Source: Clostridia bacterium (lineage in GTDB: Bacteria > Bacillota > Clostridia > Oscillospirales > CAG-272). Taken from it: 64,000 nt of DNA. Position 1 is the stretch's first letter; each line of letters begins with the position of its first letter. Positions 1 to 64,000 of this stretch are shown one piece after another. Under the pieces are notes generated by a model, which saw nothing but the letters and a program-made list of their open reading frames with translations, was not told the DNA's origin and did no database searches. The stretch is taken from positions 1-64,000 of the forward strand of contig JAFVRO010000014.1 of assembly GCA_017504205.1 (NCBI GenBank). The letters run 5' to 3'. Position numbers and translations under genes: made by a program.

Positions 1-99
1 CGCAAACGTCGGAATGAGCACTGCCGCAAGGATAGCGATAACAGCGATCACGATAACGAGCTCGACTATCGTAAAGCCTTTTTTGTTTGTGTTTTTCAT
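1..99 (-). CDS. Type IV pilin-like (pseudopilin) protein, 3'-truncated by the window edge
   Basis: Only the first 33 residues lie in the window. They begin with a short basic leader ending in KKG, followed by FTIVELVIVIAVIAILAAVL, a classic class III prepilin signal: the prepilin peptidase would cut after Gly8, N-methylate Phe, and leave a hydrophobic helix with Glu at position 5. The ATG at 97-99 follows a clear AGGAG ribosome site. The leader is almost identical to that of the complete gene just upstream on the same strand (182-601), so the two form a tandem duplicated pair that is probably co-transcribed. Such proteins form type IV pili or short pseudopili at the cell surface. The globular part that would tell a major from a minor pilin is outside the window. 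Confidence 0.8.
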   Translation of the reverse strand, partial: MKNTNKKGFTIVELVIVIAVIAILAAVLIPTFA

Positions 100-142
100 T
101 GTTTTGTCTCCTTTTAAAATGAAATAGGGGGTTAATATTTTT

Positions 143-169
143 ACGCCTCATCGGGGTGTAATGCGGCGT
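143..169 (-). repeat. Hairpin between the two pilin-like genes
   Basis: Inverted repeat with nine-base arms (143-151 and 161-169) and one mismatch, around a nine-base loop. It lies between the stop of the 182-601 gene and the start of the 1-99 gene. No T run follows on the minus strand, so it is not a standard terminator. It could act as an RNA processing or stability hairpin that sets the ratio of the two proteins; that role is inferred. Confidence 0.4.
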
Positions 170-181
170 GGGGTGCGGGGG

Positions 182-601
182 TTATTTTGTGATAGTAACA
201 ACGGGTTTACCATCAGTTATAGCGTAAGCATAGCCCATCTTAGCCTTAGAATAAGTTACCTTCGCGGTATCTTCTTTGGTAAATTCGAATGTCCAAACGG
301 CGGTTTCGTCGCCTTCAAGTTTGGTTTTTACATCGCCATTTGCCATAATGAAAATCTTTTCACCTGCTGTGACTGCGCTCTCGCCTTCGCCTGTTGTGGT
401 GACCGTGATAGATCCGTCAGCTATTGCCTCAGCAAGTGCAAGCGTATACGCGTTCTTAAGCTCCTGCTCGGCTGCACTCTTGTTCGCCTTATCAACAACA
501 CTGCTGAAAGTCGGAATCAGCACTGTCGCAAGAATACCGATAACGGCGATAACGATAACGAGCTCAACTATTGTGAAGCCCTTTTTGTTTGATTTTTTCA
601 T
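182..601 (-). CDS. Type IV pilin-like (pseudopilin) protein
   Basis: A 139-residue protein with an N-terminal prepilin signal: leader MKKSNKKG, then FTIVELVIVIAVIGILATVL. Cleavage is expected after Gly8, and Glu5 of the mature protein is present. The hydrophobic stretch continues into an amphipathic helix (about residues 28-60, rich in Ala, Lys and Glu), followed by a short, Thr-rich, probably beta-stranded C-terminal domain ending in VVTITK. This is the architecture of small Gram-positive pilins and pseudopilins. A GGAG ribosome site precedes the ATG. No assembly ATPase, PilC or prepilin peptidase gene is in the window, so whether it builds a pilus, a competence pseudopilus or another structure cannot be told. 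Confidence 0.8.
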   Translation of the reverse strand: MKKSNKKGFTIVELVIVIAVIGILATVLIPTFSSVVDKANKSAAEQELKNAYTLALAEAIADGSITVTTTGEGESAVTAGEKIFIMANGDVKTKLEGDETAVWTFEFTKEDTAKVTYSKAKMGYAYAITDGKPVVTITK

Positions 602-996
602 AATTTTTTCTCCTTTTGTTTTGTGGATAAATATTCAAAATTCGGGAGCAAGCGGTCAAGTGGGGTGAAATATGGGGTGCTGAGCCTACAAGAATAACGC
701 GCGCGGTATTTTCGTATGCGAAATATATTAAGACTCTTATATAAATGACCAATTTTGCAACCAAATCAGGAATTATATTTAATAACAGTTTACATTTAAG
801 AAACAAACTTGTGTTTTTATGAACGCGGTAAGTGGCATGAGAGGGTTAAAAAGTATACTTTTTGACATTGTGTGGATTTTTCGCTTGTTTACATTTTTTT
901 ACTATATAACTGTTGTTAGTTCACTATTTTGATTTATAATTACAATAAATCAATTCAAAATCGCGTTTTTTAGGGTAAAAAATTGTAAATAAAAAA
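602..996. other. AT-rich intergenic region, no gene seen
   Basis: About 400 bases with no credible coding sequence or RNA gene. It is the 5' region of the pilin-like genes. A TATAAT-like element on the minus strand (772-777) could serve their promoter, but its -35 is poor. A perfect 16-base palindrome sits at 848-863. Confidence 0.5.
848..863. repeat. Perfect 16-base palindrome in the pilin 5' region
   Basis: AAAAAGTATACTTTTT is an exact palindrome in the AT-rich region upstream of the pilin-like genes. It could be a dimeric regulator site or chance in AT-rich DNA. Confidence 0.35.
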
Positions 997-1032
997 GAGT
1001 CTCAAATTGTATACCATTTGAGACTCTATTTT
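991..1032. terminator. Bidirectional rho-independent terminator after pncB
   Basis: A perfect ten-base stem (997-1006 with 1017-1026) and a ten-base loop, flanked by A6 on the left and a T-rich run on the right. Read on the minus strand it has a T6 tail and lies just beyond the pncB stop. Confidence 0.85.
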
Positions 1033-1061
1033 TTATGCAAAAGCTACAAGGCTTTTGACGA

Positions 1062-2522
1062 TCAAAGGGTGTTATTGCGGTTTTTGTTAATCAGGTCGCG
1101 CTTAATCTCCCAGAGTTTTTGGGAGAGATCGACATAGTAGGTGTGCGGTTCATAGAATCTGAGTACGGAATCCCACATAGATGAGAGGTGGTATTTACAG
1201 TTTTCGCGGATCTGCTCAATACGCGGAAGGACATAAACGAGCTCACCGTTTTTGAATATAGGGACTTGCAGTTCCCTTGCGGTGAAGTCAGTGAGGGTTT
1301 TACGTTTCCAGACGGCCTCGGGGTCGAAAAGCTCGATGGAGGCGTCGGCACCGTCCTGAACGGTTTCATCGTAAACGCAGATAAGGTCTGCCTCTGCCAT
1401 ACCGCTTTCGTTGCTATAAAGTCTATATACTCTTTTGAAATGCGGAGTCGTGACCTTTGCAACGTTTTCACTGAGCTTGATTTTGGGCTCGACCGTACTG
1501 TTATTTTCAACTGCGACGAGCTTATATACTCCGCCGAACACGGGTGCTGATCTTGAGGTGATAAGGCTCTCGCCTACTCCGAATACGTCTACCTGAGCGC
1601 CTTGTGAGATAAGGCTCGTTATAATATGCTCGTCAAGGGAGTTTGATGCAACTATCTTGCATTCCGTCCAACCTGCATCATCGAGCATTTTTCTTGCTTT
1701 CTTAGAAAGGTACGCGATATCACCTGAGTCAATACGGATGGCGCATTTGGTAATACCGAGGGGCTTAAGAACTGTGTCGAATGCTTTGATAGCATTTGGA
1801 ACACCGCTTTTAAGGACGTTATAGGTATCAACGAGAAGAGTTACACTATTTGGGTAGATACGGCAATAGGTTTCGAATGCCTGATATTCTGTATCGAACA
1901 TCTGAACCCATGAGTGAGCCATTGTTCCTGTCGCGGGAACGCCGTATACTTGGTCTGCTATTACGCAGGCGGTACCGTTAACTCCGCCGATATAAGCGGC
2001 GCGAGCGCCTAAAATTGCGGCATCGGCACCGTGAGCGCGTCTTGATCCGAATTCGCTTACAGTCCTGCCCGATGCGGCGCGGACGATTCTTGACGCTTTA
2101 GTGGCGATCAGGCTTTGGTGATTGAGCATAAGGAGGACATATGTTTCGATGAATTGCGCCTCGATCGCGTTTGCCTTAACTGTCAGGAGAGGCTCACCGG
2201 GGAAAACCACCGTCCCTTCGGGGATTGCCCAGATATCTCCGCTGAAGCGAAAATCCTTAAGATAATCGAGAAAGTTTTCGCTGAAGATGTTTTTGCTTCT
2301 GAGGTAAGCGATATCTTCATCACTGAAGGTAAGGTCTTTGATATACTGCACAATTTGTTCAAGACCTGCAGCTATGGCGTAGCCGCCTTTATCGGGATTT
2401 GAACGGTAAAACGCGTCAAAATAAACAGTCTTATCCTTCATCTCCGTCAGGAAATATCCGTTTGCCATTGTCAGCTCATAAAAGTCGGTCAGCATTGTAA
2501 GGTTTCTTGAAATATCCTTCAT
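1062..2522 (-). CDS. pncB: Nicotinate phosphoribosyltransferase
   Basis: Joins nicotinate and phosphoribosyl pyrophosphate to give nicotinate mononucleotide with ATP hydrolysis, the entry step of the Preiss-Handler NAD salvage route. At 486 residues it has the long form typical of Firmicutes and of human NAPRT. Family motifs seen: MLTDFYELTMANGYF at the start; SEFGSRRAHGADAAILGARA, carrying phosphate-binding residues (about 155-175); GTMAHSWVQ; and RIDSGDI in the PRPP-binding region. An AGGAG ribosome site precedes the ATG. It stands alone between a terminator and the lipase operon. With nadK and nnrD elsewhere in the window it makes a set of NAD metabolism genes. Confidence 0.95.
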   Translation of the reverse strand: MKDISRNLTMLTDFYELTMANGYFLTEMKDKTVYFDAFYRSNPDKGGYAIAAGLEQIVQYIKDLTFSDEDIAYLRSKNIFSENFLDYLKDFRFSGDIWAIPEGTVVFPGEPLLTVKANAIEAQFIETYVLLMLNHQSLIATKASRIVRAASGRTVSEFGSRRAHGADAAILGARAAYIGGVNGTACVIADQVYGVPATGTMAHSWVQMFDTEYQAFETYCRIYPNSVTLLVDTYNVLKSGVPNAIKAFDTVLKPLGITKCAIRIDSGDIAYLSKKARKMLDDAGWTECKIVASNSLDEHIITSLISQGAQVDVFGVGESLITSRSAPVFGGVYKLVAVENNSTVEPKIKLSENVAKVTTPHFKRVYRLYSNESGMAEADLICVYDETVQDGADASIELFDPEAVWKRKTLTDFTARELQVPIFKNGELVYVLPRIEQIRENCKYHLSSMWDSVLRFYEPHTYYVDLSQKLWEIKRDLINKNRNNTL

Positions 2523-2622
2523 TTTGGCTCCTAAAGTTTTTGATAGTATTGCTTTTTCATCCTAAGGCCTGAAAAGCGGTTTAAATCAACTGCAAGCATG
2601 CAGATACACATATTATACTAAT

Positions 2623-2650
2623 ATAATATCACAACTTCTGAAAAATTCAA
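2623..2650 (-). promoter_or_regulatory. Possible sigma-A promoter of pncB
   Basis: On the minus strand, TTGAAT (2645-2650) and TATTAT (2623-2628) are separated by 16 bases, about 100 bases upstream of the pncB ATG. Both hexamers are imperfect. Confidence 0.4.
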
Positions 2651-2744
2651 CGCCAATTATGTTAATATTTTCATAGATTTTTATTATTTTACTAAATGTC
2701 GGAAGTTTTTGTACATGTTGCAAATTGGGTGATGTTGGAGGCGT

Positions 2745-3449
2745 TTATTCAAGGGTTATTCCGCTTTTGGCGCGTCTCTCGGCTAACTCGGTGAGCACCT
2801 GAAGGTAACTTGAAGGGTGATGTGCCTTGAGGTCGGGGCAATCGTAGCAGGAGTATCTTCCCTTCTCGCCAATCTCAACGAGGTGTCCGACGTGAGTAAA
2901 GCCGAGGGATTCAGGTGGGAGATGGGTGACAAAGTCATCGAGGTTAGAAACACGGAAAAATGTATCCCAACGGTCTTTGATCATATCTATAGTATTGCCG
3001 CTTTTCAGCACTTTTGGGCATCCAAATCCAAAGCTTTGGAGATTTGCGCGGTGTTGTGGATAATTGTACCAAATGAATTCGTGACAAAGAAGTGCAATTG
3101 CAGCACCGTGACTGTATCCAATTATCGTGACACTTCTAAGTGGCAGGCCGTCAAGCTTTTCTTTGACATATGGCTTTGCATACCCCCATACGTTCAAAAA
3201 TCCTCTGTGCACCTGCCATTCAGGAGACATATCCTTATATGGGGTTGAGAAAAAGTTCAGGTTATTCAACCAATCCTCCGCGCCGTTACTGCTTTCAAAT
3301 AACAGTTCGAGGTTACCGTTGTTGAATGCGGATGCGCAACTTGCGGAACCGTTCAGTTCTATATAGCTTGCGTTGATGCATTTTTCAAACAGTGATCGAA
3401 GGTTAAGCGCAATGCTTGCGGCGGCATTTGTGTTGGGGTCAATATACAT
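2745..3449 (-). CDS. Lipase family protein (class 3, alpha/beta hydrolase)
   Basis: A 234-residue alpha/beta hydrolase of the lipase class 3 (PF01764) type. The nucleophile elbow is GYSHG at 111-115 (Ser113), preceded by the family's VHRGFLNVWG strand and helix at 80-89. The acid is probably Asp171 or Asp172 (NLDDFV), and the base is His210 or His211 in KAHHPSSYL near the C-terminus. No signal peptide or membrane segment is visible, so it is probably cytoplasmic. The substrate is unknown; triglyceride, phospholipid or another ester are all possible. A GGAGGG ribosome site supports the ATG. It is the last gene of the pfp operon, 58 bases behind the MATE exporter. Confidence 0.8.
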   Translation of the reverse strand: MYIDPNTNAAASIALNLRSLFEKCINASYIELNGSASCASAFNNGNLELLFESSNGAEDWLNNLNFFSTPYKDMSPEWQVHRGFLNVWGYAKPYVKEKLDGLPLRSVTIIGYSHGAAIALLCHEFIWYNYPQHRANLQSFGFGCPKVLKSGNTIDMIKDRWDTFFRVSNLDDFVTHLPPESLGFTHVGHLVEIGEKGRYSCYDCPDLKAHHPSSYLQVLTELAERRAKSGITLE

Positions 3450-3507
3450 AACATCCCTCCCGTAGTCATTTATTACATGATATGCGGAAGGGATATATCA
3501 GGTTAAA

Positions 3508-4884
3508 TTACGGCAGAGGTCGCCTACCATTCAAGACGCGCTTTTTATCTATAAAGAACAGAGCAAGGATGATACCAAGGGTTATCAACCACGAGACCGG
3601 GTATGACAGGTAAAGGGTTGAGAGTGTGGGAGATGCTTTGAATATGAATGATATCCAAAGAATACGTATTCCGCATACGCCGAACAGCATTACTATCATA
3701 CTGCTTGTTGACGAGCCCATTCCGCGAACCGATCCAACTATAACGTCGATAAGTCCGTAGAGAAAATACAGAAGTCCCACGCGACACAGTCGAGTATAAC
3801 CGTATTCAATTGCCAATGGGGAGTCCGTTATGTAGATACCGATCATATTTTTGCCGAGCAGGAGACAGAAAACAAATCCAAGGCTCATTCCCACTGCGAC
3901 GGTCAAAATTGCACAGCGCAACGCGACCTTTGAAATCCTGTCCTTACGACCCGATCCAATATTCTGACCTGTAAAGGTTACGCAGGCGTGATAACACGCA
4001 TTCATAAGAATATAAATAAATCCTTCGATGTTAGCGGCGGCAGTATTAGCGGAAAGCACTACCTTATCGTTGAAGGAATTGAGTGCGGATTGAATGATTA
4101 CGTTGGATATGCTGAAGCATATTCCCTGAAGTCCTGCGGGCAGACCGATCAATATGATCTTTTTCAGAATTCTTTTGTTCACGGTCATCCATTTGAGCTT
4201 CAGTTGTATGCATCCCTGCGCTTTTGCCATATAAAAGACTATAGCAGCTGCTGAGCACCAATTGGCGACTGTGGTGGCAGTTGCAACGCCGACAACATCG
4301 AGATGAAAAACTATAACGAGGAGCATATTCAGCAAAACATTTATAACGCCTGCGCAGGAAAGTATTATAAATGGGGTTTTCGTATCCCCCACGGAACGTA
4401 TAACCGCAGAACAGAAGTTATAGATAAGGCTTGCAGGAATACCGACAAAATATATCTGCATATAGATCGATGCCAGATCAATTACCGAATCCGGGGTATC
4501 CATCCATGAAAGAAAGGTGCGCGAAAAGAATAATCCGACAAGCATGAGGGCTAAACCGCTGATGACGCTGATAATCAAGCTCGTATGCGCGGTTTTGCTT
4601 ACGTTTTTCTCATCTCCGCCGCCGTAATAATGGGAGACGGTAACACTTACGCCGACTGAAAGGCCGGTAAATAGGTTTACGAGAAGGTTTATCAGTGAGC
4701 CTGTTGAGCCTACTGCGGCAAGCGCTGCCTCGCTATCCTCGGCAAATCTTCCAACTACCACAACGTCAGCGGCGTTGAACAGCAACTGAAGGAAGCCTGC
4801 GAGCATCAACGGGATTGAGTATTTAACTATTGCTCCAAAGAGCTTATTATCGGGAACATCTACGCAATTAATTTTTGTACTCAT
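3508..4884 (-). CDS. MATE family efflux transporter
   Basis: A 458-residue membrane protein with about twelve hydrophobic segments in two homologous halves (roughly 15-220 and 235-445), as in the MATE/MOP flippase superfamily (NorM, DinF, MepA). The N-terminus LFGAIVKYSIPLMLAGFLQ and the following segment NAADVVVVGRFAED are typical. These carriers export cationic drugs or metabolites with Na+ or H+; the substrate cannot be predicted. There is no clear ribosome site, and the gene starts 15 bases after the upstream stop, so translation is probably coupled. It belongs to the pfp-DUF5685-dnaJ operon. Confidence 0.9.
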   Translation of the reverse strand: MSTKINCVDVPDNKLFGAIVKYSIPLMLAGFLQLLFNAADVVVVGRFAEDSEAALAAVGSTGSLINLLVNLFTGLSVGVSVTVSHYYGGGDEKNVSKTAHTSLIISVISGLALMLVGLFFSRTFLSWMDTPDSVIDLASIYMQIYFVGIPASLIYNFCSAVIRSVGDTKTPFIILSCAGVINVLLNMLLVIVFHLDVVGVATATTVANWCSAAAIVFYMAKAQGCIQLKLKWMTVNKRILKKIILIGLPAGLQGICFSISNVIIQSALNSFNDKVVLSANTAAANIEGFIYILMNACYHACVTFTGQNIGSGRKDRISKVALRCAILTVAVGMSLGFVFCLLLGKNMIGIYITDSPLAIEYGYTRLCRVGLLYFLYGLIDVIVGSVRGMGSSTSSMIVMLFGVCGIRILWISFIFKASPTLSTLYLSYPVSWLITLGIILALFFIDKKRVLNGRRPLP

Positions 4885-4899
4885 TTTTGTTTTTTACTT

Positions 4900-5427
4900 T
4901 TACTTTATTCTCAGGAGTTGTTTGATCCTGAACAGGTACAGGGTAATCAGTTTTGTCAAGACGAAATCGTAAAGAATGAAGACGGGGCTTCCGAGAAGGT
5001 AGACCCACAGACTCAATGACATTGGGAGGGCAAGTACAAATTGTGAGACGAGAAAAACCACGGTCAACACGGTGTTAAAGAATACGAGTTTAATTCCCCA
5101 TTGGAATATTCCTGAGCGGAGGCGTTCTATTCTTTCCTTAACTATTGGGTATATGCCTGCAAAGAGTGCGTATACAACGGCTATGAATTTATTTGGAAGG
5201 AGCAACAGCGAAAGCAAGGAGGTAACCGCATAAGTCAGATACTGCCAGGCACTTGGGGTCTCGATAACTATAAATGCGCAGAGCAAAGATGTTATCATAG
5301 CCATGGACAGATCAAGCACCTCGACAACAGAGCCAAGATACAGTATAACTACGCTAAGAGCGGAAATCATAGCGCACAAGGTCAGTGCCTTTGTTTTTTG
5401 CGCGATGTTATCTTTTCTTTTACTCAA
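4900..5427 (-). CDS. Small polytopic membrane protein, possibly related to ECF transporter S components
   Basis: A 175-residue, very hydrophobic protein with about five membrane segments and short loops, basic at both ends. The opening TKALTLCAMISALSVVILYL resembles the first helix of energy-coupling-factor substrate-binding (S) subunits, but no ligand signature can be read and no ECF ATPase is nearby, so the assignment is tentative. The start is TTG (5427-5425), supported by a strong AAGGAGG site five to six bases upstream; no ATG fits. It sits 10 bases behind the dnaJ-like gene and 15 bases before the MATE gene. Confidence 0.75.
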   Translation of the reverse strand: MSKRKDNIAQKTKALTLCAMISALSVVILYLGSVVEVLDLSMAMITSLLCAFIVIETPSAWQYLTYAVTSLLSLLLLPNKFIAVVYALFAGIYPIVKERIERLRSGIFQWGIKLVFFNTVLTVVFLVSQFVLALPMSLSLWVYLLGSPVFILYDFVLTKLITLYLFRIKQLLRIK

Positions 5428-5437
5428 TGTGTCCTCC

Positions 5438-6022
5438 TTATCGACAGAAGCTGCCGAAACAACAATCGAGTATCATCAAAATCCTGCATATATCGCACAT
5501 GGAGCACCCTTGTTCGTGGCTGACATTATAACCACCTGTGTAACCGCCTGCACGTCTGTTCATTGCGCTCCGGGCTTGTCTGTACTCCATATTAGATGGA
5601 TCCATTTGGCAAGCTCTGTCAAAACAACTCATTGCATCACTGTAATTGCCTCTTTTATGCGATATTATACCGTAGAGATAGTACCATTCGGCGCCTCTGC
5701 CGGCTTCCGGGATATTGAGAAGAGCCTGATATGCGGCACTCAAGTTACCGCTTGTGATAAGTCTGCGAATATTCTCATATATAGGCTCACGGGGCCTTGA
5801 TTGATAAGTGCCATTGAACGAGCCGGCTTTGCCCTGTCTTATCTTCTGTATTTCCTCATATGCCGCATTGATTTCCTTCATTTTTTCCTCAGCTGTGTGC
5901 TTAAGGTTTTCATCGGGATAGCGATCGGGATGATACTTTCTGGCAAGATCACGGTATGCTTTTTTTATATCTTCATCGGAGGCGGTTGGATCAACACCAA
6001 GCACCTTGTAGGGATCCGTCAT
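5438..6022 (-). CDS. J-domain protein with TPR-like middle and cysteine-rich tail
   Basis: A 194-residue protein. Residues 1-65 form a complete J domain ([20 protein letters not shown], with HPD at 31-33), which would stimulate an Hsp70 ATPase. Residues about 80-150 look like tetratricopeptide-type helices ([20 protein letters not shown]). There is no DnaJ zinc finger or substrate domain. The last 22 residues hold six cysteines (173, 176, 179, 187, 188, 193) in a hydrophobic setting. That layout recalls eukaryotic cysteine-string proteins, though homology is not implied; metal binding or lipid attachment are both possible. An AAAGGA site precedes the ATG. The gene follows the DUF5685 gene by 23 bases. 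Confidence 0.85.
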
Positions 6023-6045
6023 TTTTTTATCCTTTCGATATTTAA

Positions 6046-6948
6046 TTATGCATCGGGATCGGGTATCCTGATAGCGTTATCAGCGGAATGCTTCCCAAGC
6101 ACCTCATCAATTTTCTTTACAAGGCCTATGTGAAGCACGTTATCGACTATACCTCTGAGCATTCTGCCCGTTTCGCTGTCAGGATAATCGATAAGATCAA
6201 ATGCCGCCTCAGCGTCTGCCAAAATGTTAAGCAATATAATTTTCAGGTTGACAAGTGTTTCGTAAGGTAATTTATCGTTGGCATCATCAACTGCAAGCGG
6301 GTTATACCTTCCGCGTTGAATGTCGTCGGAGTAATCGTCCACGGCGTCTATTATATAGAGCCATTTGCCGAGATTTTTACCTATTGCTTCTGAGATATGC
6401 TTTTGAGTTCCTTCAAGACCGTAGGAAAAAATGCACGCCAGCATATTACCCGAAAGAACCGAAGCTTCGTCAAGCGAGCCATTATTTGTTTTTTCAAGGC
6501 TTGTGAGTGCAAAAAGGCTTTGAGAGATCTCATCTGAAAGCGCGCTATAATGCTTTAGTGAGCGCTTGTATGCCGGTCGCATCGCGCCCCTGGCAAGGCT
6601 TGCGATGAGTTTTTTTCGTCCTGATTCGTCATTTACGTCATCGCAGAGCTTGTTGTAGGTAAGCAACACGGAGGCGTAGGAGCAAAATTTGAGCGTGTGG
6701 CAAGGCTTGACAGTTGGACGTTTTGTAAACGGATGAATGAAGCAACGTGCTTTTTTAATTTCTATTACCTCGTTTGTGAGAATTGAGCGCACTATGGCAA
6801 GGAAGGTGATATCGTAGCTCAGGGTACATCTTGAACAGATACCTGTGCATTTTCCCATTGACCTGCAAAGTCCGCAGTAAAAGGCTCTGTAGAGTGCCTG
6901 CTCCTTGACCTTCAGATCAGGTTCATATGCTTTGACATAACCGAACAC
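6046..6948 (-). CDS. DUF5685 family protein
   Basis: A 300-residue protein matching my memory of the Clostridia family DUF5685, often next to a J-domain gene as here. Function unknown. The N-terminus [20 protein letters not shown] is followed by a cysteine cluster (25, 28, 34, 38, 41, then 69, 83, 89, 102). The rest appears all-helical. Two aspartate-rich motifs stand about 100 residues apart: CDDVNDE (102-108) and DAVDDYSDD (201-209). That arrangement is reminiscent of class I isoprenoid synthases, which bind diphosphate-Mg through two such motifs; this link is my inference. The start is GTG (6948-6946) behind GGAGGT with ideal spacing. Confidence 0.85.
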
Positions 6949-6964
6949 GGTATCACCTCCGTTA

Positions 6965-7828
6965 TTAAATCAAGCCGTCCGCAGTAAGCATCTGTTTTGC
7001 CTTTGATGCATAAAACAGCTTACTGTAATTCTCCATTATTTCATTAGCAAGTGATAGGTACTTTTCGGTATTACCGACGGTACGATAATACACCATCAGA
7101 GGGTACTTACAGGAGGCTTTTTTAAAGTTATTATTTGCTGCTTCCAAAATGGAAATGTACCGACTTTCATAATCGGCTGGTACCCTCCCCTCGGCAAGTT
7201 CAATATCTGCGGCGAGATTTTCTACTTGCTCTTTAATAGTGTCATAGCCCTTCGACTTTTTCAATACACGCCCGAACAGCATATACACACGTGGCATCAT
7301 TGATTTCACTTCCGTAACGTTGCCGTATGTATCAAGCTCAAGGGAGAGCTTATTTGCCAATATAAGTAGCTGAAGCATCGGATTAAGTAATTCATACTGC
7401 TTTGAATATATGATCTCGTTGTAAAGTTTTGACGCCTTTTCGTATTCTCCGCATAGCCAAAGTCCGAGGGCGTAATTGGATCTGTATAAAAGATTTGACG
7501 CCGCGGGAGTTTTTGATTGGATAAACTGAAGTTGGGCATCAGAAAACAGGCGCGGATCGCACCGATCATGCAAAAGTGAAATAACTGTCGAATCATACTT
7601 TTTGGCCATAATAACATTTGCTATAATCTGTGTTAGCAACAACACCGCCACCACTATAAAGAAAAAGCGCAAAAAGTCGGAGGCATTCGCTATCATTGAA
7701 TAATCCTCGGTTGTAAATATTTCTCCGATCTCAAAGACCAGAAAAATAACGCCGATTAGGATCGCAAGTCCCCATTTTATGATATTTGCGATCGTGGTAT
7801 ATTTTTTGAAATATTCGTATTCTTTCAT
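6965..7828 (-). CDS. Membrane-anchored helical (TPR-like) protein of unknown function
   Basis: A 287-residue protein with two membrane helices near the N-terminus (about 17-36 and 52-72) and a long, probably cytoplasmic, helical region. Parts such as SNYALGLWLCGEYEKASKLY (about 117-136) look like a tetratricopeptide unit, suggesting a protein-binding scaffold. No enzyme motif is visible. It starts six bases after the pfp stop with no strong ribosome site, so it is probably translated by coupling. Its place between pfp and DUF5685 makes it part of the same operon. Confidence 0.75.
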   Translation of the reverse strand: MKEYEYFKKYTTIANIIKWGLAILIGVIFLVFEIGEIFTTEDYSMIANASDFLRFFFIVVAVLLLTQIIANVIMAKKYDSTVISLLHDRCDPRLFSDAQLQFIQSKTPAASNLLYRSNYALGLWLCGEYEKASKLYNEIIYSKQYELLNPMLQLLILANKLSLELDTYGNVTEVKSMMPRVYMLFGRVLKKSKGYDTIKEQVENLAADIELAEGRVPADYESRYISILEAANNNFKKASCKYPLMVYYRTVGNTEKYLSLANEIMENYSKLFYASKAKQMLTADGLI

Positions 7829-7834
7829 AGTTTA

Positions 7835-9073
7835 TCAAATAATGAAGTGAGCAGGCAAGCCGGAGATAAACTCTACGGTTGTTTGTCCCTCTATCAGCGG
7901 CAACAGATAAGCAAGACATGCATCGGTAACGTCATTTCCCTGTTCATTGATGAACTCGTCGGGAACCGTTTTGATCTTATTTGCGATCTCGGAGACATCG
8001 GAATGACCGACGGTCGTGGTATAGGGTGAATCGGAGGTGCGGACTATTGTCATCATCTGTCTTGTTACGCCTTCGGATGCTGCGCGAACCGCCGCGCGTC
8101 CTACGTTGACGGACTCGCTGATATCAGTAAGTGAAGCAATGTGTGCAGCACAACGCTGACTGATATTGAGTTCAACTGAGCGAACCTTGCATCCTATTTC
8201 ATTCTTGACAGCGATCTCAAGGGCTTTTCCCGTGCCCGAAAGGTATTTATGCCCGAATACGTCGGTTGCACCGCTTTGAGTTCCCTCACCGACGTATGTG
8301 CCGTCTGCAAATCGGATACCTTCAGAAACTGCAACGACTACGTTGGGATGAGTTTCCAACGCTTTGCGAACATCATTGAAGAAGGCCTGCATATCGAAGT
8401 ATCTTTCAGGAAGGTAAACGAGGTCGGGAGAAATTCCGAAAACTGCTCTACCAAGTGCTGCGGAGGCAGTAAGCCAACCTGCATCACGTCCCATAATCTC
8501 AACTATAGTAACGGCTTTGGTGGTATATACTGCGCAGTCACGGATTATTTCGAGCATTGTGGTAGCAATATACTTAGCGGCAGAACCGAATCCGGGGGTG
8601 TGATCGGTTACAACAAGGTCATTGTCGATCGTTTTCGGAATGCCGAGAACACGCATTTCATAATCGTGATCCTTGGTATATGCAGAAAGCTTGGCAACTG
8701 TATCCATAGAATCATTGCCGCCGATATAGAAAAAGTATCTGATATCGTATTTTTTAAAGATTGAGAGAAGCTTTTCAAACACTTCGGTATCCTTAGCGGG
8801 ATCCGGGAGTTTCTTTCTGCAAGATCCGAGAGCTGCAGCCGGAGTGTTTTCGAGTAACGCAATATTATGTTCATTTTCAAAAACCTCGTTAAGATTTACA
8901 AGGTTTTCTTCAAGAAGTCCCTCCACTCCGTTTCTCATACCGTACAGTGTTTTTATGCTACTGTCGTGCACATTTTCAAGCACACCGCGAATAACACCTG
9001 CAAGGGTTGCGTTGATTGCTGTTGTGGGGCCGCCTGATTGTCCAACGACCGCGTTTCCAATAAGTTTTTTCAT
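7835..9073 (-). CDS. pfp: 6-phosphofructokinase, probably pyrophosphate-dependent
   Basis: A 412-residue phosphofructokinase. GQSGGPTTAINATLAGV (11-27) forms the phosphoryl-donor site, and PKTIDND (146-152) holds the catalytic aspartates. At the donor loop it has GGNDS (118-122) where ATP enzymes have GGDGS. Replacement of that Gly by Asp is the known hallmark of pyrophosphate-using enzymes, so it probably phosphorylates fructose 6-phosphate reversibly with PPi (EC 2.7.1.90), as in several Clostridia. It is the first gene of a seven-gene operon, with a consensus promoter at 9130-9158 and an AAAGGAG ribosome site. Confidence 0.92.
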   Translation of the reverse strand: MKKLIGNAVVGQSGGPTTAINATLAGVIRGVLENVHDSSIKTLYGMRNGVEGLLEENLVNLNEVFENEHNIALLENTPAAALGSCRKKLPDPAKDTEVFEKLLSIFKKYDIRYFFYIGGNDSMDTVAKLSAYTKDHDYEMRVLGIPKTIDNDLVVTDHTPGFGSAAKYIATTMLEIIRDCAVYTTKAVTIVEIMGRDAGWLTASAALGRAVFGISPDLVYLPERYFDMQAFFNDVRKALETHPNVVVAVSEGIRFADGTYVGEGTQSGATDVFGHKYLSGTGKALEIAVKNEIGCKVRSVELNISQRCAAHIASLTDISESVNVGRAAVRAASEGVTRQMMTIVRTSDSPYTTTVGHSDVSEIANKIKTVPDEFINEQGNDVTDACLAYLLPLIEGQTTVEFISGLPAHFII

Positions 9074-9129
9074 ATTTAATTAATCTCCTTTATTCAGATT
9101 GCGTTAGCAATAATTTTCCATTGTATACT

Positions 9130-9158
9130 ATTATACCACATTAATACTCTTATGTCAA
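9130..9158 (-). promoter_or_regulatory. Consensus sigma-A promoter of the pfp operon
   Basis: On the minus strand, TTGACA (9153-9158), a 17-base spacer and TATAAT (9130-9135), both perfect, with TGG directly before the -10 (extended -10). Transcription should start about 50 bases before the pfp ATG. Confidence 0.85.
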
Positions 9159-9197
9159 ATAATTTTGTTATCTACCGGATTGATTACGACATAACGG

Positions 9198-9226
9198 TTG
9201 CACTTGTTTATTTTTTATGTTATAAT
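9198..9226 (+). promoter_or_regulatory. Sigma-A promoter of the 2-hydroxyacid dehydrogenase gene
   Basis: TTGCAC (9198-9203), 17 bases, TATAAT (9221-9226), about 35 bases before the ATG. It is divergent from the pfp promoter, with 39 bases between the two -35 elements. Confidence 0.8.
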
Positions 9227-9260
9227 GTAATTATTATACTGAAATTGAGAGGAATACTAT

Positions 9261-10256
9261 ATGAATATTTGCATTTTAATGTCGTTGGATGAAATATCGA
9301 GAAAAAAGTTTTCCGAGGCGTTTCCGCGAGATTGCATAACCTTTGCTTTTGATCAAAGTGTACCGTATGAACAGAAACAGGTATTTGACCGCAAATATGA
9401 AGATGCACTTTTAACTGCTGACGTTGTTGTAGGCCAACCGCCTGTTGAGTTTATCGAAAGAATGGAGAGACTGAAGCTCTTACAGTTATCCATGGCGGGA
9501 ACAGAACCATACAGCAAGCCCGGAGTTTTGCCTGAGGGGGTCAAGCTCTGTAATGCTACAGGTGCGTTTGGAAAGGCTATTTCGGAGCATATGCTTGCTA
9601 CTCTTTTGATGTTGGTGAAAAAGCTTCATCTTTACAGAGACAATATGGCGTCCGGCGAGTGGATGGATATGGGACAGGTTCGTTCCATTTCTGATATGAC
9701 CGTGCTTTGCGTTGGACTTGGAGATATCGGATGTGATTTTGCGCGTCTTTGCAAATCTATGGGGGCGCACGTTATAGGCTTGCGTCGCGCCGGAACGGAC
9801 AAACCTGAATACGTAGACGAGCTTTATCTTACCGAGGATACGGACAAGGTTTTACCGCAGGCTGACGTTATTGCAATGTCACTTCCCAACACGCCTGCAA
9901 CGGTAAATTTTATGAGCCGCGAAAGATTTTCCCTTATAAAAAAAGGATCATTTTTACTGAATGTCGGACGAGGCAATGCAATAGATCAAGATGCGTTATT
10001 CGATGCCTTGCACGATGGCACTCTTGATGGTGCATCGATCGATGTAGCATCTCCGGAGCCTCTTCCATCCTCAAGTCCGCTTTGGGGATGCGAAAGACTT
10101 CTGATTACACCTCACGTCAGCGGATTCTATCATCTGAGAAAGACGTACGATAATATCGTTGATATTGCCATTGCAAACATCCGCAGTTTCAAAGAGGGTG
10201 CCACGCTCACAACTGAGGTGGATTTTGCTACGGGATACAAGAAGACAGGCAAATGA
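9261..10256 (+). CDS. D-isomer specific 2-hydroxyacid dehydrogenase
   Basis: A 331-residue NAD(P)-dependent dehydrogenase. Residues 1-100 form the substrate domain; the Rossmann motif VGLGDIG is at 151-157. The catalytic triad of the family is visible: Arg237 (NVGRGNAID), Glu266 (ASPEPLP) and His285 (TPHVSG). Members reduce 2-keto acids or oxidise D-2-hydroxy acids such as glycerate, lactate or phosphoglycerate. The absence of an ACT domain argues against a full-length SerA, but the exact substrate cannot be read. It is a single-gene unit with its own promoter and a shared terminator downstream. Confidence 0.9.
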   Translation: MNICILMSLDEISRKKFSEAFPRDCITFAFDQSVPYEQKQVFDRKYEDALLTADVVVGQPPVEFIERMERLKLLQLSMAGTEPYSKPGVLPEGVKLCNATGAFGKAISEHMLATLLMLVKKLHLYRDNMASGEWMDMGQVRSISDMTVLCVGLGDIGCDFARLCKSMGAHVIGLRRAGTDKPEYVDELYLTEDTDKVLPQADVIAMSLPNTPATVNFMSRERFSLIKKGSFLLNVGRGNAIDQDALFDALHDGTLDGASIDVASPEPLPSSSPLWGCERLLITPHVSGFYHLRKTYDNIVDIAIANIRSFKEGATLTTEVDFATGYKKTGK

Positions 10257-10295
10257 ATATAATCAGTCACAGATTGAAAGATTTGCGACACCATA

Positions 10296-10345
10296 TATAA
10301 AAAACTGCAGGGACAGCGCGTTTGCTATGTCCCTGCGTTATTTAT
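10296..10345. terminator. Bidirectional terminator between convergent genes
   Basis: A nine-base perfect stem (10307-10315 with 10328-10336). On the minus strand it is followed by T6, so it ends the CvpA-like gene well; on the plus strand the tail is a looser T-rich run. Confidence 0.8.
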
Positions 10346-10354
10346 TTGATTATA

Positions 10355-13096
10355 TTATTTTGCACTTACAACGCCATCAGCTGAGATATTGACCTGAACG
10401 TTAAATACTGCCGCAAGAGCAATTATCTTATTGTTTTCAGCAGTCTTATCCTTTGCGGAAGCGTAAGATTTTTCGGTATAGCTATTGATAGAATCAATAA
10501 GTCTACCGATGTCAATGTCGGAGAGCTGAGCTTCTGTACCGAAGTAATCGTATTTTACATCACCGTTTACAATTACGCAATCAACGATAGCACCGCTGAT
10601 TACCTTAGAGCCGAGTATTGTATTTGCGATATCGTGTGCATCTGCGACATGATTGCCGAACACGTCCCCATCAAGATTGCTTTGAGCAAGCTTTTTGGCA
10701 ACGTCGAATATGTGCTTGATAGCCTCAGCCTCGGTTTTGTACTCTGACTCGGAAAGGCCGGAGCAATTTGCCATCTGGTCAAGCATTTTCTGGAGTAATT
10801 CGGAAGCGGGAGTTGCGGCCTTTTCCGGAACACCGAAGTCCATAAGCTTCTTCTTGTTAAGCTGGGATTTGAGAAGCTTTGCGGAGCTTTGTGACATATT
10901 TTCTATGAGCCATGAGATGTTATTATTGATCTCTTCAGGGGATGCATCCTCTTTATTAAGTGAATCCATAACGCCGTAAGTGTTCTGAATGGTTTCAAGT
11001 TTATTGCCGAGCTCTGCAGCGCCGCCGTCAAGAAGAGCATCAACCGTATCTGCATCGATCATTCCCGTGTCCTTAAGAGGCTTACTCTGTACTACTGCCT
11101 TAAGAAGATCGTCTGATTTGTCGCCGATGAAGCTACTGCTCTTTGCAAGATCTACGATCTCCTGAAGCTGTTTTGCATCAACAGCCATAAGCATATTCTC
11201 GCCCTTTTCCTGGCTTTCGATGATCTTATTTGCGAATTCGCATCCCTTTATTGCGATGCTTTCTATAATTTTTGCTTCTTCAACAATCTTATCAAGAGAG
11301 ATCTCTGCGCTTGCGATCTTTTTAAAGGTTTCGACGGTTACGCAAGTGGTCTCGATCTTCTTTTCTTTTACTGAGTTGGTTACGTTGAAGAACGCATCAA
11401 CCGTTTCGGTATCAATGGTCTCACTTTCGATAAGCTTAACGATAAAGCGTTCGATTCTTGAGAGCATATCTGTGGGAGAGGCGTTGACAGAACCGATAAA
11501 GCCAATTTCAGACTCATCATTTTTGATAGAGGAATCAGTGGATATCTGTCCGGTATATGCCTGATATGCATCGGTGATGTCGGTGAAGATCTGGAATACG
11601 TCGTCGCCGGTAAGAGTACCACGTTCTGCGCATTCTTCAACAAGAAATTCACTGAGAAGTGGGAGAACATCCTCGGGTATTGTTACTCCGTTGAGCGCAA
11701 AGTCATTCTTGAGTGCCTGACCAAGAGTTTCGGAAAGTTCTTCGGACGAGGTCTCTACGCTATTGAGTTCGAGAGAGTTAATCGATGATGCAATATCATC
11801 GAGCATATTATTGAGAACCTCCTCTGCATCCGCAGGAACACCAAGCACCTCGGCAACCATTACCAGTGCATAGTTTTGTATTTCTAAAGCTACAATCTGC
11901 ATTCTGGGGTTCATATAGATTTCGGTAAGGACGTCAGAAATGAAGCCTTCTTTATTTACAAGATCGGTAATGCCGATAGAATCGTTTATTATACCGATTG
12001 CGCCATAATCAATGAAGAGGCATACAACATTACCGATGGTCGCAAAATCATTTGTAATCGTATTGTACTCTGTAGTAGCCATAACGTTGAAAACTGCTTC
12101 GGCTACAGGTTGCATATTACCTCCAAGCTCGGGCTTAGGGATTCCAAGATATGTCTCTCCGTTGATCCACGCAGTTGCAAGGCTTGAGAGAACGTCGGAC
12201 GAGATATTCTTCATGAGAGCGGAGGAGTCAAAAATTCTTACTATGTTTTTGATTGCATCAACCTGAGGGTCACCGTAGGTACCTATCTCAACATTAAGCT
12301 TCAACGCTTCACTGACTATTGAGAAAACCGCCCCAAATTCTTCGGAAAGAAGATACTTTTGGCCTCTTATTCTGAAGTTTGCGAGATTGTCGTAGAGAGC
12401 GCCGGTTCCGTAGGAATATTTAAGCACAGGCATATGCGCTACTGCATTGACAACCTCTACTGCTTCCTCGGAATCCTCAATACCAATCTCATTAAAGCTG
12501 ATTTCAAGCCCCTGATCCACCATCGTTTCGAATGTGTTTGCCGCAACGTTTACAAGTCCTGCGATGGGAAGGAAAAGTACAGCTACAACGATAAGTGCGT
12601 TTACTATTCCCGAAGGGAGAGCAAGAAATCTTGAAAGTGTTTTTTGTTTTTTGTCAGCAGGAGCAGCTTCCTTTTCGCCTCTTTCGAATATGAGCCTTGT
12701 AAAGAGTCTGACAAAGAACATAAGTATGAAGGAGATCACAAGATAAAGCGATACGAACACTATTGGTGCGATCACAGCGGAAGGAAGAGCCTCAATAAGC
12801 TCACCAAGATATCCACCGTTTACAAACAGGTCGTCGTATACCGCGCCGAGCGATGATTTAAGCATAGGCTTAATAAAAGTAATGATAGGCTCAGCGATCG
12901 CGTCAGAAACGGGGTTGGCAAGCATCAATGCAAATAACACACTGATAATATTCTTAACGAGACGTACTACGCCCTTTTTCCAGCCTTGGAAGAAGAAAAC
13001 GAGTAGCGAAAAAAACGCTATTACACCTACTGAAATGCTAAGGATCATTGATGCCAGATTAATCGTGGCCATGATTGTTTCAACATTAGTTCCCAT
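10355..13096 (-). CDS. Very large CvpA-like membrane protein
   Basis: A 913-residue protein. Residues 1-190 have four hydrophobic segments with the feel of the CvpA (colicin V production) family: a GWKKGVVRLVKNIISVLFAL segment after the first helix and LSRFLALPSGIVNALIVVAV before the last. CvpA proteins are usually about 160-200 residues. Here about 720 extra residues follow, acidic and almost entirely helical, with no recognised domain. A nine-residue motif recurs (IDTETVDAF coded near 11,398-11,424 and IDADTVDAL near 11,040-11,066), pointing to internal repeats. The C-terminal part probably lies outside the membrane. It is a single-gene unit with a perfect promoter and its own terminator. 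Function unknown; an envelope or secretion role is a guess. Confidence 0.8.
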   Translation of the reverse strand: MGTNVETIMATINLASMILSISVGVIAFFSLLVFFFQGWKKGVVRLVKNIISVLFALMLANPVSDAIAEPIITFIKPMLKSSLGAVYDDLFVNGGYLGELIEALPSAVIAPIVFVSLYLVISFILMFFVRLFTRLIFERGEKEAAPADKKQKTLSRFLALPSGIVNALIVVAVLFLPIAGLVNVAANTFETMVDQGLEISFNEIGIEDSEEAVEVVNAVAHMPVLKYSYGTGALYDNLANFRIRGQKYLLSEEFGAVFSIVSEALKLNVEIGTYGDPQVDAIKNIVRIFDSSALMKNISSDVLSSLATAWINGETYLGIPKPELGGNMQPVAEAVFNVMATTEYNTITNDFATIGNVVCLFIDYGAIGIINDSIGITDLVNKEGFISDVLTEIYMNPRMQIVALEIQNYALVMVAEVLGVPADAEEVLNNMLDDIASSINSLELNSVETSSEELSETLGQALKNDFALNGVTIPEDVLPLLSEFLVEECAERGTLTGDDVFQIFTDITDAYQAYTGQISTDSSIKNDESEIGFIGSVNASPTDMLSRIERFIVKLIESETIDTETVDAFFNVTNSVKEKKIETTCVTVETFKKIASAEISLDKIVEEAKIIESIAIKGCEFANKIIESQEKGENMLMAVDAKQLQEIVDLAKSSSFIGDKSDDLLKAVVQSKPLKDTGMIDADTVDALLDGGAAELGNKLETIQNTYGVMDSLNKEDASPEEINNNISWLIENMSQSSAKLLKSQLNKKKLMDFGVPEKAATPASELLQKMLDQMANCSGLSESEYKTEAEAIKHIFDVAKKLAQSNLDGDVFGNHVADAHDIANTILGSKVISGAIVDCVIVNGDVKYDYFGTEAQLSDIDIGRLIDSINSYTEKSYASAKDKTAENNKIIALAAVFNVQVNISADGVVSAK

Positions 13097-13143
13097 AGTT
13101 ATTTTACCTCATATTGATATTGTAGATAGAATTATCCAATTAG

Positions 13144-13172
13144 ATTATAACTCTTTTATAGCTTGATGTCAA
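13144..13172 (-). promoter_or_regulatory. Consensus sigma-A promoter of the CvpA-like gene
   Basis: On the minus strand, TTGACA (13167-13172), 17 bases, TATAAT (13144-13149): both hexamers perfect, about 48 bases before the ATG. Confidence 0.85.
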
Positions 13173-13242
13173 GGTTCCTCTTGCTTTTGGAAGAATATTT
13201 TATAAAAATTTACAATATGTTTATTTTATAAAACTAAAGATA

Positions 13243-13271
13243 TTGAAGATTTTTAATAGTTTTGGTATAAT
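13243..13271 (+). promoter_or_regulatory. Sigma-A promoter of rsmA
   Basis: TTGAAG (13243-13248), 17 bases, TATAAT (13266-13271), with TGG just before the -10. It lies about 30 bases before the rsmA ATG. Confidence 0.8.
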
Positions 13272-13300
13272 ATAAGACATCACACATCGTTGGAGAGAAT

Positions 13301-14194
13301 ATGGAACTTAATTTACACGATATAAAAACGATTAAAAACCTGATGGAGATGCACGGTATTACCTTCCGCAAAGAGTTTGGACAAAACTTTTTAACAAATT
13401 CATTTGTAACTGAGGACATTGCCGATTATTGCTGTGACGGTAGAAGCAAAACGATTTTTGAGATAGGCCCCGGAATAGGTACGCTGACGCGCGAACTTGC
13501 GAAAAGATACGAAAACGTACTGTCCGTTGAAATAGACCGTGGACTTATACCGTTGCTCAAATATACGCTTCACGGATACGATAATTCGGTTGTTATAAAC
13601 GCTGATGTTATGAAGTTGGATCTTAACGAGCTACTTGCTCCGTATTTTGAAAAAGGAGGAATTTCGGTTTGTGCCAATCTTCCCTATTATATTACGACAC
13701 CGGTCCTTATGCTGTTACTCGAATCCGGAATAAAATTCGATTACATCACGGTAATGGTTCAGGCGGAGGTAGCGGACAGGCTCTGCGCTAAGGCAGGAAG
13801 CTCCCAATACGGATCTATAACGGCGGTTTTAGGGTATTACGGAACGGTTGAGCGTCTTTTTGAGGTACCTGCAAACAACTTTATCCCTGCTCCAAAGGTG
13901 GATTCTGCGGTAGTACGTATCAAGCTGTTTAAAGACAATCCATATGCGCGTGTAGGGGAAGATGGACACAAGTTAAATGAAAAAATGTTGTTCAGAACCA
14001 TAAAAGCGGCGTTTGAGCAGAGACGAAAGACGCTTGTTAATGCACTGAGCACCGGATTTCCCGAAATTGGTAAGGACAAGCTGCTTGAGGCAATATTAGC
14101 GTGCGGACACAGAGCCGACATACGCGGAGAGCGGCTCAGCACGGAACAGTTTGTTGAGCTTTCGGATAGGATATGCACTATATCGGAAAAATAA
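13301..14194 (+). CDS. rsmA: 16S rRNA (adenine(1518)-N(6)/adenine(1519)-N(6))-dimethyltransferase
   Basis: A 297-residue KsgA/RsmA enzyme that dimethylates two adjacent adenines near the 3' end of 16S rRNA during late small-subunit assembly. Motifs: KEFGQNFL (about 25-32), typical of the family; the SAM-binding IGPGIGTLTRELA (about 56-68); and the target-base motif NLPYYITTPVL (about 127-137). Length is normal for the family. The ATG follows GGAGAG. It is a single-gene unit with its own promoter and a strong hairpin downstream. Confidence 0.96.
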   Translation: MELNLHDIKTIKNLMEMHGITFRKEFGQNFLTNSFVTEDIADYCCDGRSKTIFEIGPGIGTLTRELAKRYENVLSVEIDRGLIPLLKYTLHGYDNSVVINADVMKLDLNELLAPYFEKGGISVCANLPYYITTPVLMLLLESGIKFDYITVMVQAEVADRLCAKAGSSQYGSITAVLGYYGTVERLFEVPANNFIPAPKVDSAVVRIKLFKDNPYARVGEDGHKLNEKMLFRTIKAAFEQRRKTLVNALSTGFPEIGKDKLLEAILACGHRADIRGERLSTEQFVELSDRICTISEK

Positions 14195-14201
14195 TGAAAA
14201 G

Positions 14202-14245
14202 CAGACGCTACATCTTTTAAGTGTGGCGTCTGTTGCTTTATTCTG
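14202..14245. terminator. Bidirectional terminator after rsmA
   Basis: An 11-base stem (14202-14212 with 14222-14232, one G-T pair) and a nine-base loop, flanked by T-rich tails on both strands. It separates convergent rsmA and the lipid kinase gene. Confidence 0.8.
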
Positions 14246-14265
14246 CAATATGTATCTTACATATT

Positions 14266-15219
14266 TTAACCATTTGTTATAGAAAAGATCGTCTGTTCTT
14301 CCTGTTGGTTATCCAAAATGAAGGGAGCGGGGGCTGCAAATCTGATTGCGGAAGGAACCACCTCGATCTCAAAGGTTTTACCTCTGAGCAATTCTCCGTC
14401 GACCGTTACACAAAAATCTGCTCCGCCTTCAATTATGATCTTTTTTGCGCGCTTATACTTGAGGATCTTTGCGAATTTGGGATTATTAAGGTGTCCTCCG
14501 AGTTTATAAATTTTTATAAGTTTCAAAAAGGTAAATATCGACACGCATTTAACCATACAAACGTCGAGTAATCCGTCATTGTTGAGAGAAAGCGGCGCGC
14601 AACGGTATGCTCCGCCATAAAACTGACCGTTAGCAATGGACATCAGCAAAAACTTTCCATCATTTATACGTTCTCCGTCGACCCAAATGTCAGCTTTATT
14701 TACCATAGCATTAAAAAGTGCGGCAACAACTCCCGTTGTATATGCTCTTTTTCCACCGATAAACTTTTTGCGCTTGACCTTAGCCATAGTGCTTGCGACA
14801 TAGGTATCGAATCCGCAATTTATTACGTTGATCGAATACTGACCGTTTATCTTTATAAGGTCAATATAAGAGGCTTTACTCTCAAGAAGCTTTTTCAGAT
14901 CATCAAACGCCTGAACATCGCCGTAGCATTTTACAAAATCGTTTCCGCTTCCGCATGGGTAGCACGAAAGCTCAGCAAACTCGTAACCACACATACCATC
15001 GACAACTTCTTTAATAGTTCCGTCGCCGCCGCAGGCATAAAACCTCACAGGAGAATTCATTTTTTCGCAGATTTGTTTAACATATTTTGTTGCGTCGCCC
15101 CCATCTTTTGTAACGTATATCTCAATATCATAACCTTCAAGCTGTGCAAGTTTGGCGCTCAGCTCGTCAACGTACGATGCTTTACCTGCATTGGGGTTTA
15201 TGACGAATATATGCTTCAT
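14266..15219 (-). CDS. Diacylglycerol/lipid kinase family protein (YegS/BmrU type)
   Basis: A 317-residue lipid kinase. NPNAGK (8-13) and YACGGDGTIKEVVDG (61-75) form the nucleotide site of the DAGK catalytic domain, and CYPCGSGNDFVKCYGD lies in the next glycine loop. The C-terminal beta-rich half contains the family's NGQFYGGAYRCAPLSLNNDG. Members phosphorylate diacylglycerol, undecaprenol or related lipids at the membrane; the substrate cannot be fixed here. It follows the EamA transporter gene by 16 bases and ends at the terminator shared with rsmA. Confidence 0.9.
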   Translation of the reverse strand: MKHIFVINPNAGKASYVDELSAKLAQLEGYDIEIYVTKDGGDATKYVKQICEKMNSPVRFYACGGDGTIKEVVDGMCGYEFAELSCYPCGSGNDFVKCYGDVQAFDDLKKLLESKASYIDLIKINGQYSINVINCGFDTYVASTMAKVKRKKFIGGKRAYTTGVVAALFNAMVNKADIWVDGERINDGKFLLMSIANGQFYGGAYRCAPLSLNNDGLLDVCMVKCVSIFTFLKLIKIYKLGGHLNNPKFAKILKYKRAKKIIIEGGADFCVTVDGELLRGKTFEIEVVPSAIRFAAPAPFILDNQQEEQTIFSITNG

Positions 15220-15235
15220 TTTCAGTTACTTCCTT

Positions 15236-16177
15236 TTACTTATTTGTTTTCTTTCGGGATAGCAGCCGGGCATCAAGGTTAGTTTGTGAAATAACAATAC
15301 CTGCAAATATCACAAGGCATCCAATATATCCCACAAGAGAAATCGTATCATTTCCAAATATTACTCCGCCGATAACGCTGAATACAGACTCGGTAGAGAA
15401 AAGGATTGCGGCATAGGTTGGAGTTGACATTTGCTGAGCTACGGTCTGCAAAGTATATGCCACACCCACGGAAAGAATACCGCAATACAGTATTGCGCCT
15501 TTTGCGTTAAGAATACTTTCGAGCGAAATATTCTCAAAGATCAGCGCGCAGACAGTACTGATAACTCCACAGGTCAAAAACTGCACGAGTGAAAACATCA
15601 ACGGATAAATGCGGTCTGTAAACAGATCGACCACAATAATATGAGTTGCAAAAAACACCGAACAGGTCAGGAGCAGGCACTCTCCGATTCCGAAATGGAA
15701 GCTTCCGTCGATCTTGACACACAGCAGAAAGAGACCGATAACCGCAAAAAACGCGCCTATCCATGAGCTTATACTGACACTCTTTCTGAAGATAAAGAAG
15801 CACATTATAGGAGTAAGAACCGTATAAAGTCCCGTGATAAATCCTGATATTCCGGCACTTTGGGTGATCTGAGCGCCGTATTGTTGAAGTGTGGATGCTG
15901 CAAACAGTATTCCACCGACAAGAATACCTGCAAGAACCGTGGTTTTTAATGAAACCTTCGGCTGATTATCCGCTTGAGACGGTCTTGGTGCGTGTTTTAT
16001 CTTTTTTCCTTCAACGAGAGCGACAACCGGAATAAGGGAGAACGCACCTATGAGAAACCTCACGCCGTTAAAGGTGAACGTATCGATATGGGCAGAGCCT
16101 TCGACTTGCGCGACGAAGGCAAATCCCCAGATCATTGAGGTTAAGAGTAAAAGAAGGGTTGGTAATGCTTTTTTCAT
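15236..16177 (-). CDS. DMT superfamily transporter (EamA domain pair)
   Basis: A 313-residue carrier with about ten membrane helices in two EamA repeats. The opening TLLLLLTSMIWGFAFVAQ and PTYAAILFSTESVFSVIGGV in the second half are typical of the drug/metabolite transporter superfamily, which exports amino acids, nucleotides or other metabolites. A GGAG ribosome site precedes the ATG. The gene lies 30 bases after an anchored protein of unknown function and 16 bases before the lipid kinase, so the three are probably one operon. Confidence 0.88.
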   Translation of the reverse strand: MKKALPTLLLLLTSMIWGFAFVAQVEGSAHIDTFTFNGVRFLIGAFSLIPVVALVEGKKIKHAPRPSQADNQPKVSLKTTVLAGILVGGILFAASTLQQYGAQITQSAGISGFITGLYTVLTPIMCFFIFRKSVSISSWIGAFFAVIGLFLLCVKIDGSFHFGIGECLLLTCSVFFATHIIVVDLFTDRIYPLMFSLVQFLTCGVISTVCALIFENISLESILNAKGAILYCGILSVGVAYTLQTVAQQMSTPTYAAILFSTESVFSVIGGVIFGNDTISLVGYIGCLVIFAGIVISQTNLDARLLSRKKTNK

Positions 16178-16207
16178 AATTGCTCCGCTATTGTTTCTGA
16201 GAATGAT

Positions 16208-16969
16208 TTATTGTGGTATGTACTCAACTATTGCTTTAAAAAGTTCCTCGGAGAGTGCATATGAGTCGTTTGCAGAGCCTCCGATTGAGATAAGCGTACC
16301 TTTGGTTCTGAGGCAAAGGACAGTATCCTCAGGGAGGTTTGAGAAAACCGAATGCGATCCTGCAAATTCGGTATCGGCAAATCTTATACCGTACTCATCG
16401 ATGGCGGAGTTCGGAACGGAATCAAACACCTCGTCAAGGCGTCTGAAGCCACCGCTTGATCTTACGCGATCATAAAGATAAGGATCGAGAAGACACACTG
16501 AATATTCCCCTGTCAATATCAGGCTATCGAATCTTTCGAGCTCACTATGATTGAACTCGCGATCTATTGTATATATCTTGTCCCCATTTTCATCTGTAAC
16601 CGCCTCGTACGACTCGATTTGCGGAGCAGAAAGAATATTAGTGGCTATTAGTTGCACGTTTTTCTCACCGTCACCGTTTAAATCGTACGGAAGGATTTCA
16701 TTAAACGCCGAGATATACGCTTTTGCGTCAGCGGCGGTCACCATATTGGGGCCTGAATAAATAACGTACGAGTCATATCCTACTGTCTCACAGGACTGGA
16801 GAATACATACTGTTAAGACAGCTACGACAAGGATAGCTGCCAATATCTTCCATTTATGATAATAGAAGAAATTATCAAGCTTTTTCATTTTAGGATCAAC
16901 GAACACGATCCCTTGCTCTACCAGCTTTTCCTCATCTCTCTGTGGAGAATTATTATTTGTTTCTGACAT
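16208..16969 (-). CDS. Membrane-anchored protein of unknown function
   Basis: A 253-residue protein with a polar cytoplasmic N-terminus (about 40 residues, containing KKLDNFFYYHKWK), one membrane helix (about 43-62, AAILVVAVLTVCILQS) and an extracytoplasmic domain of about 190 residues. I recognise similar proteins of this layout in Clostridia but no characterised family. There are no enzyme motifs. A strong GGAGGGG site precedes the ATG. It follows the terminator at 16992-17015 and may need a promoter I could not find, or depend on read-through from the DUF1292 gene. Confidence 0.7.
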   Translation of the reverse strand: MSETNNNSPQRDEEKLVEQGIVFVDPKMKKLDNFFYYHKWKILAAILVVAVLTVCILQSCETVGYDSYVIYSGPNMVTAADAKAYISAFNEILPYDLNGDGEKNVQLIATNILSAPQIESYEAVTDENGDKIYTIDREFNHSELERFDSLILTGEYSVCLLDPYLYDRVRSSGGFRRLDEVFDSVPNSAIDEYGIRFADTEFAGSHSVFSNLPEDTVLCLRTKGTLISIGGSANDSYALSEELFKAIVEYIPQ

Positions 16970-16984
16970 TAAGCCCCTCCGTGT

Positions 16985-17020
16985 TATTAAAAAACGAGCG
17001 CGTGGGCGCCCGTTTATAGT
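16985..17020 (-). terminator. Rho-independent terminator after the DUF1292 gene
   Basis: A GC-rich hairpin (16992-17001 with 17006-17015, one mismatch, four-base loop) followed on the minus strand by T6. It should end most transcripts of the ctpA-greA-DUF1292 unit. Confidence 0.8.
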
Positions 17021-17041
17021 GCTGAATACTAAAATACAAGC

Positions 17042-17557
17042 TTATTGAGCGTTGCTTTCGTTTTGGGAATTGTAATACTCGTTGAGCATTACCTCATAGT
17101 TTTTGACAATATCCTCAAGAAGGTTGTCATCCTCGACGGCTTCAAAGAGTTTTTCTCCGTTTGCGTCGGTAATTTCTTCAAATACGTATACATCCGTTTC
17201 GGCATCGCTACCTTCAGTAATGCTTTTCAGACAATCATCGAGAGATTGGAGAAGCACGAAGGTTCGTCCCTCCATATTGATGGTTGCGACCTCGGTATAC
17301 TGAAGCTCATTGCCGTCCTCATCTGTCAGGATAATAACGTCATCAAAAGCATCGGTTGGTGCAACGCCCGAGTCTCCTGAGTTATTGAACTCTATTTCAT
17401 TTTCCTCAAGGTACTCACTGATTCTTCTGAAAACATCCTCCTCATCGAGTGATGCAGCATCTGGAACGTCATCAAACAATCCACGTATTTCGGTTTGCAT
17501 ACGCTCGTCCATCACATCCAGGCTCTCAGAGGTTGATTCTTTCTTTTTTTCTGACAT
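17042..17557 (-). CDS. DUF1292 domain protein
   Basis: A 171-residue, very acidic protein. Residues about 70-150 match the DUF1292 pattern: VIILTDEDGNELQYTEVATI, EGRTFVLLQ and DVYVFEEITDANGEKLFEAV. DUF1292 proteins (YrzB-like) are small, soluble and widespread in Firmicutes, and their role is unknown. The N-terminal 65 residues are an extra charged region not usual in the short family members. It begins 17 bases after greA and ends at a terminator, so it belongs to the ctpA-greA transcription unit or starts within it. Confidence 0.82.
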   Translation of the reverse strand: MSEKKKESTSESLDVMDERMQTEIRGLFDDVPDAASLDEEDVFRRISEYLEENEIEFNNSGDSGVAPTDAFDDVIILTDEDGNELQYTEVATINMEGRTFVLLQSLDDCLKSITEGSDAETDVYVFEEITDANGEKLFEAVEDDNLLEDIVKNYEVMLNEYYNSQNESNAQ

Positions 17558-17574
17558 AGTTACCTCTTAAGTTC

Positions 17575-18057
17575 TCAGTTTCTTGATACTGATACTATCT
17601 GAAGCTTGCGAACACCCTTAGGTGTATCAAATTCAACAACGCTTCCAGCCTTGTTACCAACGAGCGCCTGACCCTTTGGGGATACATCAGAGATTTTACC
17701 GAGCTTGGCGTTTGCCTCGTTTGAGCCTACGATGGTGTATGTGCTTTCGATGCCGTTATCAATGTCAACAACGGTTACGATAGATCCAATATTTACAACG
17801 GTCTCATCGATCTTTGAGCTATCGACTATAATGGCATTTTCGATAATAGCTTCAAGTTCAATTATTCTTGCTTCTACCTTAGCCTGTTCTGTTCTTGCCT
17901 CGTCGTACTCAGCGTTTTCTGAAAGGTCGCCGAAGCCTCTTGCGGTCGCGATATCGTTGAGAATCTCCTGTCTTCTGGTTGTTTTGAGGTAATTCAATTC
18001 CTCAACTATTTTGTCATAACCCTCTTGGGAAAACGTTTGCTGCTTCTTTTCAATCAT
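17575..18057 (-). CDS. greA: Transcription elongation factor GreA
   Basis: A 160-residue Gre factor that enters the RNA polymerase secondary channel and triggers cleavage of backtracked transcripts. The N-terminal coiled coil carries the tip acidic pair in the typical GDLSENAEYDEAR segment (about 43-55). The C-terminal FKBP-like domain includes ISDVSPKGQALVGNKAGSVV. Length is standard. An AAGGAG site precedes the ATG. It lies between the CtpA-type protease gene (45 bases) and DUF1292 (17 bases). Confidence 0.96.
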   Translation of the reverse strand: MIEKKQQTFSQEGYDKIVEELNYLKTTRRQEILNDIATARGFGDLSENAEYDEARTEQAKVEARIIELEAIIENAIIVDSSKIDETVVNIGSIVTVVDIDNGIESTYTIVGSNEANAKLGKISDVSPKGQALVGNKAGSVVEFDTPKGVRKLQIVSVSRN

Positions 18058-18102
18058 TTCAATATATCTCCTTAGTTGAATAATTTTACATATTGATTAT
18101 AT

Positions 18103-19599
18103 TTATTTTCTTCCGTACATAACGTCAATCGCACCCTGAAGCTGATTGTCCTTATCGTCGGTGTATTTGTAAATATTTACATTTTTGAGTTCATCGGATA
18201 TTTCGATCTCGTAATCGGGCTTTATTCCGATACCTTCATAGCTTTCCTTATCCATAGGGAAATACATATGGGTAGTGAGCTTGACTGCGCCTTTAAGGCC
18301 ATAATTTTCAAGATAATAGGTTGTCTGCATACTTCCCTTTCCGTATGTGGTAACTCCGACGACCTTGGCAATACCGTATTGCTGAAGTGTTGCGGTAAAA
18401 AGCTCACCTGCGCTTGCGGTATATTCGTTTGCGATAACAACCACATCCAGATCCCTATATTTACCTATATCAGATTTATTTATATTACAAGAATCATAGG
18501 GAGCGGAGAATTTTATGGGTACTGCTTTGGATACATCCTCATTTCCTTTTGCGTCTACGGTGTAAATGATGGGATCACCTTCGTTTAAGAAGTAGCTGAG
18601 AACCGCTTCAACGGAAATCGCATATCCGCCGGGATTATTTCTGACGTCAAGCACGAATTTTTCGCAGCCTTCTTTTATAAGGGCATCCATTGCGTCTGTA
18701 AACTGAGTGGGAGTGGTAAGGTCGAACTCCATTATTTTAATAATACCGACTTTACTATCCGTAGTACAGACATGATAATTTACTGACTGAGTTATTATCT
18801 TACGGCGTTCAATTCTGAAGTCAACCGACTCTGAATTATTTTCGCCTCTCAGGACCGTAAATTCTGCAAATGTGCCTGCTTCGCCTATCATTCTGTCTAC
18901 CGCATCCTCGTAAACGAGATCGGGAACGTATACTCGGTCTTCGCCTGTTCCGATATATGCAACAAAGTCACCTACGCGTACATCAGCCTCAAGCGCGGGA
19001 GAGTCTGGAAGCACGTTTACGATCTCAATCATTTTAAGATCAACATTATAGATTACGTTTACGCCTATGCCTACCATCTCGCCCTGGTTTTCAGCCATCA
19101 TACGGTCGACCTCTTCCTGGGTATAATAATCCGCATATTTATCACCTGTTGACTGCGCGTAAGCATCGAGAACGCTTTGAAGAACTGCTTCGTCAGTAGT
19201 ACCGAAATAGGATTGGGTATCTACTATCATACCAACGAAGTCGAGGTATTTATCGAGCTCTGATTTAGCGGTTACTCCGCCTGAGGTATAATCATCTAGC
19301 TTTTTATTGAATGTTGCCTCAAGCACGGTATAGGTCAACGAGAAACAAAGAGCGACTGCGGCAATAATGGAAAGCAGGAACACTCTTAACGGAACCTGAG
19401 TCTTTTTCTTGGACTTTCTGTTTGTGTGGGCATTGTCGGACTGATCGTAGTTAAAGGAATAATCCGGAGCGGAGGTACTTTCCTCATGCTCTTTTTGGAA
19501 ATCTACGGATTCCTTTTCGGGGGTGGTATTATCGGGAGTAACGGTCGGTTCTTCTACGTTACCATTTTCATTATTAGTAATCTTTTCTTCTTGTGACAT
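18103..19599 (-). CDS. C-terminal processing protease (S41, CtpA family)
   Basis: A 498-residue membrane-tethered serine protease. There is a polar, Glu/Thr-rich cytoplasmic tail (1-70), one membrane anchor (about 71-92), a PDZ domain (about 170-260) that binds substrate C-termini, and an S41 catalytic domain (about 265-460). The Ser-Lys dyad is Ser396 (NEYTASAGE) and Lys421 (TYGKGSMQ). Such proteases trim or degrade envelope proteins outside the membrane. The tail of about 70 residues before the anchor is longer than usual and could be a regulatory segment. AAGGAG precedes the ATG, and an unusual perfect hairpin lies 55 bases upstream. Confidence 0.93.
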   Translation of the reverse strand: MSQEEKITNNENGNVEEPTVTPDNTTPEKESVDFQKEHEESTSAPDYSFNYDQSDNAHTNRKSKKKTQVPLRVFLLSIIAAVALCFSLTYTVLEATFNKKLDDYTSGGVTAKSELDKYLDFVGMIVDTQSYFGTTDEAVLQSVLDAYAQSTGDKYADYYTQEEVDRMMAENQGEMVGIGVNVIYNVDLKMIEIVNVLPDSPALEADVRVGDFVAYIGTGEDRVYVPDLVYEDAVDRMIGEAGTFAEFTVLRGENNSESVDFRIERRKIITQSVNYHVCTTDSKVGIIKIMEFDLTTPTQFTDAMDALIKEGCEKFVLDVRNNPGGYAISVEAVLSYFLNEGDPIIYTVDAKGNEDVSKAVPIKFSAPYDSCNINKSDIGKYRDLDVVVIANEYTASAGELFTATLQQYGIAKVVGVTTYGKGSMQTTYYLENYGLKGAVKLTTHMYFPMDKESYEGIGIKPDYEIEISDELKNVNIYKYTDDKDNQLQGAIDVMYGRK

Positions 19600-19653
19600 A
19601 CAAATCTCCTTTTCTCTGTAGCGGATTTCATAGTGTCGGGTATAATCATTAAC

Positions 19654-19692
19654 AAGCGAAATGAATCAGTATAGGTACGATTCATTTCGCTT
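19654..19692. repeat. Perfect 14-base inverted repeat upstream of the ctpA-like gene
   Basis: Arms AAGCGAAATGAATC (19654-19667) and its exact complement (19679-19692) around an 11-base loop. It lies between the CdaR-type regulator and the protease gene, both on the minus strand. No T run follows, so it is a weak candidate for a terminator. If the promoter at 19696-19723 is real, the hairpin would form the very 5' end of the protease mRNA. Confidence 0.7.
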
Positions 19693-19695
19693 ATG

Positions 19696-19723
19696 ATCAT
19701 AACATTCAATTTATTATAGTAAA
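19696..19723 (-). promoter_or_regulatory. Possible promoter of the ctpA-like gene
   Basis: On the minus strand, TTTACT (19718-19723), 16 bases, TATGAT (19696-19701), directly before the 14-base inverted repeat. The hexamers are imperfect. Confidence 0.35.
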
Positions 19724-19755
19724 GGTATTATTGAAATATACGGCTATGACTGAAA

Positions 19756-20841
19756 TCAATATTTGTTCTGCTTGGAGTTCAGGTATTTTCTGACCATAAG
19801 TGCTACCTTGAACGTAATAGCGTGTTCAAACTCGCGCAGATCAAGTCCTGTCAGTTTGCGTATTTTTTCAAGCCTGTAAACGAGGGTATTACGGTGAACG
19901 AAGAGTTTTCTTGATGTTTCTGAAACGTTGAGGTTATTCTCAAAGAAGCACTGGATGGTCATGAGAGTTTCACGATCAAGTGTCTCAAGGCTTCCTCTCT
20001 TGAATACCTCCTGCAGGAACATTTCACAAAGTGTGGTAGGAAGCTGATAGATAAGTCTGCCAATTCCGAGGTTTTCGTAGCTGATTATATTTTTCTCTGT
20101 TTCAAATACCTTGCCAACCTCAAGCGCGACTTGTGCTTCCTTATAAGCGCGTGCAAGATCCTTGATATTGTCAACGATGGTAGAAATACCTATGCAGACC
20201 TTAGTATAGAACTCCGTGTATATAGTATCCGCAATATCAGTTGCCATACTTTCAATCTCGCGGATATCCGTGCCGGGCTTAAGCTCCTTAACGAGTACTA
20301 TATCATTTTCTCCTACGCTTATTACGTAATCCTTGGTTTTGTCCGGGAACATATTCTGGAGCATTTCGAAGGGCATAATATCTGTTTTGCCGCTGAATTT
20401 TACCAGGAACACGATGCGATCCTCTTCAGAATTGAAGTGAAGCTCCTTACTCTTTATATAGATATCACTTGGTAGAATGTTATCAAGGATAATGTTCTTG
20501 ATAAACGAGCCCTTATCATACTTTTCGTCGTAAAGGTTTTTTATGTTGCTAAGGGATATGGAAAGAAGCTTTGACATCTTGTCTGCAATCTTATCCTCGC
20601 CTTCGACGAAGACCATATACTCCACCTTTGAGATACCGCCGATTGCACGGTATGTATAATTTCCTACCGCTACTTTCTCGCCTGAATATGCGAGTTCTTC
20701 CTTAATTCCCTGCCTTATTTCGCCAATCTTTACAAGTTCAGAGCATGATATAACCACGCCGCTATCGTCGATAACGCCGATTGTTCTGTCAATTGCATCC
20801 TTCATTTGATAAATTACGCTTTGAAACAGTCTGTTTGACAT
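19756..20841 (-). CDS. CdaR/PucR-type transcriptional regulator
   Basis: A 361-residue regulator. The last 60 residues form the PucR C-terminal helix-turn-helix (PF13556): FFENNLNVSETSRKLFVHRN followed by TLVYRLEKIRKLTGLD (about 290-325). The N-terminal 120 residues resemble a small-molecule sensing domain (VIDDSGVVISCSELVKIGEI), and the middle (about 125-260) a GGDEF-like CdaR domain. Relatives respond to sugar diacids, purine breakdown products or amino acids. No target genes are adjacent, so its effector and regulon are unknown. It is a single-gene unit with its own promoter. Confidence 0.87.
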   Translation of the reverse strand: MSNRLFQSVIYQMKDAIDRTIGVIDDSGVVISCSELVKIGEIRQGIKEELAYSGEKVAVGNYTYRAIGGISKVEYMVFVEGEDKIADKMSKLLSISLSNIKNLYDEKYDKGSFIKNIILDNILPSDIYIKSKELHFNSEEDRIVFLVKFSGKTDIMPFEMLQNMFPDKTKDYVISVGENDIVLVKELKPGTDIREIESMATDIADTIYTEFYTKVCIGISTIVDNIKDLARAYKEAQVALEVGKVFETEKNIISYENLGIGRLIYQLPTTLCEMFLQEVFKRGSLETLDRETLMTIQCFFENNLNVSETSRKLFVHRNTLVYRLEKIRKLTGLDLREFEHAITFKVALMVRKYLNSKQNKY

Positions 20842-20917
20842 TTGATTTTCCTCTCTCGTTAATTCGTTTTATGAGACACATTTATATTGTTAATCCCTAT
20901 TGTGTATACTATACTAT

Positions 20918-20946
20918 ATTTTACACTATTTTTTGTGATTTTTCAA
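20918..20946 (-). promoter_or_regulatory. Sigma-A promoter of the CdaR-type regulator gene
   Basis: On the minus strand, TTGAAA (20941-20946), 17 bases, TAAAAT (20918-20923), about 77 bases before the ATG. Confidence 0.7.
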
Positions 20947-21035
20947 TAGGTCTTTTTCTGTTTTTTATAGAAAATGCGGTAAATAAATGTTAATTTTTTA
21001 TGTATTTTATACTTAGCAATATGCACAAATTGTTT

Positions 21036-21803
21036 CTAAAGCTCCATTTGATAAACAAGTGCCGAAAGTACAAAGGTCGAGGCGGTTTCTGTGCGGAGTA
21101 TTCGCTTGCCAAGCCCTACCGACGTAAGTCCGTATTCGCGAGCGAGATCACACTCTTTTTGCGAAAAACCGCCCTCACTGCCAATCACTATGGCAACCGT
21201 AGGGATATGATCTGTCCGGTTAAAGCCGGTGGCAGCAAGTGATTCGCATATAGCTTTGCGAAGGGTGAGTGCATCTTCTCCTTCATAGCAAAAGAGCTTT
21301 ATATCACACTTAGAGGCTTTTTCAAGCATTTCGGCAAAAGAGACCGTAGACATCACGTCGGGTATAACATCACGTCCGCTTTGCTTTGCCGCTTCTTCAG
21401 CAATTTTTCTTCTGCGCTCGGTTTTTCTGTCTTCGTTTTCCTTTTTCATCTTTACAACGCATCTTTCGCTTTCAAACGGGATGATAACGCTGACACCGCA
21501 TTCAACTGATTTTTGAATTACGGACTCAAGTTTATCTCCTTTGGGGAGCGCCTGAAACAAAAATGCGCAAAACGGCGGCTCGTTTTGTGTTTTCTGAATC
21601 GAAAGGATCTCAGCTTCAACAAGACGGTCGGAAATGCTTTTAAGTGAGCAGGTATATACGTTCCTTTGCATATCGCTTACGGTTATATGTTCCCCCTGCG
21701 CCATTCGCAAGGACCGTGCAATATGGAAGGCATCGTTACCTTCTATTATTATAATGTTATCGGTTCTGTTGACTGCGTGTGCTTGCACAAAAAATCTTGG
21801 CAT
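21036..21803 (-). CDS. rsmE: 16S rRNA (uracil(1498)-N(3))-methyltransferase
   Basis: A 255-residue SPOUT methyltransferase of the RsmE family, acting on U1498 of 16S rRNA. The PUA-like N-terminus MPRFFVQAHAV with HIARSLRMAQGE (about 28-39), and the knotted SAM site VIGSEGGFSQKECDLAREYG followed by VGLGKRILRTETA near the C-terminus, are diagnostic. Length is normal. In many Firmicutes rsmE follows prmA; here it does not, and it follows an unrelated membrane protein gene after a terminator. GGAG precedes the ATG. Confidence 0.95.
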   Translation of the reverse strand: MPRFFVQAHAVNRTDNIIIIEGNDAFHIARSLRMAQGEHITVSDMQRNVYTCSLKSISDRLVEAEILSIQKTQNEPPFCAFLFQALPKGDKLESVIQKSVECGVSVIIPFESERCVVKMKKENEDRKTERRRKIAEEAAKQSGRDVIPDVMSTVSFAEMLEKASKCDIKLFCYEGEDALTLRKAICESLAATGFNRTDHIPTVAIVIGSEGGFSQKECDLAREYGLTSVGLGKRILRTETASTFVLSALVYQMEL

Positions 21804-21833
21804 TGTATTCTCCGTAAATCTGAATATAATTCA

Positions 21834-21870
21834 CCTTAAAAATACGCCGCAACAAATCACGGCGTATCAT
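21834..21870 (-). terminator. Rho-independent terminator after the 21885-22541 gene
   Basis: An eight-base perfect stem (21842-21849 with 21860-21867) and a ten-base loop. On the minus strand it is followed by a T5 run. Confidence 0.8.
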
Positions 21871-21884
21871 ATTATTGAAGCTGC

Positions 21885-22541
21885 TCAATAGAACAGTTCA
21901 ATGTTTTGCTTAGTAAAAACAAGCATCTTCTGCTGAATATAAGGCTTATTGTTGACTAAAAAATCGCGTATATTGCTTATATCTCCATTGAATGAATCGC
22001 GCAGATAAAGCAAGGTTGATGCCATTTCTGCGTCACCGTTAAGCTTGACTGCCTCGGCAACGGATTGTACTGCATTCTTGCCCCAGGTATAGAAAACGAG
22101 CCAATGCTGTTCGTCGTCGATATCTGCAAGATCATAGAGCATCTTATATGCGAGAAGTATGCGAAATTCTGCGGGAGTACCAAGCTTTTCGGGGGTATCA
22201 AGAACGTTATCGCGCCACAGTGTGGTATCCGTTTCTTTTATCTCGGCAATATAGCGATTCATTTTATCGTTAACGATCTTGAATGTAAGGTTCTGAACGG
22301 GTATATTTTTATTAAGGGTACGGTCGAACAGAAAATAGTTTGGCTCTCTCTCCTTAAGCAGTGTCGCTCCGTAAACAAGCATAGCGGCGATAAACACGAT
22401 AAGCACTATACAAATAACGATAAGCGCCTTCTGAAGTCCCGTTTGGGCAACGGTTCCGAACATAATAAACAGATCAATTATAAAAATCACCAAGAGGGCT
22501 GCGATCACATAAAGGGCGATCGACAGGGCTTTTTTATTTTT
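21885..22541 (-). CDS. Membrane protein of unknown function
   Basis: About 218 residues: two membrane helices near the N-terminus (roughly 8-28 and 38-58), then a soluble domain of about 150 residues with the segments KMNRYIAEIKETDTTLWRDN and EQHWLVFYTWGKNAVQSVAE. No family recognised. The start is uncertain: a GTG at 22556 overlaps the AGGAG ribosome site and is unlikely, while the next in-frame GTG at 22541 leaves 14 bases of spacing. It is a single-gene unit with its own promoter and terminator. Confidence 0.65.
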   Translation of the reverse strand, partial: KNKKALSIALYVIAALLVIFIIDLFIMFGTVAQTGLQKALIVICIVLIVFIAAMLVYGATLLKEREPNYFLFDRTLNKNIPVQNLTFKIVNDKMNRYIAEIKETDTTLWRDNVLDTPEKLGTPAEFRILLAYKMLYDLADIDDEQHWLVFYTWGKNAVQSVAEAVKLNGDAEMASTLLYLRDSFNGDISNIRDFLVNNKPYIQQKMLVFTKQNIELFY

Positions 22542-22614
22542 CACTTGTTCATACACTCCTATAGATTAATAGAGAAATATAAGCGATGGGCGCATTAATA
22601 TTTCATTATTGTTC

Positions 22615-22643
22615 ATTATAACATATATTTTGCACTTTTGCAA
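22615..22643 (-). promoter_or_regulatory. Sigma-A promoter of the 21885-22541 gene
   Basis: On the minus strand, TTGCAA (22638-22643), 17 bases, TATAAT (22615-22620). Confidence 0.75.
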
Positions 22644-22753
22644 GTATATTTAAAAGTATTTTTAGAACTTTTGCACTTCTTTTATCGTAATATGAAAAAA
22701 ACGGTTGGAAAATTACCAGATATTTAGGTATTCTATTTTTATTATCGGGGGCG

Positions 22754-22759
22754 TATAAT
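22754..22759 (+). promoter_or_regulatory. -10 element before the mecA-like gene
   Basis: A perfect TATAAT about 55 bases before the ATG. No good -35 is visible 16-18 bases upstream (the matching hexamer is TTCTAT), so the promoter may need an activator or another sigma contact. Confidence 0.45.
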
Positions 22760-22814
22760 AGTAAGTAACGGCACCGAATTCAGGATGCTATATTATTTCT
22801 TTTGGAGGAAAGCC

Positions 22815-23396
22815 ATGGAGCTTATAAAAATCAGTGAAACTCACATAAAGATAATGCTGACACCCGAGGAGGTAGAAAGATACCGCTTGCTCGAACAAGT
22901 TGAGGGTGATAAGGAAACCGATAAGATCAGCCGTGAGGGGAGGCAAATAATTTTTCGTCACATTATGGAGGATGCAAGTCTCATATGCGGTTCTTCTCTT
23001 CCATGCGATAATGCGTTTGTTCAGGTTTTTACGTCAAAAACGGGAGGGTGTGAGTTGTTTATCACACAATCGGAGGCAAAAGGCGGAGCTACATCCCATC
23101 AACACGGTTCAGGCATATTAAAAGTGGCGTTCCGCTTTGAAAAGATCGGATATCTGATTGAAGCGTGCAGACGCATCCGGCGTCAGGAGACAGGAGTACT
23201 TTCAAGTGAAGCGTGGAAGGATGAACGAGGATGTTATTATCTAATTATAGTAATGGAGGCATCGGGTACGGGAAAGCTTGTATACATAACAGAATGCGGT
23301 GACAGAGAAAGTATAGACCGTGTATCACTATACTTAAGCGAGCACGGAAGTATGATATGTGAGGAAGGAGCGGTCGAAATGCTGGCTGAGCTTTGA
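22815..23396 (+). CDS. MecA-like adaptor protein
   Basis: A 193-residue protein resembling the MecA/YpbH family, which delivers substrates such as ComK to the ClpC ATPase. The N-terminus MELIKISETHIKIMLTPEEV matches the MecA N-terminal fold. The C-terminal domain has the YLIEACRRI segment and ends with strands and helices (LVYITECGDRESIDRVSLYL). The usual acidic linker is replaced by a short GGCELFITQSEAKGGATSHQ segment. The start at 22815 is set by GGAGG six bases upstream. Whether it acts on competence is unknown; pilin-like genes lie 22 kb away, which is not evidence of a link. Confidence 0.75.
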   Translation: MELIKISETHIKIMLTPEEVERYRLLEQVEGDKETDKISREGRQIIFRHIMEDASLICGSSLPCDNAFVQVFTSKTGGCELFITQSEAKGGATSHQHGSGILKVAFRFEKIGYLIEACRRIRRQETGVLSSEAWKDERGCYYLIIVMEASGTGKLVYITECGDRESIDRVSLYLSEHGSMICEEGAVEMLAEL

Positions 23397-23453
23397 GTTA
23401 TCAAATGGATATTTTTCTTCCAATCTCGCGCTGGTTGATTTTTTCTAAAACCA

Positions 23454-23482
23454 TTGACTTTGAAAGAGTTGTGTGGTATCAT
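23454..23482 (+). promoter_or_regulatory. Sigma-A promoter of the Eis-like acetyltransferase gene
   Basis: TTGACT (23454-23459), 17 bases, TATCAT (23477-23482), with TGG just before the -10. Confidence 0.75.
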
Positions 23483-23531
23483 TATTTAAAGCAAATAATT
23501 GCGAAAAAATATACCTTCTGGAGGATAAAAT

Positions 23532-24713
23532 ATGGAAATCAGAAAATTAAACGCTGACGATTATGAGCAACTTTTAGATGTCTTAGATACGGTTTTTGCT
23601 AATTTTCATAAACACCCGATGGATTTCCGGAGTGAATTACCGAAGATGTGTATCAAAGATGATAAGCACATGGGATACCACACCGGTGTATTTGAAGACG
23701 GAAAGCTCGTTGCAGTGGGAGGAGTCTATCCGCTGCCGGTGAAAATAGGAGACGCGTCGTTGTTGTTTTCGACGACAGGAAATATGGCGACATTGCCGGA
23801 ATATGAAGGCAGAGGTTACTTTAATAAGATATTTACAGAAATGATGAAGGAGTTGAAGGAAAATGGCTTTGACGGAGCAAGACTTGGCGGTCTCAGACAA
23901 AGATATTCTCGCTTTGGATATGAGCCTGCGGGCTTGGCATACAGTGTCAGCTTTACAGCAAACAACCGAATCAAGTATTTTAAAGATGCAGGTCAGGATA
24001 TAACATTCCGTGAGATCAAAAGAGAAGATACTGAAATACTTGCCTTCTGTGATGAATTATCACGCAAGTCCGACTTTTACGTTGAGCGTTCTTCTGAGGA
24101 TAATTACCGCGACGTGTATCTCGGACTTCGTAGTAAACACGCAACCGCATATGTTGCCCTCAAAGACGGTGCGCCTATTGGATACCTTGCGGCATCCGGT
24201 AGTGAATATGTCGGACACGCCCTGAATGGCGCATGTATTTGGGAGTTACGCTATACATCTATCGAACATTTTATTCCAATGATTTGCGCTTGGCAGCGTC
24301 GGGTCAATAAAAACATTTCGTTCAAATTAGCACCGTATATGCAAGACGAGCTCAGACTGATTATCCCCGGTGCTGAAGGTGTATCAATTTCATCACCCTC
24401 TCGTTTCAAGATACTTAATTACGATAAGGTTGCAGATGCTCTGATGAAGCTGAAACTCTCAAAACAGCCTTTAATGAAGGGTGAGCTTATTATAGGTATT
24501 GAGGATTACGGCAATATCAGATTGTATGTAGACGAGAATACCGCAGGATGTGAAAAAACGGACAAATCTCCCGAGTTTACTTTGGATAAATTAACAGCTA
24601 CAAGAGTACTTTTCGGACATATGCCTGTATACGCTTCGATTCCTGTTTTAGATCCGCTGATTTCAGATTGGTTGCCGCTTCCGCTTTGTTGGTGCACTTT
24701 GGATTATGTATAA
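23532..24713 (+). CDS. GNAT family N-acetyltransferase, Eis-like
   Basis: A 393-residue protein. The first 150 residues are a GNAT domain: MEIRKLNADDYEQLLDVLDT, STTGNMATLPEYEGRGYFNK (about 76-95) containing the acetyl-CoA loop, then GARLGGLRQRYSRFGYEPAG. A second GNAT-like half (about 155-280) and a C-terminal sterol-carrier-like region (about 285-393) follow, as in the Eis/DUF4111-type three-domain acetyltransferases that acetylate aminoglycosides or lysines. The real substrate is unknown. It has its own promoter, and the next gene follows after 59 bases, so the two are probably co-transcribed. Confidence 0.82.
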   Translation: MEIRKLNADDYEQLLDVLDTVFANFHKHPMDFRSELPKMCIKDDKHMGYHTGVFEDGKLVAVGGVYPLPVKIGDASLLFSTTGNMATLPEYEGRGYFNKIFTEMMKELKENGFDGARLGGLRQRYSRFGYEPAGLAYSVSFTANNRIKYFKDAGQDITFREIKREDTEILAFCDELSRKSDFYVERSSEDNYRDVYLGLRSKHATAYVALKDGAPIGYLAASGSEYVGHALNGACIWELRYTSIEHFIPMICAWQRRVNKNISFKLAPYMQDELRLIIPGAEGVSISSPSRFKILNYDKVADALMKLKLSKQPLMKGELIIGIEDYGNIRLYVDENTAGCEKTDKSPEFTLDKLTATRVLFGHMPVYASIPVLDPLISDWLPLPLCWCTLDYV

Positions 24714-24772
24714 TATCTCATATGCAGGTCCACAGTAGGCAAACACAAATTTCTCGACAAGGAGAAAAAATT

Positions 24773-27085
24773 ATGGCAAAAGCAAGCATTGAAAGATATA
24801 ATAGTGAACCAACACTTATGATTGACGGTGTTCCCTATCCGCCTATGGCTATAACAATATGCCGATATGAGGAGGGATACCTCGCACGCCTTAAAGATGC
24901 GGGATTCCGTATATTTTTCGTACAGGCACATACGAGATGGCTATCTCCGGGGGGAACGGACGAGGAAGGCAACATTATCCCCGACGGCTTTACCAAGGCG
25001 CGTCAGCGCATGGAAACCTTGCTCAAGGTAATCCCTGATGCGTATATTATTGTTCGTTTGAATTCCAACCCTCCTATGGATTGGCTGGAGGAGCATACAG
25101 AGGAGCTTCGTATCTATAATGACGGGAGTTACATAAGACCGTATGGCGGTGTATACCCCAGAAACAAATATGAGGCGGCGCAGTCTACCGCATCCGAACT
25201 TTGGAGAAAAGATGCCGGCAAAGCGATTCTTGAGTTTTACGAGGAGCTTGAAAAATACCCTTGCTTCGAGCGCGTCATCGGCACCTTCGTAGTTGGCGGA
25301 ATGGGATACAAGACCGAATGGATATTCCCCGGTATGCTTCCCGGAGACGAAAGATACGGCGATTGCTCTGAGCCCTTTAAGAAAGCGTATGGAGAATGGC
25401 TAAAAAATAAATACGTAACAGAGGAGGCGCTCAGACAGGCTTGGAGACGCGATGATGCTACCTTTGAGAATCCTATAATTCCGAATGCGGCAGACAGAGA
25501 CGTTATAGGGAAGGCAAACCAAAAGATCTCCTCGAACATCGGCTCGTATCTGACTGTCCCACGGGAGAATTCGAAAGAGGACTCGCATTTTGGAGTTTTT
25601 CTTAATGTTGATACTCATCTTATTACGGCTGATTATTATGATGCGTATCACGATATTACTGCAGACCTTATCCTTCATTTCGGTCGTATTCTGAAGGATA
25701 AATATCCCCAATGGTTATTCGCTACTTTTTACGGTAATCTTGCATCTATGCATTTTTATGACTCATCGTGTGTGACGGGAATACTTAAGCTTCTTGATTC
25801 AGGTATTGTGGACTTTTTGAGTGCGCCCGATATTTACCGCGACCGCGAGCCCGGAAAGTGTCTTGTTCAGAGAGAAATTCAGGATTCCTTCCGATTGAGA
25901 AACCTCTTGTATTTCCGGGAAAACGATGTCAGAACGCACTTGACCATGCCGTATTTCCAACGTGAGCGCATGGGGATTTCTACCGTTGAGGACAGCATCA
26001 CAGTGCTCAAGAGGGATTTTGCGCACACTATTTGCGATGATGTGTATGCGTGGTGGTTTGATATGTGTGGACACTTTACCGACATCCGGAATGAAAAGAT
26101 AGAGAATGAAGTATTCTGGTATGATGATCCCGATATTTTAAAGTTGTTCAAGAGGCAACAGGAGATAGCCCGGGAAGCATATGACACAGACAGAACCAAG
26201 AAGAACGAAATCGCGATAATTGCGGATAACGATAGTTTCCACTGTGTTTCGAACCATATCAGTTCTATGACGATGGACACCTGGCGCATATCTGACCTGC
26301 ATCAGATTGGAGCGCCCGTTGATTGGTATTATCATGACGATATGAGTAATCCGGATATGCCGGATTACAAGCTTTATATAATGGCAAATCAATATGATTT
26401 GAACGATGAGCAAAGAGAGCAGATTTTTGCCAAAGTCCGAAGAAACAACGCAGTGATTCTTTGGTTATACGCTCCGGGATTTATCAATCGCGAGCTTAAC
26501 ACTCGAATGTGCGTCGAAAACATCAGCAAAACAGTCGGAATGAATGTAGACTATATCAATCACGCTCAATCTCCGTTTTTCCGTATAGAGAACAAAGAGC
26601 ATCCGGCACTTCGATTTGCGGATGCTTACAGGAGATACGGATATATAGAGCAAGCAATAAGGGATAATTTAAGCGGCGCGCTATCATTTACAGGAACACC
26701 TTATGTAAACCCCTGCTTCTACATTGATGACGAAAATGTACAGGTGTTGGGACGTTACACCGGCAACAAACTGATATCTTACGCGATGCGTGAGATGGAC
26801 GGATTTACAAGTGTTTACTGTTGTACTCCGACGTTGAACAAAGAGCTTCTTGCATCTCTTGCCGAGTACGCGGGATGCCATTTGTATACCGATACCAGAG
26901 ATATTCTTTATGCAAATGAAAGTTACGTTGCCGTTCATGCTACCTATTCGGGAATACACCATATCAACTTTAAGAAGGTATGTACTCCTATGGAGGTATA
27001 CGAGCAAAAGATTTATGGTGAACAGGTGGATTCGATCGACGTTGAGATGCATTTCGGCGAAACCAAAATGTGGAAGATACGTTAG
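24773..27085 (+). CDS. Putative glycoside hydrolase, GH42-like
   Basis: A 770-residue protein. Residues 1 to about 430 look like a clan GH-A TIM barrel of the beta-galactosidase (GH42) kind: PPMAITICRYEEGYLARLKD, IIVRLNSNPPMDWLEEHTEE and a typical YGEWLKNKYVTEEALRQAWR segment. Residues about 455-620 resemble the GH42 middle trimerisation (glutamine-amidotransferase-like) domain. I could not place the two catalytic glutamates with certainty; Glu in GGMGYKTEW is a candidate acid/base. No signal peptide, so it would act on imported sugars. The start at 24773 is chosen for the AAGGAG site; longer in-frame starts run into the upstream gene. Confidence 0.72.
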   Translation: MAKASIERYNSEPTLMIDGVPYPPMAITICRYEEGYLARLKDAGFRIFFVQAHTRWLSPGGTDEEGNIIPDGFTKARQRMETLLKVIPDAYIIVRLNSNPPMDWLEEHTEELRIYNDGSYIRPYGGVYPRNKYEAAQSTASELWRKDAGKAILEFYEELEKYPCFERVIGTFVVGGMGYKTEWIFPGMLPGDERYGDCSEPFKKAYGEWLKNKYVTEEALRQAWRRDDATFENPIIPNAADRDVIGKANQKISSNIGSYLTVPRENSKEDSHFGVFLNVDTHLITADYYDAYHDITADLILHFGRILKDKYPQWLFATFYGNLASMHFYDSSCVTGILKLLDSGIVDFLSAPDIYRDREPGKCLVQREIQDSFRLRNLLYFRENDVRTHLTMPYFQRERMGISTVEDSITVLKRDFAHTICDDVYAWWFDMCGHFTDIRNEKIENEVFWYDDPDILKLFKRQQEIAREAYDTDRTKKNEIAIIADNDSFHCVSNHISSMTMDTWRISDLHQIGAPVDWYYHDDMSNPDMPDYKLYIMANQYDLNDEQREQIFAKVRRNNAVILWLYAPGFINRELNTRMCVENISKTVGMNVDYINHAQSPFFRIENKEHPALRFADAYRRYGYIEQAIRDNLSGALSFTGTPYVNPCFYIDDENVQVLGRYTGNKLISYAMREMDGFTSVYCCTPTLNKELLASLAEYAGCHLYTDTRDILYANESYVAVHATYSGIHHINFKKVCTPMEVYEQKIYGEQVDSIDVEMHFGETKMWKIR

Positions 27086-27123
27086 ATTTGAAGATTACTG
27101 AGACATAGTATTTTTACGGTATA

Positions 27124-27159
27124 CTTCGGGTTACGTCTGATTTTCGAATGCAACCGAAG
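27124..27159 (+). repeat. Weak hairpin after the GH42-like gene
   Basis: CTTCGG (27124-27129) pairs with CCGAAG (27154-27159) across a long loop, with an adjoining GTT/AAC pair on a bulge. There is no T run. It may slow or process the transcript before the uracil-DNA glycosylase gene. Confidence 0.3.
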
Positions 27160-27213
27160 CAATATCTATTAACATACGTTTTAAAAACTTTATGCACTAA
27201 TTGGGAGATAATT

Positions 27214-27804
27214 ATGAACGAATCAAAAGTTTTGATATTTGATGATGCAAGATGGCAACAGTTATATGATAAATGCCGCACATGCACCGATTGTGGGCTT
27301 CACTGTACAAGAACGAACTGTGTTTTCGGTACAGGAAATATCAATGCGGATATAATGTTCGTTGGCGAGGCCCCCGGACAGAACGAGGATCTTCAGGGAG
27401 TACCGTTTGTTGGGCGCGCCGGACAGTTGTTCGACAGATATTTATACGCTGTGGGAATTGAGCGCAGTGACGTGTACATAGCAAATATACTCAAATGCCG
27501 TCCGCCACAGAACAGAGATCCGCTCCCCGAGGAACAGGACAGGTGCATTAATTACTTGCGTGAGCAGGTGAGGCTTGTCAGGCCAAGAATCATAGTATGT
27601 CTCGGAAGGATCGCCGCGATGAGGCTTATCCGCAAGGATTATATGATCACGAAGGAGCATGGACAATGGGTACAGCGCGGGGATTTCCTTATGACGGCGG
27701 TATATCACCCTGCTCTGCTTTTGCGCGATCCACGCAAAAAAGAGGATATGCTGCTCGATATGAAAGCAGTAAAGGAAAAGCTTGATGAACTACACAAGGC
27801 ATAA
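27214..27804 (+). CDS. Uracil-DNA glycosylase, family 4
   Basis: A 196-residue iron-sulfur uracil-DNA glycosylase that removes uracil from DNA, starting base excision repair. The four cluster ligands are visible: Cys24 and Cys27 (CTDC), Cys95 (ILKCRPPQNRDP) and Cys111. Active-site motif 1 is VGEAPGQNED (50-59), with PFVGRAGQLFD (64-74); motif 2 is represented by YHPALLLRDPRKKEDM near the C-terminus. The start at 27214 is chosen for the GGGAG site eight bases upstream. It ends at a strong terminator. Confidence 0.94.
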   Translation: MNESKVLIFDDARWQQLYDKCRTCTDCGLHCTRTNCVFGTGNINADIMFVGEAPGQNEDLQGVPFVGRAGQLFDRYLYAVGIERSDVYIANILKCRPPQNRDPLPEEQDRCINYLREQVRLVRPRIIVCLGRIAAMRLIRKDYMITKEHGQWVQRGDFLMTAVYHPALLLRDPRKKEDMLLDMKAVKEKLDELHKA

Positions 27805-27831
27805 ACGCTCATAAAGCGAATTTTGAACAAT

Positions 27832-27876
27832 AAAAGCTTCCACAGAGTTATCAAACGGTTCGGTGGAAGCTTTTTT
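27832..27876. terminator. Bidirectional terminator between convergent genes
   Basis: A 12-base perfect stem (27832-27843 with 27863-27874), a 19-base loop, and a T6 run on the plus strand. It separates the uracil-DNA glycosylase gene and the flavoprotein gene. Confidence 0.9.
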
Positions 27877-27900
27877 AAGCAGATTAACGAAATAGAGGAG

Positions 27901-28992
27901 TTATTTATCCTTTTTAGCAAAGGGGCTGATACTGCGAAGTCCGCTCCGCATAATAATACCTCTGATGAATGGATCGCACAAAAGGGCTCTTTTAACTGAT
28001 TTGACACGAAGTCTTAGCCTGAGTGACTTTGTTTTTCTTCGGTACAGCTCTTGTATATCATTATACGTTGAACCTTCAGCAAATGCATCGGCGAGAAGCT
28101 TTGCGCTATACATAGCATAGCTGAGTCCTTCAAATGAGCTTGCGCTTATGAATCCTGCCGCCTCTCCGACAAGGAACACTCCTTCCTCGCCAAGGCAGAA
28201 GTCCTTCATTGATCGAGGACTCGAAAGCAGGCACGCCTCAGTCTTAACGGGTTCTCCGAATGAATTACCGAGAAACGCCTCAAGCCTTGACTTCTGTTCA
28301 TCGAAAGCACTTCGGCATCCTTGTTTTTTAAAAGCTCCACCGAATATAACATAGTCTCCCTTATGTATCGTCCAGGAGCAGCTATCACTTGTGACTGAAT
28401 CGAATATGCAGGAATAGTACGGCATACACTGACCATTATTTTTAAACCACTGCTGTATCGCAACGTATTGAACGCGCATGGGGTCAAAAAAAGTACGTCT
28501 GACAACCGATCCACCGCCGTCTGCGCCCACGATAGTCTTGGCCATAACCGTCTCCTCCGTGCCACCATGTTTGATACAGACACTGTAAAGATCCCCGTCT
28601 TTTTTTATTTCCGTGCATCTTCCCGTGTGGATATCAACATGCGTGGGAACAAGAGAAAGAAGCCATCGGTCAAACGAGTATCTGTTCATATTAAGATAAT
28701 GTCTTTGATAATATCTGACCAACTTCTGATTAATGTCAATAGTCTGAACCGCAAATATCTGTGGGTCTTCGAGAACGCTTTTGGGAAGAACGAGATCGAA
28801 TCTTGCAAGGAGCTTTTGTGCATCCGGGGCAAGAAGTCCTCCGCACGGTTTTGCAGAGTTTTCAGACTGACCGTCTATTACAGTCAGTTTTAGCGTCCGG
28901 TGCGCCTGCGCTATTTCCTTAGCAAGTACTGCTCCGGCAGGACCCGCTCCGATTATAGCAATATCGTAAATTATATTTTCTTTATGCTCCAT
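27901..28992 (-). CDS. FAD-dependent oxidoreductase, geranylgeranyl reductase family
   Basis: A 363-residue flavoprotein. The N-terminal dinucleotide motif AIIGAGPAGAVLAKEIAQ (13-30) is followed by PCGGLLAPDAQKLLARFDL, a segment typical of the geranylgeranyl-reductase-like group. The second FAD motif is GVFLVGEAAGFISASSFEGL (about 273-292). Relatives reduce isoprenoid double bonds or act on other lipids and polyketides; the substrate here is unknown. It stands alone, with a promoter that overlaps the terminator of the gene upstream. Confidence 0.85.
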   Translation of the reverse strand: MEHKENIIYDIAIIGAGPAGAVLAKEIAQAHRTLKLTVIDGQSENSAKPCGGLLAPDAQKLLARFDLVLPKSVLEDPQIFAVQTIDINQKLVRYYQRHYLNMNRYSFDRWLLSLVPTHVDIHTGRCTEIKKDGDLYSVCIKHGGTEETVMAKTIVGADGGGSVVRRTFFDPMRVQYVAIQQWFKNNGQCMPYYSCIFDSVTSDSCSWTIHKGDYVIFGGAFKKQGCRSAFDEQKSRLEAFLGNSFGEPVKTEACLLSSPRSMKDFCLGEEGVFLVGEAAGFISASSFEGLSYAMYSAKLLADAFAEGSTYNDIQELYRRKTKSLRLRLRVKSVKRALLCDPFIRGIIMRSGLRSISPFAKKDK

Positions 28993-29061
28993 ACCATTAC
29001 TCCAATCTGATTTTGTCGGTCATATGACACTGAATGCGCACTTGGAAAGCATTACGACTTT

Positions 29062-29090
29062 ATTATAACTCAAAAACCGCAGAAAGTCAA
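29062..29090 (-). promoter_or_regulatory. Sigma-A promoter of the flavoprotein gene, inside a terminator
   Basis: On the minus strand, TTGACT (29085-29090), 17 bases, TATAAT (29062-29067). The -35 is exactly in the loop of the terminator hairpin of the upstream gene. Confidence 0.75.
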
Positions 29091-29101
29091 TCTGCGGTTT
29101 T
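29068..29101 (-). terminator. Rho-independent terminator after the 29138-29656 gene
   Basis: An 11-base perfect stem (29073-29083 with 29091-29101), a seven-base loop, and a T5 end on the minus strand. Confidence 0.85.
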
Positions 29102-29137
29102 ACTTTTGTAGTACAGCCATAAAAACATTTTAAGGGT

Positions 29138-29656
29138 TTATTTTAGCATATCGGACACGTCTTTATATAGCTTTGTGTAGTCATCAGTTGCAAATGAGCT
29201 GCTCAAGACATAAGAATACATACGGTCTCCATCAACCATTATTACACTGTCTTCGGTGAGTATAAGCTGAAAGATCGAAGTTTCGTCGGAATATGCCCGA
29301 AGTCTGATTCCCCACGCACCAAGTGATGAGGCAACTACAGTGTCAGCCTTGAGATTTTTCACAGTGCCGTTCAGTCTTGATATAAGCGCTGACACCTTTG
29401 CTTTATCGGTAACAAGCGTTTCCCTGCCCCCGTTACCGCTCTGTTCTGACATAGAGTTAAGATCGGTGATAAGAATACGTGTTACGGTATCATTTGACGC
29501 GGTATACTCAGCGATATCGTCGAGAAGGCTATTTGCCCTTATAGTTGGTATAGCAAGAATTATACCGAGCACCGCTATCGCAGATATTACTAAGAGCGCG
29601 GCAATGAGTATTTTTTTTAATAATGAACTATTATGATGAATTTTAATTTTTTTCAC
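29138..29656 (-). CDS. Membrane-anchored protein of unknown function
   Basis: 172 residues: a basic N-terminus, one membrane helix (about 15-37) and a 135-residue external domain, mixed alpha/beta, with the segments DTVTRILITDLNSMSEQSGN and DTVVASSLGAWGIRLRAYSD. There is no lipobox or catalytic motif. The start is GTG (29656), behind GGAG with nine bases of spacing. It follows the spore germination gene by 19 bases, so it may be a spore or forespore envelope protein; this rests only on position. Confidence 0.65.
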   Translation of the reverse strand: MKKIKIHHNSSLLKKILIAALLVISAIAVLGIILAIPTIRANSLLDDIAEYTASNDTVTRILITDLNSMSEQSGNGGRETLVTDKAKVSALISRLNGTVKNLKADTVVASSLGAWGIRLRAYSDETSIFQLILTEDSVIMVDGDRMYSYVLSSSFATDDYTKLYKDVSDMLK

Positions 29657-29675
29657 TGTCGCGATCTCCTTTCGA

Positions 29676-31091
29676 TCAATCGTGCTTTTTTACTCTGAAA
29701 AACAGAGCAGCCATTGCTTTGGCATTAAACGGGATAAGCGGATAGAGATATTTTCGGTTACCGTTGACGGTTTTATTGGTTGCGATGAGGATGAAAACCA
29801 AGGCAAGTCCTATTGCAAATCCCCAAATATTAAACAATGCCACGAAAATCAGCAATAATATGCGCAAAAATTTAAAGGCGTATCCCAATTCATAGCTTGA
29901 CTGGGAAAAGTTGGCGATAGTAACGAATGCCATATATAGTATTACCTCGGGGATAAGCCATCCTATTGCGATTGCAAAATCTCCGAGTATCAGACCTCCG
30001 ACCACTGACAGGGAGTTTGTGAGCATATTCGGAGTATTCATCGACGCCATTCGCATACCGTCAATAATGAATTCAGTTATCAAAAGTTGTGCTAAGATCG
30101 GAATTCGTCCACGCTCGGACGGAATTATAAAAGACAGCCAATCGGGAACGAGCTCAACGTTATTGATAAGAAGATACCAAAGGGGTATCATAAACAGAGT
30201 AAGCCAGCTTACTGCGTGTCGGACAAGGCGAAGATAGGTTCCGGTCAGAGGTGGGAAGTAATAATCGTTGGTTTCCTGCAAAAAATCAAAGATTGAAGTT
30301 GGGAGTATCATTGCCTCGGGGGTGTTATCGCAAAGTAGGATAAGTCTTCCTTCTTCAAGATGTGCGGCGGCGTTATCGGGACGCTCGGTGCATCTGATTT
30401 TAGGAAATGGGTTATACCAATTTGTTTTAAGCAGGCATTCCGCTATCGACTGATGCCCCATTGTAAGGCTACCTGTTTTTATTGAACTGAGTTTTTCTTT
30501 TATTTTGCTGACGTAACCGGGGTCGGCACGGTCAGCCATATAGCAAAGCACCACGTCTGTTTTGGAGCTTGAGCCGATAGACATATAATGCATAGTCAGC
30601 GAGGTATCTCTTATTCTTCTGCGAATAAGGGCGGTATTGAAGATCAAGGTTTCTACGAATCCGTCGCGTGCACCGCGTATCACTCTGTCGCTCTCGGGCT
30701 CCTGTGTGCTTCTGGCGGGATAAGTGCGGGAGTCAATCAGTATTGCTTTGTCTTCAAAATGTTTGCCGAGAACAAGTGTTGCGCCGGACATCACCATATG
30801 GAGCATCTGATCCACCGAATCGGTTGCCTCCGCCTCGACATACGGGATATTTTCATTTACAAAGACGGCGGCGGTAGAAGCTCCCTGCGCCTTTAGCTCT
30901 TTTATTGAAAGCAAGTATATCATCAGCTTCTGCATCGCTCCGTCTTTGACGAAGCCGTCGATATAGTAAAGCGTCAGCTCGCTATCGGCGATGACGAGAG
31001 TCTTCTTGATTATATCAAAATTTTCATTTACACGAAGCAAAGAATCAATATTACGGATATTGTCCGTATAAGAAACGGTCAGCTTTTGCAT
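29676..31091 (-). CDS. Spore germination protein, GerA/SpoVAF family
   Basis: A 471-residue member of the GerA family (PF03323), membrane proteins of the spore inner membrane that sense germinants or help release dipicolinic acid. A soluble N-terminal half of about 265 residues ends in ILLCDNTPEAMILPTSIFDF, and the membrane half starts around PPLTGTYLRLVRHAVSWLTL. It includes the family's GRIPILAQLLITEFIIDGMR and NTPNMLTNSLSVVGGLILGD. No GerB or GerC partner is adjacent, which fits SpoVAF-like solitary members better than a complete Ger receptor. Its presence implies an endospore-forming ancestry. Confidence 0.88.
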   Translation of the reverse strand: MQKLTVSYTDNIRNIDSLLRVNENFDIIKKTLVIADSELTLYYIDGFVKDGAMQKLMIYLLSIKELKAQGASTAAVFVNENIPYVEAEATDSVDQMLHMVMSGATLVLGKHFEDKAILIDSRTYPARSTQEPESDRVIRGARDGFVETLIFNTALIRRRIRDTSLTMHYMSIGSSSKTDVVLCYMADRADPGYVSKIKEKLSSIKTGSLTMGHQSIAECLLKTNWYNPFPKIRCTERPDNAAAHLEEGRLILLCDNTPEAMILPTSIFDFLQETNDYYFPPLTGTYLRLVRHAVSWLTLFMIPLWYLLINNVELVPDWLSFIIPSERGRIPILAQLLITEFIIDGMRMASMNTPNMLTNSLSVVGGLILGDFAIAIGWLIPEVILYMAFVTIANFSQSSYELGYAFKFLRILLLIFVALFNIWGFAIGLALVFILIATNKTVNGNRKYLYPLIPFNAKAMAALFFRVKKHD

Positions 31092-31101
31092 AGTTACACC
31101 T

Positions 31102-31127
31102 CAAAACATTATTATTTCTATGTTTTG
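31102..31127 (-). repeat. Inverted repeat in the leader of the spore germination gene
   Basis: Perfect eight-base arms (31102-31109 and 31120-31127) and a ten-base loop, ending next to the GAGGTG ribosome site. It could be an operator or a translation-modulating hairpin. Confidence 0.45.
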
Positions 31128-31172
31128 CTGAATAAGGCTTTTTTATACAAAAGCTGGCATATTTTATTCGTC

Positions 31173-32342
31173 TTATTCCTTGGACTCGGAAATCTCGAAG
31201 GTGGATCTTTCGCAGAGCTGATCCATAAGCTTTCCGTATCTGAATGCGCCCATGAGATAGTCCTTGCCGTAGTAGTTGACTATAGCCTCTGTTGTTGTGT
31301 TATTGAGTTCGGCAATTTCTTTTAGCTCAGTCTCATATTCCGACTCAGATAACGTAACGCCGAGAATCTTATACAGAGCATTCAGGACGACATCGTATTT
31401 TGCGGATTCCGTAGCCTCTTTGACGAGCTGATCCTCGGTGACGCCGGCGGAAATAAGTATAGATTCATATGACATACCGTACATATCGGCCATAGACTGA
31501 TAATATGCTTTCGCCTTTGCGAGATAGTGATCAACCTGCTGAGTCGGTTCTTTAACAAATACTGCGGCTTCGTATATTGCATCCCAAAGAGCTTCGCGTT
31601 CCTCCTGAGCAACTACGGCCTTTTTCTCCTCAATGAGGAGATTTTTATAATATGTCTCGAAATCGGCTACGTTAGTATATTCTTTTGAGGTAAGCTGTGA
31701 CACCATTTCATCGGTAAGTGCTTCGGGAAGCTTCTTCTCGACTATATGGTTTACGGTAATCTTGAACACTGCTTCCTTACCTGCCATATCTGGGTTATTG
31801 GGATAGGACTCTGGGAAGGTGACTGTAGTTTCCACCTGTGTACCCGGCATAATGCCGTAAAGGTCAGCATCAAATCCGGGGATATAACCCGTCTGTTCGC
31901 TAAGAGTAATGCTCTGCCCCTTTGCAGTACCGCCTTCAAACTTAACGCCGTCAATGTAGCCTTCAAAGTCGATATTAAGGATATCTCCCTTTTGGGTAAC
32001 ACGGTCGGTCACCTTTACTGTTTCGGCAAAATTTGAAAGTAATTTCTTTATGTTTTCCTGATATTCGGCGTCGGTGAGCTCCTTTGATCGGGTTTTAATC
32101 ACAAATCCTTCGAATTTTGTGAGGGTAACAAATTCTGCAAGGTCAAGGTTTTCAAAGTCCATCTGAGGGGGGAGCGTTTCTGCATCGGTCTCGGGAGTGG
32201 TATCCGATACGCTTTCGGAGGATGATTCACCTGATGTGTCTTCTCCGTTACCAAATATTTTGGACAGTTGGCAGGAGCAGACTGATAGTAGCATAATAAT
32301 GCAGAGTGTCAATGCGACTGACACGAAAATAAATCTTTTCAT
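31173..32342 (-). CDS. Lipoprotein with trigger-factor-like PPIase and chaperone domains
   Basis: 389 residues. The N-terminus is a lipoprotein-type signal ending near Cys22/Cys24 (LLSVCSCQ), followed by a Ser/Glu/Thr spacer (about 33-60). Residues about 62-112 correspond to the linker before the PPIase domain of trigger factor; 115-200 form an FKBP-like domain (GDILNIDFEGYIDGVKFEGG, GYIPGFDADLYGIMPG); the rest resembles the helical trigger factor C-domain. The ribosome-binding domain of cytosolic trigger factor is missing and is replaced by the lipid anchor. It therefore probably folds secreted proteins outside the membrane, as PrsA does; that is inference. An AAGGTG site precedes the ATG. 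Confidence 0.85.
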   Translation of the reverse strand: MKRFIFVSVALTLCIIMLLSVCSCQLSKIFGNGEDTSGESSSESVSDTTPETDAETLPPQMDFENLDLAEFVTLTKFEGFVIKTRSKELTDAEYQENIKKLLSNFAETVKVTDRVTQKGDILNIDFEGYIDGVKFEGGTAKGQSITLSEQTGYIPGFDADLYGIMPGTQVETTVTFPESYPNNPDMAGKEAVFKITVNHIVEKKLPEALTDEMVSQLTSKEYTNVADFETYYKNLLIEEKKAVVAQEEREALWDAIYEAAVFVKEPTQQVDHYLAKAKAYYQSMADMYGMSYESILISAGVTEDQLVKEATESAKYDVVLNALYKILGVTLSESEYETELKEIAELNNTTTEAIVNYYGKDYLMGAFRYGKLMDQLCERSTFEISESKE

Positions 32343-32374
32343 ATTAGCACCTTAGTATTTATATAAATTTAATT

Positions 32375-32417
32375 GGTAAGAAAAAGACTCACCCTATGTC
32401 AAACAGAATGAGTCTTT
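32375..32417 (-). terminator. Terminator after rpmF
   Basis: A nine-base perfect stem (32383-32391 with 32409-32417) and a 17-base loop, followed on the minus strand by a T-rich run. Confidence 0.75.
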
Positions 32418-32445
32418 ATCGGCTGATAGGTTGCTGAAGAATGAC

Positions 32446-32643
32446 TTACGCCTCTTTCTTCTCAACTTCGCATACCTTTTTGCCATCGTAATAGCCGCAA
32501 GCCTTGCAGACACGATGAGCGAGTACGTATTCGTTGCACTCAGGGTTTGAGCATTTAGTCATACCGGGGAATACGAGCTTCCATGTGCTGGAGCGTCTTT
32601 TATCTCTGCGTGCTTTAGATGTTTTTCTCTTTGGTACTGCCAT
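32446..32643 (-). CDS. rpmF: 50S ribosomal protein L32
   Basis: A 65-residue ribosomal protein with the standard [19 protein letters not shown] start and an intact zinc ribbon (Cys31, Cys36, Cys46, Cys49), i.e. the C+ (zinc-binding) paralogue type. AAGGAGGTG precedes the ATG. It follows the YceD gene by 100 bases, the usual arrangement in bacteria, and ends at its own terminator. Confidence 0.97.
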
Positions 32644-32743
32644 ACCTACACCTCCTTATCTTCGTGACGGATCTCCCGTTTCACTCAGAATTTATAATAA
32701 AATATTTTTTGCTTTTGCCTTTGCTTTAGGAGCTTTTACTCGG

Positions 32744-33262
32744 TCACTCATCAAGCTGGTCGATAATGCTTTGAAGCACGGCAAGTCTTGGGTCGACTTC
32801 TTTCTTGTCTGAGCAACCGCAATCTCCGTCAGCCTTTTTCTTTCCACATATAGGGCAAAGTCCCGGACAATCCTCACTGCACAGAAATCTCATTGGAAAA
32901 TCAAGTATGAGTGCTTCCCTTACCTGTTCGTCGATGTCAATACATCCGTTGGTAACGATAGCATACTCATCCATATTCTCTTCAAGCTCTTCGTCGCTTA
33001 CGGTTCCTTCCGCGGCAACGGTAAGAGTCATTTCCGTTTTGAAAACGTCACGCACCTCGTCCATACATCTGGCGCACTGTGTGATGAACGGCACCTCTGC
33101 ATTCAAATGCAATTGAATATAACCACCGTTATCGGTAACCTTACCGACAACATGAGCGTCTTTACTGAACTCGACATCTCCCATAGCTTCTGCCGCGAGA
33201 TCAAATTCAAATTCGATAACGTCGGTTTCTCCGCGCAAAAGACTGCCAATGTCCAATTTCAT
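32744..33262 (-). CDS. YceD family (DUF177) protein
   Basis: A 172-residue protein of the YceD/DUF177 family, almost always next to rpmF and linked to 23S rRNA accumulation and ribosome assembly in plants and bacteria. The start is MKLDIGSLLRGETDVIEFEF. Cysteines occur as CARC (about 63-66) and a C-terminal cluster CSEDCPGLCPICGKKKADGD, probably metal-binding. The ATG at 33262 is chosen over an upstream in-frame ATG because the upstream one lies in the promoter -35; GGAGG is 12 bases before the chosen start. Confidence 0.92.
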   Translation of the reverse strand: MKLDIGSLLRGETDVIEFEFDLAAEAMGDVEFSKDAHVVGKVTDNGGYIQLHLNAEVPFITQCARCMDEVRDVFKTEMTLTVAAEGTVSDEELEENMDEYAIVTNGCIDIDEQVREALILDFPMRFLCSEDCPGLCPICGKKKADGDCGCSDKKEVDPRLAVLQSIIDQLDE

Positions 33263-33311
33263 CCGCTTTATTATCCTCCAAATTACAAATATGCAAAATG
33301 CAACGATTATC

Positions 33312-33340
33312 ATTATAATATATTTATGTCTTTTTGTCAA
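33312..33340 (-). promoter_or_regulatory. Consensus sigma-A promoter of yceD-rpmF
   Basis: On the minus strand, TTGACA (33335-33340), 17 bases, TATAAT (33312-33317), both perfect. The predicted start site is about 40 bases before the yceD ATG. Confidence 0.85.
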
Positions 33341-33433
33341 GTGCTTTTTTGAGATTTTTTGATTATATCTATAAAGCTAAAAAAAAGTAAAGGAAATCAA
33401 GCGAAATATATTTAAAAAAGTTCAGAATAATGG

Positions 33434-33439
33434 TATAAT
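33434..33439 (+). promoter_or_regulatory. Extended -10 promoter of nnrD
   Basis: TATAAT preceded directly by TGG (33431-33433), with only a weak -35 (TTTAAA-like) upstream. It lies about 34 bases before the GTG start. Confidence 0.55.
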
Positions 33440-33472
33440 ATATTGGAATAAAGGTTGGATGGAGGTAGTTCC

Positions 33473-34393
33473 GTGCTTAAAGAGTTCAGAAAATATTCAT
33501 ACGGTGAGAAAGAGCTTCTTAATATTCCCGAAAGACCCGAGCGGTCGCACAAGGGAACGTTTGGAAGGCTCCTGGTTATCGGCGGAAGTTACGGGATGAG
33601 CGGCGCTGCGTATTTCAGCGCTCACGCGGCGTACCGAAGCGGTGTCGGGCTTGTAGAGATATATTCCGACGAGGAGAACCGAGGCATTTTGCAAACGCTT
33701 ATACCGGAAGCTATTATAACAGGCTATTCCACAGAAACGTACGACTCAGGCGATTTGCGTGTGGCTATAAGGCGTTGCGATGCTATTTCAATTGGAATGG
33801 GGCTCGGTTGCAGTAACACAGCGCGCACTGTTCTGGCGACAGTGCTTCAGGAGAGCCGTGTTCCGACGGTAATTGACGCGGATGCACTCAATCTTATTGC
33901 ACATGACGGTGAGCTTTTCAGACTTATGTGCGAAAGACGGGATAACGCGGCAGGGGTGATCGTCACTCCGCATTTTGGAGAAATGTCGAGGTTGTGCGGC
34001 GTATCTATATCGGACATTGCAAATGACACCGTACATATTGCCAAAGACTTTGCTGACAGAACGGGCGCGGTTTGTTTATTGAAGGACCGTAACACCGTAG
34101 TATGTGAGCCCGGATGTGATGACATATTTATCAATACAAGCGGATGCTCGGGGCTTGCGACGGCGGGAAGCGGAGACGTTCTTGCGGGTATTATCGGCGC
34201 TTTGTGTGCGTACGGAGTTCCCTCTGCGGAGGCGGCGCGGCTTGGGGCGTATGTTCATGGGCTTGCAGGAGAGGTGGCATCGGCAAAATTGAGTGAATAC
34301 TCGGTTATGGCACGGGATATAATTGATTCACTCACCTTCGTTTTTCGACGCGCCGAGATTTTCAGATCAGAAAAAGGTATGCCGAAGCGGTAA
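33473..34393 (+). CDS. nnrD: ADP-dependent NAD(P)H-hydrate dehydratase
   Basis: A 306-residue enzyme of the YjeF C-terminal (ribokinase-like) family, which repairs hydrated NADH and NADPH using ADP or ATP. Motifs: KGTFGRLLVIGGSYGMSGAA (about 24-43), VIDADALNLIAHDGEL, VIVTPHFGEMSRLCG and the catalytic GSGDVLAGIIGAL. The separate NnrE epimerase domain is absent. The start is GTG at 33473, seven bases after GGAGG; an ATG at 33455 lies within that ribosome site and is less likely. It is followed 16 bases later by a truncated hydrolase remnant. Confidence 0.92.
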   Translation: MLKEFRKYSYGEKELLNIPERPERSHKGTFGRLLVIGGSYGMSGAAYFSAHAAYRSGVGLVEIYSDEENRGILQTLIPEAIITGYSTETYDSGDLRVAIRRCDAISIGMGLGCSNTARTVLATVLQESRVPTVIDADALNLIAHDGELFRLMCERRDNAAGVIVTPHFGEMSRLCGVSISDIANDTVHIAKDFADRTGAVCLLKDRNTVVCEPGCDDIFINTSGCSGLATAGSGDVLAGIIGALCAYGVPSAEAARLGAYVHGLAGEVASAKLSEYSVMARDIIDSLTFVFRRAEIFRSEKGMPKR

Positions 34394-34409
34394 CAAATGA
34401 TGATCTTAT

Positions 34410-34970
34410 TTGAAGTTTAAGAATATCAAAACACTTGTGCCCATATTGACAAGACCGGAACCTTGCGGTATGAACAAGTACTATCCTAAAACCGAACGTG
34501 TAAAGGCACACCCCGGACAGTTGTTCAAATATGCCAATGTAGAAATAGAGATGCTATATTCGCTTGAGTTCAACGCACCCAATGTGCTTGAATTTTATAA
34601 CAATTCAAGCCTCGTTAACAAGGTCTTCGTGCATGGTCAAAGCATTATGATGACCGGTGATATGGGACCTGAAGCTAATCCCATTTGTCGAAAATATTAT
34701 GGCAACTATTTGAAGAGCGATTTTTACCAAGTTGCTCATCACGGCGGTCAAGGTGGAAGCAATGAGTTCAATAAACTCTGCAACCCAAAGTATGTTTTGT
34801 GGCCTGTAGGTGAACGCAGTTACCAATCTTTAAAAGACCATTCATATAACTCTTGGCTTTCAACATCAGGAACCGTAGATATTTTCTTCCCTGCGTGGTA
34901 TCATACTACAGTAATAAATCTCCCGTTTGACGGAAAGGAATCTTCATACGAGGTTTATCCTAATAAATAA
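34410..34970 (+). pseudogene. Remnant of a ComEC-like metallo-beta-lactamase-fold hydrolase (C-terminal part)
   Basis: An open frame of 186 codons whose product matches only the C-terminal half of MBL-fold hydrolases of the ComEC-like kind: SIMMTGDMGPEAN, then SDFYQVAHHGGQGGSNEFNK and NPKYVLWPVGERSY. The N-terminal HxHxDH metal site and first half of the fold are missing, and the frame opens with a TTG lacking any ribosome site. It is best read as a 5'-deleted gene, although the remaining frame is intact, so deletion may be recent or a shortened product may still be used. It ends at a strong terminator. Confidence 0.7.
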
Positions 34971-34982
34971 TTAATACCTAAA

Positions 34983-35019
34983 GACCAGCTCAAATTCAAT
35001 GAGCTGGTCTCTTTTTATT
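34983..35019. terminator. Terminator between the hydrolase remnant and yebC
   Basis: An 11-base perfect stem (34983-34993 with 35001-35011), a seven-base loop, then a T-rich run on the plus strand. It also marks the end of the long nusB-yebC run on the minus strand, where the tail is weaker. Confidence 0.85.
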
Positions 35020-35753
35020 TATTCCTCGCAGTTTTCCCAGTTATGGTAAACGTTGATTACATCCTCGTTATCCTCGAGCATCTCAAGCATAAGCGTCATA
35101 TGGCGGATATTATCCTCGTTTGTCATGGTGACGTATGTCTGAGGAATACGGTCCTTTTCTGCGGACTCTATCTTATAGCCCTGAGCCTCAAGTGCATCTC
35201 TTACGGGATAGAGGTCGTCGGTCTCGGTGTATATCTCAAACACGTCGCTGTCCTCTTCTGCGACGAAATCTGCGGCACCTGCTTCAAGAGCTGCCTCCAT
35301 AAGTGCGTCCTCATCTACATCCTCCTTGAGAATTACTATAACGCCCTTCTCGTCGAACATATAACTTACGCATCCGGATGAACCGAGGTTGCCGCCAAAT
35401 TTATCAAAGGCGTGTCTTACCTCACCCGCAGTTCTGTTTCTGTTATCTGTCGTAGTTTCAACGATAACTGCGACTCCCTCAGGGCCGTAGCCCTCGTAGG
35501 TAATTTCTTCGTAATCAGTGCTATCTGCGCCGAGAGCCTTTTTGATGGTTCTTTCGATATTATCATTAGGAACATTATTGGCTCTTGCTTTGGCAATAAG
35601 GTCACGGAGACGTGAGTTACTTGCGGGATCACCGCCACCTTCTTTTACTGCGATGGTGATCTCCTTGGCAATTCTGGTAAAGACACTTGCTCTTGCGGCA
35701 TCTGCCTTTGCTTTCTTATGCTTGATATTATTCCATTTACTATGTCCTGACAT
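35019..35753 (-). CDS. YebC/PmpR family protein
   Basis: A 244-residue YebC/TACO1-type protein: MSGHSKWNNIKHKKAKADAA, VTIAVKEGGGDPASNSRLRD-like segment, TTYEEITYEGYGPEGVAV-type strand region, and three-domain length. Members were described as transcription regulators and more recently as factors that help ribosomes through difficult stretches such as polyproline; which applies here is unknown. A GAGG site precedes the ATG. It is the last gene of the eleven-gene nusB run, 27 bases after argS. Confidence 0.94.
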   Translation of the reverse strand: MSGHSKWNNIKHKKAKADAARASVFTRIAKEITIAVKEGGGDPASNSRLRDLIAKARANNVPNDNIERTIKKALGADSTDYEEITYEGYGPEGVAVIVETTTDNRNRTAGEVRHAFDKFGGNLGSSGCVSYMFDEKGVIVILKEDVDEDALMEAALEAGAADFVAEEDSDVFEIYTETDDLYPVRDALEAQGYKIESAEKDRIPQTYVTMTNEDNIRHMTLMLEMLEDNEDVINVYHNWENCEE

Positions 35754-35780
35754 ATTAATTTCCTCACTTTATATATGTTT

Positions 35781-37502
35781 TTATATTTTTTCAGTTTTCT
35801 TAAGGCAGATGAGCTCAAATGCGTTTCCAAGCACATATCCTGCCGCCTCGGTCAGTTTAAGACGGAATGCGACGGTCTGTTCATCGGTGGCGTTGAGTAT
35901 CTGACAGTTGTGATAGAAGCGGTTAAATTCGGCGGCAACGTCGAGGATATATCTCGTGATGACCGAGGGCTCAAGATCTCTTACTGCGGTGAGAACTTTT
36001 TCGGGGAATTTTGCGAGCACCTTAAGAAGGTTTGCCTCTTCCTGTGCGGTAATACGGTCACTCGATGTATATTTGTCCGCGCCTGTCTTTCTTGCTTTTT
36101 CAAGCACTGAACAGGTACGCGCGTAGGTGTACTGAACGTACGGGCCTGTATTTCCCTCAAAGCTCAGTGCATCCTCAAGTCTGAAGTCGATATCTTTAAT
36201 TCTATTGCCGAGCAGGTAGTAGAAAACTACGGCGCCGACGCCGACCGCCTCTGCAGTCTCTTCCTTATTGGCAATATTGGGATTCTTCTCGGTCATTATG
36301 TCTGCGACCTTTGATATTGCCATATCGAAGAGGTCCTTGAGAAGAATTACGTTACCGGTACGGGTAGCAAGCTTTTCGCCGTTAATGCTGACAGTTCCGT
36401 AAGGAACGTGGATAAGTTTATCGTACCAATCGTAGCCCATAAGCTCAACCACCTTGAACCACTGAGCGAAGTGCAGACTCTGGGCGGAGCTTGTAACGTA
36501 GATACATTTATCAAAATCGTAGGTATTCTTTCTATATACTGCGGCGGCGATATCACGGGTAGGATAAAGAGTTGATCCGTCGCGTTTAAGAATGAGGCAT
36601 GGAGGCATATTATAGTCTGCAAGGTCAACGAGGGATGCGCCGTCATCTATCTTTAAAAGGTTCATCTGACGGAGCTTTTCGACCTGAGCGGGCATTTTAT
36701 CGGTGTAAAAGCTCTCTCCGGCGTAGCTATCGAACTCGATTCCGAGCTGACGGTAGGTCTTTTTGTATTCCTTGACGCTGATTTCGATAAACCATTTCCA
36801 AAGTTCGATATTATCGGGATCGTTCTGCTCAAGCTTATGAAATTCCTTACGCGCGGCGTCCTCAAGGGATTTATCAAGCTCTGCCTCATGGTGGAATTTT
36901 ACATAAAGCTCAACGAGCTTATCAACTCCGCCGACTTCGACCTCTTCCCTATTACCCCAGAGGCGGTATGCGACTATCATTTTACCGAACTGCGTACCCC
37001 AGTCACCGAGATAGTTGATGCCCACGCACTTATAGCCGAGAAATTCATGAAGCTTTTTGATGGAGTGACCTATTACGGTCGTACCGAGGTGTCCTATATG
37101 GAAGGGCTTTGCGACGTTGGGGGATGAGTAGTCGAGCACTACGGTTTTGCCTTTTCCTATTGTCTGTGAGCCGTATTTGTTACCGCCACTCAGTATTTCG
37201 GTAAGAAGCGTTGTGGCAAGGTAATCATTTGAAATATATATATTCAGATACCCGTTGACGTTCTCAATGCGCTCGATGGGTTCGCCTGCGATACCTGCTT
37301 TCAATATCTCGGCAATCTGAATGGGAGAGCGACGCAAAGTTTTACTGAATCTGAAGCACGGAAGAGAGATATCTCCGAAGCTTGATTCCGGCGGATATTC
37401 GAACATATCACGGATGCTCTCTGCCTCAACGACGGTTCCGTTCCAATTATCGCTGATAGCTTTGGATATTTTTTCAGCTAAAATTTGTTTGATTTCAATC
37501 AT
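35781..37502 (-). CDS. argS: Arginine--tRNA ligase
   Basis: A 573-residue class I aminoacyl-tRNA synthetase charging tRNA-Arg. There is an N-terminal Add-1 domain (about 1-100), the HIGH motif within SSPNVAKPFHIGHLG (127-140), INGEKLATRTGN in the KMSKS-equivalent region, and a C-terminal DALR anticodon-binding domain starting near YVQYTYARTCSVLEKA (about 470-485). AAAGGA precedes the ATG. It follows recN by 36 bases and argR by two genes; argS next to argR suggests possible arginine-linked control, although this order is also just part of a conserved housekeeping run. Confidence 0.96.
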   Translation of the reverse strand: MIEIKQILAEKISKAISDNWNGTVVEAESIRDMFEYPPESSFGDISLPCFRFSKTLRRSPIQIAEILKAGIAGEPIERIENVNGYLNIYISNDYLATTLLTEILSGGNKYGSQTIGKGKTVVLDYSSPNVAKPFHIGHLGTTVIGHSIKKLHEFLGYKCVGINYLGDWGTQFGKMIVAYRLWGNREEVEVGGVDKLVELYVKFHHEAELDKSLEDAARKEFHKLEQNDPDNIELWKWFIEISVKEYKKTYRQLGIEFDSYAGESFYTDKMPAQVEKLRQMNLLKIDDGASLVDLADYNMPPCLILKRDGSTLYPTRDIAAAVYRKNTYDFDKCIYVTSSAQSLHFAQWFKVVELMGYDWYDKLIHVPYGTVSINGEKLATRTGNVILLKDLFDMAISKVADIMTEKNPNIANKEETAEAVGVGAVVFYYLLGNRIKDIDFRLEDALSFEGNTGPYVQYTYARTCSVLEKARKTGADKYTSSDRITAQEEANLLKVLAKFPEKVLTAVRDLEPSVITRYILDVAAEFNRFYHNCQILNATDEQTVAFRLKLTEAAGYVLGNAFELICLKKTEKI

Positions 37503-37538
37503 AATTTATTAGTCCTTTCGTTTGCTTACAATAGCAAA

Positions 37539-39215
37539 TCAATAATTATTACCTTCGTTTATCATTTCTGCGGCGGCGGTCCTTTGCGCGTCCGTGACGT
37601 TGATGCCGCCGAGTATTCTTGCTATTTCCTCTACACGATCGTTGTAATCAAGCACGGCAACAGACGTTCTGGTATCCGTTTCGGTATCGGATTTAGAGAT
37701 CAAGTAATGGGCATCTGCAAGAGATGCTATCTGCGCGGAGTGAGTCACGCAAATGACCTGAACGTTTTTGGCAGTCTGTTTAAGTTTAATGCCGACTTTG
37801 TGTGAGGTTTTGCCTGAAATTCCGGTATCCACCTCATCGTATATGACGGTGCCTACATTATCTTTATCGGACAACACGCTTTTTAGAGCCAGCATTATTC
37901 TTGACAGCTCACCGCCCGACGCGATTTTGATAAGGGGCATTGGATCATCACCCTTATTTGTGGCGATCAGCAATTCTACATCGTCAAGTCCATCCGGAGA
38001 CAGGCGGTCGAGTTGGTTTATACCGACCTTGAATCTTACGCCTGACATATCGAGATACCTAAGCGTATCGATAATGCGCGCTTCGAGTATTGCCGCCGCT
38101 TCTTTTCGCTTTTCACTCAGCTTTTCAGCAAGAGCAAGTGCTTTTGATTCTATCAGTGCTATATATTTGTCGAGCTCGTCGGTACGAGCGGCACTATTCT
38201 CAAGTTTTGAAAGCTCGGCTTCTGCCATTTCCTTATATTCAAGTATCTGAGGAATGCTTGATCCGTATTTGCGTTTCAGTTTTGAAACTGCATCGAGGAC
38301 TGACTCAATCTTATTGATTCTCTCGGTGGCATCCTCGCAATCATCGTCGGTATAAGCACTTACAGTTTCCGCAATATCCATTACCTCATATTTCATATCC
38401 GTAAGTCTTTCGATAAGACCGCCGAGGTCGGGGATAGCATCTGAAATACTCTGGAGTGAGGCAATGGCTCGATCGAATATGTAATAAGCGGACGCGCCTC
38501 TGTCACTTCCGTAGAGGATTTTATAGGCAAACTTTGTTTGTTTATTTACTCTTTCGAGACTAAGTAGCCTTTTCTTTTCCTTTTCAAGCTTATCCTCGGT
38601 ATCGGGCTTAAGACCTGCGCCCGAGATGTCAGCTATCTGATAGCGAAGCATTTCTATACGTCTTAAGCGTTCAGCCTCGCCAAGTGTAAGCTCGTTCAGT
38701 TCTTTTCTTGCCTTAACAAGCTCTGAGTACTGTATTCTGTATTCAGCAAGCAGGTCGGAAAGCTCTGCGAATGCGTCAAGCAGGCTGAGATGATAACTCT
38801 TCTGAAGAAGACGTTGATTATCGTTCTGTCCGTGAATATTCACAAGGCAATGGGCTATCTCGCGTTGGATGGCTTTGGTTATCGGTTGACCGTTAAGCTT
38901 TACCGAAGATCTTCCCTCTTTAGTAAGAGTGCATTGAATCATCAGCGAATCGTCCTCAATGGCAAAGCCAAGTGTGGAAATGGCTCGGACAGTTGGTTCA
39001 TCGAGCCCTTCAAATACACCGACGACAGTTGCCTTATCGCAGCCCTTTCTTACAAGTTCACGAGAAACACGGTTACCGAGAAGCATATTGATACTATCAA
39101 CGATAATAGATTTACCCGCTCCCGTTTCGCCGGTAAGGACCGAAAATCCCGCGCTGAAATCTACACTCAGCTTACTTATTACGGCTATATTTTCGATATA
39201 CAATGAACTCAGCAT
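37539..39215 (-). CDS. recN: DNA repair protein RecN
   Basis: A 558-residue SMC-like ATPase acting in double-strand break repair. Walker A GETGAGKS is at 29-36; long coiled-coil arms follow (about 150-370) with the hinge-like region between. The C-terminal head has the signature ASGGELSRIMLALKSVLSD and Walker B VIYDEVDTGISG. Length is normal. The start ATG follows AAAGGA. It sits 23 bases after argR, the order argR-recN being conserved in Firmicutes. Confidence 0.96.
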   Translation of the reverse strand: MLSSLYIENIAVISKLSVDFSAGFSVLTGETGAGKSIIVDSINMLLGNRVSRELVRKGCDKATVVGVFEGLDEPTVRAISTLGFAIEDDSLMIQCTLTKEGRSSVKLNGQPITKAIQREIAHCLVNIHGQNDNQRLLQKSYHLSLLDAFAELSDLLAEYRIQYSELVKARKELNELTLGEAERLRRIEMLRYQIADISGAGLKPDTEDKLEKEKKRLLSLERVNKQTKFAYKILYGSDRGASAYYIFDRAIASLQSISDAIPDLGGLIERLTDMKYEVMDIAETVSAYTDDDCEDATERINKIESVLDAVSKLKRKYGSSIPQILEYKEMAEAELSKLENSAARTDELDKYIALIESKALALAEKLSEKRKEAAAILEARIIDTLRYLDMSGVRFKVGINQLDRLSPDGLDDVELLIATNKGDDPMPLIKIASGGELSRIMLALKSVLSDKDNVGTVIYDEVDTGISGKTSHKVGIKLKQTAKNVQVICVTHSAQIASLADAHYLISKSDTETDTRTSVAVLDYNDRVEEIARILGGINVTDAQRTAAAEMINEGNNY

Positions 39216-39238
39216 TGTTTTATCCTTTCTTTAATTTC

Positions 39239-39694
39239 TCATGAAAGATGGGTATATCTGCGAAACTCTTCCCTGAATTCTGCCGCAGTAAGCTCATCTG
39301 AGAAAACTATCATTATGGTGTCGTCTCCCGCAACGCAACCAAGGCACTCTGAAATTCCCATATTGTCGATTCCCGAAGCTACTGCAGGGGCAAGTCCCGG
39401 CAAAGTATGAACTACTACAATATTCATAGCACTCTCCACCTTCTTCACGGCTCCTCTGAGTGCCTCATTGAGCCTGAGTCCAAGAGAATGATCCTCATGA
39501 CGGGGCATTGTATATTTATAAGTTCCGTGTCCCGTGGGAAGCTTGGAAATTTTCATATCCCTTATATCGCGTGAGACTGTCGCCTGAGTAACGTTGAAGC
39601 CTGCCTGTGAAAGCTTAGCAATAAGATCCTCTTGCGTCTCTATGGAGTTCTCTGTGATAAGCTGTGCGATCATTTCCTGTCGTTTGGATTTCAT
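39239..39694 (-). CDS. argR: Arginine repressor
   Basis: A 151-residue ArgR/AhrC protein. The N-terminal winged helix (1-70; KSKRQEMIAQLITENSIETQ and TQATVSRDIRDM) binds ARG boxes. The C-terminal domain, with VVHTLPGLAPAVASGIDNM and GCVAGDDTIMIVF, forms the hexamer and binds arginine. GAGG precedes the ATG. It lies between nadK (12 bases) and recN (23 bases). Confidence 0.96.
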   Translation of the reverse strand: MKSKRQEMIAQLITENSIETQEDLIAKLSQAGFNVTQATVSRDIRDMKISKLPTGHGTYKYTMPRHEDHSLGLRLNEALRGAVKKVESAMNIVVVHTLPGLAPAVASGIDNMGISECLGCVAGDDTIMIVFSDELTAAEFREEFRRYTHLS

Positions 39695-39706
39695 TTTTTA
39701 CCTCAC

Positions 39707-40588
39707 TCAATTATTGTATTCGTTCATTTTTTGTCTCAAAGTTTTATAGAACATCTGCTTTTTTATGCGGATCAGCTTGGTCGTCAGATCTGAACGTGTG
39801 ATTTTTACAAAATCGCCGTAATAGATCTCGCTATTGCTTTTACCGTCAAGCGTCAGGTACAGAGATTTTTCGCGCTTGCACACATTTTTAACGCATAGCA
39901 CCGATCTGTTTGAAAACAAAACGGGGCGTGAGGACGAGAAATGTGAGCAAATTGGCGTTACACAGAAGCACGCAAGTGCGGGGTCAATAATCGGCCCTCC
40001 TGCAGACATTGAATAAGCAGTAGATCCTGTCGGGGTGGCAATTATTAGTCCATCTGCCCTGTAGGAGTTCAAAAACGTATCCTCCTCATAGAGTTCAAGG
40101 TCGACTATTCTTGCTATAGATCCGTTGGAGATAACCGCTTCATTCAGAGCATATGAATTAAACCTGATCTTTCCGGTACTTCCTATGATAGAAACTGACA
40201 GCATAGAGCGCTTTTCAAGATTGTATTCGCCGCTGAAAAGCTTTGGAAGCAGATCAAGCTCGGTCATATCAAGTTCTGCCATATAACCGAGACGTCCGAG
40301 ATTTATACCGATAATAGGAGTTCCGTGTGGAGCAGCTCTTCGGGCTGATTCAAGTATCGTACCGTCCCCTCCGAGAACGACTATGACATCTGCCTCAGAA
40401 TACACCTGATCGGCGGGTAAGTATGTGAATTGCTTACGGGATTGGTGCATTCGCGTGATCCTGTCTTTATTATTTACGGTAATCAGGATACGGCATTCGC
40501 CCGCCTCGATAAGCTTATCGGCTACCCGAATAGCGGCGGAAAGCTTTTCGTTGATATTAAAGTTTGTTATCAATGCAAACTGTAGCAT
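39707..40588 (-). CDS. nadK: NAD kinase
   Basis: A 293-residue kinase that phosphorylates NAD to NADP. The donor motif is VVLGGDGTILESARR (70-84, GGDGT at 73-77), with GINLGRLGYMAELD and the NAD-binding YRADGLIIATPTGSTAYSMS (about 183-202) following. Length is standard. AAGGAA precedes the ATG. It lies 32 bases after tlyA and 12 bases before argR. Confidence 0.95.
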   Translation of the reverse strand: MLQFALITNFNINEKLSAAIRVADKLIEAGECRILITVNNKDRITRMHQSRKQFTYLPADQVYSEADVIVVLGGDGTILESARRAAPHGTPIIGINLGRLGYMAELDMTELDLLPKLFSGEYNLEKRSMLSVSIIGSTGKIRFNSYALNEAVISNGSIARIVDLELYEEDTFLNSYRADGLIIATPTGSTAYSMSAGGPIIDPALACFCVTPICSHFSSSRPVLFSNRSVLCVKNVCKREKSLYLTLDGKSNSEIYYGDFVKITRSDLTTKLIRIKKQMFYKTLRQKMNEYNN

Positions 40589-40620
40589 ATTTGCAGTTCC
40601 TTTCGGTTTTCAAAAAGCGG

Positions 40621-41424
40621 TCAGGCTTTATTGAAAACGGTTTTTCTGATTAAGTTATCTATATATACGGTACCCGGCTGCGCAGATGTCGAGGTCAATC
40701 TTAGGGCGCACAGATATTCAATGTTACCGTCTCCGCCGGTTATGGGGGACGTACATATACCGTCAAGAGTAAAGCCGTTTTGGAGTGCGCAGGATACGAC
40801 CTTGACTACCGCCAAGTATCTATCGGTATCCTTTTTTACGATTCCGTTTTTATTGAGTGCGTTTCTGCCTGCTTCAAACTGCGGTTTGATCAAGGAGACG
40901 AGCACGGCATCCTTTTTGAGAAGATTGACGATGCCCGGAATAATGAGAGTTTGCGATATGAAGGAAACGTCCATAACCGCCAAATCAAACGGATCTTGAT
41001 GCAGATCTTGAAGCGTAATATACCTTGCGTTGAGTCCTTCAAATGAAGTTACGCGAACATTCTCTGCAATACGCGGATGAAGCTGTCCTCTACCTGAATC
41101 TACGGCACATACATGTTCGGCTCCACATTGAAGCAAGCAATCGGTAAAGCCGCCTGTTGATGCACCTATATCAATACAGGACTTACCCGTTGCGTCAATT
41201 TTAAATGTGTTTAGTGCGTGCTCGAGCTTATAGCCACCCCGTCCAACGTACCTTTCAGCATTATTTACCGTTACATTATGGGTGACGGTCTCGTCAACGG
41301 ATTCGGAGGGTTTAGAGACTGTGCGGCCGTCTACGGTAACAAACCCCTTTTCGATATATACCTTTGCCTTCTGTCGGCTTTCGGCGTAACCGTTTTCATA
41401 CAGATACAAGTCAATACGCATCAT
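40621..41424 (-). CDS. tlyA: TlyA family rRNA 2'-O-methyltransferase
   Basis: A 267-residue protein with an S4 RNA-binding domain (about 1-60: RIDLYLYENGYAESRQKAKV) and an FtsJ-type methyltransferase domain (SAM site CIDIGASTGGFTDCLLQCGA, about 84-103). TlyA enzymes methylate 2'-hydroxyls of cytidines in 16S and/or 23S rRNA and influence capreomycin sensitivity. Two ATG codons are in tandem; the first overlaps the ispA stop by one base, so translation is probably coupled. Confidence 0.92.
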   Translation of the reverse strand: MMRIDLYLYENGYAESRQKAKVYIEKGFVTVDGRTVSKPSESVDETVTHNVTVNNAERYVGRGGYKLEHALNTFKIDATGKSCIDIGASTGGFTDCLLQCGAEHVCAVDSGRGQLHPRIAENVRVTSFEGLNARYITLQDLHQDPFDLAVMDVSFISQTLIIPGIVNLLKKDAVLVSLIKPQFEAGRNALNKNGIVKKDTDRYLAVVKVVSCALQNGFTLDGICTSPITGGDGNIEYLCALRLTSTSAQPGTVYIDNLIRKTVFNKA

Positions 41425-42320
41425 CAGAACTCCCTGTTAAGAAGATAGGAGGCAAATGCAGACAGTACTCCGTTTGTATCGTAGGGTGATATTACCGAGA
41501 TCGCCTCGTTGGTCAGGCAACGTGCAACGTCAAGGGCTTCACTGACTGAATAGAAGCTCATATAGGTTGTTTTGTCGTTTTCTCTGTCCGAGCCTATATT
41601 TTTGCCAAGGACCTCTGCAGTTGATGTAGTATCGAGAATGTCGTCCACTATTTGAAAGACCATTCCGATTTTCCGCGCGTAGGTATCGAGTGCGGCATAT
41701 TGGGGAGTTCCTGCACCATAATCTGCGCAGATCGCGCCAATAAGACACGATGCCCGTATAAGCTGACCTGTTTTCAAAGAATGCATTTTTTGCAGGGTCT
41801 CGAGGGGAATGCGGTTACCTTCGCTTTCGAGATCTACAAGTTGACCTCCTATCATACCGCGAGCACCTGCACATCCCGCAAGAAGTGATATAAGTGCGAC
41901 TTTTTTACTGTCAGACAAGCCGTAAGCATCTGCCACGGTGCTGAAGGCTTCTGTAAGCAGAGCATCTCCCGCAAGCACCGCTACGGCTTCACCGTATACT
42001 CTATGGTTTGTAGGCTTGCCTCGTCTCAGATCGTCGTCGTCCATACAAGGAAGATCATCGTGAATGAGTGAATAGGTATGGATCATTTCGATGGCGCATG
42101 CGGCGGGAAGAACAATATCAACTGCGCCGCCAAATATTTTTGCGCTTTCTATAGCCAGAAACGGGCGAACGCGCTTACCGCCTGCGGTAAAGCTGTAATT
42201 CATTGAATCATACACTGTACGAAGTGAGGCGTCGTCTGTAAACAGAAATTTTTCGGCGTATTCTTCAAGCAGAGCTTTATTTGCCGATATGAGTGAGAGT
42301 AGTTCTTTTTCGTTTATCAT
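41424..42320 (-). CDS. ispA: Polyprenyl synthetase (farnesyl/geranyl diphosphate synthase)
   Basis: A 298-residue trans-isoprenyl diphosphate synthase making farnesyl (perhaps geranylgeranyl) diphosphate for undecaprenyl lipids and quinones. The first aspartate-rich motif is in SLIHDDLPCMDDDDLRRGKP (84-103), the second in QIVDDILDTTSTAEVLGKN (about 220-238). GGKRVRPFLAIESA (47-60) binds IPP. The ribosome site is weak. The gene follows xseB by 16 bases, a conserved neighbour order. Confidence 0.95.
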   Translation of the reverse strand: MINEKELLSLISANKALLEEYAEKFLFTDDASLRTVYDSMNYSFTAGGKRVRPFLAIESAKIFGGAVDIVLPAACAIEMIHTYSLIHDDLPCMDDDDLRRGKPTNHRVYGEAVAVLAGDALLTEAFSTVADAYGLSDSKKVALISLLAGCAGARGMIGGQLVDLESEGNRIPLETLQKMHSLKTGQLIRASCLIGAICADYGAGTPQYAALDTYARKIGMVFQIVDDILDTTSTAEVLGKNIGSDRENDKTTYMSFYSVSEALDVARCLTNEAISVISPYDTNGVLSAFASYLLNREF

Positions 42321-42336
42321 TTCAACATCCGTAAAT

Positions 42337-42546
42337 TTATTGTGGAAGTTCGGACGCGTTTATAACCGTGACCTTTTGCTGAGCCGAGTCAAGCATACCG
42401 TTGCAGAATTTTATGAGCTCGATTCCCTCTTTGTATAGTTCAAGAGACATATCGAGTGGGGTATCGGGCTGTTCAAGGAGGCGCGTTACCTCTTCAAGCC
42501 TTTGCATTGCCGCCTCAAAGGTCATTGATTCGTTCTGATGGTTCAT
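42337..42546 (-). CDS. xseB: Exodeoxyribonuclease VII small subunit
   Basis: A 69-residue coiled-coil subunit of exonuclease VII: MTFEAAMQRLEEVTRLLEQP, LDMSLELYKEGIEL and CNGMLDSAQQKVTVI are characteristic. The start at 42546 is chosen because AAGGAG lies six bases upstream; an ATG eight codons earlier would place that site inside the gene. It binds the large subunit encoded 16 bases upstream. Confidence 0.95.
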   Translation of the reverse strand: MNHQNESMTFEAAMQRLEEVTRLLEQPDTPLDMSLELYKEGIELIKFCNGMLDSAQQKVTVINASELPQ

Positions 42547-42562
42547 TTTTTTCTCCTTAGGT

Positions 42563-43792
42563 TCATTCATTATCGGGTTGATACTCGCTTACCACTATTG
42601 CACCGATGTTTCCGTCCTTAAAGGTCACGTTTATCAACGCCCCCTTTTGTAATGCGGTAGCGGACATTATACGGTCACCGCTTTTTTTATCGGTAACTGT
42701 AGCAAAGCCTCTTGACATAACGGAAAGTGGGTTGAGTGCGTTCAGCTTATCCACAGAGGCTTTCAACGAGATACGCTTTCTGTCAAGGGTTGAAGCAATG
42801 GCATTTCCGAGCCGTGCGCTGAAATTATCAATAGTTATTCTTCTTGCGTTCATCGAGTGAACGAGCAGATTCATTCCGCGTCCCTCACTGAGTAGCTTAA
42901 TTTTACTTCTCAACAAATCAAAATGACGTTGAAGAGTCGAGCGCATACCTATCTTCAGGGAATCAAGCTGTGCCTGAATTTCGCGGAAATCGGGCACTGC
43001 AAGCTCTGCGGCGGCAGACGGTGTTGGGGCTCGCACGTCGGAGACGAAATCGCTGATGGTGAAATCCGTTTCGTGTCCTACAGCGGAAATTATGGGGATG
43101 GTACAGGAATAGATCGTTTTGGCGAGATATTCACTATTGAATTCCCAGAGATCTTCAATAGAGCCACCGCCTCTGCCAATGATTATAACATCCACGCTTT
43201 GGGTATCGTTAAAATAGCTGATACCGTCTGATATCTGTTTTGCTGCTCCGTTGCCTTGCACTTGCGAAGGATATATAACGATTTCGGCAAGCGGAAAGCG
43301 TCTGCCCAGCACGTTTATCATATCACGCACCGCCGCTCCCGACGGAGAGGTAACGATGCCGATGCGGCCCGGGTATTTCGGAAGTGCTTTTTTGTGTGCC
43401 TGATCGAAGTAGCCTGAGGCGTAAAGACGCTGCTTGAGCTGCTCGTAAGCAAGATGAAGTGCGCCCACGCCGTCCGGGATTATATCATCAACATATAACT
43501 GATACTGTCCGCTTTTACCGTAGAGGGAAACTCTACCTCTTGCCACGACCTTCATTCCGTCCTTCAGACTGAAGGTCAGTCTTTGAGCATAGGAGCGGAA
43601 CATTACGGAGCTTACCACTCCGTCTGAATCCTTGAGGGAAAAATAGAGGTGTCCCGAGGAGTAGTATTTAAAATTTGAGATCTCGCCTCTAACGTATACG
43701 GATCTTAAAAGCTCGTCTGTGTCAAGTAGGCGGGTCACATAATCGTTGAGCTGGGATACAGTCAGTGTCAGCTGACCGTGTGCGTCGTTCAT
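42563..43792 (-). CDS. xseA: Exodeoxyribonuclease VII large subunit
   Basis: A 409-residue catalytic subunit that degrades single-stranded DNA. An N-terminal OB-fold (about 5-100: LTVSQLNDYVTRLLDTDELL, VRGEISNFKYYSSGHLYFSL) is followed by the catalytic domain with GIVTSPSGAAVRDMINVLGR and the signature IIGRGGGSIEDLWEFNSE, then coiled coil (about 265-380). The ATG at 43792 is preceded by AAAGG with eight bases of spacing; an earlier in-frame GTG overlaps that site. Confidence 0.95.
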   Translation of the reverse strand: MNDAHGQLTLTVSQLNDYVTRLLDTDELLRSVYVRGEISNFKYYSSGHLYFSLKDSDGVVSSVMFRSYAQRLTFSLKDGMKVVARGRVSLYGKSGQYQLYVDDIIPDGVGALHLAYEQLKQRLYASGYFDQAHKKALPKYPGRIGIVTSPSGAAVRDMINVLGRRFPLAEIVIYPSQVQGNGAAKQISDGISYFNDTQSVDVIIIGRGGGSIEDLWEFNSEYLAKTIYSCTIPIISAVGHETDFTISDFVSDVRAPTPSAAAELAVPDFREIQAQLDSLKIGMRSTLQRHFDLLRSKIKLLSEGRGMNLLVHSMNARRITIDNFSARLGNAIASTLDRKRISLKASVDKLNALNPLSVMSRGFATVTDKKSGDRIMSATALQKGALINVTFKDGNIGAIVVSEYQPDNE

Positions 43793-43816
43793 TCGGTTCA
43801 CCTTTTTCTGTAATAG

Positions 43817-44776
43817 TTAGTTCAGGTATGCAAGTCTGCAGAGCAAGGAAATTCCTGCTGCGTTATCTGCGGAAAATTCGGGGGATGCAAACAAGGCGTT
43901 GAAGTGCTCGGAGAGCTTGCCTTGGATATATTTATTACTCATAACGCCGCCTGCGAACAAAAGCTTTGTATCGGGGTAGCGTTCGAGAAGATTTTCCGTA
44001 AGCTTAGTAAACGTAAGCACGAGGTAATCAAGAACGAAGCGGCTTGTGACCTCACGGCTTTGGGTGGTCGTGTACAGTTTTCCCGCAAGGCTTTCAAGGC
44101 CGGACAGGTTACAGTTAAGTCCTTTTACGGACACGCGCGGCTTCGGTACTTTTTCTTTACAGTTATCCGACAGACATTCCATTTCCCGTCCGCAGGGGAA
44201 TGTAAGCCCCATTGCAACTCCTGTGCGATCTATTGCCTGACCCGCGTTCAGGTCGCTTGTGCCGCCGATCAGCTCTATATTGAACGGATGAGCTACCGTG
44301 GTGCCGGGGGTAACGCGGAGTATTTCCGTGGTGCCACCTGAAACGTGGAAGGCACAAAACGGAGATGATATAAGAGTATCTGCCGTTCCTGAGGAATAAG
44401 CCGCAGCCATAACGTGTCCCTCTTGGTGAGAAAACTGAAATACGGGTACATTGGCGCCAAGACCTATACTGAGCGCGGTATCACGCCCAACGAGGAAGCA
44501 AGGCATATACGAGCCTTCAACATTTCTCGGCGTTGACGAGCAACCGACGGCGACAATTTTATAGTCCCGCAGTATATTTTTGGCGGAGGATAATAAATCG
44601 GGGAGATTCTTTATATGTGCAAATACGGCGTCACTCTGGCGCAATCCTCTTTCGCCATCATTCACCTCAAGGAGTTTTTTCAGATTAAGTATTACGCTTC
44701 CGTCCGCATCGCACGCCGCAACGGATGTGGTATAGTTACTTGTATCAATACCGATAAAGCAAATGGGATCAGCCAT
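43817..44776 (-). CDS. TsaD/Kae1-like protein (peptidase M22 family paralogue)
   Basis: A 319-residue ASKHA-fold protein resembling TsaD (threonylcarbamoyl adenosine synthesis): FIGIDTSNYTTSVAACDADG (8-27), the metal-binding HQEGH at 117-121, PFCAFHVSGGTTEILRV and a C-terminal LLFAGGVMSNKYIQGKL. It differs from canonical TsaD, being shorter and in the nusB-xseA position typical of a second, Clostridia-specific paralogue rather than of tsaD itself. Function is not established; t6A synthesis is not assured. It overlaps the 3' end of nusB by eight bases, indicating coupling. Confidence 0.85.
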   Translation of the reverse strand: MADPICFIGIDTSNYTTSVAACDADGSVILNLKKLLEVNDGERGLRQSDAVFAHIKNLPDLLSSAKNILRDYKIVAVGCSSTPRNVEGSYMPCFLVGRDTALSIGLGANVPVFQFSHQEGHVMAAAYSSGTADTLISSPFCAFHVSGGTTEILRVTPGTTVAHPFNIELIGGTSDLNAGQAIDRTGVAMGLTFPCGREMECLSDNCKEKVPKPRVSVKGLNCNLSGLESLAGKLYTTTQSREVTSRFVLDYLVLTFTKLTENLLERYPDTKLLFAGGVMSNKYIQGKLSEHFNALFASPEFSADNAAGISLLCRLAYLN

Positions 44777-45263
44777 TCTTTTCTACCTTTGCGCGAGGCT
44801 TTGCACTTTTTCTTTTCGGCGCGGTATTTTTAACCGAAAGAAAAGTTTCATCACATTCCTCTATCAGTTGATTTTTTATACCGTTAAGTACGCCGTTGAC
44901 AAATCCCTTGGTTTTATCGTCATCGTATTTTTTAACTAGCTCGATAGCCTCGTTGATTGAGACAGTGAAAGGAATGTCGGGGGTATATTTCATTTCATAT
45001 ATTGCAACACGCATAGCGCACAGCGCGGGCTTGGAAATTCTGCCGATTTTCCAACCGTTTGCGTATTTTTCGATCAGCGCATCCAACTCCGATTCGTACT
45101 CTATGACACCGAAGAAAACTCCGTTGACATACTCGTCATTGGGAATATCGCGGACATTCTTTGCGGTCTCAAAAATTGCGGTGGGGTCATCGTCACGTCT
45201 GAATTCTCTTTCGAAGAGTATTTCATACACCAGTGTGCGTGCTTCTTTTCTGTTAAGCTCCAT
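44769..45263 (-). CDS. nusB: Transcription antitermination factor NusB
   Basis: A 164-residue all-helical protein that binds boxA RNA with S10 and promotes rRNA antitermination. KEARTLVYEILFEREFR (5-21) and SINEAIELVKKYDDDKTKGF with VNGVLNGIK (about 104-132) are the family's conserved ends. A Lys/Arg-rich C-terminal tail of about 20 residues is extra. It is the first gene of an eleven-gene run, with a good promoter at 45351-45379. Confidence 0.95.
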   Translation of the reverse strand: MELNRKEARTLVYEILFEREFRRDDDPTAIFETAKNVRDIPNDEYVNGVFFGVIEYESELDALIEKYANGWKIGRISKPALCAMRVAIYEMKYTPDIPFTVSINEAIELVKKYDDDKTKGFVNGVLNGIKNQLIEECDETFLSVKNTAPKRKSAKPRAKVEKNG

Positions 45264-45350
45264 ATTGCTTCCCTTTCATGTTGAGTTATGGTCGGCGCAG
45301 GTCGGTCGGTTTTCCGACGTGCGTTCTATATACATAATAATTCACAGTAT

Positions 45351-45379
45351 ATTATACATAGAATTCCGTAAAAAGTCAA
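45351..45379 (-). promoter_or_regulatory. Sigma-A promoter of the nusB-yebC run
   Basis: On the minus strand, TTGACT (45374-45379), 17 bases, TATAAT (45351-45356). It gives a leader of about 80 bases before nusB. Confidence 0.8.
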
Positions 45380-45520
45380 CTGATATTTGCATTTTTATAT
45401 GTTTTTTATAATATTTATTCATTAAATATCGAAAAAAACATCGCTACAGCGAATTAACGAAGATATATACGGTAAAAATAAGCTGATAACAAAAAACTCG
45501 TGCAAATATTTTGTAGGGTG

Positions 45521-45549
45521 TTGCAAACGGAAGGAAAATAATGTATAAT
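45521..45549 (+). promoter_or_regulatory. Sigma-A promoter of the 45580 gene group
   Basis: TTGCAA (45521-45526), 17 bases, TATAAT (45544-45549), about 30 bases before the ATG. Confidence 0.8.
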
Positions 45550-45579
45550 ATATAAAGACTATTTGCGTGAGGTAATTTT

Positions 45580-46008
45580 ATGGATGCAAAAACTATTTTT
45601 AAGAAAACGCTTATTCTGACATGTATTATATACACCGTATTTTCAGCAGTGCTTCTCTGCGGTCAGTTATTGGCGGAAGGAAATGCCGATGACGTAATTA
45701 TTGAGCCACTACGTTTTTTCTTGCTCCTTCCATATGCACTTTGTACGGCGTTTGGGTTTACGTTTATGAAGTGCAAGGAAATACACGGCCTTATAAGAGG
45801 CTCGATTCATTACTTATGCGTAGCGGTCAGCATATTTGCTTTTCTCTACCTACCCATGGCGTCGTCCGCATCTGACGGGGACAAGCTTGCGGCATTCTTT
45901 ATTATTTCGATAGTGTACGCATTCGCATATGTGCTTTTGATATGCATACGTTCTGTGCGAAAAAAGCGTGCGACTGTCAAAAAGCAGTACAAAGAGTTAT
46001 ATAAATAA
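45580..46008 (+). CDS. Small four-helix membrane protein, DUF3021-like
   Basis: 142 residues with four predicted membrane helices (about 9-29, 43-62, 74-93, 103-122) and a basic C-terminal tail. The layout and length resemble DUF3021 proteins of Firmicutes, whose role is unknown. GAGG precedes the ATG. The SGNH hydrolase gene follows after 15 bases, so the two are probably in one operon. Confidence 0.65.
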   Translation: MDAKTIFKKTLILTCIIYTVFSAVLLCGQLLAEGNADDVIIEPLRFFLLLPYALCTAFGFTFMKCKEIHGLIRGSIHYLCVAVSIFAFLYLPMASSASDGDKLAAFFIISIVYAFAYVLLICIRSVRKKRATVKKQYKELYK

Positions 46009-46023
46009 ATCCGAGGTGATATT

Positions 46024-46884
46024 ATGTTTAAGAGTTCACAGTACGATACGGTAATGAAAAGGGCCTTGATGATCCTTGCGGCGTTGCTGGTAGTTTGCTT
46101 TGTTCTCAGAATGGTAGCATGCTCCGTAACAAAGCCTGAAGAAGATCCCAAGGACAGTGAGTCTGAATCTGTCAGTGATGAGCCAACGGATGAACCGACG
46201 GACAGTATTCAAGACAGTGAGAGCGATGGTGATGGTGAAAGTGAGCAGGTTCCTGCGGACAGTGTGATACTTGCGCCTACCGAAGATGCGGGACAGGAGT
46301 ATATCGACAAGATCATCTTCCTTGGGGACTCCACCACTCATACGCTTGATGCATTTGGTAAGGTTCCTGAGACGCAGGTATGGACAGGTGAGGCAAAGAC
46401 GCTTGCGCTTTATACCAACATTGATCAGACCAAGATTGTTTATCCCGTGACAAAGGAGCTTATGACGATAGGCGAAGCGGCGGCAAAGGCGAAGCCCGAA
46501 TATCTCGTTATCACGCTTGGACTCAATGGCGGCGTCGGGGATTATTTCGAAGAGAGGCAATTCAAGGTAGCATACCGCAAGCTTATTAATGCCATCAAAG
46601 AAAATTCTCCCGAAACGCGTATCATTCTTAATAATATTTTCCCCGTTTCCTCTTTGATAGAAGGTTATAAAACCATAAACAATCCGAACATCAACACGGC
46701 AAACGGTTGGATATATGATCTTGCGGAGGAGTTTGGATTGAAGTATCTTAATTCAAGGGAATGTCTTATTGACGAAAACGGTGAGTTGAGGCTTGACTAT
46801 TCCCAGCCTGACGGCATTCATATGCAGCCTGCGGCGGCAGATGCGCTTTTGATGTATATAAGAACGCACGCATATATTGATTAA
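46024..46884 (+). CDS. Exported SGNH/GDSL-type hydrolase
   Basis: 286 residues. The N-terminus is a hydrophobic export signal ending in VACS, which may be a lipobox. A Ser/Asp/Glu-rich spacer (about 38-80) follows. The SGNH domain shows block I IIFLGDSTTHTLDAFG (about 92-107, Ser in GDS), block III ITLGLNGGVGDYFEE with Gly and Asn, and block V QPDGIHMQPAAADALL with the Asp-His pair. Such enzymes deacetylate or esterify surface polysaccharides or lipids; the substrate is unknown. It lies in an operon with two other envelope proteins. Confidence 0.8.
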   Translation: MFKSSQYDTVMKRALMILAALLVVCFVLRMVACSVTKPEEDPKDSESESVSDEPTDEPTDSIQDSESDGDGESEQVPADSVILAPTEDAGQEYIDKIIFLGDSTTHTLDAFGKVPETQVWTGEAKTLALYTNIDQTKIVYPVTKELMTIGEAAAKAKPEYLVITLGLNGGVGDYFEERQFKVAYRKLINAIKENSPETRIILNNIFPVSSLIEGYKTINNPNINTANGWIYDLAEEFGLKYLNSRECLIDENGELRLDYSQPDGIHMQPAAADALLMYIRTHAYID

Positions 46885-46903
46885 ATTAAAGGAGACAAAA
46901 CTG

Positions 46904-47401
46904 ATGAAAACAATTAAAGTGATTTCGATTATCGTACTTGCCACACTGATGATGCTTTCCGCAGTTTCTTGCGGAGCTGAATACAAGGATGACATAAAGG
47001 CATCTGCTCTTTCTGAGGCGGCGCTTGCAAAAATATCGGTTGAGGGCGGCTACGCGGTAGCCGATGCGGATTTTATGGAATTCAATTTTCCTGACGGTGC
47101 AAAGTACGCGGACGATTATGCGGTGGCTTATGCCGCAAACACCAGCGCGAACATCAACGAGGTAGGAATACTTCACGCAAAGACGGCAGAAGACGCTAAA
47201 AGCCTTTTTGAAGCCACTAAGGCTTACCTTGCGGATCGCAAGGAGGCGTGGATGAATGCTATAAATTACACACCTGACGAGCATCCCAAGATGGAAAATG
47301 CGGTTTGCAAGCAGTATGGGAATTATGTTGTATACACGATTCTCACAACTGCGGACAGCGGTGCGGTGCTTGAGGTTATTGAGGGACAGTTAAAAAAATA
47401 A
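46904..47401 (+). CDS. DUF4358-like lipoprotein
   Basis: 165 residues: a short lipoprotein signal ending LSAVSC (Cys at about 23) and a compact domain with MEFNFPDGAKYADDYAVAYA and GILHAKTAEDAKSLFEATKA, matching DUF4358 lipoproteins of Clostridia. The function is unknown. The start at 46904 is set by AAAGGAG eight bases upstream. It is the last gene of its operon and ends at a strong terminator. Confidence 0.8.
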   Translation: MKTIKVISIIVLATLMMLSAVSCGAEYKDDIKASALSEAALAKISVEGGYAVADADFMEFNFPDGAKYADDYAVAYAANTSANINEVGILHAKTAEDAKSLFEATKAYLADRKEAWMNAINYTPDEHPKMENAVCKQYGNYVVYTILTTADSGAVLEVIEGQLKK

Positions 47402-47426
47402 ACAGGATTTAATCGAATAACAAAAA

Positions 47427-47470
47427 TCGGGCGATCTCATATAATTGGGATCGCCCGAGCTTTATTTTGG
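47427..47470. terminator. Bidirectional terminator between the DUF4358 gene and copA
   Basis: A 13-base stem (47427-47439 with 47446-47458, one G-T pair) and a short loop. A T-rich tail follows on the plus strand and A5 precedes it, giving T5 on the minus strand. Confidence 0.88.
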
Positions 47471-47500
47471 TTTTGTCTTTTAAAGAGAATATTTATGGGA

Positions 47501-47710
47501 TTATCTGATCTTCACCACTTTATATCCTGCTTTTTCTACGGTTTCGGTAAGTGTTTGGTCACTTACGTCTACGGTAAGCGTTACAACGGCGCATTTTTTC
47601 TTAAGGTTTACCTTGGCACTTACTCCGTCAAGCGCGTTAAGTGCCTCCTCTACTCTTGCGGAGCAATGTCCGCACATCATTCCGTTAATGTATACGGTTT
47701 TTTGTGTCAT
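47501..47710 (-). CDS. Possible internal translation product: CopZ-like copper chaperone
   Basis: Within copA, in the same frame, an AAGGAG ribosome site (47720-47725) stands nine bases before an ATG (47708-47710). From there 69 codons encode a full metal-binding domain (TVYINGMMCGHCSARVEEAL) of normal CopZ length, to the shared stop. A soluble copper chaperone could thus be made from the same message. It may instead be only the trace of a copA-copZ gene fusion. Confidence 0.5.
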   Translation of the reverse strand: MTQKTVYINGMMCGHCSARVEEALNALDGVSAKVNLKKKCAVVTLTVDVSDQTLTETVEKAGYKVVKIR

Positions 47711-50041
47711 TTCTGAAGTCTCCTTTTTTGTGTTTAAATCGTTATTTAATGAGGGGCATACTGACGAGCAGTCTGTCTCTGTGCTTCGTTTATATTTGAA
47801 AAATCTAAGTCTTAATGCATTTGTTACTACGCACACGGAGCTGAAACTCATGCATGCGGCTCCGATCATGGGGCTTAATTTGAGTCCAAGCGGAACATAT
47901 AACGCTCCTGCCGCCAAAGGAATACCAAGTGTGTTATAGAAGAATGCCCAGAATAGATTTTGTTTTATGTTCTTTATGACCGCGCGGCTGAGCTTAATTG
48001 CGCCCGCCACGTCATCGAGGTCACTTTTCATAAGAACTATATCTGCGCTTTCTATGGCGATATCGGTTCCTGCGCCTATTGCAATTCCTACGTCCGCGCT
48101 TGCAAGTGCGGGGGCATCGTTAATACCGTCGCCTACCATAGCAACGATTTTACCTTGCTTTTTCAGGTCAGAGATCACTGCTTCCTTACCATCGGGGAGA
48201 ACTCCTGCTATCACTCGGTCTATTCCAACCTCGTCGGCAATATACCTCCCCGTTTTTTCGTTATCACCCGTGAGCATTATGACCTCGATTCCCATTTGCT
48301 TCAAGGTTTCGACGGCTCCGCGGCTTGTTTTTTTGACAGTATCTGCCACGGCTATAATGCCTTGAACGGTTTTGTCAACGGTAAAGTACAGTGGTGTCTT
48401 ACCGCTTTCGGCAAGTGATGTAGCTTTATCAGCAAGGTTGGAAACGTCTATGCCATTTTCATACATTAGTCTTGCGTTTCCCGCAAGCATTGTTCTGCCG
48501 TTAAATCCGGCTACAATACCGCCACCTGCAACTGATTCTATATTATCGACGGGAATATAGGAAATTCCCTTTTTAGTGGCGTATTCAACAATCGCTTTTG
48601 AGAGAGGATGTTCTGACAGGTATTCTAAGCTTGCGGCAAGCGCTATAAGAGAGTCCTCGCTTACACCGTCTACGGGCAAAACATCAGTAACCTTTGGGCG
48701 TCCTTCGGTAACTGTACCTGTTTTATCAAGTACTACTGTAGTTATCTTATGAGCGGTTTCAAGGCTTTCAGCGTTACGGATCAGTATTCCGTTTGCTGCG
48801 CCGCGTCCCGTACCGACCATTATTGCCGTAGGGGTTGCAAGTCCGAGCGCACACGGACATGATATTACGAGGACGGAGATAGCCATAGAAAGAGCAAGCT
48901 CGAAGTCCTTTGAAAATACCGCCCATACAATAAAGGTTATTACTGAAATTATCATAACGGCAGGAACGAAAACGCCGCTGACCTTATCAGCAAGCTTTGC
49001 AATCGGGGCCTTAGACGAAGCGGCTTCCTCAACGAGCTTCAGAATTTTTGAGACGGCGGTATCCTCGCCGAGCTTTTCGACTCTGAATCTGAAGTATCCG
49101 CTTCCACTGACAGTTCCGGCGTTGACCTTATCCCCCATTTCCTTTTCTACCGGTAGACTCTCACCCGTCAGCGCGGATTCATCTATTGATGCATGTCCGT
49201 GAATTATCTCACCGTCTGCGGCGATGCTCTCTCCCATACGGACAGCAACTATATCGCCAATACGAAGATCTGTCAACGGAATCTCAACCTCTGTTCCATC
49301 TCTCACTACGGTTGCCTTATCCGGAGTAAGTGCCATCAGCTTTGCGATAGCGTCCGAGGTTTTACGTTTTGATCCGGCTTCAAAATATTTTCCAAGCGTA
49401 ATAAGCGTCAATATCATCGCGCCCGACTCAAAATACAGGTTATGAAGAAGCTCGTGAAGTATCTTCGAATCGTTATTTGCAACGGCGTAGGATATAGCAT
49501 ATATCGAGTAGATACCGTAAAGGATCGCGGCAAGTGAGCCCGTGGCGACCAAGGTGTCCATATTTGGAGATCCTTTAAAGAGCGACTTAAAGCCGACGAT
49601 ATAATACTTTCTGTTCAGGTACATTATCGGCAACGTTAGCAAAAGCTGAGTTAGCGCAAACGCTACGCCGTTACGTTCACCCGAGAGGAACGGTGGAATA
49701 GGAAGTGAGAGCATGTGTCCCATTGCGACGTACATAAGCGGAATGAGGAAAGCAAATGAGGCAATAAGTCGCGCTCTCGTGCTTTTAAGTTCCATATCCC
49801 CATCAGCGGTTGTTTTTTTCTGTTTTGCTTCATTTGTCGTGGATGCAGCGTATCCTGCGTTTTTTACCGCTGCAACGATATCATCAGGAGTGACGTCTGC
49901 CGGGGTATATTCTACTGTCATTGAGTTCGTCAGCAAACTTACTTCGACGCGAGTTATTCCCTTCAGCTTTTTTACACTTCGTTCAACAGCGGAGCTGCAC
50001 GCGCTGCACGACATTCCGCTTACGTTAAATTTTTGCTTCAT
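47501..50041 (-). CDS. copA: Copper-exporting P1B-type ATPase with a fused C-terminal CopZ-like domain
   Basis: 846 residues. An N-terminal heavy-metal domain (GMSCSAC, Cys12 and Cys15) is followed by eight membrane helices, TGES at 292-295 in the actuator domain, the ion-binding CPC at 395-397, and DKTGT at 439-443 with the phosphorylated Asp. It pumps Cu(I) out of the cell. Unusually, after the last helix and a polar linker (about 748-777) comes a second heavy-metal domain (MMCGHC, Cys790 and Cys793) that looks like a complete CopZ chaperone. A strong ribosome site lies in frame before Met778. It follows csoR by eight bases and is surely controlled with it. Confidence 0.95.
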   Translation of the reverse strand: MKQKFNVSGMSCSACSSAVERSVKKLKGITRVEVSLLTNSMTVEYTPADVTPDDIVAAVKNAGYAASTTNEAKQKKTTADGDMELKSTRARLIASFAFLIPLMYVAMGHMLSLPIPPFLSGERNGVAFALTQLLLTLPIMYLNRKYYIVGFKSLFKGSPNMDTLVATGSLAAILYGIYSIYAISYAVANNDSKILHELLHNLYFESGAMILTLITLGKYFEAGSKRKTSDAIAKLMALTPDKATVVRDGTEVEIPLTDLRIGDIVAVRMGESIAADGEIIHGHASIDESALTGESLPVEKEMGDKVNAGTVSGSGYFRFRVEKLGEDTAVSKILKLVEEAASSKAPIAKLADKVSGVFVPAVMIISVITFIVWAVFSKDFELALSMAISVLVISCPCALGLATPTAIMVGTGRGAANGILIRNAESLETAHKITTVVLDKTGTVTEGRPKVTDVLPVDGVSEDSLIALAASLEYLSEHPLSKAIVEYATKKGISYIPVDNIESVAGGGIVAGFNGRTMLAGNARLMYENGIDVSNLADKATSLAESGKTPLYFTVDKTVQGIIAVADTVKKTSRGAVETLKQMGIEVIMLTGDNEKTGRYIADEVGIDRVIAGVLPDGKEAVISDLKKQGKIVAMVGDGINDAPALASADVGIAIGAGTDIAIESADIVLMKSDLDDVAGAIKLSRAVIKNIKQNLFWAFFYNTLGIPLAAGALYVPLGLKLSPMIGAACMSFSSVCVVTNALRLRFFKYKRSTETDCSSVCPSLNNDLNTKKETSEMTQKTVYINGMMCGHCSARVEEALNALDGVSAKVNLKKKCAVVTLTVDVSDQTLTETVEKAGYKVVKIR

Positions 50042-50049
50042 TTTACCTC

Positions 50050-50373
50050 CTAACCGTTGAGCTTTTTGATGAGCTCAAGTGTTTCATTCATTATTGCTTC
50101 ATCGCCGTCGAGAATTTTTTCGGTGACGCAGGTCTTGAGATGCTCGTCAAGTATTAGGTATCCTAGATTTTTTAACGCGCTTTCAACTGCGGAAATTTGT
50201 ATAAGGATATCCCCGCAATATCGGTTTTCATCAAGCATCCTTTTGATTCCCGTAAGCTGACCTATTATACGGTTTATCCGATTTTCAAGCTTTTTGGCGG
50301 ATTCGTAAGATCGCGGGGTCTTTTTGTGGCAACAGTTACATTCCGTTACGCATTTTTCATCAATAATACTCAT
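50050..50373 (-). CDS. csoR: CsoR family copper-sensing repressor
   Basis: A 107-residue four-helix DNA-binding repressor. The Cu(I) ligands of the family are in place: Cys53 (RYCGDIL), His78 and Cys82 (DEHLKTC). Extra N-terminal cysteines (8, 12, 14, 15) are not part of the usual site. Copper binding should release the operator at 50409-50425, which lies in its own promoter. copA follows after eight bases, so the operon controls itself. Confidence 0.94.
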   Translation of the reverse strand: MSIIDEKCVTECNCCHKKTPRSYESAKKLENRINRIIGQLTGIKRMLDENRYCGDILIQISAVESALKNLGYLILDEHLKTCVTEKILDGDEAIMNETLELIKKLNG

Positions 50374-50403
50374 TCTTCTGTATCCTTTACGTTATTCCCT
50401 TAT

Positions 50404-50432
50404 ATTATATACCCCCGTGGGGTATTTGTCAA
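50404..50432 (-). promoter_or_regulatory. Consensus sigma-A promoter of csoR-copA
   Basis: On the minus strand, TTGACA (50427-50432), 17 bases, TATAAT (50404-50409), both perfect. The spacer holds the CsoR operator. Confidence 0.9.
50409..50425. promoter_or_regulatory. CsoR operator
   Basis: ATACCCC-CGT-GGGGTAT, a perfect palindrome with seven-base arms, as known for CsoR sites. It lies between the -35 and -10, so bound repressor would block RNA polymerase directly. Confidence 0.9.
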
Positions 50433-50543
50433 CAGTGTTTGCATAAATCTATGAAAAAAATTGAATATGCGATATTATTTGCCAGAGTTGAACATGCACA
50501 TTGAAAACATACTAAAAGTAGTGAGTCATGAAGGAGACGTGAT

Positions 50544-53090
50544 TTGAAAATGAAGAAATCCCGTACACGGAAAAGGTTTTGGAAGATTTTTACTGCATTC
50601 TTCCTTATTGGATCGTTTGCTTGCAGTGTTGCGGTTATTGGAGGTGCGCTTTGGGTGGACAGAAGCTTTGATAAGGTACCTGACATATCAAAATTCAGCT
50701 CTGATGCGTTGAAGCGCAACACTACGTTATACTATTATGAATTTAATGACAGAGTAGCGCGCAAGGGGGAAGCGCGTGTTTTTGAAGAAAAGGTATACGG
50801 TGGGCAAAACAGTATTCCCGTTGAATATTCTGAGATGCCTACTAATTTGATAAACGCGTTTATTGCCATCGAGGACAAGAGGTTTTATGATCATCACGGT
50901 ATCGACTTTTGGCGCACGCTTGGCGCAGGATTAAATTACGTTCTTAATTCGGGATCAAGCTACGGCGGATCGACAATAACGCAACAGGTAGTGAAAAATA
51001 TTACAGGCTACAGTGAATACAGTGTAAGGCGAAAAATTCAGGAGATGATATTTGCGTCAGCTCTTGAAGAGAGGCTTTCCAAGCAACAGATACTTGAGCT
51101 TTATCTCAACATAATCAATCTGGCGCACGGGAACTACGGTGTTGGGGGAGCGGCGAAATACTATTTTTCAAAAACTGTTGGGGAGCTTACGCTGACGGAG
51201 TGTGCCGCGCTTGCGGCTATAACGAGCAGTCCGTCAAGATTTGAGCCAATAAGGCATCCCGATGCCAACCGCACACGGCGTAACATGATCCTTGGTCTTA
51301 TGCTCGAGCAGGAGTATATCACTGAGGAGCAGTATAATACGAGTGTGGCAGAGGAGCTTGAATTGAAGGTTGATGACGTTGAGAAGACAGACGGAATAAA
51401 TTCATGGTACGTTGATATGGCAATTGAGGATGTCATAGACGACCTTTGCAGTAAGTGTGGGTACACGCAGGAGTCGGCATCCGAGCTTGTTCTGCGCGGC
51501 GGTCTGAGTATCTATCTTGCGATAGATCCGGAAATACAAAGTTCTATGGAAAGATATTATCTTGACGATACGAATTTTTCTGAAAAGTCGGGGGGCGAAA
51601 ATGCCGAGTCTGCGGCTATTATTATTGACAGTCGCACGGGTGATATACTTGGTGTGGTCGGAGCACGTGGGCAAAAAAGCGGAAACCGCATTCTGAATCA
51701 CGCGACGCAGGCACTCCACGCAACGGGATCTGTAATCAAGCCACTTTCTGTTTATACGCCCGCGCTCGAAAAGGACATTATCAATTATGCGAGTGTTTAT
51801 GACGATACACCGTTCAGCTTTGAGCGATCGGATAAATCCGTGCGTGATACGGTAGGATGGCCAAAAAACGCTAATAATGCGTATCGCGGGCTGACAAACA
51901 TCAACTATGCCGTGAGATATTCAACCAACACGGTAGCCGTAAAGGTCTTGTCCGATTTGGGCCTTGACGAATCCTTTGATTTCCTTTCAAACAGGCTCAG
52001 GATGAGCAGTCTTATTCCGAAAGCAACTCTTGCCGGCGGCACTGAAATAAGCGACAAAAGCTATGTTTCTTTGGCTTTGGGGCAGATGTGCTACGGTGTA
52101 ACGCTCAAGGAGATTACGGCTGCTTATTCCGTTCTTGCATCTGGAGGATATTACAACAGGCCGCGCTCATATTTTGAAGTCAGGGATGCAGATGGAAAGG
52201 TTTTGCTATCAACTGTCGAAGAGCCCGAAAGAGTGATAGGTTCTGACACTGCGTGCATAATGACTAAGCTATTGCAGAACGTCGTGGATTCAGGAACTGC
52301 CAAAAGCATTACACTTGATGCATTCGTGGATTGTGCGGCAAAAACGGGAACGACTCAGGGAGATCGGGACAAGTGGACTATCGGATACACTCCGTATTAT
52401 ATTTGTGGCGTATGGTACGGTTTTGAGAGGACGGATGAAATTCCCGAATTAAAAAAGAATCCTGCGGTAAAAATTTGGGACTCTCTCATGACGGAAGCTC
52501 ATAGGAAATATATAAGCGGTGGCGAAACTCCTGAGAGGTTCGTGCTTGACGAAGGTGTGACAGGGGCAATATATTGTGTTGATTCGGGAAAGCTTATGAC
52601 GGACGTATGCGGATGTGATCCGCGGGGAGACAGATCACAATACGGATATTTCAAAAAAGGTACTCAGCCGTCTTCACGGTGCGACGTACACGTTCCTGTA
52701 AGATATGATTCGGTTTGCGGAGGCGTTGCCGGGGATAAATGCCCCCTTGAAAACTGCGATTATGTTGGACTTTTAAGGATTGAGCGGTCATTTCCAAAGG
52801 ATATCCGCATAGCAGACGGTCAATACACATACAGAAACGTATTGACTGAAGCTCACACTCACATTCCGACTCTTCCCTTTTACTCATCACTATACAAAGA
52901 GGGAGAGTATTCGGGAACGAGTACCGCAGAAAAGCAGTTCAATATGGGGTGTCCCTGCGAGCATTCTGATAACGGAGAGTCCTTTAAGGACGAGGCGGAG
53001 TTGGAAGAGGTAGAGGATATCACTGAGGATGGCGGAGCAACATTACCGTATACCGGAACAGATGCACCGCGACCGTTCGATCCGGAATGA
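50544..53090 (+). CDS. Class A penicillin-binding protein (transglycosylase/transpeptidase)
   Basis: 848 residues. A short basic tail, one membrane anchor (about 17-40), then a GT51 glycosyltransferase domain (AIEDKRFYDHHGIDFWRTLG, GGSTITQQVVKN, RKIQEMIFASALEE) that polymerises lipid II, and a transpeptidase domain with the nucleophile in GSVIKPLS, STN in RYSTNTVAV, and KTG in AAKTGTTQGD. A Cys- and Glu-rich C-terminal tail follows. The start is TTG at 50544, seven bases after GGAG; the next ATG (50550) would leave 13 bases. No promoter could be assigned with confidence. Confidence 0.95.
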   Translation: MKMKKSRTRKRFWKIFTAFFLIGSFACSVAVIGGALWVDRSFDKVPDISKFSSDALKRNTTLYYYEFNDRVARKGEARVFEEKVYGGQNSIPVEYSEMPTNLINAFIAIEDKRFYDHHGIDFWRTLGAGLNYVLNSGSSYGGSTITQQVVKNITGYSEYSVRRKIQEMIFASALEERLSKQQILELYLNIINLAHGNYGVGGAAKYYFSKTVGELTLTECAALAAITSSPSRFEPIRHPDANRTRRNMILGLMLEQEYITEEQYNTSVAEELELKVDDVEKTDGINSWYVDMAIEDVIDDLCSKCGYTQESASELVLRGGLSIYLAIDPEIQSSMERYYLDDTNFSEKSGGENAESAAIIIDSRTGDILGVVGARGQKSGNRILNHATQALHATGSVIKPLSVYTPALEKDIINYASVYDDTPFSFERSDKSVRDTVGWPKNANNAYRGLTNINYAVRYSTNTVAVKVLSDLGLDESFDFLSNRLRMSSLIPKATLAGGTEISDKSYVSLALGQMCYGVTLKEITAAYSVLASGGYYNRPRSYFEVRDADGKVLLSTVEEPERVIGSDTACIMTKLLQNVVDSGTAKSITLDAFVDCAAKTGTTQGDRDKWTIGYTPYYICGVWYGFERTDEIPELKKNPAVKIWDSLMTEAHRKYISGGETPERFVLDEGVTGAIYCVDSGKLMTDVCGCDPRGDRSQYGYFKKGTQPSSRCDVHVPVRYDSVCGGVAGDKCPLENCDYVGLLRIERSFPKDIRIADGQYTYRNVLTEAHTHIPTLPFYSSLYKEGEYSGTSTAEKQFNMGCPCEHSDNGESFKDEAELEEVEDITEDGGATLPYTGTDAPRPFDPE

Positions 53091-53119
53091 CCGTATCGCA
53101 TAATACGACAAAAATCCCC

Positions 53120-53148
53120 TTGACAAAGAGCGCGGAATATTGTAAAAT
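53120..53148 (+). promoter_or_regulatory. Sigma-A promoter of the 53180 gene
   Basis: TTGACA (53120-53125), 17 bases, TAAAAT (53143-53148), about 30 bases before the ATG. Confidence 0.85.
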
Positions 53149-53179
53149 ACTGTTGTAACTTTTATTGGAGGACCGCATT

Positions 53180-53539
53180 ATGACTAAAGGGCGCATAAAA
53201 TCGATCAGAATAAAAACAGTATTATTTACCACGGTAGCCTTGGCATTGGCGATTGCTGCGTTTTTGGGAGCATTTACCTCCTGCAAAAAAGAGGAACAAA
53301 GTGACAGAGCCTTGTGCATAAGTGCGACAAAGCGTGCGGTGCGTACTGAGCTCGGGGATGCAGATTTCAACTTTTGTCCTGACAGTGAGTTTTCAGTAAG
53401 GAAGCAGGATGACGGAAGTTATAAGGTCAGAGGTTCACTCATCGAGAAAAAATCAGATACCGGTAAAAAGGTAACTCATTATTTTACCGCGATAATCCGA
53501 GGGGAATCATTCGGGGACGTAACCCTGATATGGGGATAA
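53180..53539 (+). CDS. Small lipoprotein of unknown function
   Basis: 119 residues: a basic N-terminus, a hydrophobic segment and a probable lipoprotein cleavage site at FTSCKK, then an 80-residue domain with DFNFCPDSEFSVRKQDDGSY and KKVTHYFTAIIRGESFGDVT. The domain looks like a small beta-rich fold. No family recognised. The start at 53180 is set by GGAGG eight bases upstream. It is a single-gene unit with its own promoter and terminator. Confidence 0.75.
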   Translation: MTKGRIKSIRIKTVLFTTVALALAIAAFLGAFTSCKKEEQSDRALCISATKRAVRTELGDADFNFCPDSEFSVRKQDDGSYKVRGSLIEKKSDTGKKVTHYFTAIIRGESFGDVTLIWG

Positions 53540-53550
53540 AGAGATAATAT

Positions 53551-53585
53551 AAAAACAAGGCTGATCGGGCAGCCTTGTTTTTTTA
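53551..53585. terminator. Bidirectional terminator between the lipoprotein gene and nagB
   Basis: A 13-base perfect stem (53551-53563 with 53570-53582) and a six-base loop, with T7 on the plus strand and A5 on the left flank. Confidence 0.92.
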
Positions 53586-53587
53586 CT

Positions 53588-54310
53588 TTAGCCGTTATAA
53601 GCGTCCTCGTCGCAGATGAGGGTAACATTGGGATGAAGCTTAAGTATCGTTGCAGGACATTTGGTTTCAATGGTTTCGCCAAGCATTTTTGCTATTGCGT
53701 CGTGCTTACTCTTGCCGCTTGCCATGATAATTATTCTCTTCGCCTTGAAGATGGATGCAATACCCATAGTAAGAGCCTGCTTCGGCACGTCATCTATTGA
53801 GTCGAAGAATCTTGCGTTTGCCTTGATGGTGCTATCGGTAAGATCCGTGAGATGTGTATTGGGATAGAGAATGTCGCCCGGCTCGTTGAAGCCGATATGT
53901 CCGTTCTGACCGATACCAAGTATCTGGAGATCAACTCCGCCCAAGGAATCAATGAGCTTCTCGTAATCTGCGCAGAAGGCGTCGGGATCCTTTGCGGTTC
54001 CGTCGGGAACGTTGGTGTTTGCGAGGTTTATATTGACCTTGCTGAAAAGGTGGTAATTCATAAAATATCTGTAACTTTGGTCATTATCCGGAGTGATGGG
54101 ATAATACTCATCGAGATTTACGGTTGTGATTTTTGAAAAATCAAGTTTACCGTCCTGATAATCTTTAACGAGGCAGGCATACATACCCTCGGGGGTTGAA
54201 CCGGTAGCGAGTCCGAGAACCGAATCAGGCTTCTCACAGATCTGCTTTGAAAGCTCGCCGGCAGCGGTGGCTGACATTTCGTCATAATTCTTGCATACAA
54301 TAACCTTCAT
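53588..54310 (-). CDS. nagB: Glucosamine-6-phosphate deaminase
   Basis: A 240-residue isomerase/deaminase converting glucosamine 6-phosphate to fructose 6-phosphate and ammonia. Motifs: LGLATGSTPEGMYACLVKDY (phosphate site), TVNLDEYYPITPDNDQSYRY with the catalytic Asp, and LGIGQNGHIGFNEPG with the His-Asp-Glu relay. The start at 54310 is set by GGAGG nine bases upstream, and an earlier in-frame start would overlap the cyclase fusion gene. It is the last gene of the XRE operon. Confidence 0.95.
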   Translation of the reverse strand: MKVIVCKNYDEMSATAAGELSKQICEKPDSVLGLATGSTPEGMYACLVKDYQDGKLDFSKITTVNLDEYYPITPDNDQSYRYFMNYHLFSKVNINLANTNVPDGTAKDPDAFCADYEKLIDSLGGVDLQILGIGQNGHIGFNEPGDILYPNTHLTDLTDSTIKANARFFDSIDDVPKQALTMGIASIFKAKRIIIMASGKSKHDAIAKMLGETIETKCPATILKLHPNVTLICDEDAYNG

Positions 54311-54344
54311 AATAATTGTTCCTCCAATATATAAAAATATAAAA

Positions 54345-55445
54345 TTATCTTTCAATAAGCACTGCGCGGCAGGGAGAGCCTTCGCAGCCCTTTATTTTGA
54401 GCGGCAGGGCGCAAAGATCGTATACGCCTTCCTTAACAAGAGAGAGGTCGATTCCCTCCAACACCACTATTGCCTCGCTGAGAAGTTCTCGGTGAACCTC
54501 TACGGAGCATTCGGGTCTGCTTATGCTTTGGTTTTCGCAGCCTATAAGCACTATACCACGTTCCGCAAGTATTTTAGCAACACCCTTTGCAAAATGCACG
54601 TTTCCTTTGATCAGGAGTCGTGTGCAGTCCACGGGAACATTTTCCTCAACGAATCTTGCGTCGACGTCGCTTTGACTCTCAAGAACGTATGCGCTTCCCA
54701 TGCATTTATACAGTGAAATGGCATCTATAGCGGCGCCGTCTTTGACGAAATGCTTTGGGGCGTCAAGGTGCGTTGCGTTGTGCACGCACATATTCAGGTC
54801 AGTTACGTTGCATTCGTCCCCGTTTGACATATCTTTGACTCTTTTTAGCGTGGGGCCGGTATCTCCGGGGTAAACGGTAGCAGAGGTAAGCTCACGGGTG
54901 ATATCGTAGATATAATAATCCTTTTTCTCGGCGACTACGGCTTCGTAGGCAACTCTTTCCTGACCATCCATAAGATATATTATTCCGCAATACTCAAATC
55001 CGTTCTTCTCAAGCATCTTTCTCATGGGAATATTTCCGGTATGGGTATCCACTCTGATGCTTCCGACATTGTTATCGCGGCACAGGGATTTGATATAATC
55101 AATTATATGCTTACCGAGACCTTTATAACGGTATTTTTTGGATATTGCAATTCTGTGCAACGCGAAATATCTGCCCGACGTATTCCACTGTCCCTCGAAT
55201 ATCTGCTCATACGTTGGCTCCCCTGTACGAAGTGTGGTAAAAACGGCTATGATCTGCTCTTTGCCGTCTATATCATCACAAACAACGTATGACTGTCCTT
55301 TAACAATGTCTTCTTTGACAATATCTCTTGACGGATAACCGTATTGCCACTGATCAATTCCAAGCTTTCCAAGGGATTGTCTTGCATCAGCGATTATTAC
55401 CATTATGCTATCGATATCAGATTTTTTTGAAATGCGGATCTTCAT
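54345..55445 (-). CDS. Fusion of a GNAT acetyltransferase and a cyclase/kynurenine-formamidase-like domain
   Basis: 366 residues. Residues 1-172 are a GNAT acetyltransferase with the acetyl-CoA loop KYRYKGLGKHI (104-114) and NIPMRKMLEKNGFEYCGIIY at its end. Residues 176-366 are a cyclase-family (PF04199) hydrolase: YYIYDITRELTSATVYPGDT and the metal motif VHNATHLDAPKH (221-232; His222, His226, Asp228, His232). Cyclase relatives hydrolyse N-formylkynurenine or other amides. The two domains are usually separate genes. The operon with nagB and a lipoprotein suggests an amino sugar or cell-wall link, but the substrates are unknown. Confidence 0.85.
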   Translation of the reverse strand: MKIRISKKSDIDSIMVIIADARQSLGKLGIDQWQYGYPSRDIVKEDIVKGQSYVVCDDIDGKEQIIAVFTTLRTGEPTYEQIFEGQWNTSGRYFALHRIAISKKYRYKGLGKHIIDYIKSLCRDNNVGSIRVDTHTGNIPMRKMLEKNGFEYCGIIYLMDGQERVAYEAVVAEKKDYYIYDITRELTSATVYPGDTGPTLKRVKDMSNGDECNVTDLNMCVHNATHLDAPKHFVKDGAAIDAISLYKCMGSAYVLESQSDVDARFVEENVPVDCTRLLIKGNVHFAKGVAKILAERGIVLIGCENQSISRPECSVEVHRELLSEAIVVLEGIDLSLVKEGVYDLCALPLKIKGCEGSPCRAVLIER

Positions 55446-55469
55446 TTAATATTCCTCCGAGCGGTTAAG

Positions 55470-55859
55470 TTATTTCAATTTATCAAGCTCTTCGCACTCA
55501 TGACAGAGTTCCGTTCTTCCCTTTTCGAGTGCTTCGGCAAGGGTCGAGCTTTCTGCGTTATCTGCAGTTTTTACAAATATGCAATCTGCGTTTGTGTGAT
55601 ATATCGGAAGGTCTCCATACCAATAAACCGTATGCTGACCGTCAAGGCCGTACGGATATTCGGTTTCGGTATCAGAGTCAGCTTGGTATTCGGAATCCTT
55701 CTTTTCCGAATCAATAAATTCTGCGTACATTGAGTCGATAGCATCGGGAGTTATTGAGCTACCGGTGCCGAGCGGATCGCGGGATATACGGTTTGAGCAG
55801 GACGGAAGGACTGCAACCAGCAGTATAGCCAATACAATGGCAGGCAGACGTTTGTTCAT
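55470..55859 (-). CDS. Small lipoprotein with a C-terminal cysteine/histidine motif
   Basis: 129 residues: a lipoprotein signal ending LPSCS, an acidic spacer, then a small domain ending PIYHTNADCIFVKTADN and LAEALEKGRTELCHEC. The His/Cys...CxxC pattern resembles a short metal-binding knuckle seen at the ends of other exported Clostridia proteins; metal binding is inferred. The start at 55859 is preferred to the GTG at 55868, which overlaps the AGAGG ribosome site. It lies between the XRE regulator and the fusion gene. Confidence 0.72.
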   Translation of the reverse strand: MNKRLPAIVLAILLVAVLPSCSNRISRDPLGTGSSITPDAIDSMYAEFIDSEKKDSEYQADSDTETEYPYGLDGQHTVYWYGDLPIYHTNADCIFVKTADNAESSTLAEALEKGRTELCHECEELDKLK

Positions 55860-55871
55860 TCCACGCACCTC

Positions 55872-56762
55872 TTAATATCCGTATCCGTCATCTGACAGCA
55901 TTTTTTCGAGAACGGACATTTTGCTTGAGGCATACTCATATGCGCTTTTATAGTCGGAAATTTCTCTGCAGCAAACCTCAAGATCGCACAGTATATCGTA
56001 CAGTAAGGGAGTGATTATGACGTTTTCCGACCTAAGAACAGTCTGAAGTATTACGGTAGCTCCTTTGTAATCATTTGATAATATAAGTTTTTTTGCTTCA
56101 AGTACAGAACCCAGGTACGCATTTTCATCATCAAATTCATCGGTTGCGTCATCATTGCCGTTTTCAATTTTTTCACACGCGACAACAAAACGGCAGAACG
56201 GATCAGAGAATGACAATCCGTCAAAAGTCCTTGGGATACTTTCCTCAGAGTACACCGTATGGGATATTTTACTGTTCAAATAGCGAAAATATACTGATAT
56301 CTCAGAGATTATGTTGTCAGTATAATATGCCGATAAAGCGCAATATCTGACCGCCTCGTCAAAAAAGCCTGCCGCCGAGCGGATACGGCCCTCTGCAAAC
56401 AAGGACTTGGCAATATTTACACTGCATCCTGCCAGGATCAGGGCGATCTCGTCATCATTTGTATCAAGTCCACCAAGGCAGAGGCTGCGGCACATTCTGT
56501 ACTCACCGGACATATATGCGCGTTTGATGTTTTCCATATTATTGATCTTAAGGTAGATAGCCTCGGATCCTTCATCGGCAATAAGGTATCCCGCGGGGAC
56601 TTTAAGGCGTTCAGCGAGATAAACAAGCGTTGGGAGTGACGGAAGTGCGGAGCCATTCTCTATCTGACTGAGCATATTTCGGGTTATGCTATCCCCCGCA
56701 AGCTCTGACTGCGTCATCATTTTTGCCGTTCTCAGGCTTTTTATCTTTTCGCCGATCCTCAT
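55872..56762 (-). CDS. XRE family regulator with helical repeats
   Basis: 296 residues. Residues 1-65 are a HTH_3 DNA-binding domain (RIGEKIKSLRTAKMMTQSEL, NMLSQIENGSALPSLPTLVY). The remaining 230 residues look like TPR-type repeats, as in Rgg, PlcR and similar regulators that bind a peptide or protein partner. It leads an operon with a lipoprotein, the GNAT-cyclase fusion and nagB, and it has its own promoter. The signal and targets are unknown. Confidence 0.85.
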   Translation of the reverse strand: MRIGEKIKSLRTAKMMTQSELAGDSITRNMLSQIENGSALPSLPTLVYLAERLKVPAGYLIADEGSEAIYLKINNMENIKRAYMSGEYRMCRSLCLGGLDTNDDEIALILAGCSVNIAKSLFAEGRIRSAAGFFDEAVRYCALSAYYTDNIISEISVYFRYLNSKISHTVYSEESIPRTFDGLSFSDPFCRFVVACEKIENGNDDATDEFDDENAYLGSVLEAKKLILSNDYKGATVILQTVLRSENVIITPLLYDILCDLEVCCREISDYKSAYEYASSKMSVLEKMLSDDGYGY

Positions 56763-56809
56763 ATTTTTCTCCCGTAATCATGGTGATGTAAGCATTATTT
56801 ACCCTCAGT

Positions 56810-56838
56810 ATTATATCACACCTCATGCACAATTTCAA
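56810..56838 (-). promoter_or_regulatory. Sigma-A promoter of the XRE-nagB operon
   Basis: On the minus strand, TTGAAA (56833-56838), 17 bases, TATAAT (56810-56815). Confidence 0.8.
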
Positions 56839-56970
56839 GTGCTCTGCGTGATTTTTTTATAAATTTACGAAATTACTGTTTTAATATAATTTAATGTCGA
56901 GCAAGCGTATTTCACGGCGAAAGGACGTCAAAAAAATTAGCATAATTTTATTTATTTCCCTTTATTTTTA

Positions 56971-56999
56971 TTGACAAAACTTTTGAACCGTGTTATAAT
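56971..56999 (+). promoter_or_regulatory. Consensus sigma-A promoter of the SH3-like protein gene
   Basis: TTGACA (56971-56976), 17 bases, TATAAT (56994-56999), both perfect, with an AAAGGAG ribosome site downstream. Confidence 0.9.
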
Positions 57000-57051
57000 A
57001 TCAACAGTGAATAGGTCAAGCGACCGAGTCTAAAACAAAGGAGAAAGAAAA

Positions 57052-58122
57052 ATGTCCAGTACAGCAAAAAAAATCATCATTTTGGTCGGCAGTGCAGCAG
57101 TGTTGTTAGCAGTTTTGCTTATTATTTTATTCACTTGCGGCGGCAACAACAATCCCGAGAACCCTATCGACAGTGACAGCGAGTCTGAAAGCATCGGCGG
57201 CCTCCCCACCCCCGAGGATTCAGAATCCGAAACAGAAGAGCCCGGTGATTCAACCACAGATCCGGTTGAAACGCCCACAGAAGAGTCTGATCAGACTACG
57301 GAAGAGCCTGCAGACGGAACTACCGACACACCCAATCAGTCCACTGAGACCTCCGGTACTACCACACCCGAGACAAACACTTCAACCCCAAAACCCGAGA
57401 CAAACACTAATAAGCCCGAGGACAAGCCCTCTGAGCCATCCAACGTTGAGGTGTTTGATCACAAGTCTGACACAATATACATAACCGCAAGCAACGTTTA
57501 TACAAGAAAGGCTGCGTTGGTTGCTGAATATACCGAATACACGATAGTTCACTACCGTGACAGTTACGAAAGAATAGCCAGCAGCCAGAATTGGAGCTGC
57601 ATCAACATTGACGGTATTTACTGCTATATTCTCAATGAGTATATAAGTACCACAGAGCCGCCTGAAATAGTTGATACGCCCGAGGATACAGAGCCTCCTG
57701 TTGATCCTGACGATCCCTCTATCAATCCCGATGATCCTGATAACCCCGGTACTCCTGCAGTTCCCGGTGAGTTTGTAGAAGACAACTCTGTTTATTATGT
57801 ACAGACTTGGGGCGTTAACGTCCGTTACACACCTGAGGTAATCGGAAGCTTCGGCGACAAGGAAAACAATGTTGCAGGTCACTTCGGATACGGTGATGCA
57901 ATCCAGGCGATCGCATCTAACGGCAGATGGATAAGAATTTCCTTCAATAAGGATGGTGCAAGCTACGTTTGCTACGTTGCTATCACCTCATCCGTTGACG
58001 GAAGTGCTATTCTTTCCAAGACCCCTCCCACGCCCATCGAGCCTCCAACTCCCGAGGATACCACCAATACACCCGTTGTGACAGAGCCCTCCACCGAGAC
58101 CGAGGAGCAGCCCTCAAAGTAA
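57052..58122 (+). CDS. Membrane-anchored protein with two SH3-like domains and Thr/Pro/Glu-rich linkers
   Basis: 356 residues. One membrane helix (about 8-27) is followed by a long Ser/Thr/Pro/Glu spacer (about 33-128), a first bacterial SH3-like domain (about 135-205, DTIYITASNVYTRKAALVAE), a second Pro/Asp-rich linker (about 208-240), a second SH3-like domain (about 245-315, YYVQTWGVNVRYTPEVIGSF) and a Pro/Thr/Glu tail. Such domains bind cell-wall peptides or glycans. The protein is probably a surface protein held at the membrane and spanning the wall. It has a perfect promoter, so it may be abundant. No catalytic domain is seen. Confidence 0.82.
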   Translation: MSSTAKKIIILVGSAAVLLAVLLIILFTCGGNNNPENPIDSDSESESIGGLPTPEDSESETEEPGDSTTDPVETPTEESDQTTEEPADGTTDTPNQSTETSGTTTPETNTSTPKPETNTNKPEDKPSEPSNVEVFDHKSDTIYITASNVYTRKAALVAEYTEYTIVHYRDSYERIASSQNWSCINIDGIYCYILNEYISTTEPPEIVDTPEDTEPPVDPDDPSINPDDPDNPGTPAVPGEFVEDNSVYYVQTWGVNVRYTPEVIGSFGDKENNVAGHFGYGDAIQAIASNGRWIRISFNKDGASYVCYVAITSSVDGSAILSKTPPTPIEPPTPEDTTNTPVVTEPSTETEEQPSK

Positions 58123-58138
58123 TTTCTATTAACTAATT

Positions 58139-58175
58139 AAGCACCTCAAGGCTTATGCTTTGAGGTGCTTTTGTG
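58139..58175. terminator. Terminator between the SH3-like gene and the rRNA methyltransferase gene
   Basis: An 11-base perfect stem (58139-58149 with 58160-58170) and a ten-base loop with a T-rich plus-strand tail. Confidence 0.85.
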
Positions 58176-58179
58176 TTTA

Positions 58180-59364
58180 TCAATGTTTATCTTTATTACT
58201 GTGATGCTTATGCACTGCATCGGGCTTTCTTGCAGTAGCGGGACGGAAGAACTGATATAGATTACACGGGATCATACCGTTGTAGAGCTTTCTGATCTTA
58301 TCAGCGCGTCTGCCGTAGAGCTTTTCAAAATAATCGCAGGAGGTGATGACGTATATCTGCCACGGTGAGAGTTTTGAAAATTCAAAGCCCATTTTACGGT
58401 AGAGGCGTTCGACGTCGAGCTTTTCGCCCATTCTTTCCCCGTATGGAGGGTTACAGATGATAGTTCCTTTTCTGCCTTCGGGACGGTGCTGAGAGATCGT
58501 CAGCGCATCCATTCTGAAGGTTTTTACATATTTACCGACACCTGCACGGTCGGCGTTGGATCTTGCAAGCTCGACACACAACGGGTCTATATCAGATGCG
58601 AAAACCTCGAAGGATGCGTCGGGTATGATTTTAGCGCGAGCCTCTTCCCTTGCCCGTTTCCAGCTGTCCTCGGGGATTGACTCGAAGCGTTCGGACACGA
58701 AGCGACGGTTAAGTCCGGGGGCGATATTGCACATCAGCATAGCGGCCTCAATTGCAATCGTTCCCGACCCGCAGAAGGGATCCCACAGTAGAACGTCATC
58801 ACGCAGATGGGCGTTTATTGCCATAGCGGCGGCAAGAGTTTCTCTCAACGGTGCGATACCTGCATCGGGGCGGTATCCTCGTTTATGAAGTGGGATACCG
58901 GTGGTATCTATCATCACGGTAGCTACGTCCTTGAAAATGAAGAACTCTATCTGATATTTGTTACCGCTTTCTTCAAACCACTCTATGCCGTAGCAGCTTT
59001 TAAGGCGATCTACGGCGGCTTTTTTTATGATGCTCTGACAGTCGGGGATCGACGTGAGCAGGCTCCGTATCGAATGGCCTTTTACAGGGAATGCGTCCTC
59101 GGGGCCGATCCAATCATCGAGCGGCAATGCTTTTACTCCGTCGTAAAGCTCGGTAAACGTATGGGCTTCAAAAGAGCCGAGTTTAACGTATATACGCTCC
59201 GCACATCTGAGGTTTATATTGGCACGGGCTATATCGTCGAGCGTGCCTTCAAAGGTAATTCTGCCGTCCATAGTATCAATGCGGCGGCATCCCAAGGCAT
59301 CAATTTCGTCGCCAAGATATTTTTCAAGTCCGAACAGGCAGGTTGCAACAAGTTGTAGTTTCAT
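58180..59364 (-). CDS. THUMP-domain class I rRNA methyltransferase (RlmL/YpsC type)
   Basis: 394 residues. A THUMP-like N-terminal part (about 1-165) is followed by a Rossmann methyltransferase: LLWDPFCGSGTIAIEAAMLM (SAM site, about 195-214) and TIICNPPYGERMGE with the NPPY catalytic motif of N-methyltransferases. Homologues make m2G in 23S rRNA (RlmL) or act on tRNA. The start at 59364 is chosen because an upstream ATG would overlap the preceding gene by 41 bases; AAAGAGA lies upstream. It follows the 59390 gene closely. Confidence 0.9.
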   Translation of the reverse strand: MKLQLVATCLFGLEKYLGDEIDALGCRRIDTMDGRITFEGTLDDIARANINLRCAERIYVKLGSFEAHTFTELYDGVKALPLDDWIGPEDAFPVKGHSIRSLLTSIPDCQSIIKKAAVDRLKSCYGIEWFEESGNKYQIEFFIFKDVATVMIDTTGIPLHKRGYRPDAGIAPLRETLAAAMAINAHLRDDVLLWDPFCGSGTIAIEAAMLMCNIAPGLNRRFVSERFESIPEDSWKRAREEARAKIIPDASFEVFASDIDPLCVELARSNADRAGVGKYVKTFRMDALTISQHRPEGRKGTIICNPPYGERMGEKLDVERLYRKMGFEFSKLSPWQIYVITSCDYFEKLYGRRADKIRKLYNGMIPCNLYQFFRPATARKPDAVHKHHSNKDKH

Positions 59365-59389
59365 AGCGTTTCTCTTTACAGGATAAATA

Positions 59390-59824
59390 TTATTTGAAGT
59401 ACAGTCCTGCAAGAACCGCGGCGGATTCAAGCAGGTTCAGCATTTTGTCATAGTCTTTAACGAGTGTGACTATCTCGTCTGCCGCGTAGAAGTCGGCTTC
59501 GAGTTCATCGGGGCGTGAGTCGGCGCACATCAGGAATACTCTACCGTAGTGTGTTTTGCCGTCAAGCTCGGACTCACAATCAAAAATTGGCATTATTTCA
59601 AACTCAAAACGGTGCATTAGTCTGAACACTAGCATTGTGGCGGCATCCTCGGCGGCAGTCACGGCATCGGAACGGGTTGGACACTCCGGTAGCTCAAGGT
59701 AGGATTGTCCGTTTTCGTCAATTTTCTTTACGAACAGCCATTTGTTTTCGAGCTTACACATAAGTATTATGAAATCAATGCTCCCGAGCGTGCCGGGCTT
59801 TGCAATTTGTATAAAGCTTCTCAC
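59390..59824 (-). CDS. Protein of unknown function, possibly degenerate Nudix-like
   Basis: 144 residues. The order of segments, FIILMCKLENKWLFVKKIDE then YLELPECPTRSDAVTAAEDA and FEFEIMPIFDCES, recalls the strand-loop-helix of Nudix hydrolases, but the glutamates of the Nudix box (REUxEExGU) are missing. If it is related, it has lost metal-dependent hydrolysis; otherwise the family is unknown. The start is GTG (59824) behind GGAGG with six bases of spacing. It lies 10 bases after the cysteine desulfurase gene. Confidence 0.6.
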   Translation of the reverse strand: MRSFIQIAKPGTLGSIDFIILMCKLENKWLFVKKIDENGQSYLELPECPTRSDAVTAAEDAATMLVFRLMHRFEFEIMPIFDCESELDGKTHYGRVFLMCADSRPDELEADFYAADEIVTLVKDYDKMLNLLESAAVLAGLYFK

Positions 59825-59834
59825 GGTAGTCCTC

Positions 59835-61001
59835 CTATTTTATTCTGACCAGGCGATCGCAACCGTTTTTGATGGCGTTTACTACTGCTGTTACGTCGGA
59901 TTCTGTATTATATCGAGAAAGACTGAGTCTCAATGTACAATCCGCATCGTGAGGTGTCAGGCCGAACGAAACGAGCGGGCGGCTTGGCTCTTTTGCATGA
60001 GACGAGCAGGCAGATCCGCTTGAGACGCATATTCCCTCAGAGGAGAGGAAATGCAGCATTGTCTCGCTTTTTATTGAAGGCATTGTACAACTCAGGATAT
60101 GAGGCGCTCTTGTTCCGCGTGGAATATTAAGTTTTACATCGTCAATACCGCTTAGACCCTCTTCCAAGAGATCACGAAGCGCGGTCATTTTTGATACATC
60201 ATCTTTGAGCGTAGCATATGATTCACGCGCCGCAGCGGCAAAGCCGAGGATACCGAGCAGATTCTCCGTTCCCGAGCGCATTCCATGCTCCTGACCTCCA
60301 CCAAATACTATTGGCACGAGTTTTTTTGTTTTAGTGATCGCAGGGCTTACATAGAGTGCGCCGACACCCTTGGGACCGTGTATTTTATGTGAGCTGACGG
60401 TTACGAGGTCAGCTCCGATGGTCTGTGGGGTGAAGGGTATCTTCATAAAGCCTTGGATAGCATCGCAGTGGGTTATGGCATCGGGAAATTTTTTCTTAAC
60501 CCGCGCGAATGCGGTTTTTACGTCATAAAGCGCGCCTGTTTCGTTATTAACGAGCATAAGGGTTATCATGAACACCTTTTTACCGCTATTAAGCACTGTA
60601 TCGAGTGCATCAAGATCGAGTACTCCGTTCCGCGTTGGAAGCTTAACGGGCTCAAAGCCGAGTTCTCTTGTCTGCTCTACTGCGTTATCAACAGACGGAT
60701 GCTCTGAATCTGTGGTTATGATGACCGTAGCATCACGCCTTTTCTTTGCTTTTGCGGAGCCGAGAATTGCAAGACAGTTTGCCTCTGTGCCCGAACCGGT
60801 AAATATAAGCTCGTCGGGATGCGGTGATCTTATACCAAGCGCTCGGCATACGTCAACTCTTGCGCTGTCAAGTGCTTTTTTGGAGGCGACACCGAGTGCG
60901 TGGAGCGAGGAGGGATTACCGAAGATGTCCAGTGCCTTTACGGTCTCCTGCTTAACATATTCCGAGAGCGGTGTGGTAGCGCTATTATCAAGATATATCA
61001 T
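59835..61001 (-). CDS. Cysteine desulfurase (NifS/IscS-like)
   Basis: 388 residues. A PLP enzyme that takes sulfur from cysteine for iron-sulfur clusters or thiolated tRNA. Motifs: MIYLDNSATTPLSEYV start, ELIFTGSGTEANCLAILGSA, VTVSSHKIHGPKGVGALYV with the PLP lysine, and ICVSSGSACSSHAKEP with the catalytic cysteine. No iscU or tRNA thiolase gene is adjacent, so its sulfur acceptor is unknown. AAAGGA precedes the ATG. Confidence 0.93.
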   Translation of the reverse strand: MIYLDNSATTPLSEYVKQETVKALDIFGNPSSLHALGVASKKALDSARVDVCRALGIRSPHPDELIFTGSGTEANCLAILGSAKAKKRRDATVIITTDSEHPSVDNAVEQTRELGFEPVKLPTRNGVLDLDALDTVLNSGKKVFMITLMLVNNETGALYDVKTAFARVKKKFPDAITHCDAIQGFMKIPFTPQTIGADLVTVSSHKIHGPKGVGALYVSPAITKTKKLVPIVFGGGQEHGMRSGTENLLGILGFAAAARESYATLKDDVSKMTALRDLLEEGLSGIDDVKLNIPRGTRAPHILSCTMPSIKSETMLHFLSSEGICVSSGSACSSHAKEPSRPLVSFGLTPHDADCTLRLSLSRYNTESDVTAVVNAIKNGCDRLVRIK

Positions 61002-61019
61002 AGTGATTGGTTCCTTTAT

Positions 61020-61061
61020 CCGTAAAAAATTGCCGTGCGGTCAAAAACCACGGCAATTTTT
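61020..61061 (-). terminator. Terminator after the 61068-61643 lipoprotein gene
   Basis: A 13-base perfect stem (61025-61037 with 61049-61061) and an 11-base loop. On the minus strand the stem ends in a T-rich run. Confidence 0.85.
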
Positions 61062-61067
61062 ATATTT

Positions 61068-61643
61068 TTATCTGAATATAAATTCCGAGAGGATATTTTC
61101 TGCCTCAGCGTAATGGGTATCGAATTTTCCCTCTACGGTTTTGCCTTCGCTATCGGTATAGGTATCGGTAGAGGTATAGGTAAAATTATAGATAATACCA
61201 TCGCGGGTGGTTATAGTCTGTGCGACCTTATACTTCACACCGCCGAAAGTGAATGTATAGATATACTGCTTTGCTTCCCTTCCGCCCATGACCTTGGTTG
61301 CGGTTTTAGATTCGTCCACGGTAAAATCATCAAGAGAAGCGGTGTAGTCAGCAACGCAGGTTTCCCAATACTTTTCAACGGTCATTGAGTCGGGGTATGA
61401 GGTCACGGTGACGTTGGAGGTATCCGTCGCAGAAAAGTATGCGCTTGAAAAATTATCATCATTGTCCACGACCCATGATTTGGGGACATATAAGCAATAC
61501 GGGACGTTGTCCTCGGATGCAAGCTGCATTCCGTCCGGAGCTTCAGCGTTTGAGCATGAAGCCATGCCAAGCACCAATACCAGCAGGAGTAATATGCTGA
61601 GGATAGATTTTTTGATTGTCGGTATTTTTTTATTCGTTTTCAT
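61068..61643 (-). CDS. Lipoprotein of unknown function
   Basis: 191 residues: a lipoprotein signal ending GMASC, then a 165-residue domain beginning APDGMQLASEDNVPYCLYVP and including GGREAKQYIYTFTFGGVKYK. The order of strands resembles PsbP/DcrB-like secreted domains, but this is a weak resemblance. It has its own promoter and terminator. GAGG precedes the ATG. Confidence 0.75.
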   Translation of the reverse strand: MKTNKKIPTIKKSILSILLLLVLVLGMASCSNAEAPDGMQLASEDNVPYCLYVPKSWVVDNDDNFSSAYFSATDTSNVTVTSYPDSMTVEKYWETCVADYTASLDDFTVDESKTATKVMGGREAKQYIYTFTFGGVKYKVAQTITTRDGIIYNFTYTSTDTYTDSEGKTVEGKFDTHYAEAENILSEFIFR

Positions 61644-61674
61644 TTTAGCACCTCTGAATTCGGTTTACCATTAT

Positions 61675-61703
61675 ATGATAACATAAATCAGTATAAATAT
61701 CAA
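61675..61703 (-). promoter_or_regulatory. Sigma-A promoter of the 61068-61643 lipoprotein gene
   Basis: On the minus strand, TTGATA (61698-61703), 17 bases, TATCAT (61675-61680). Confidence 0.7.
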
Positions 61704-61735
61704 TAATAAATTGTTAACATTCGGCGTTTTTTGCG

Positions 61736-62992
61736 TCAATTGTCACTTATTACCTTTTCTGCGGCACTCATAATGCCTATTTTGCCGCTTTCGTAGGTAA
61801 GTCCACCTTGGAAGTAGACGGTAAAGGGCTCTCTCAGTGGGCCATCTGCGCTGAGTTCAATGGATGATCCCTGAGTGAATGCGCCTGCAGCCATTATGAC
61901 CTTATCGTTATATCCGGGCATATCCCACGGCTCGGGGGTAACGAAAGCGTCAACGGGTGAGCCTGCCTGAATACCTTGGCAGAATTTGCAGAGCTTGTCC
62001 GCGCTTCCCGTGATTACGGTCTGTATGATATCGCTTCTCGTTTCGTTCCATTTCGGCTCAACGTTATATCCGAGGTTCTCAAATATATATGCGGCAAGGT
62101 GTGCGGTTTTGAGTGCCTGTGCGGTTGTATGTGGGGCATAGAACAGCCCCTTATATAGGCTTTTATTCTGACCGAGCGTTGCACCGACCTCGCAGCCTAC
62201 GCCCACGGAGGTAAGTCTGTAGCTTGCAAGCTCAACTGCTCTTTCGGTACCTGCTATGTAGCCGCCACACTCTGCCATACCGCCGCCGGGGTTTTTGATG
62301 AGTGAGCCTATCACCATATCGGCGCCGTATGCGGTGGGCTCTTCGGTTTCGACGAACTCGCCGTAGCAGTTATCCACTACAACGTAGGCGTAGGGAGCGT
62401 TTGCTTTTACAAAGCGGCAAAGTTCACCGATCTCCGCAACGGTAAGTGTACGTCGGTTAAGGTAACCCTTTGAGCGTTGTACGAACACCACTTTAAGGCT
62501 TTTGCCGATAGTATCTATTGCATTTTTGATTGCGGGAAAGTCCAGAGTGCCCTGCTCTGTCAGCTCTATCTGACGGTAGCCAACGCCGAAGTCCTTGAGT
62601 GAGCCGTCACCGGGATTTCCGCAGATGCCTATGACCTCCTCAAGCGTGTCGTACGGCTTGCCTGCAACTGAGAGCATTACATCACCCGGACGGAGCAGAC
62701 CGTACAGTCCGATAGCAAGTGCCTGAGTACCGTTTACGATATTATGCCTTACGAATGCTTTGGGTGCTTTCATAACGTCCGCCCAGATAAGGTCGAGGGT
62801 ATCCCTGCCTTTGTCGTCGTAGCCGTAGCCACTGCTTGCGCAGAACATTGCGTCACAGACTTTATATTCTTTAAACAGATCCATTATTCTCTGTGTATTT
62901 ATAAATGAGATCTCGTCGATACGAGCAAAATACGGTGCAAGGGCGATTTCCGCCTCGCGTGTCAGGTCAATTATTCTTTTTGAAATTTGCAT
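61736..62992 (-). CDS. Methionine gamma-lyase family PLP protein (aluminium-resistance type, YnbB-like)
   Basis: 418 residues. A PLP enzyme of the family annotated as methionine gamma-lyase or aluminium resistance protein (PF06838): CDAMFCASSGYGYDDKGRDT, FVRHNIVNGTQALAIGLYGL, and the PLP lysine in MVIGSLIKNPGGGMAECGGY. The true reaction of the family is not well known. AAAGGA precedes the ATG. It follows murD by 18 bases, so the two are probably co-transcribed, an arrangement that gives no clear hint of function. Confidence 0.88.
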   Translation of the reverse strand: MQISKRIIDLTREAEIALAPYFARIDEISFINTQRIMDLFKEYKVCDAMFCASSGYGYDDKGRDTLDLIWADVMKAPKAFVRHNIVNGTQALAIGLYGLLRPGDVMLSVAGKPYDTLEEVIGICGNPGDGSLKDFGVGYRQIELTEQGTLDFPAIKNAIDTIGKSLKVVFVQRSKGYLNRRTLTVAEIGELCRFVKANAPYAYVVVDNCYGEFVETEEPTAYGADMVIGSLIKNPGGGMAECGGYIAGTERAVELASYRLTSVGVGCEVGATLGQNKSLYKGLFYAPHTTAQALKTAHLAAYIFENLGYNVEPKWNETRSDIIQTVITGSADKLCKFCQGIQAGSPVDAFVTPEPWDMPGYNDKVIMAAGAFTQGSSIELSADGPLREPFTVYFQGGLTYESGKIGIMSAAEKVISDN

Positions 62993-63010
62993 TTTTATTT
63001 TCCTTTTTAA

Positions 63011-64000
63011 TTAAAATGATAATACTATATTTTTGAAGGTTCGCCCTCTATGCTCGAAGTCCTTGAAGGCGTCGAAGCTTGCGCATGCGGGCGAAAGTAA
63101 AACAGTATCTCCGGACGCGGCAAGGTCTTTTGCGGCTTGAACTGCATCTGCAAACAAGGGGGCGTTGATGATTTTTATATCTGATGTTTGATAAAGTGGG
63201 CAGGATGTAATGGCTGACCGTATGCGCTCTGCGGTCTGCCCCGTCAGCACGACTGCTTTGGCTCTTGCACAAAGTGCTTCGGCGAGAGTATCAAACGGAA
63301 CGTTTTTATCCGAGCCGCCGCATATAACGATCGGACGGCAATCAAGAGCGTTAAGTGCCGCGACCGTGCGTGTCGGACTTGAGTCGATTGAACTATTATA
63401 ATACTTTACTCCGTTTTTCTCGGCGACAAACTCAAGTCTATGCTCCACTCCACCGAAGGTGCGTGCGATGCTTTGAACGGTGGCGTTTGTAACGTGAGCT
63501 CTGGTGGCACCGATAGCCGCCATATAGTTTGCTACGTTGTGGCGTCCCGGGAGCTTGATGTCCGTCAGGTTCAGAACGGATTCGGGAGTATCGGCACAGT
63601 AAATCACCGTTCCGTTTTCAATATAAATGCAGGCTTTGGCATTTGGGATAAGCGAAAGGATCTCTTCGCGCGATTTTGAAAGTGAGAAGGCGGTGATATG
63701 TGCGGTCGGCTTAATTCTTTGGATAAGCTCAAGGCTTGCGGTATCATCTGCGTTTATTACAAGCTCTCTGCATCTTTCACCGATTATATCTGCCTTGGCA
63801 CTGATATATTCGTTCATATCGATATGCCAATTCAAGTGATTTGGGGTGATATTTGTAAGCACTGCGACGTCGGGAGAGACTGATATTCCCTGAAGCTGAA
63901 AGCTTGACAGTTCAAGGACGGACAGGTCGGCGGCGGTATTATCTTTGATATGGGTAAGCGGTGAGATACCGATATTACCTCCGATAAAGGCTTTTGCGTG
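63011..64000 (-). CDS. murD: UDP-N-acetylmuramoylalanine--D-glutamate ligase, 5' part outside the window
   Basis: 330 residues of the C-terminal part, reading on to the window edge. It adds D-glutamate to UDP-MurNAc-L-alanine in peptidoglycan synthesis. Seen: FIGGNIGISPL, SVLELSSFQLQG and VLTNITPNHLNWHIDMNEYI of the Mur central domain, LPGRHNVANYMAAIGATRAH, and FGGVEHRLEFVAEKNGVKYY plus the C-terminal ligase domain. The GTG at 63862 is an internal valine, not the start. Confidence 0.95.
   Translation of the reverse strand, partial: HAKAFIGGNIGISPLTHIKDNTAADLSVLELSSFQLQGISVSPDVAVLTNITPNHLNWHIDMNEYISAKADIIGERCRELVINADDTASLELIQRIKPTAHITAFSLSKSREEILSLIPNAKACIYIENGTVIYCADTPESVLNLTDIKLPGRHNVANYMAAIGATRAHVTNATVQSIARTFGGVEHRLEFVAEKNGVKYYNSSIDSSPTRTVAALNALDCRPIVICGGSDKNVPFDTLAEALCARAKAVVLTGQTAERIRSAITSCPLYQTSDIKIINAPLFADAVQAAKDLAASGDTVLLSPACASFDAFKDFEHRGRTFKNIVLSF

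Follow-up and report, generated by a model that had tools for sequence, protein, structure and literature searches.

We suggest that a gene of the window (the whole stretch of DNA that was analysed, 64,000 nucleotides) likely encodes a membrane-anchored and ribosome-independent extracytoplasmic foldase, which would be built from the PPIase and arm domains of trigger factor (TF) and would stand beside a PrsA-like protein in the same cell. Trigger factor is the textbook case of a chaperone bound to the ribosome. What the sequence shows here is the order of its domains in the protein, the missing ribosome-binding domain, an export signal, a conserved PPIase pocket, membership of a separate clade and the presence of lgt and lspA in the genome. 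Judged by their sequences, the exported TF-like proteins are a distinct and fairly common clade in this clostridial-type order, apart from canonical Tig, and its members probably fold proteins outside the cell membrane.

Results

Domain architecture and PPIase pocket

The reading frame is intact and can be read directly from its ATG at 32342 to its stop at 31173 on the minus strand (Table 1). Pfam searches of the 389-residue protein found FKBP_C (36.7 bits against a cut-off of 21.1) and, following it, Trigger_C (34.9 bits against 22.7), with no match to Trigger_N even at an E-value of 10 and none to the parvulin domain Rotamase; the ribosome-binding motif GFRxGxxP/GxRxG is also absent from the protein. 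The NCBIfam trigger factor model TIGR00115 aligns to residues 72-375, which correspond to model positions 105-408 of 410, and its score of 171.7 bits lies slightly under the equivalog cut-off of 180.2 because the ribosome-binding first quarter is missing. From the two Pfam domains and this partial match we therefore conclude that the protein has the domain order of trigger factor minus the first domain. Solved trigger factors are also its top structural profile matches (E 1.2e-52). An AlphaFold model made from two sequences was poor (mean pLDDT 49.6, pTM 0.28), and Foldseek with this model ranked the E. coli and Vibrio trigger factors first at TM-scores near 0.2, a ranking that may at most back the FKBP part and not the geometry of the arms.

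Using the eleven E. coli trigger factor pocket residues taken from PMC6166725 and PMC9527764, we found 10/11 to be identical (F168, F177, E178, I195, P196, F198, F217, P218, Y221 and F233, equivalent in the same order to Phe126, Phe135, Glu136, Ile154, Pro155, Phe157, Phe176, Pro177, Tyr180 and Phe193 of the window protein), the sole change being His222 to Pro181. In E. coli numbering F217, P218, Y221 and F233 are invariant in 24 homologues, and the PPIase pocket is conserved better than any other part in the exported clade, some members of which have, behind the catalytic Tyr, a short insertion of NNPD type that is not found in canonical proteins.

Table 1. Position and basis of each feature of the TF-like gene and its neighbours, numbered by the window
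Feature	Position	Strand	Basis
Predicted exported trigger-factor-like PPIase/chaperone lipoprotein, 389 aa	31173..32342	-	ORF and domain matches; homologues in 43/96 relatives
Shine-Dalgarno-like AAGGTG, five bases 5' of the ATG	32348..32353	-	Read directly from the sequence
Predicted signal peptide, residues 1-23 (MKR and hydrophobic core)	32274..32342	-	Hydropathy maximum; lipobox rule
Cys24, predicted lipidated residue, lipobox V-C-S-C	32271..32273	-	Invariant in 24/24 aligned homologues
Flexible acidic Ser/Thr-rich spacer, residues 25-65 (41 residues)	32148..32270	-	Composition; variable length among homologues
Strand and helix of the linker found ahead of the PPIase domain in trigger factor, residues 66-115	31998..32147	-	TIGR00115 start; alignment with the TFs of E. 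coli and Vibrio
FKBP-type PPIase domain, residues 116-197	31752..31997	-	FKBP_C; 10/11 E. coli TF pocket residues
Trigger-factor C-terminal chaperone domain, residues 225-368	31239..31670	-	Trigger_C; TF-structure profile match runs through the domain
Terminator-like inverted repeat between rpmF and the gene, AAAGACTCA...TGAGTCTTT, T-rich tail	32383..32417	-	By eye
rpmF, ribosomal protein L32, 65 aa, upstream neighbour	32446..32643	-	Translation
yceD-like gene, upstream neighbour	32744..33340	-	Pfam YceD; phmmer neighbour search
GerA-family germination protein, downstream neighbour	29676..31091	-	Pfam GerA 1.1e-136

Export signal and spacer

The N-terminus, MKRFIFVSVALTLCIIMLLSVCSC, has a basic n-region, a hydrophobic core and a lipobox ending at Cys24, and its 13-residue hydropathy maximum of 2.9 compares with a median of 0.76 and a maximum of 1.9 in canonical trigger factors. 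It satisfies a PROSITE-PS51257-like lipobox rule that shuffled N-termini pass at 0.0035 and that 0/49 canonical trigger factors pass. Cys24 is kept in every one of the aligned homologues, which share 23-35% identity with the window protein. The spacer behind it consists to 80% of S/T/E/D/G/P/N/Q/K/R and differs strongly in length between homologues. The genome also encodes Lgt (2.3e-71, at C5) and LspA (2.0e-41), and a second, weaker Lgt-family match lies at G000:C16:18942-19655. Omp85 was not found in the genome's own assembly, which would be consistent with a single-membrane cell, the assembly being just 52% complete.

The first-pass annotation had read this gene as holding the PPIase and chaperone domains of trigger factor, with a lipoprotein signal and flexible spacer in place of the ribosome-binding domain, and the profile matches, the lack of Trigger_N and GxRxG, the lipobox at Cys24 and the same architecture in homologues all uphold that reading. 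What could not be visible from one sequence is that a whole clade of such proteins exists, and that TF homologues with a deficient N-terminus are already known from the literature.

Distribution and phylogeny

We recovered 63 homologues without the N-domain, of which 62 come from 43 of the 96 related genomes; at least 43/96 thus have one or more such homologue (33/58 in the same family and 10/38 in the same order). In a phylum-wide sample a full-length relative of this form was found in 1/80 genomes (G155), which also has a lipobox (VALLLTVVLLGSMLTACAKN), and a scan of GTDB contigs with the single window protein found one relative only (L117). The window protein, the 62 proteins from relatives and L117 form a set of 64, and all 64 have an export signal: 51 a strict lipobox, 9 a near-lipobox, 3 a membrane anchor and 1 a plain signal peptide, the last 13 being classed by eye. 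No cytosolic-looking member was found among the 64, which were collected through Trigger_C matches and resemblance to the window protein, a route that very divergent cytosolic forms could escape; an export signal was found in 0/49 canonical trigger factors. Trigger_C matches in Rotamase-bearing ORFs (e.g. L078 and G012:C51) were counted as SurA/PrsA-like and left out.

Copy number ranges from 0 to 4 per relative, with tandem copies in L051, L068 and L099, and the C-domain is strongly diverged. Three tandem TF-like genes lie at L051:3754-7468, the middle one having, in place of a lipobox, a zinc ribbon at its N-terminus and a membrane segment ahead of FKBP and Trigger_C, and exported TF-like genes stand in tandem pairs at L099:4875-7220 and L068:558-3055, where the second L068 copy bears a plain signal peptide, its Trigger_C match being decayed. 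The FKBP part is duplicated in the exported TF-like lipoprotein at L061:4836-6203 (two FKBP_C matches), and the one at L085:4956-6698 has extra FKBP-like repeats (three phmmer segments), each with a single Trigger_C.

Quick-mode trees on the shared PPIase and C-terminal region set the exported proteins apart from cytosolic Tig, placing them on one side of a branch against the canonical proteins of the order (SH-aLRT 99) and, once phylum-wide canonical proteins are added, in a clade with an SH-aLRT of 100; the inner branches of these trees are long and many are poorly supported. In the latter, phylum-wide tree, from which the longest branches were omitted, canonical proteins of the order group together with a support of 99, and the exported clade therefore does not stem from recent duplication of tig in each genome.

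Canonical trigger factor and PrsA

A parvulin PrsA-like protein is present in the genome (G000:C16, a Rotamase protein of 601 aa with an N-terminal membrane segment) that has no sequence similarity to the window protein. A canonical tig was not found, there being no Trigger_N in the recovered 52% of the genome. The ClpX zinc-finger domain is likewise not found in this assembly, and so the tig gap is best explained by the half of the genome that the assembly lacks. Trigger_N is present in 90/97 genomes and in 40/43 of the relatives with exported TFs. Five relatives that are 84-97% complete (G018, G030, G051, G068 and G096) have no Trigger_N match, and here canonical tig may be lost or may lie in assembly gaps; in G018, G030 and G051 the TF homologues are of the exported type only. 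By a hand tally, exported TFs occur in 5/17 genomes without a Rotamase match and in 38/79 with one, which is no anticorrelation among the relatives, and we therefore rejected the idea that they replace PrsA.

Genomic neighbourhood

A terminator-like repeat at 32383..32417, recognised by eye (a hairpin scan gave a smaller overlapping hairpin only), separates rpmF from the TF-like gene, so that the gene is probably transcribed from a promoter of its own. In a phmmer neighbour search yceD also precedes the homologues of L074 and L058. GerA had no match beside any homologous locus examined, and since this neighbour is not conserved we rejected a functional link to it; nor did we find a conserved gene neighbour that points to a client. 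Downstream in the window the GerA-family gene is followed by a gene for a 172-aa membrane-type protein without a Pfam match (29138-31091), and neither a GerB nor a GerC partner was seen directly adjoining the GerA gene there. A further ORF of 186 aa (34410-34970) starts at TTG and has no match in Pfam; by eye it resembles a metallo-hydrolase in its C-terminal part (HHGG motif) and is perhaps a remnant.

Discussion

We infer the localisation, activity and clients of the exported protein, along with its PrsA-like role, from the features described above, and they would fit together as follows. Sec would export the precursor, Lgt would diacylate it at Cys24 and LspA would cut it, leaving the acidic spacer to keep the TF core away from the outer face of the membrane. 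The arms of the C-terminal domain could then bind unfolded stretches of newly translocated proteins, while the FKBP domain would speed prolyl isomerisation in these proteins, with no need for ATP or a ribosome, and the protein would work beside the parvulin PrsA-like protein and not instead of it. The holdase part of this proposal is uncertain, because N-deficient TF copies of M. xanthus, which bind no ribosome and yet refold GAPDH in vitro, did not prevent GAPDH aggregation (PMC11559001).

A more specialised job outside the membrane, with the protein dedicated as chaperone or scaffold to a single client or envelope complex (spore or germination proteins, for instance) and the PPIase activity secondary, is unlikely but deserves the most weight among the other explanations. 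GerA directly downstream, the variable number of copies, some in tandem, with their strongly diverged C-domain, and the M. xanthus homologues with partitioned functions, two of them affecting sporulation (PMC11559001), all speak for such a role; however, GerA adjoins no other locus of this kind that we examined, and it is the PPIase pocket that the clade conserves best. It is very improbable that the protein is a cytosolic ribosome-free duplicate in which N-domain loss relieves a dosage constraint on Tig and the hydrophobic N-terminus is no export signal. Although this follows the published reading of N-deficient TF copies (PMC11559001), it is at odds with a lipoprotein-type signal whose Cys is invariant in 24/24 homologues and with export signals in 64/64 proteins against 0/49 canonical TFs. 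Finally, a tig gene truncated by decay or by artefact, or an ORF that combines FKBP and a helical domain by chance, might be read from the sub-cut-off TIGR00115 score and the tig missing from a half-complete genome, but with an intact frame, a ribosome-binding site, a conserved active site and a separate clade represented in 43 relatives, of which 40 have Trigger_N as well, we give it next to no credence.

As a foldase of the cell exterior the protein would resemble several known systems without matching any of them. It shares with Tig an FKBP-type PPIase that has the C-terminal arm domain behind it, the closest solved structures and the pocket, but has an export signal and spacer where Tig has its ribosome-binding domain and falls in a separate clade; its predicted signal peptide and lipobox argue against a cytosolic ribosome-associated Tig. 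FkpA and the MIP-type proteins are likewise exported FKBP-type PPIases with a helical part, and FkpA is a weak structural match to our AlphaFold model in Foldseek, but their helical dimerisation domain is N-terminal to the FKBP domain and unrelated to Trigger_C. With the Gram-positive lipoprotein foldase PrsA it would have in common a lipid anchor (predicted here), an extracytoplasmic PPIase, a helical chaperone part and the proposed job, but PrsA has a parvulin PPIase and the window protein an FKBP-type one with domains from trigger factor. SurA is also an exported PPIase chaperone, with a helical domain resembling the TF C-terminal domain (PMC9527764), and its structure 2pv3 is a weak profile match to our protein; SurA, however, has parvulin domains and is soluble in the periplasm, in contrast to an FKBP domain with a predicted lipid anchor.

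Closest of all are the N-terminally deficient TFs of Wan and colleagues (PMC11559001), among them MXAN_1178, MXAN_1713, MXAN_6153 and copies from Clostridia, which also lack the ribosome-binding motif, are shorter than Tig and occur beside one complete Tig, as in most relatives here. They found several copies in 390 of 15,241 genomes with TF, the Clostridia making up 209/238 of the multi-copy Firmicutes genomes, and usually only one copy retained the ribosome-binding motif, which they explained by duplicates being freed from a dosage constraint. Their copies are treated as sharing the functions of TF, whereas in our set 64/64 have an export signal; the main text of that paper uses neither "lipoprotein" nor "signal peptide", and we found no description of exported trigger factors in the literature searched, which takes in only a minority of subscription journals. 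This kind of N-terminal truncation is thus already known, and the exported location of the clade, if confirmed, is the new element.

We lean towards the broader view that most N-deficient TF copies of this order, until now taken for cytosolic duplicates released from a dosage constraint, belong to one old clade outside the membrane. Trigger factor would then be the origin of a second family of foldases, an extracytoplasmic one alongside PrsA and SurA. If this is true, the exchange of a ribosome anchor for a lipid anchor would make the clade a natural experiment on what the catalytic and holding domains do alone, and would add a further kind of exported folding helper to PrsA/SurA and FkpA. The way in which extra tig copies in Clostridia are read and annotated would then change as well.
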